DNA of 14,166 nt from an uncultured Clostridia bacterium (lineage in GTDB: Bacteria; Bacillota; Clostridia; Christensenellales; UBA1242). The stretch is taken from assembly GCA_944363385.1 (NCBI GenBank), contig CALVUB010000012.1:1-14166 (forward strand), in the 5' to 3' direction. This document shows, piece after piece, positions 1 to 14,166 of this stretch (positions within the stretch are counted from its first letter, which is position 1; every line of letters begins with the position of its first letter). The notes beneath the pieces were generated by a model. The model was given only the letters and a program-made list of their open reading frames with translations. It searched no databases and was not told the DNA's origin. The translations under genes were made by a program, and so were the position numbers.

Positions 1-154
1 TCATAAAAGAGTTTTTTTTATGGCTCCACTTCATCTTCATTTTGAGAAAAAAGGTGTGCATGAAAACCGAATTGTCTTAGTATATATATTAATAACAATG
101 GTGCTTGGACTTTGCGTTTTTGTGGGGTATATGGCACTTTTAGGGGTGTTATGA
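1..154 (+). CDS. mraY: MraY, phospho-MurNAc-pentapeptide transferase, C-terminal end (partial)
   Basis: Only the last 50 codons are inside the window; the reading frame enters at base 2 and ends at TGA 152-154. The translation opens with HKRVFFMAPLHLHFEKKG, which matches the conserved cytoplasmic loop of MraY (family form KR-hydrophobic-MAP-hydrophobic-HHHFE). A final hydrophobic helix follows and ends in MALLGVL. MraY moves phospho-MurNAc-pentapeptide from UDP to undecaprenyl phosphate to give lipid I at the inner face of the membrane. The stop lies 1 nt before the murD ATG, and the murD SD is inside the mraY 3' end, so the two are probably translationally coupled. The central His of the family HHH triad is Leu here (HLH). 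Identity is firm from this motif, the C-terminal helix and the murD neighbour, although the catalytic aspartates are outside the window. Confidence 0.9.
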   Translation, partial: HKRVFFMAPLHLHFEKKGVHENRIVLVYILITMVLGLCVFVGYMALLGVL

Positions 155-155
155 T

Positions 156-1466
156 ATGTTAAATTTAAGAGGGAAAAGGGTTTTGGTCTATGGCATGGCC
201 TCAAGCGGGCAGTCGGCAGCGTCACTTTTGCATGAAGAAGGTGCATGTGTGAGCATTTATGATGACGGAAACAAATTTTCCTCTTTTTATAGCTACGAAA
301 AATCGCCAACGCTAAAGCAATTTGACCTTGTGGTTGTCAGTCCTGGCATAAAGGTGAGGGGCAACGATTTGATTTCTTTTTTTGTTCAAAATGGCACTCA
401 AGTTATAAGCGAACTCGACCTTGGTTTTTTGCATTGTAAAGGTAAAGTGATAGGCATCACTGGAACAAACGGCAAAACCACAGTTACAAGCTTAGTGGGC
501 GACATTTTTAAAAAAGCTGGAAAAGAAAGTTTTGTTTGTGGAAATATTGGACTTCCAATTTCAAGCGTAGCAAAAAAGACCAGCAAAAAAAGTTACGTGA
601 TAACAGAAGTGAGCAATTTTCAGTTGGAAGAATCAAAATTTTTTAATCCTGACGTGGCTTGTTTGCTAAATATTACACCTGACCATCTTGACCGACATGG
701 AAGTTTTGAAGAATATATCAGAGTAAAGAAGAAAATTTTATACAGACCCAAAAAACAAAAAGTTGTGCTAAATTATGATGATAAAATCACAAGAGAGCTG
801 TTTTTAAGCAAAAAAACACTGTATTTTTCAAAAAAAATGCTAAATAAAGGCGTTTTTATCAAAAATGGTGCAATTTATTTTAATAAAACCAAAATTATCT
901 CTTGCAGTGATATACCGCTTTTTGGTGAAAGAAATTTGGAAAACATACTTGCTTCTGTGGCAATTTCTTGCGCTTGCAAGATAAAACCGCAATATATCAA
1001 AAAGGCAATTATGCAGTTTAAAGCGCCACCGCATCGCATGGAATATCTCGGACAGGTCAATGGTGCCGATGTGTTTGACGATTCAAAAGCGACAAATATT
1101 TCAGCTTGCAAAAGTGCCATTGAGTCGCTGGGCGAGAAAAGAATTGTGCTTTTAATTGGTGGGCAAAACAAGGGCTTTAAATTTGATGAGATATTTTCGG
1201 TTGGTTATGATTTGGAGGAAGTGCTTTGTTTTGGTCAGTGCGGTCAAGAGATTTTTGACTGCGCTAGTCAATATGGTTATAGCCCAAAGCTATTTCCGAG
1301 TATGAAAGGGGCAAGTTTTTATGCAAAAGAAAGGGCGCAAAAAGGGCAAAAGATTTTGCTTGCTCCAGCCTGTGCAAGTTTTGATGAATTTTCTTCTTAT
1401 GCTGTAAGAGGAGAGGTTTTTAAGGAGATAATGCTTGGCAGTTACCAAAAAATTGAAATGCAATAG
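156..1466 (+). CDS. murD: MurD, UDP-N-acetylmuramoyl-L-alanine--D-glutamate ligase
   Basis: ATP-dependent cytoplasmic Mur ligase that adds D-glutamate to UDP-MurNAc-L-Ala. At 436 residues it is close to the usual family length (about 440-450). Visible features, in order: an N-terminal Rossmann-like domain (residues 1-95, VLVYGMASSGQSAA and VVVSPGI); the ATP P-loop GTNGKTT at 103-109; the central-domain motif NITPDHLDRHG at 172-182; HRMEYLG at 293-299; DDSKATN at 308-314; and C-terminal LLAPACASFDEF at 401-412. The ATG is 1 nt after the mraY stop, with an SD (AGGGGTG, 142-148) 7 nt upstream, which decides the start. The 3' end overlaps ftsW by 32 nt and carries the ftsW SD. No frame disruption or missing catalytic motif was seen. 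Confidence 0.97.
   Translation: MLNLRGKRVLVYGMASSGQSAASLLHEEGACVSIYDDGNKFSSFYSYEKSPTLKQFDLVVVSPGIKVRGNDLISFFVQNGTQVISELDLGFLHCKGKVIGITGTNGKTTVTSLVGDIFKKAGKESFVCGNIGLPISSVAKKTSKKSYVITEVSNFQLEESKFFNPDVACLLNITPDHLDRHGSFEEYIRVKKKILYRPKKQKVVLNYDDKITRELFLSKKTLYFSKKMLNKGVFIKNGAIYFNKTKIISCSDIPLFGERNLENILASVAISCACKIKPQYIKKAIMQFKAPPHRMEYLGQVNGADVFDDSKATNISACKSAIESLGEKRIVLLIGGQNKGFKFDEIFSVGYDLEEVLCFGQCGQEIFDCASQYGYSPKLFPSMKGASFYAKERAQKGQKILLAPACASFDEFSSYAVRGEVFKEIMLGSYQKIEMQ
1422..1437 (+). promoter_or_regulatory. Shine-Dalgarno that fixes the ftsW TTG start
   Basis: AAGGAG at 1422-1427 lies inside the murD coding sequence, 7 nt before TTG 1435-1437. The spacing is ideal, so a non-ATG start overlapping murD is preferred over any later start. 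Confidence 0.7.
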
Positions 1467-2613
1467 ACTTAATGGTTGCAATCGACAAATTTTTAAGATT
1501 GTTTTGCTTGTTTTGGCGCTTACATCTTTTGGTTGCCTTATGGTTTATAGCGCAAGTTTTTATAGTGCAGAGTATCATTATGGCAACAGCTGTTTTTTTC
1601 TGTTTAAACAGATTTTGGGTGTGGTGCTGGGCATTTTTGCTATGATTTTTTTCAGTTTTGTTGATTATCATCTTCTAAAAAAATACAAAACTTGGATTAT
1701 TGTCATTTCAATCATCTTGCTTGTGCTGGTTTTTGTTCCTGGTCTTGGCATGGAAAGCTATGGCGCAAAAAGATGGATTTCAATTTTAGGTTTTTCAATT
1801 CAACCTTCTGAAATTGCAAAATTTGCCCTTGTCATCTTTATTGCAAGCTATATGTCAGACAATCACGACAAAGTCAAAACTTTTAAAGGTCTTTTGCCAG
1901 TGCTTTGCGTGGCTGGAGTTATTTGCATTTTAACCATGCTTGAGCCAAGCATGAGCGTGACAATGTGTATAGCTTTTGTCACACTTTTTATGCTTATCAT
2001 TGGCGGAATGAGCAAAAAACATACCCTTATGTTTTCAATCCCAGCCACTGCGGTTGTGCCACTGCTTGTTGTGCTTGAACCTTACAGGCTTAGACGGCTT
2101 ATGGCATTTATTGACCCTTGGGCATCACCACAAGGCGAGGGGTTTCAATTGATACAATCGCTTTACAGTCTTGGGAGTGGTGGTTTCTTTGGTGTCGGAC
2201 TTTTCAATTCTAGGCAAAAATATCTTTTTTTGCCTTTTGCCGAGTCAGACTTTATTTTATCTATAATAGGTGAAGAGATGGGCTTTGTTGGACTTATTTT
2301 GCTGATGGGCGTTTTTCTTGCTTTAATTTACAGCCTTATTAAAATTGCACTAAATGCAAAAGACCGATTTGGTGCTATGCTCGTCTCTGGCGTGGCTTTT
2401 ATTATTGGTGTTCAAACTCTTCTAAATATTGCAGTTGTAACAGGTTCAATTCCGCCAACAGGACTTCCACTTCCTTTTATTTCAAGTGGCGGAACGTCGG
2501 TAACTGTCTTCATGGCTGGCATTGGAATATGCTTAAATGTTTTAAGGCAAAGTCAAGGGCGGGATTATAAGGTTATAAAAACTCCGCGCTTTAAAAAATC
2601 TATAAAAAATTGA
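1435..2613 (+). CDS. ftsW: FtsW/SpoVE-type SEDS peptidoglycan glycosyltransferase
   Basis: Integral membrane glycan polymerase of the SEDS family, which builds septal (or spore cortex) peptidoglycan from lipid II with a partner class B PBP. It has 392 residues with about ten hydrophobic segments. Family landmarks: GAKRWI at 110-115, PSE at 124-126, LEPSMSVT at 169-176, and the extracellular loop LPFAESDFILSIIGEE, whose Asp272 aligns with the essential Asp of FtsW/RodA. The signature PPTGLPLPFISSGG is at 340-353. The start is TTG 1435: AAGGAG (1422-1427) sits 7 nt upstream and no ATG in this frame is as well placed. It overlaps murD by 32 nt in another frame, so coupling is likely. It is next to murD, as spoVE/ftsW is in other Firmicutes, but murG does not follow. 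Sequence alone does not separate a vegetative FtsW from a sporulation SpoVE. Confidence 0.93.
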   Translation: MAVTKKLKCNRLNGCNRQIFKIVLLVLALTSFGCLMVYSASFYSAEYHYGNSCFFLFKQILGVVLGIFAMIFFSFVDYHLLKKYKTWIIVISIILLVLVFVPGLGMESYGAKRWISILGFSIQPSEIAKFALVIFIASYMSDNHDKVKTFKGLLPVLCVAGVICILTMLEPSMSVTMCIAFVTLFMLIIGGMSKKHTLMFSIPATAVVPLLVVLEPYRLRRLMAFIDPWASPQGEGFQLIQSLYSLGSGGFFGVGLFNSRQKYLFLPFAESDFILSIIGEEMGFVGLILLMGVFLALIYSLIKIALNAKDRFGAMLVSGVAFIIGVQTLLNIAVVTGSIPPTGLPLPFISSGGTSVTVFMAGIGICLNVLRQSQGRDYKVIKTPRFKKSIKN

Positions 2614-2666
2614 TTTGGATTAATTTCAAGATGATTGAGTTTATTAGCTGATTTAAAGCAAAATTT

Positions 2667-2703
2667 TTGTCAAAATTGAGGGCAAATTTTCATATATTTA
2701 ATT
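2667..2703 (+). promoter_or_regulatory. Possible murA promoter with -10 abutting the start codon
   Basis: A TATATT -10-like hexamer at 2693-2698 ends 5 nt before the murA ATG. A TTGTCA -35-like hexamer is at 2667-2672, but the spacer is 20 bp, longer than ideal, so the -35 is uncertain. No SD precedes the ATG. If the -10 is used, transcription would start at or beside the AUG, giving a leaderless mRNA. Confidence 0.35.
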
Positions 2704-3954
2704 ATGGCGAAATTTTTTATTAATGGCAAAAATAGGCTTTGTGGAGAGGTAGAACTTGACTCGGCAAAAAATGCACTTTTGCCTATTCTTGCCGCCTCTA
2801 TCATGGTGGATGGCAAGGTTACGCTTGAAAAAGCAACAGCTTATACCGATGTGGAAGCTATGTGCGATATCTTAAGAGCGCTTGGAGGAGTGGTCGTGCG
2901 CAAAGGTGACAACCTTGAAATCGACTGCTCTATGCTTGATAAATGCGAGGTCTCCCATATACTTGCAAGCCCTGTCAGGTCCTCAATTTTCACTTTGGGA
3001 CCTTTGCTTGCCAGACTTGGCAAGGCAAAAGTTGCCTATCCTGGCGGTTGCGACATTGGCTTAAGACCGATTGACATTCACCTTTCTTCTTTAAGGCAAC
3101 TTGGCTGTAAAATTGTTGAAAAAAATGGCTATATTTACGCAGAGAAGGGCAAGCCTTTGACAAGGGAGGTGTTTTTGCCATTTCAAAGCGTGGGAGCAAC
3201 TGAAAACATTATGATGTTTTGTTCGCTTTTGCCTGGTAAGAGCAAAATTTATAATTCAGCAAAAGAGCCAGAAATTGTTGACCTTGCAAATTTTTTAAAT
3301 TGTTGTGGCGCAAAAATTGAAGGCTCGGGCAGTGATGTTATCACCATAACTGGTGTTGAGAATCTTGAGGGGTGCAACTATCGTGCAATTTCAGACCGCA
3401 TTGAATGTGGAACTTTTATGATTGGCGTGGCAATGACAGGAGGCGAGGCAAAATTTGCAAATGCAGTTTCAAAACACAACAGCGCGCTGATTGAAAAGCT
3501 TAAAAGTTGTGGCTGTCTTATCAAAGAAGGTGAAGATGAAATTTTTTTGTCAGCACCAAAAAGGCTGGAGAGTTTTGTTGAGCTTGAAACAGCCGTTTAT
3601 CCTGGTTTTCCGACAGACCTTCAACCGCAAATGGTGGCACTCGGCTCTGTGTCAAAGGGCTGTTCTTTGGTGATTGAAAATGTGTTTGAAAATCGTTTTG
3701 CCTATGTTGGCGAACTTTTAAAAATGGGCTGTGACATAAGGTTTAAATCTTCAATTTGCATTATTCGTGGCAAGGATAGAATTTTTGGAGCGGATGTTGT
3801 TTCAACTGACTTGCGAGGCGGAGCTTCTTTGGTGCTTGCGGGGCTAGTTTGTGAAGGCTATACCACAATATCCCGAGTGGAATTTATTGACCGAGGCTAT
3901 TTTCATCTTGAAGATAAACTCGCTAGGCTTGGCGCAGATATAAAAAGAATTTAA
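2704..3954 (+). CDS. murA: MurA, UDP-N-acetylglucosamine 1-carboxyvinyltransferase
   Basis: First committed step of peptidoglycan synthesis: transfers enolpyruvate from PEP to UDP-GlcNAc in the cytoplasm. It has 416 residues, the normal length. Key residues are in place: Lys22 in DSAKNALLP; the loop YPGGCDIGLRPIDIH with the PEP-binding Cys116 (Cys115 in E. coli), so fosfomycin sensitivity is expected; Asp305 in GFPTDLQPQ; and RGGASLVLAGL near 371-381. The inside-out alpha/beta barrel halves correspond to about 20-230 with the termini, and 231-400. The start MAKFFINGKNRLCGEV matches the family N-terminus, yet no SD precedes it. It lies 90 bp after ftsW and before ftsQ, a slot that holds murG, murA or murB in related clusters. 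A second murA copy elsewhere is common in Firmicutes and cannot be judged here. Confidence 0.97.
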   Translation: MAKFFINGKNRLCGEVELDSAKNALLPILAASIMVDGKVTLEKATAYTDVEAMCDILRALGGVVVRKGDNLEIDCSMLDKCEVSHILASPVRSSIFTLGPLLARLGKAKVAYPGGCDIGLRPIDIHLSSLRQLGCKIVEKNGYIYAEKGKPLTREVFLPFQSVGATENIMMFCSLLPGKSKIYNSAKEPEIVDLANFLNCCGAKIEGSGSDVITITGVENLEGCNYRAISDRIECGTFMIGVAMTGGEAKFANAVSKHNSALIEKLKSCGCLIKEGEDEIFLSAPKRLESFVELETAVYPGFPTDLQPQMVALGSVSKGCSLVIENVFENRFAYVGELLKMGCDIRFKSSICIIRGKDRIFGADVVSTDLRGGASLVLAGLVCEGYTTISRVEFIDRGYFHLEDKLARLGADIKRI

Positions 3955-3972
3955 TTTTTTTGCTATTTTTTC

Positions 3973-4009
3973 TTGTTTTTACAGTAAAAATACATTAAAA
4001 TATCACTAT
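3973..4009 (+). promoter_or_regulatory. Sigma-A-like promoter for ftsQ, leaderless geometry
   Basis: -35 TTGTTT (3973-3978), a 17-bp spacer and -10 TAAAAT (3996-4001). The ftsQ ATG begins 8 nt after the -10, so the predicted transcription start is at or 1-2 nt before the AUG. The 3991-4010 segment recurs with one mismatch at 4930-4949 before ftsA. Confidence 0.6.
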
Positions 4010-4861
4010 ATGAGCAAAAAAAGTAAAAAAATTATCATTTCGCTTTCTGTTGTTGTGGCGCTGATTGTAATTATTGTGGCGCTTTCTTTTACCGTTTTCT
4101 CGCTCAAAAAAGTAGAAATAGACTATCGAACTTCTCATAAAAATATAACCCTGTCTGAAAAAGAACTTGTTGAAGGGGGAGATTTTTCTTTTGGAGCCAG
4201 TGTGTTTTTCCATGGCAAGAATGGTTATATTGAAAAAATCGAGAGCCTTTCGCCTTATATCGAAGTGGTCAACATTGAAACAGTTTTTCCTTCAACTTTT
4301 GTTGTTCATATCGCAGAAAGGCAAGAGGTATACGCCTTTGCCTATAAAAATTCCACTTTTATTACCGACCAAAACTTGCGAATACTTAGAGAAGAAGAAA
4401 ATTTTGTTTCATATCGTGAAAATGCTATGCTTTTTGAAGGTGGTTTGATTGCGGAAAATGACTACCAAGTGGGTGACTATCTTCAGATTGAAAATTTTAT
4501 TGATATTTATACTTCTCTTTTTGAGTGTAATAGAACCTTAACTGAGCAGAGGGCGCTTATCTGTTCAATAGAGCTTTTGAGCGAATATGATGAAAACATA
4601 AAACAAACTCAAGTTACGGCCATTTTAAAGTTGTTTGGTGGACAAACTGTGCAGATAAAAAATGCAACTTATGGTCTAAAATACAAACTCAACATGTTTC
4701 TTTCTGTCTATTCAAATTTATACTCACTTATTGGTCAAGAGATTGCTTCTGGTGGAGTTTGGACTGAAGAGCTTATCGACAGTTGCACAATTATTGTAAA
4801 CAACTTCTATAACTATACCGAACATAACGAAACAGAGTGTTATTTCAACATTTTACCATAA
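4010..4861 (+). CDS. ftsQ: FtsQ/DivIB cell division protein with POTRA domain
   Basis: Bitopic divisome protein that links the cytoplasmic ring to septal wall synthesis with FtsL/DivIC. It has 283 residues: a basic N-terminus (MSKKSKK), one transmembrane helix at about 8-31, then an extracytoplasmic POTRA domain at about 32-110. The POTRA has the characteristic pattern SLSPYIEVVNIETVFPSTFVVHIAERQEVYAF (residues 79-110). A beta-domain of weak similarity follows to the C-terminus. The family is poorly conserved, so the call rests on topology, the POTRA signature and the position between murA and ftsA/ftsZ. There is no SD before the ATG, and a promoter abuts it. A strong terminator follows 17 nt after the stop. 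Because the organism appears to sporulate, the name divIB is equally suitable. Confidence 0.85.
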   Translation: MSKKSKKIIISLSVVVALIVIIVALSFTVFSLKKVEIDYRTSHKNITLSEKELVEGGDFSFGASVFFHGKNGYIEKIESLSPYIEVVNIETVFPSTFVVHIAERQEVYAFAYKNSTFITDQNLRILREEENFVSYRENAMLFEGGLIAENDYQVGDYLQIENFIDIYTSLFECNRTLTEQRALICSIELLSEYDENIKQTQVTAILKLFGGQTVQIKNATYGLKYKLNMFLSVYSNLYSLIGQEIASGGVWTEELIDSCTIIVNNFYNYTEHNETECYFNILP

Positions 4862-4878
4862 AAAAGAGGTGAACATTT

Positions 4879-4908
4879 GGACAAATTTTTTCGATTTGTC
4901 CTTTTTTT
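4879..4908 (+). terminator. Intrinsic terminator after ftsQ
   Basis: Perfect 8-bp stem GGACAAAT (4879-4886) / ATTTGTCC (4894-4901) with a 7-nt loop, followed by seven T's (4902-4908). It separates ftsQ from ftsA; the ftsA promoter begins only 3 nt later. Confidence 0.9.
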
Positions 4909-4911
4909 AGT

Positions 4912-4950
4912 TTGACATTATGGGTTTTATATATTAAAATATCACTATAA
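4912..4950 (+). promoter_or_regulatory. Strong sigma-A-like promoter for ftsA
   Basis: Consensus -35 TTGACA (4912-4917), a 17-bp spacer and -10 TAAAAT (4935-4940). The predicted start is at about 4947-4949, a few nt before an ATG at 4951. Bases 4933-4949 are identical to 3994-4010 at the ftsQ promoter. Confidence 0.8.
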
Positions 4951-4992
4951 ATGCACATGTGCGCACATTTTATTTTGTTGGTGGTCTTATGA
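4951..4992 (+). CDS. Possible leader peptide overlapping the ftsA start
   Basis: A 13-codon frame (MHMCAHFILLVVL) begins at the first ATG downstream of the strong ftsA promoter, almost at the predicted 5' end. It ends at TGA 4990-4992, overlapping the ftsA ATG (4989-4991) in an ATGA arrangement. This geometry suits a leaderless upstream frame that delivers ribosomes to ftsA, whose own SD is weak. The peptide itself is not recognised. The frame could also be chance, since it is short and has no coding statistics to test. Confidence 0.3.
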   Translation: MHMCAHFILLVVL

Positions 4993-6104
4993 AAAAAGAA
5001 AAGGTTTTGGTTTTTGAACTTGGCTCTTCCGCTTTGCGCGCAATGCTTGCGGGGCGGGGACTTAATAACACTTTTGTTGTCAAAGCATACAAAGAAATTG
5101 CTTATGATGGTTTTTATGAAGGCAAATTTCTTGAACCTGAAAAATTGACAACAATTTTTTCTCAAGTGATTTCTGAATTTGACTGCAAAGAAGAAGACAC
5201 AAAAAAGGTGTTTATCGGTGTGCCTGCTGAGTTTTCTTCTGTCAGCACAACCACGGTTTCTTTCAATCTTGGCAACAGAAGAAAGGTGAAAAGGCAAGAC
5301 ATTGACGAACTTTTCTATATGGCAAGTGAAAAAGCCAAAGACAGAAACGTTGAAATTTTGTCGGTGAGCGCTCTTTCTTATCTGCTTGATGAGGGCAGAA
5401 CTTCAATTGACCCAGTTGGCGAGAATGCCATTTCAATTTCGGCAAACCTTTCAATCATCTATGCAAACCGCACCTTTATCGAACTTTTCAACAAAATTGT
5501 TTCAGCCAACGAGTTTGAGTCGGTGGAATATATCTCAGAGCCTCTCGCTCAGGCTTTGTATGTTGTCAGCAAAGAGGAAAGAGAAGAGCCTTGTCTTATT
5601 ATTGATGTTGGAGACTTAACGACAAGCGCTTCATTTGTCAAAGGTGAGGGCTTAAGCAATATGGCCAGTTTTTCGCGAGGCGGTGGCTTTATCACAAATG
5701 ACCTTTCTGAAGCTTTTGACCTTACAATAAGCGAAGCTGAAAGGCTTAAAAGTCAAATTATACTTTCGCTTAAGGGCAGAAACAGTGATTATTATGACTT
5801 AACTACCGACCTAGGAAAAACCATTAAAATTCCGCTAAACAGCGCCAATGAGATTGTCTCTTTCCGCATTGAAGAAATTGCTCAAGCTGTTTCAAAATGT
5901 GTTCAACTGTTTTCTAAAAACTATATAAATTATCTGCCTGTATATTTAACGGGCGCTGGAATTAGCAAAATTAAAGGCGGGCGCGACTTTCTTGCCAAAT
6001 GCCTCGGCAGAAATGTCAAGTATGGCGTTCCACCACTTCCAGCAAAGGATAAGCCAGAACTTGCGTCAATTTATTCACTTGTCAACTCTGCACTAGGTCA
6101 ATAA
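4989..6104 (+). CDS. ftsA: Divergent FtsA-like actin-fold division protein
   Basis: Actin-like partner that normally tethers FtsZ to the membrane and recruits the divisome. From ATG 4989 it has 371 residues: phosphate-1 loop VFELGSS (8-14), a 1C/SHS2-type insert at about 80-165, the segment YISEPLAQA (181-189), phosphate-2 loop IIDVGDLTTS (204-213), SRGGGFITNDLSEAF (229-243) and adenosine loop VYLTGAGISKIKGG (318-331). Oddities: the family phosphate-1 Asp is Glu, phosphate 2 is DVGDLTTS rather than DIGGGTTD, and the protein stops right after subdomain 2A (SLVNSALGQ) with no linker or amphipathic membrane helix. A GTG at 4959 would add ten residues (MRTFYFVGGL), but the family N-terminus fits 4989. 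The only SD is a weak GGTGG (4980-4984). Position directly before ftsZ supports FtsA over other actin-like families such as PilM or EutJ. Confidence 0.82.
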   Translation: MKKEKVLVFELGSSALRAMLAGRGLNNTFVVKAYKEIAYDGFYEGKFLEPEKLTTIFSQVISEFDCKEEDTKKVFIGVPAEFSSVSTTTVSFNLGNRRKVKRQDIDELFYMASEKAKDRNVEILSVSALSYLLDEGRTSIDPVGENAISISANLSIIYANRTFIELFNKIVSANEFESVEYISEPLAQALYVVSKEEREEPCLIIDVGDLTTSASFVKGEGLSNMASFSRGGGFITNDLSEAFDLTISEAERLKSQIILSLKGRNSDYYDLTTDLGKTIKIPLNSANEIVSFRIEEIAQAVSKCVQLFSKNYINYLPVYLTGAGISKIKGGRDFLAKCLGRNVKYGVPPLPAKDKPELASIYSLVNSALGQ

Positions 6105-6169
6105 AAATGTATAAATTACAAAAAAAATGAAAATTTATGCATTTTATCAAAAAAATTTGCGCTAAACGA

Positions 6170-6198
6170 TTGCAAAATTTTGAAAGTTGTATTACAAT
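6170..6198 (+). promoter_or_regulatory. Sigma-A-like promoter for ftsZ
   Basis: -35 TTGCAA (6170-6175), a 17-bp spacer and -10 TACAAT (6193-6198). It gives a leader of about 22 nt carrying SD AAAGGGG (6214-6220) before the ftsZ ATG at 6227. It lies in the 122-bp gap after ftsA. Confidence 0.7.
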
Positions 6199-6226
6199 AG
6201 GAGTAAGTAACTGAAAGGGGTGAACT

Positions 6227-7417
6227 ATGGATAATGATATGATGAGAACTGCTGTTGCCAAAATAAAGGTGGTTGGTGTCGGTGGTGGCGGAAACAATGC
6301 TGTCAACAGAATGATTGACGCAGGCGTTTCTTCTGCTGAATTTGTTGCTGTCAACACTGATAAACAATCTCTTCTTATCAGCAAGGCAGAAACAAGGCTT
6401 CAAATTGGTGAAAGGTTGACAGGTGGGCTTGGCGCTGGCGCTAAACCTGAAATAGGACAAAAAGCTGCTGAAGAGAGCAAAGCTTCAATCACTGATATGC
6501 TTAAAGGCACAAACATGCTTTTCATTACCGCAGGTATGGGTGGCGGAACTGGAACTGGAGCTGCTCCTGTTATTGCTCAAATTGCAAAAGAGATGGGCAT
6601 TTTGACTGTTGCGGTTATCACAAAGCCTTTTGCTTTTGAAGGTCCAATCAGAGCAAAAAATGCTGATGAAGGCTTGGAGAACCTTAGAAAATATGTTGAT
6701 TCGCTTGTTGTTATACCAAACGAAAAACTCTTGCAAATCGTTCCTAAGAAAACTCCACTGTCTGAAAGTTTCAGATTTGCTGATGATGTGCTTAGACAAG
6801 GCGTGCAAGGCATAAGCGACCTTATCGTTTATCCAGGTCTAATCAACCTTGACTTTGCCGATGTTACAACAATTATGAAAGACAAAGGGCTTGCTCATAT
6901 GGGTATTGGTTATGGCTCAGGTGATAACAAGGCGCTTGATGCTGTAAAACAGGCCGTTGCATCACCTCTTCTTGAGACAACTATTGAAGGGGCAACAGGA
7001 CTTCTTATCAACATCAAAGGCGGAGATGACCTTACTCAAGACGATGTAAACGAAGCGGCATCTCTTGTAAGAGAGGTGGTTGATTCCTCTTGCAACATTA
7101 TTCTTGGAACAAGCATTGACCCAAATATGCATGACGAGGTTGAGATAACTTTGATTGCAACAGGCTTTAAAAATGGTGAAGACAAAGAAAAGAAAGACAG
7201 TGCTATGGAAGGCGCTCGTTCAATTGGAAATATGGGACAGAAAGAGCCTAGCGCAAGAAGTCTTTTCTCAGGTTACATACAAAGAGAGAAGGAAGAAGAA
7301 ATGGCAAATCCAAATGTCTCAATTGGAAGAGCAAGCGAAGATAAAACTTCTTCACGGGTTGATATTTCGTCAAATGTTCCACCATGGATTGAAAAACTCA
7401 GAAGAAACAAGAAATAA
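6227..7417 (+). CDS. ftsZ: FtsZ, tubulin-like cell division GTPase
   Basis: Polymerises at mid-cell (and at polar sites in sporulation) into the Z-ring. It has 396 residues. GTP-binding features: [11 protein letters not shown] (19-29), NTDKQSL (43-49), the tubulin signature GGGTGTG (105-111) and [13 protein letters not shown] (137-149). The catalytic T7 loop NLDFADV is at 207-213, with Asn207, Asp209 and Asp212 at the same numbers as in E. coli. After about residue 318 comes a charged variable linker, then the conserved C-terminal peptide [18 protein letters not shown], which normally docks FtsA, SepF or EzrA. SD AAAGGGG is 6 nt before the ATG. It has its own promoter and an intrinsic terminator after the stop, so it is probably transcribed largely on its own. 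Confidence 0.98.
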
Positions 7418-7424
7418 AAACAAA

Positions 7425-7448
7425 CAGGCAAATTTTTGCCTGCTTTTT
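7425..7448 (+). terminator. Intrinsic terminator after ftsZ
   Basis: Stem CAGGCAA (7425-7431) / TTGCCTG (7436-7442) with a short T-rich loop, followed by C and five T's. It begins 7 nt after the ftsZ stop and closes the division-gene section. Confidence 0.85.
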
Positions 7449-7491
7449 ATGAGTTTGGCATTCAATTGATCTAATCATAAACAAAGACTAT

Positions 7492-7544
7492 AAGACAAAA
7501 TACAAAAATAAATTCAACTTTTCGACTTTTTTGTGTTTTGTCTT
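7492..7544 (+). terminator. 17-bp AT-rich inverted repeat before spoIIGA (second terminator or regulatory hairpin)
   Basis: The left arm (7492-7508, AAGACAAAATACAAAAA) pairs along its full length with 7528-7544 (one G-U), loop 19 nt, followed by a T-rich run. Its right arm contains the -35 of the proposed spoIIGA promoter. Part of the right arm recurs 22 nt on (7550-7564), offering an alternative pairing. It could be a backup terminator for ftsZ or an operator-like site. Confidence 0.55.
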
Positions 7545-7566
7545 TTTTCTTTTTGTGTTTTATCAT
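7521..7566 (+). promoter_or_regulatory. Possible spoIIGA promoter with Spo0A-box-like site
   Basis: -35 TTGTCT (7538-7543), a 17-bp spacer and -10 TATCAT (7561-7566). Upstream, TTCGACT (7521-7527) matches the reverse complement of the 0A box TGTCGAA at 6 of 7 bases. In B. subtilis the spoIIG promoter is Spo0A-activated, so such a site is expected, but the match is short. Confidence 0.4.
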
Positions 7567-7586
7567 TTGCTTAAAAGGAGGAGGGT

Positions 7587-8393
7587 ATGGAAATTTTTGT
7601 TGAACAGACACTTTTGATAAACTTTTTTCAAAATGCTCTTATTCTCAACTTGACCTCATTTTTTGTCAAAGAAAAAGCTCGATTTTGGTTTTTGATTTCA
7701 CTTTTTGCTGGTGCATTTTCGCTTGTTGTTCCGCTTTTTGAGCTTGGCTCTTATGCTAAAATTTTGCTCCAGATTTTTCTTGCCGTTCTTGTCGTTTGCC
7801 TTTCGTTTAAATGTCATTTGCTCGCCAAGTTTTCTTTTATTTTGGTGACTTTTTTCATTTTCACCTTTATTTTGGGCGGGGCTTGCTTTGCTCTTGAAGA
7901 GGCGGTAGGCTCTTATCCGCTTTTTATCGTTTGCCTTGTCAGCCTTGCAATATTTTTTCTAGTCAAGTTTGTCATTTTTTATCACAACCGCATGCTGAGG
8001 ATTAAAAGTTTTACCTATTCTGTCAAAATCAAAGCCAACGGCAAAGAGGTGGAAGAAAATGGCTATCTCGACAGCGGAAATGTTCTGCTTGACAGCGTGA
8101 CGAAGTCGCCAATCATTTTGGTCAATTATCAAGTTTTTAAAAAGCTATATCAAGATGTGCCTCTTGCAAGTTTGCTTTCAAAATCAAAGCAAGACAAAAT
8201 CAATTGCGCACACTATGTGAAGATTAATTCTGTTGGCAGTGGAAACAAAATTCTTGCTTTTGTGGCTGATGAGATTGTGCTTAACAATGAGAGAACCATC
8301 AAAAATCCAACACTTGCGCTCAGCTTTTCAGGCTTTGAAAAGAGCTTTAAAGCCAATGTGCTTTTAAACAGCCAAATTGTTTTTGGAGGATGA
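7587..8393 (+). CDS. spoIIGA: SpoIIGA, sporulation sigma-E factor-processing peptidase
   Basis: Membrane aspartic protease that cleaves the pro-sequence of pro-sigma-E in the mother cell, activated by a forespore signal through SpoIIR. It has 268 residues, slightly short for the family (about 300). The N-terminal half has five hydrophobic segments at about 7-26, 33-52, 56-75, 81-102 and 109-132. A soluble domain follows with the active-site motif GYLDSGN at 159-165 (Asp162; family form D-T/S-G-N) and a later SPIILV strand. An exceptionally strong SD (AAGGAGGAGG, 7575-7584) sits just before ATG 7587. Placement directly before sigE, as in Bacillus and Clostridia, makes the call secure even though the membrane part is variable. 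A 54-nt gap separates it from sigE, with no terminator, so the two form an operon. Confidence 0.94.
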   Translation: MEIFVEQTLLINFFQNALILNLTSFFVKEKARFWFLISLFAGAFSLVVPLFELGSYAKILLQIFLAVLVVCLSFKCHLLAKFSFILVTFFIFTFILGGACFALEEAVGSYPLFIVCLVSLAIFFLVKFVIFYHNRMLRIKSFTYSVKIKANGKEVEENGYLDSGNVLLDSVTKSPIILVNYQVFKKLYQDVPLASLLSKSKQDKINCAHYVKINSVGSGNKILAFVADEIVLNNERTIKNPTLALSFSGFEKSFKANVLLNSQIVFGG

Positions 8394-8447
8394 TTTTCTG
8401 CAGTAAAGCAAATTTTTAGCTAAAATTTATCAATTTTTGGAGGAATT

Positions 8448-9176
8448 ATGCAAAAATTTTTATTTAAAATCAAATTTTTCTTTTACAAATTATTTCATCG
8501 AAAAGATTATGTTTTGTCAAGGCAAATTGTCTGTTATGTTTGTGGCAATGAAGAATTTTTGCCACCACTTTCTTCAGATGAAGAGAACGCTCTTTTGCTA
8601 GAGAAAGAAGGGGGTTCTCAAGAGGCGATTACAAAACTTATTGAACACAATTTAAGGCTGGTGGCTTTTATTGCCAAAAAGTTTGAGTCAAGCAAGATTG
8701 AATATGAAGACCTTATTTCAATCGGTGCAGTTGGACTTATCAAAGCGGTCAAAACCTTTAAGCCAGACAAAAATATTCGCCTTGCAACTTATGCTTCTCG
8801 TTGCATTGAAAATGAAATTTTGATGCAGATAAGAAAAACCTCAAAGGTTAAAAATGATATCAGTCTTGACAAGCCTTTGAGCGAAGATTTTGACGGAAAT
8901 CAGCTTGTGCTTTCAGACATTTTGCCAAGCGATGAAGATATTGTTTCTCAAGCGGTGGATGAGCCTGCTGACAGGGCGATTGTTCATCAACTTATTGCCA
9001 AACTTGGTGAAAGAGAACAGGAGATCATGATTTTGCGTTATGGTCTTCTTGGGCAAGAAGAACTGACACAACGCGAAGTTGCTGATAAACTTGGCATAAG
9101 CCAAAGTTATATCTCAAGACTTGAAAAAAGAATTTTAAAAGAAATGAAGTATGAGCTTGAAAAGAGCTTTTTATAA
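8448..9176 (+). CDS. sigE: RNA polymerase sigma-E factor (early mother-cell sporulation sigma), pro-form
   Basis: Sigma-70 family factor that directs early mother-cell transcription in sporulation. It has 242 residues. The N-terminal ~30 residues form a hydrophobic/basic pro-sequence (MQKFLFKIKFFFYKLF), followed by CYVCGNEEFLPPLS (29-42), which lines up with the region around the SpoIIGA cleavage site of B. subtilis pro-sigma-E. Region 2: EHNLRLVAFIAKKFE (66-80), DLISIGAVGLIKAV (88-101) and RLATYASRCIENEILMQIR (111-129). Region 4 has the helix-turn-helix TQREVADKLGISQSYISRLE (207-226). SD GGAGG (8439-8443) precedes the ATG. Presence of the pro-sequence and its protease side by side shows a complete activation pair. 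Confidence 0.97.
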   Translation: MQKFLFKIKFFFYKLFHRKDYVLSRQIVCYVCGNEEFLPPLSSDEENALLLEKEGGSQEAITKLIEHNLRLVAFIAKKFESSKIEYEDLISIGAVGLIKAVKTFKPDKNIRLATYASRCIENEILMQIRKTSKVKNDISLDKPLSEDFDGNQLVLSDILPSDEDIVSQAVDEPADRAIVHQLIAKLGEREQEIMILRYGLLGQEELTQREVADKLGISQSYISRLEKRILKEMKYELEKSFL

Positions 9177-9215
9177 CCACTTTTGCATTAAATTTTTAAA
9201 AAGATTGACCTTTTT

Positions 9216-9277
9216 TGTCGACTGTGAATAAGAAAATGCCATTGGTTAAACATATCTCCTAGAAAGGAGAAAATATG
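9216..9277 (+). promoter_or_regulatory. sigG leader: SD-sequestering hairpin and possible forespore promoter
   Basis: TCTCCT (9255-9260) pairs perfectly with AGGAGA (9265-9270) over a 4-nt loop, covering the SD (AAAGGAG, 9263-9269). CATA (9251-9254) can then pair with TATG (9274-9277), covering the AUG, with a 3-nt bulge. Upstream, GAATA (9226-9230) and GGTTAAACAT (9244-9253) weakly resemble -35/-10 elements of sigma-F/G promoters. TGTCGAC (9216-9222) is a 6/7 match to the 0A box. The hairpin is clear by eye; the promoter elements are weak. Confidence 0.55.
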
Positions 9278-10048
9278 TCTTCCAAGGTTTCTATTGCAGG
9301 TGTTGACACAACCAAACTTCCAAAGCTTTCAAACAATGATATTTTGGCACTTATAAAAAAAGTCAAAAAGGGTGACGCTCACGCTCGTGAGCAATTTGTT
9401 GTTGCAAATTTAAGGCTGGTGCTGAGCGTTGTGCATAGGTTTAATGTCAAAGGCGACAGGGCAGATGATATGTTTCAAGTGGGGTGCGTGGGACTTCTTA
9501 AAGCTATCGACAATTTTGACGAAACTTTGAATGTAAAATTTTCAACTTATGCAGTGCCAATGATTGTGGGTGAGATAAGGCGGTATCTGCGCGACAACAA
9601 TTCGATAAGAGTTAGTCGCTCAATGCGTGACATTGCTTATAGAGCTATGCAGGCGAAGGAAGAACTTTCAAAAGACTCTTTCAAAGAACCAAGCCTAGAA
9701 GAAATTGCAAACAAAATCAATGTGCCACTAAAAACTGTCACTTTTGCTCTTGATGCAATAAGCGAAACGGTTTCGCTTAGCGATCCGATTTACAGCGAAG
9801 GTAGCGACACGATTGCTCTTTTAGACCAAATTGCTGACAACAACTGCACAAATGAAAATATTGATGAGTCGCTCTCAATACGCTCAGCTATCAAAACGCT
9901 TTCACCGCGTGAAAAAGAAATTTTGCTTATGCGCTATTACTCGGGCAAAACGCAAACAGAAGTAAGCGAAGAAATCGGCATAAGTCAAGCGCAGGTGTCA
10001 AGGCTTGAAAAAAATGCTCTCAAATCGGTAAAAGATTTTTTGATTTAG
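9275..10048 (+). CDS. sigG: RNA polymerase sigma-G factor (late forespore sporulation sigma)
   Basis: Sigma-70 family factor of the late forespore. It has 257 residues. The N-terminus VSIAGVDTTKLPKL (5-18) is the sigma-G signature (B. subtilis has VEICGVDTSKLP). Region 2: ANLRLVLSVVHRFN (44-57), DDMFQVGCVGLLKAIDNF (64-81), VKFSTYAVPMIVGEIRRYLR (87-106) and IRVSRSMRDIAY (111-122). Region 3: EPSLEEIANKINV (138-150). Region 4 has the helix-turn-helix TQTEVSEEIGISQAQVSRLEK (226-246). It follows sigE by 98 bp with no terminator, so read-through from the spoIIGA-sigE operon is expected. The hairpin over its SD and AUG may limit translation of that read-through mRNA. Sigma-F is the closest alternative, but the N-terminal signature and position fit sigma-G. 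Confidence 0.97.
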   Translation: MSSKVSIAGVDTTKLPKLSNNDILALIKKVKKGDAHAREQFVVANLRLVLSVVHRFNVKGDRADDMFQVGCVGLLKAIDNFDETLNVKFSTYAVPMIVGEIRRYLRDNNSIRVSRSMRDIAYRAMQAKEELSKDSFKEPSLEEIANKINVPLKTVTFALDAISETVSLSDPIYSEGSDTIALLDQIADNNCTNENIDESLSIRSAIKTLSPREKEILLMRYYSGKTQTEVSEEIGISQAQVSRLEKNALKSVKDFLI

Positions 10049-10064
10049 TTCTTTTTTGCCAAAT

Positions 10065-10083
10065 TTCGACATATACACAAACT
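10065..10083 (+). promoter_or_regulatory. Possible ymxH promoter -10 with a perfect 0A-box heptamer
   Basis: TTCGACA (10065-10071) is the exact reverse complement of the Spo0A heptamer TGTCGAA. It overlaps CATATACA (10070-10077), which resembles a sigma-E-type or sigma-A -10 element. The ATG follows 6 nt later and there is no SD. No convincing -35 was found. This is only a suggestion. Confidence 0.3.
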
Positions 10084-10365
10084 ATGGAAAGTTCATTTTT
10101 AGAGTTAAGATGCAAAGAAGTGGTCAATGTGCTGGATGGCAGAAAACTTGGCCATATCATCGACATCATCTTTGATTTGTCTTCGGCAAGAGTGCTTGGG
10201 ATTTTGGTGCCAGGTGAAAAAACGGGCTGGAATGTTTTCAAAAACTCAAATCAACTGTTTATTCCCTTTGGTTGTATTGTCAAAATTGGCGAAGATGCAA
10301 TTTTGGTGGAAGTGCAAGGGCAAGGAGTGCCAGAAAATCCTTATCAAGTTTTACAAAAAAAATAA
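10084..10365 (+). CDS. ymxH: YlmC/YmxH family PRC-barrel sporulation-associated protein
   Basis: Small single-domain protein of 93 residues. The sequence FLELRCKEVVNVLDGRKLGHIIDI (5-28) followed by ARVLGILVPG (34-43) and LFIPFGCIVKIGEDAILVEV (58-77) is the PRC-barrel pattern of the YlmC/YmxH family, which is linked to spore formers by conservation. Molecular function is not established. The gene lies just after sigG, as ylmC-type genes do near sigE-sigG in Bacillus and Clostridia. It has no SD, and a -10-like element sits immediately before the ATG, so it may be translated from a leaderless mRNA. A hairpin begins inside its last codons and acts as its probable terminator. Confidence 0.85.
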   Translation: MESSFLELRCKEVVNVLDGRKLGHIIDIIFDLSSARVLGILVPGEKTGWNVFKNSNQLFIPFGCIVKIGEDAILVEVQGQGVPENPYQVLQKK

Positions 10366-10384
10366 CAAATTTGTTTGTTATTTT
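10359..10384 (+). terminator. Hairpin terminator overlapping the ymxH stop
   Basis: AAAATAACAAA (10359-10369) pairs perfectly with TTTGTTATTTT (10374-10384) over a 4-nt loop, and a T-rich stretch follows. The stem is AT-rich. It overlaps the ymxH stop, and its right arm contains the -35 of the next promoter. Confidence 0.6.
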
Positions 10385-10403
10385 AAATATTTTTTGGTAT
10401 ACT
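10375..10403 (+). promoter_or_regulatory. Sigma-A-like promoter for the GLUG-repeat gene
   Basis: -35 TTGTTA (10375-10380), a 17-bp spacer and -10 TATACT (10398-10403), with an extended -10 TGG before it. The predicted start at about 10409-10411 coincides with the first base pairs of the structured leader. Confidence 0.75.
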
Positions 10404-10407
10404 AAGT

Positions 10408-10524
10408 GTGAGAGAAGGCAAAATTTGACTTGCAGTCAAATTTTTGCAAGGCTAAAAGCCTTGTTTTCAGCGCCCACCCGCCACCAACTGACGGCGGACG
10501 GGCGCTGAAAACGCCTTCTCTCAC
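10408..10524 (+). ncRNA. Compact four-helix structured leader or palindromic element
   Basis: A 12-bp closing stem P1 (GTGAGAGAAGGC, 10408-10419, with 10513-10524) encloses three hairpins packed side by side. P2: 11 bp, 10420-10430/10434-10444, loop TGC. P3: 7 bp, 10447-10453/10457-10463, loop AAA. P4: 12 bp, 10464-10475/10500-10511, plus an inner CCGCC/GGCGG stem (10478-10482/10493-10497) and a 10-nt loop. Only about three bases at the junction are unpaired. P4 is very GC-rich in an AT-rich neighbourhood. It sits between the promoter and SD of the GLUG gene. It could be a cis-regulatory RNA or a miniature palindromic repeat element. It matches no riboswitch or T-box that I recognise, and no target-site duplication is seen. 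Confidence 0.6.
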
Positions 10525-10539
10525 CGAAAAACCAAAAAC

Positions 10540-10545
10540 AGGAGG
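10540..10545 (+). promoter_or_regulatory. Shine-Dalgarno of the GLUG-repeat gene
   Basis: AGGAGG, 7 nt before ATG 10553, fixes the start of the open frame that runs off the right edge. Confidence 0.85.
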
Positions 10546-10552
10546 AAGAGAT

Positions 10553-13500
10553 ATGAAAACCAAAACCAAAAGCTTTTTTTCTCAAGCTTTCATGGCTCTA
10601 TTGTCTCTTCTTTTTTTGATAACCTCTGTCAATTTATTGCAAAATATCGGGGGGGGGACGACCGACCTTTCTGAAAATTCAATAGCCCAGGCTCCCACCA
10701 ACACAACCTACTGGATTGACGAAACAACACAAACTGCCCTCAGCGTTGATTTTGATAATTATTCTTTAACAAAGGACACCTCAGCCATCGATACTACATA
10801 TCTTATCCAGTCAGAAAAAGATCTAGCATTTCTTTCATGGACAATATATAACGATAAGGTTTACGGTGGCTCTTCAAATAAGGTGACAAGTGGTAGTAAC
10901 GACTATTTTTATTCAGATGTATGTTTCAAACAAACCAAAAATCTTGACCTTTCAGCATACTATTGGCAACCAATAGGTATAATCTATACACGAGACGGAA
11001 CAATTTCAAGGCGCTATTTTTCAGGCAACTATGACGGCGGAGGGCACACAGTTTCAGGTGTATTCACTCCAGCAGGTTTGGGCTATGCTTATTATTGTCA
11101 AGGTCTATTTGGCTATGTTTATGGCAGAAGTTCAACCCAGCGGGCGAGCATTTCAAATCTCGGAGTGATTGACTCTTTTATTCAAGGCGAAGATAATATT
11201 GGCGGAGTTGTGGGGCATCTTGATTATGCAACTGTAACCAATGCATATAACACAGGTTCAGTTAGTGGTTCTTCTTTTGTTGGCGGAGTTGTGGGGAGTC
11301 CATATTCCAATGCAACTGTAAGTAATGTATACAACACAGGTATAGTTAGTGGAAATTCTTGGGTTGGCGGAGTTATGGGGAGTGCATATTCTAATGCAAC
11401 TGTAAGCAATGTATATAACACTGGCACTGTTGAAGGAACAGGTGATCGAGTTGGCGGAGTTATGGGGAGTGCTAATGGAACTGTAAGCAATGTATATAAC
11501 ACAGGTTCAGTTAGTGGAAGTTCTAGTGTTGGCGGAGTTGTGGGGTATGTTTCTTCTAGGTCAACTGTAAGAAATGTATATAACACAGGCTCAGTTAGTG
11601 GAACAGGAGATTATGTTGGTGGAGTTATGGGGGGTGCTGGTTATAATGCAACTGTAAGCAATGTATATAACATAGGTTCAGTTAGTGGTTCTTCTACTGT
11701 TGGTGGAGTTGTGGGGAATGCGGATGCAACTGTAAGAAATGTATATAACACAGGTATAGTTAGAGGAGATTCTCAGGTTGGCGGAGTTGTGGGCTATACA
11801 TATTCTTCTTCAACTGTAACCAATGCATATTATGGTGGAGCTTGCACGCTTCCAGTTGGTATTGGCTCAGGCGAAGGTTCAGCAACAAAAATTGACAGTC
11901 CGGTTGAAGAGTGGGCAAAAAATGAAGAGTGGTATCTTAACTCTTCCAATTGGAACAGATCTTATCCATGGGACTTTGAAAATGTGTGGACATTTGAAAT
12001 AAAGAATGCACCAAGTTATATTAGTGACTTTATCTATCCATATTTACAAAGTCTTGGCACAGAAATCCCAGAGCATGAAATCATTTATTGGACAGATGAA
12101 GTGGCTCAAGAAGCGCTCGGCGTTGACTTTGATAACTATACTTTAACTCAAGACACCTCAGCCAGCACTACTACATATCTTATCCAATCAGAAACAGACC
12201 TGGCTTTTTTAAGCTGGACAATATACAACGACCAAGTCTATGGTGGGGAAGAAAATAAATACACAAGCGGAAGCATTAACTATTTTTATTCAGATGTATA
12301 TTTCAAACAAACAACAAACCTCGACCTTTCAGCATACTATTGGCAACCTATAGGTATAGGTTATACACGAGACGGAACAAGTGCAAGTCGCTATTTTTCA
12401 GGAAACTATGATGGCGGAGGATACACAGTTTCAGGTGTATTCACGCCAGCAGGCGATGACAGTGGTTATCATTATCAAGGGCTCTTTGGTTATATTCAAG
12501 GCAGAAGTTCGACCCAGCGTGCAACAATTGCTAATGTTGGAGTGATTGACTCTTTTGTTCAAGGTTATAATTATGTTGGTGGAGTTGTGGGGTATCTTTA
12601 TTATGCAACTATAAGCAATGCATATAACACAGGTATAGTTAGTGGAAGTTCTGAGGTTGGCGGAGTTGTGGGGTATGCTTTTAGTGCAACTGTAAGTAAT
12701 GTATATAACACAGGTTCAGTTAGTGGATCAGGAAATTGTGTTGGCGGAGTTGTGGGGTATGCTTCGTTTTCTAGAGCAACTGTAAGTAATGTATACAACA
12801 CAGGTTCAGTTAGTGGAAATTCTTGGGTTGGCGGAGTTGTGGGGTATGCTAATACTGGCGCTGGCATCAGCAATGTATATAACACAGGTTCAGTTAGTGG
12901 TTCTTCTCGTGTTGGCGGAGTTGTGGGGGATGCATATTCTAATGCAACTGTAAGAAATGCATATAACATAGGCTCAGTTAGTGGAAATTCTCAGGTTGGC
13001 GGAGTTGCGGGGATAGTTTCTTCTACGTCAACTGTAAGAAATACATATTATGGTGGAGCTTGCACGCTTCCAGTTGGCATTGGCTCAGGAAGTGGCTCGG
13101 CAAAAAAAATTGATAGCCTGGTTGAAGAGTGGGCACAAAATAAAGATTGGTATCTTGACTCTTCCAATTGGGACAGCTCTCATCCATGGGACTTTGAAAC
13201 TGTGTGGAATATTTCTGTAGTTTTTAACGGTGGCTATCCTTGTTTTGATGCTTTTTGGACTGACAAACTTGCCCAAAACCAGCTCGGCGTTGATTTTGAT
13301 AATTATAGTTTTGATATTGATGAGAAAAACCGCTCAATTTACTATATAAACAACGAGGCAGACCTTGCATATTTGAGCTGGGTGATAGAAAATGAAGCCT
13401 CTGATAAAGTTCACGTGATTGAAGGTATGATTTCTTGTTATTTTTCAGGCATAACCTTTGTGCAAACTGCCGACCTTGATTTGTCGGACTATTATTGGTT

Positions 13501-14166
13501 GCCAATTGCACAGCGCTTTGATGGACAAACGGGCGGAGTTATGTTTGCTGGAAGTTATGACGGCAATGGCTATTCAATTTCAGGTCTTTACACACCTGCT
13601 TTTCCTGATGACTATCAGGGTGACCCTTACGACTCGGGTTATGCCTATCGAGGGCTGTTCGGCACGGTTGTCAACCTTTCTTTGGTGGTTGGCAGTGGCA
13701 GTGGAAATTGCATTTTAGAGAACATAACCATTCTTGATAGTGTGATAAAAGGTTATGGAAATCATGGCGGATTGGTGGCGCGCTCTATGGGTGTTGACAT
13801 AAGCAATTGCCATGTTGAAGCCGATGTTTATGGCGCTTCTACAAATGGCGGAATTGTGGGAGAGTTAAGCTCTGCCACCTTGTCAAACTGCACCCATGTT
13901 GGGCTTATTCACACCACTGGCACTGGCTCGGGCGGACTGGTTGGCAATTTGTCGGGCTCAATCATTCACTGCACGCATATTGGTGATATTATAAGCGAGG
14001 GTTATGAAAACGGCGGAATTGCTGGTGTGGCATCATCTGGCGCAACCATTGACAGCTGTTTTGTTCAAGGCAATTTTAGTGGCTCAAGCTATGCGTTTGT
14101 GGGAAGAACAAATGGCTCAAATGTTATTTCTAACAGCGGTTTTGAAGGGTCGCTAGAAGTTCAAGG
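10553..14166 (+). CDS. Large secreted GLUG-repeat surface protein (partial, 3' end missing)
   Basis: One uninterrupted frame of 1204 codons that runs off the window. The N-terminus is signal-like: MKTKTKSFFSQ, then a hydrophobic stretch at about 12-29 (FMALLSLLFLITSV). It may remain an anchor or be cleaved later (AQA near 45-47). Three tandem modules follow, starting at residues 54, 513 and 902. Each opens with a Trp and GVDFDNY-like region (SVDFDNY in module 1), then YLIQSE-DLAFLSW, NLDLSAYYWQPIG and SGNYDGGG-TVSGVFTPAG, and continues into GLUG-type repeats (VGGVVGY, ATVSNVYNTG, SVSG) of about 27 residues. Modules 1 and 2 close with YYGGACTLPVGIGSG and a Trp-rich segment. GLUG repeats occur in cell-surface and adhesin-like proteins, so an extracellular role is inferred; ligand and anchor are unknown. 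Nine consecutive G's at codons 33-35 make it a candidate phase-variable gene. Strong SD; own promoter and structured leader. Confidence 0.9.
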   Translation, partial: MKTKTKSFFSQAFMALLSLLFLITSVNLLQNIGGGTTDLSENSIAQAPTNTTYWIDETTQTALSVDFDNYSLTKDTSAIDTTYLIQSEKDLAFLSWTIYNDKVYGGSSNKVTSGSNDYFYSDVCFKQTKNLDLSAYYWQPIGIIYTRDGTISRRYFSGNYDGGGHTVSGVFTPAGLGYAYYCQGLFGYVYGRSSTQRASISNLGVIDSFIQGEDNIGGVVGHLDYATVTNAYNTGSVSGSSFVGGVVGSPYSNATVSNVYNTGIVSGNSWVGGVMGSAYSNATVSNVYNTGTVEGTGDRVGGVMGSANGTVSNVYNTGSVSGSSSVGGVVGYVSSRSTVRNVYNTGSVSGTGDYVGGVMGGAGYNATVSNVYNIGSVSGSSTVGGVVGNADATVRNVYNTGIVRGDSQVGGVVGYTYSSSTVTNAYYGGACTLPVGIGSGEGSATKIDSPVEEWAKNEEWYLNSSNWNRSYPWDFENVWTFEIKNAPSYISDFIYPYLQSLGTEIPEHEIIYWTDEVAQEALGVDFDNYTLTQDTSASTTTYLIQSETDLAFLSWTIYNDQVYGGEENKYTSGSINYFYSDVYFKQTTNLDLSAYYWQPIGIGYTRDGTSASRYFSGNYDGGGYTVSGVFTPAGDDSGYHYQGLFGYIQGRSSTQRATIANVGVIDSFVQGYNYVGGVVGYLYYATISNAYNTGIVSGSSEVGGVVGYAFSATVSNVYNTGSVSGSGNCVGGVVGYASFSRATVSNVYNTGSVSGNSWVGGVVGYANTGAGISNVYNTGSVSGSSRVGGVVGDAYSNATVRNAYNIGSVSGNSQVGGVAGIVSSTSTVRNTYYGGACTLPVGIGSGSGSAKKIDSLVEEWAQNKDWYLDSSNWDSSHPWDFETVWNISVVFNGGYPCFDAFWTDKLAQNQLGVDFDNYSFDIDEKNRSIYYINNEADLAYLSWVIENEASDKVHVIEGMISCYFSGITFVQTADLDLSDYYWLPIAQRFDGQTGGVMFAGSYDGNGYSISGLYTPAFPDDYQGDPYDSGYAYRGLFGTVVNLSLVVGSGSGNCILENITILDSVIKGYGNHGGLVARSMGVDISNCHVEADVYGASTNGGIVGELSSATLSNCTHVGLIHTTGTGSGGLVGNLSGSIIHCTHIGDIISEGYENGGIAGVASSGATIDSCFVQGNFSGSSYAFVGRTNGSNVISNSGFEGSLEVQ
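10649..10657 (+). repeat. Homopolymer G9 tract in the GLUG gene
   Basis: Nine G's encode Gly33-Gly35 directly after the signal-like segment. The frame is open with nine. Loss of one G gives a stop (TAG) about 12 codons on; gain of one gives TGA about nine codons on. No comparable G run occurs elsewhere in this AT-rich window. Confidence 0.9.
10712..12088 (+). repeat. Tandem module 1 of the GLUG protein
   Basis: A 1377-bp module (residues 54-512) made of a non-repeat head, eight GLUG units and a YYGGACTLPVG / WDFE tail. It is strongly similar to module 2 at DNA level across the head (for example TCAGCATACTATTGGCAACC in both, at 10956-10975 and 12330-12349), indicating a fairly recent duplication. 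Confidence 0.85.
11198..11839 (+). repeat. GLUG repeat block 1, eight units
   Basis: Eight in-frame units of about 80 bp (residues 216-429). Each has VGGVVG or VGGVMG, a variable 4-6 residue patch, then TVSNVYNTG and SVSG. The variable patches and a few TVEGTGD-type joins differ between units. Confidence 0.9.
12089..13255 (+). repeat. Tandem module 2 of the GLUG protein
   Basis: An 1167-bp module (residues 513-901), near copy of module 1 but with two fewer GLUG units and a different, shorter joining segment after the WDFE tail. Confidence 0.85.
12575..13057 (+). repeat. GLUG repeat block 2, six units
   Basis: Six in-frame units of about 80 bp (residues 675-835), with the same core as block 1. 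The last unit ends in TYYGG like the last of block 1. Confidence 0.9.
13256..14166 (+). repeat. Tandem module 3 of the GLUG protein (diverged, incomplete)
   Basis: The third module starts at residue 902 with LGVDFDNYSF, DLAYLSW, DLDLSDYYWLPI and GSYDGNGYSISG. Its repeats (from 13763; at least five) are of the more usual GLUG form, such as GGLVGNLSGS and GGIVGELSSATLSNC. It is clearly diverged from modules 1 and 2 and runs off the window. Confidence 0.8.

Follow-up and report, generated by a model that had tools for sequence, protein, structure and literature searches.

Shape-conserved cloverleaf palindromes in a genus of Clostridia: a family that includes the predicted leader of a GLUG-motif gene

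Introduction

What is the compact palindrome that fills the predicted leader of a GLUG-motif gene in an uncultured Clostridia bacterium, and is it peculiar to that gene? The window analysed here is a whole stretch of 14,166 nt; it is C12, one of the contigs in a draft genome of 764 kb and 73% completeness. A sequence-only reading had described four helices at the 5' end of the GLUG transcript and proposed either a new cis-regulatory or mRNA-stabilising RNA or a miniature mobile palindrome inserted in the leader. The observation is right and larger than first noted, as it concerns a family of shape-conserved cloverleaf palindromes and not a single leader; the interpretation, taken as a whole, is partly supported. 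The window element belongs to a family of compound intergenic palindromes known so far from this genus only; in our main reading, to which we give a probability of about 0.4, they would work by their fold as end-guards of transcription units. Genes other than GLUG and PRC-barrel are called by what we take them to be from their translations, not from a family search.

The window element and its leader setting

Positions 10408–10524 of the window (plus strand) form a 117-nt cloverleaf, whose helix coordinates were counted by hand on the sequence. The two arms of the 12-bp closing stem P1 (10408–10419 and 10513–10524; sequence and predicted fold) enclose the A/T-rich hairpin P2 (11 bp; 10420–10444) and the hairpin P3 (7 bp, or 8 with a G-U pair; 10447–10463), both from predicted fold and sequence, and the G/C-rich hairpin P4 (12 + 5 bp; 10464–10511), predicted on both strands. 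The inner 5 bp of P4 are separated from its 12 bp by A-C oppositions on the plus strand, and three junction bases (10445, 10446 and 10512) are unpaired. The fold is real: the minimum free energy of 10390–10540 is −79.6 kcal/mol, compared with −34.2 ± 3.7 kcal/mol for 200 dinucleotide shuffles (z = −12.2; 0/200 as good). The closing stem, the three hairpins and the roughly three unpaired junction bases are as they had been described. Because the four A-C oppositions of P4 become G-U pairs on the minus strand, where P4 pairs throughout, that strand is slightly more stable (−76.8 vs −72.3 kcal/mol). No Rfam family (riboswitch, T-box, tRNA or leader) matched the window at its gathering threshold and, within 10350–10600, nothing at E ≤ 10 came near a gathering score, in agreement with the earlier failure to recognise a riboswitch, T-box or tRNA.

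A promoter-like sequence, TTGTTA-17-TATACT with TG before the second hexamer (10375–10403, plus strand; 9/12 consensus matches), ends 4 nt upstream of P1. Transcription starts, as a rule of thumb, about 7 nt downstream of the second hexamer, so the start is predicted among the first few bases of P1, as the sequence-only reading had placed it. Downstream, a Shine-Dalgarno-like AGGAGG (10540–10545, plus strand) and the ATG at 10553 are unpaired in the predicted transcript, save for weak pairing just around the ATG. The GLUG-motif gene that bears the leader (10553–14166, plus strand; PF07581, E 6e-28) runs off the window. The same predicted order of promoter, cloverleaf, Shine-Dalgarno sequence and ATG is found in four GLUG leaders.

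A recurrent three-armed architecture

The first detector looked for a closing stem around at least two single hairpins and covered 628,363 bases of the genus. At ≤ −0.40 kcal/mol/nt it returned 10 structures, among them the window element and its identical copy; all 10 had three arms though two were allowed, and block shuffles gave none. At ≤ −0.30 kcal/mol/nt the same 628 kb held 13 three-armed structures, compared with 0 in block-shuffled copies, which excludes chance. A faster detector, which counted matches with three or more arms and misses the window element and its copy, found 9 real and 0 shuffled matches in the 628 kb of the genus, 7 and 0 in 400 kb of genome G028, 5 and 0 in 499 kb of sigma-G loci, and 7 and 0 in 201 kb of GLUG and DivIVA loci. 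Other genera of the family and order gave 1 real match in 317 kb (L254, with four arms), which was set aside as equalled by 1 in the shuffles. The phylum set gave 11 real and 6 shuffled matches in 380 kb, and its 11, all in stretches L222 and L229, were judged to be chance in view of the shuffled count. The density in genus stretches is about 14–17 elements per Mb.

The working set comprises 39 elements at about 30 sites, with orthologues grouped by us. Three arms were parsed in 38 of them, and the remaining one (G063_glugA) is three-armed by a separate fold; since most of the set came from detectors that demanded at least three arms, the statement that there are exactly three rests on the scan that tolerated two. 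The 38 parsed elements are 76–161 nt long (median, 92.5 nt), and their P1 has a median of 11 bp. Left out of the set were the L222, L229 and L254 matches, covariance-model matches outside the genus, the model matches L276, L277 and L269 (the last being the L072 site), and three-armed matches weaker than −0.40 kcal/mol/nt (three of them between −0.30 and −0.40), while G063_glugA was added.

Unlinked members have the architecture in common and no common sequence. When 23 elements were compared by BLAST with 2.32 Mb (partly overlapping), full-length matches were confined to orthologues or to copies before paralogous GLUG genes, and the remaining matches covered 25–41 bases in single arms of two elements. 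Such intergenic elements are normally recognised by sequence, so the retention of shape while sequence changes is unusual. We regard it as highly probable that this scattered family of cloverleaf palindromes in the genus is real.

Copies and paralogues before GLUG genes

Within the draft genome, an identical element precedes another GLUG gene on contig C85, in a block that is 97% similar over 334 bases and covers promoter, leader and gene start. The similarity declines upstream and deeper into the gene, and since it is limited to these parts, C12 and C85 carry a duplicated or converted block. On C24, the leader of another GLUG gene, the third, differs in sequence and takes the same cloverleaf form (z = −3.9), so that the cloverleaf is present in 3/3 GLUG genes of this genome with a matched N-terminus. 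In a DNA search of 200 relatives with the 117-nt sequence, the only match outside the own genome was one of 32 bases in G064, in apparent coding sequence.

Of the 64 stem bases compared between the GLUG leaders of C24 and G028:C1, 62 are identical and the remaining two make up a single compensated pair; the loops are largely changed. The GLUG genes of C85 and G028:C1 have one neighbour gene in common, yet the G028:C1 leader resembles that of C24 and not that of C85, so leaders have moved between GLUG paralogues. Among 30 GLUG loci (L098–L127) the detector found only L104 at its cut-off. Two further cloverleaf-bearing GLUG leaders of G063, the genome of L104, came from stretches (L146 and L141), and one of the three G063 leaders has an altered, still paired P1. 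The compensatory changes upstream of other surface genes that had been named as support for a regulatory RNA are therefore found in GLUG leaders (C24 with G028:C1, and G063). For the proposed regulatory or mRNA-stabilising RNA, the four-helix structure in a predicted leader and the compensated cloverleaves before other surface-protein genes hold up; the idea that the element is special to GLUG leaders does not, given the single find among L098–L127 at the cut-off and the location of most members elsewhere. A literature search on GLUG returned nothing relevant.

Pairing kept at orthologous sites

One orthologous site separates a DivIVA-like gene from an SDR-like gene that is convergent with it. 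The cloverleaf is present in 7/10 of the nearest orthologous loci (identity of about 75% or more); the other three (G059, G089 and G076) reach at most −0.25 kcal/mol/nt and have a lone terminator-like hairpin. Among 20 farther DivIVA loci (46–56% identity), none is at ≤ −0.40 kcal/mol/nt except two tRNA-like 72-nt matches, the next best being −0.33. On a DivIVA tree of 18/30 loci, presence of the cloverleaf maps as one change, with weak support (67/81).

Across the seven cloverleaves the closing stem is almost completely changed, starting with GACGCCCGTT, GGGCGCCCGT, GCGCCCATTG, GCCCAGCCCA, CCCAGCCCAC, GCCCAGCCCAC and AAAGCGCACA. In a seven-row alignment, in which MAFFT aligns the arms of the two groups poorly, the covariation score is 0.262, compared with 0.140 in shuffles (0/500) and at most 0.158 in slid versions, over which the tested structure is favoured because it was derived from the same seven sequences. 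Paired cells amount to 72.6% vs 64.2% shuffled (0/500) and double-change cells to 21 vs 8.2 (0/500); two weaker measures are pairs with a double change (9 vs 6.1; 12/500 as high) and further pair types (21 vs 18.5; 80/500). Compensatory change beyond controls, with three of the five measures exceeding all 500 shuffles, applies to the DivIVA site only. Elsewhere, one compensated pair is seen between the orthologues L070 and L072. Orthologous sites thus do show paired changes, an observation that stands beside those of the architecture and its recurrence. Elements also decay: at the C6 site (L133:9818–9912) the sister L161 (G200:C3) keeps the left half only, and two other relatives are without the element.

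In the sisters G000 and G028 the outer arms at the DivIVA site are alike, and the middle arm differs except for its T/A-tract base. Template switching has been proposed (PMC8794818) to make and maintain perfect hairpins in one step. The elements might accordingly be mutational attractors, palindromes built and repaired by template switching with little or no selected function, for which this pattern of arm change speaks. We consider this quite unlikely, since the three-arm design is fixed, the stems of GLUG leaders are better kept than their loops, the family is limited to one genus as far as tested, and terminator content differs by setting.

The C6 site and the sequence comparisons also bear on the miniature mobile palindrome. 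Dispersed intergenic copies at the density given above are what a mobile element would leave, but among the 23 elements compared with 2.32 Mb, unlinked copies have no common body or ends apart from the short single-arm matches, the identical C85 copy sits in a longer duplicated block, and the C6 sister genome retains a left half, not an empty site. By the usual marks of MITEs, there were no sequence-related copies with common ends, and no precise empty site was seen at the orthologous sites read by eye. This option fares worst of those considered and is very improbable.

Gene context, terminators and strand preference

Contexts were taken from crude ORF calls and reading, and the 39 elements were assigned to classes by us, not blind: 11 are leader-type (roughly 20–77 nt before a start), 11 lie between co-directional genes, 11 between convergent genes (7 of them the DivIVA site) and 6 are other or unclear, which places 28/39 outside leaders. 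By a lax test (GC stem plus T-tract), terminator-like arms occur in sense and antisense, respectively, in 3 and 4 of 11 leaders, 8 and 9 of 11 co-directional elements, 9 and 9 of 11 convergent elements, and 5 and 5 of the 6 others. By the same lax test, they occur in both directions in 21/28 non-leaders and 0/11 leaders. The window element and its identical copy are two of the three leaders flagged in sense; a stricter scan finds no terminator there, including none in window 10300–10700. A leader must let polymerase pass, and the difference in terminators therefore fits a role at transcript ends. The simpler description, as no more than a pair of opposed terminators, suits most convergent sites and fails for L155, L153b, L206, L270, L017 and the three G063 GLUG leaders, in which the lax test finds no terminator-like arm.

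The strand on which the elements pair best differs by context. On the sense strand of leaders, non-Watson-Crick oppositions are 14 A-C and 3 G-U (10 and 2 without the identical copy), compared with 2 A-C and 8 G-U in co-directional elements. For reference, acceptor stems of 21 tRNAs from the same stretches have 6 G-U and 1 A-C (tRNA vs leaders, Fisher p = 0.004, with the identical copy counted and the counts not independent). Given this A-C excess, and an antisense fold that is the better one in 8/8 leaders with a difference of at least 0.3 kcal/mol, it is not obvious that leader pairing is under selection in the sense RNA; both observations speak against such selection. Summed over all 39 elements, the sense strand has 24 G-U and 26 A-C oppositions, beside 1,492 pairs that are Watson-Crick whichever strand is read, so there is no overall strand preference.

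These counts keep DNA-level constraint in play, together with the repair of arms by template switching, as serious rivals. A DNA-level element would act in the form of a cruciform or of single-stranded DNA folded on itself; it might, for instance, be a site of recombination or gene conversion through which blocks of promoter, leader and signal peptide pass among GLUG paralogues. The scarcity of wobble pairs and the absence of an overall strand preference are consistent with it, as are C12 and C85, alike in promoter, leader and the first part of the gene and then diverging, and the C24-like leader of G028:C1 beside C85's neighbour gene. We nevertheless hold it to be unlikely because co-directional elements prefer the sense strand (the antisense fold is better in 2/9) and many members adjoin single-copy genes without evident exchange. 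Alternatively, the leader element could be an antisense insulator, acting mainly on transcripts returning from the gene or on antisense RNA. The antisense strand is more stable in 8/8 leaders that differ by at least 0.3 kcal/mol, with the copy left out, and 4/11 leaders have an antisense terminator-like arm; however, the eight represent only about five independent groups, at most three of these with an antisense terminator, and the window element is not among the four, so we rate the insulator as improbable.

Taxonomic range

A covariance model (R1) was built only from the seven DivIVA-site sequences. Run on 19 sources with known elements, it ranked the unrelated members L072, L221, L145 and L070 best (E 0.00015 to 0.003) after G028, on which it had been trained, and gave L209 and L204 at E 0.3–0.7 together with some noise matches. 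At E ≤ 10 it recovered the elements of only 6/19 sources and missed the very window element from which the analysis started. Across 112 genomes of the genus it matched 19 places in 18 genomes, 7 of them training sites; 10 of the 12 other matches are cloverleaves at the match position (one, L269, being the L072 site), and L276 and L277 were rejected as not being cloverleaves. A search of 396 genomes of the order scored fewer candidates and was less sensitive, missing the true G026 site; outside the genus it gave matches in five genomes, none a good cloverleaf, as four had no cloverleaf and one was weak (−0.33; L284). To the extent of these tests, the family is confined to the genus.

Discussion

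The preferred reading is that the elements act through their fold as guards at either end of a transcription unit. Where a gene ends, the outer arms would often serve as back-to-back intrinsic terminators, and much of the middle arm would consist of their facing T- and A-tracts paired with each other. In leaders, where the two-way terminator feature is missing, polymerase could pass, and the folded 5' end may protect the GLUG mRNA from 5' decay with the Shine-Dalgarno sequence left free; the window element would then probably cap the GLUG mRNA at its 5' end. For arms that change as a whole, template switching during replication would be the best explanation, the pairing being preserved by selection. 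A further point stands against the mechanism: termination at an outer arm would end the RNA before P1 forms, but the convergent site has preserved its P1. Beyond the single element, we tentatively suggest a fold-defined class in which arms turn over as whole units and the architecture is inherited per locus, and in which a general transcript-end guard may have been adapted as the 5' leader of variable surface-protein genes.

The 5'-terminal stem-loops that stabilise mRNA in Gram-positive bacteria are usually described as simple hairpins. The window element resembles them in its stable structure at the extreme 5' end with a free Shine-Dalgarno sequence downstream, both predicted here, and differs in being a closed four-helix structure with a putative stabilising role.

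Palindromic structured-RNA candidates and bidirectional intrinsic terminators are described in PMC8040213, where 230/250 could form terminators. They are alike in having palindromic structures on both strands of one place, and many arms are terminator-capable here too. Those families came from sequence-structure alignment, whereas unlinked members here have only the architecture in common, and leaders here are without the two-way terminator; the words "cloverleaf" and "hairpin" are absent from the main text of that paper. REP sequences are 20–40-bp sequence families with GTAG or CGTC tags (PMC3733652). Like REPs and BIMEs, which are intergenic palindromes often located between unidirectional or convergent genes with proposed roles in termination and mRNA stabilisation (PMC3733652), our elements sit between genes, but they are 76–161-nt three-armed structures without a common sequence. 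Many similar copies per genome characterise REPs and BIMEs, and the window's own genome has one other full copy, in the duplicated block. No description of a cloverleaf class defined by fold only was found in the accessible parts of the open-access literature searched.

Families that keep their shape and not their sequence escape sequence clustering, and covariance models serve them poorly, so they may be overlooked. The orthologous sites with near-complete stem replacement offer a natural test that sets template switching against stepwise compensation and asks whether shape by itself can be a selected trait at bacterial transcript ends.

Several single elements have features of their own. The longest three-armed element (L206:2589–2749; 161 nt) follows a stop codon directly, is separated by 78 nt from the co-directional gene that comes next, and contains 4 G-U and 2 A-C oppositions. 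At L032:4155–4290, the leader cloverleaf of a predicted secreted-protein gene is apparently enclosed by complementary flanks (GCGAGC / GCTCGC), perhaps as part of a larger nested structure. One arm of the C6 element (L133:9852–9886) has 30–41-base matches elsewhere in G000 and its relatives, perhaps lone terminators of the same sequence. In the window itself, a run of nine G near the GLUG coding start (10649–10657) could be a slippage (phase-variation) tract; the run is also long in the C24 paralogue and interrupted in that of C85. Finally, the closest relative from the sigma-G search (L006; 99% identity) has, at 4200–5700 compared with window 10366–11200, a different surface-protein gene after the PRC-barrel gene, and the leader of that gene is plain; the locus has thus exchanged its surface gene.
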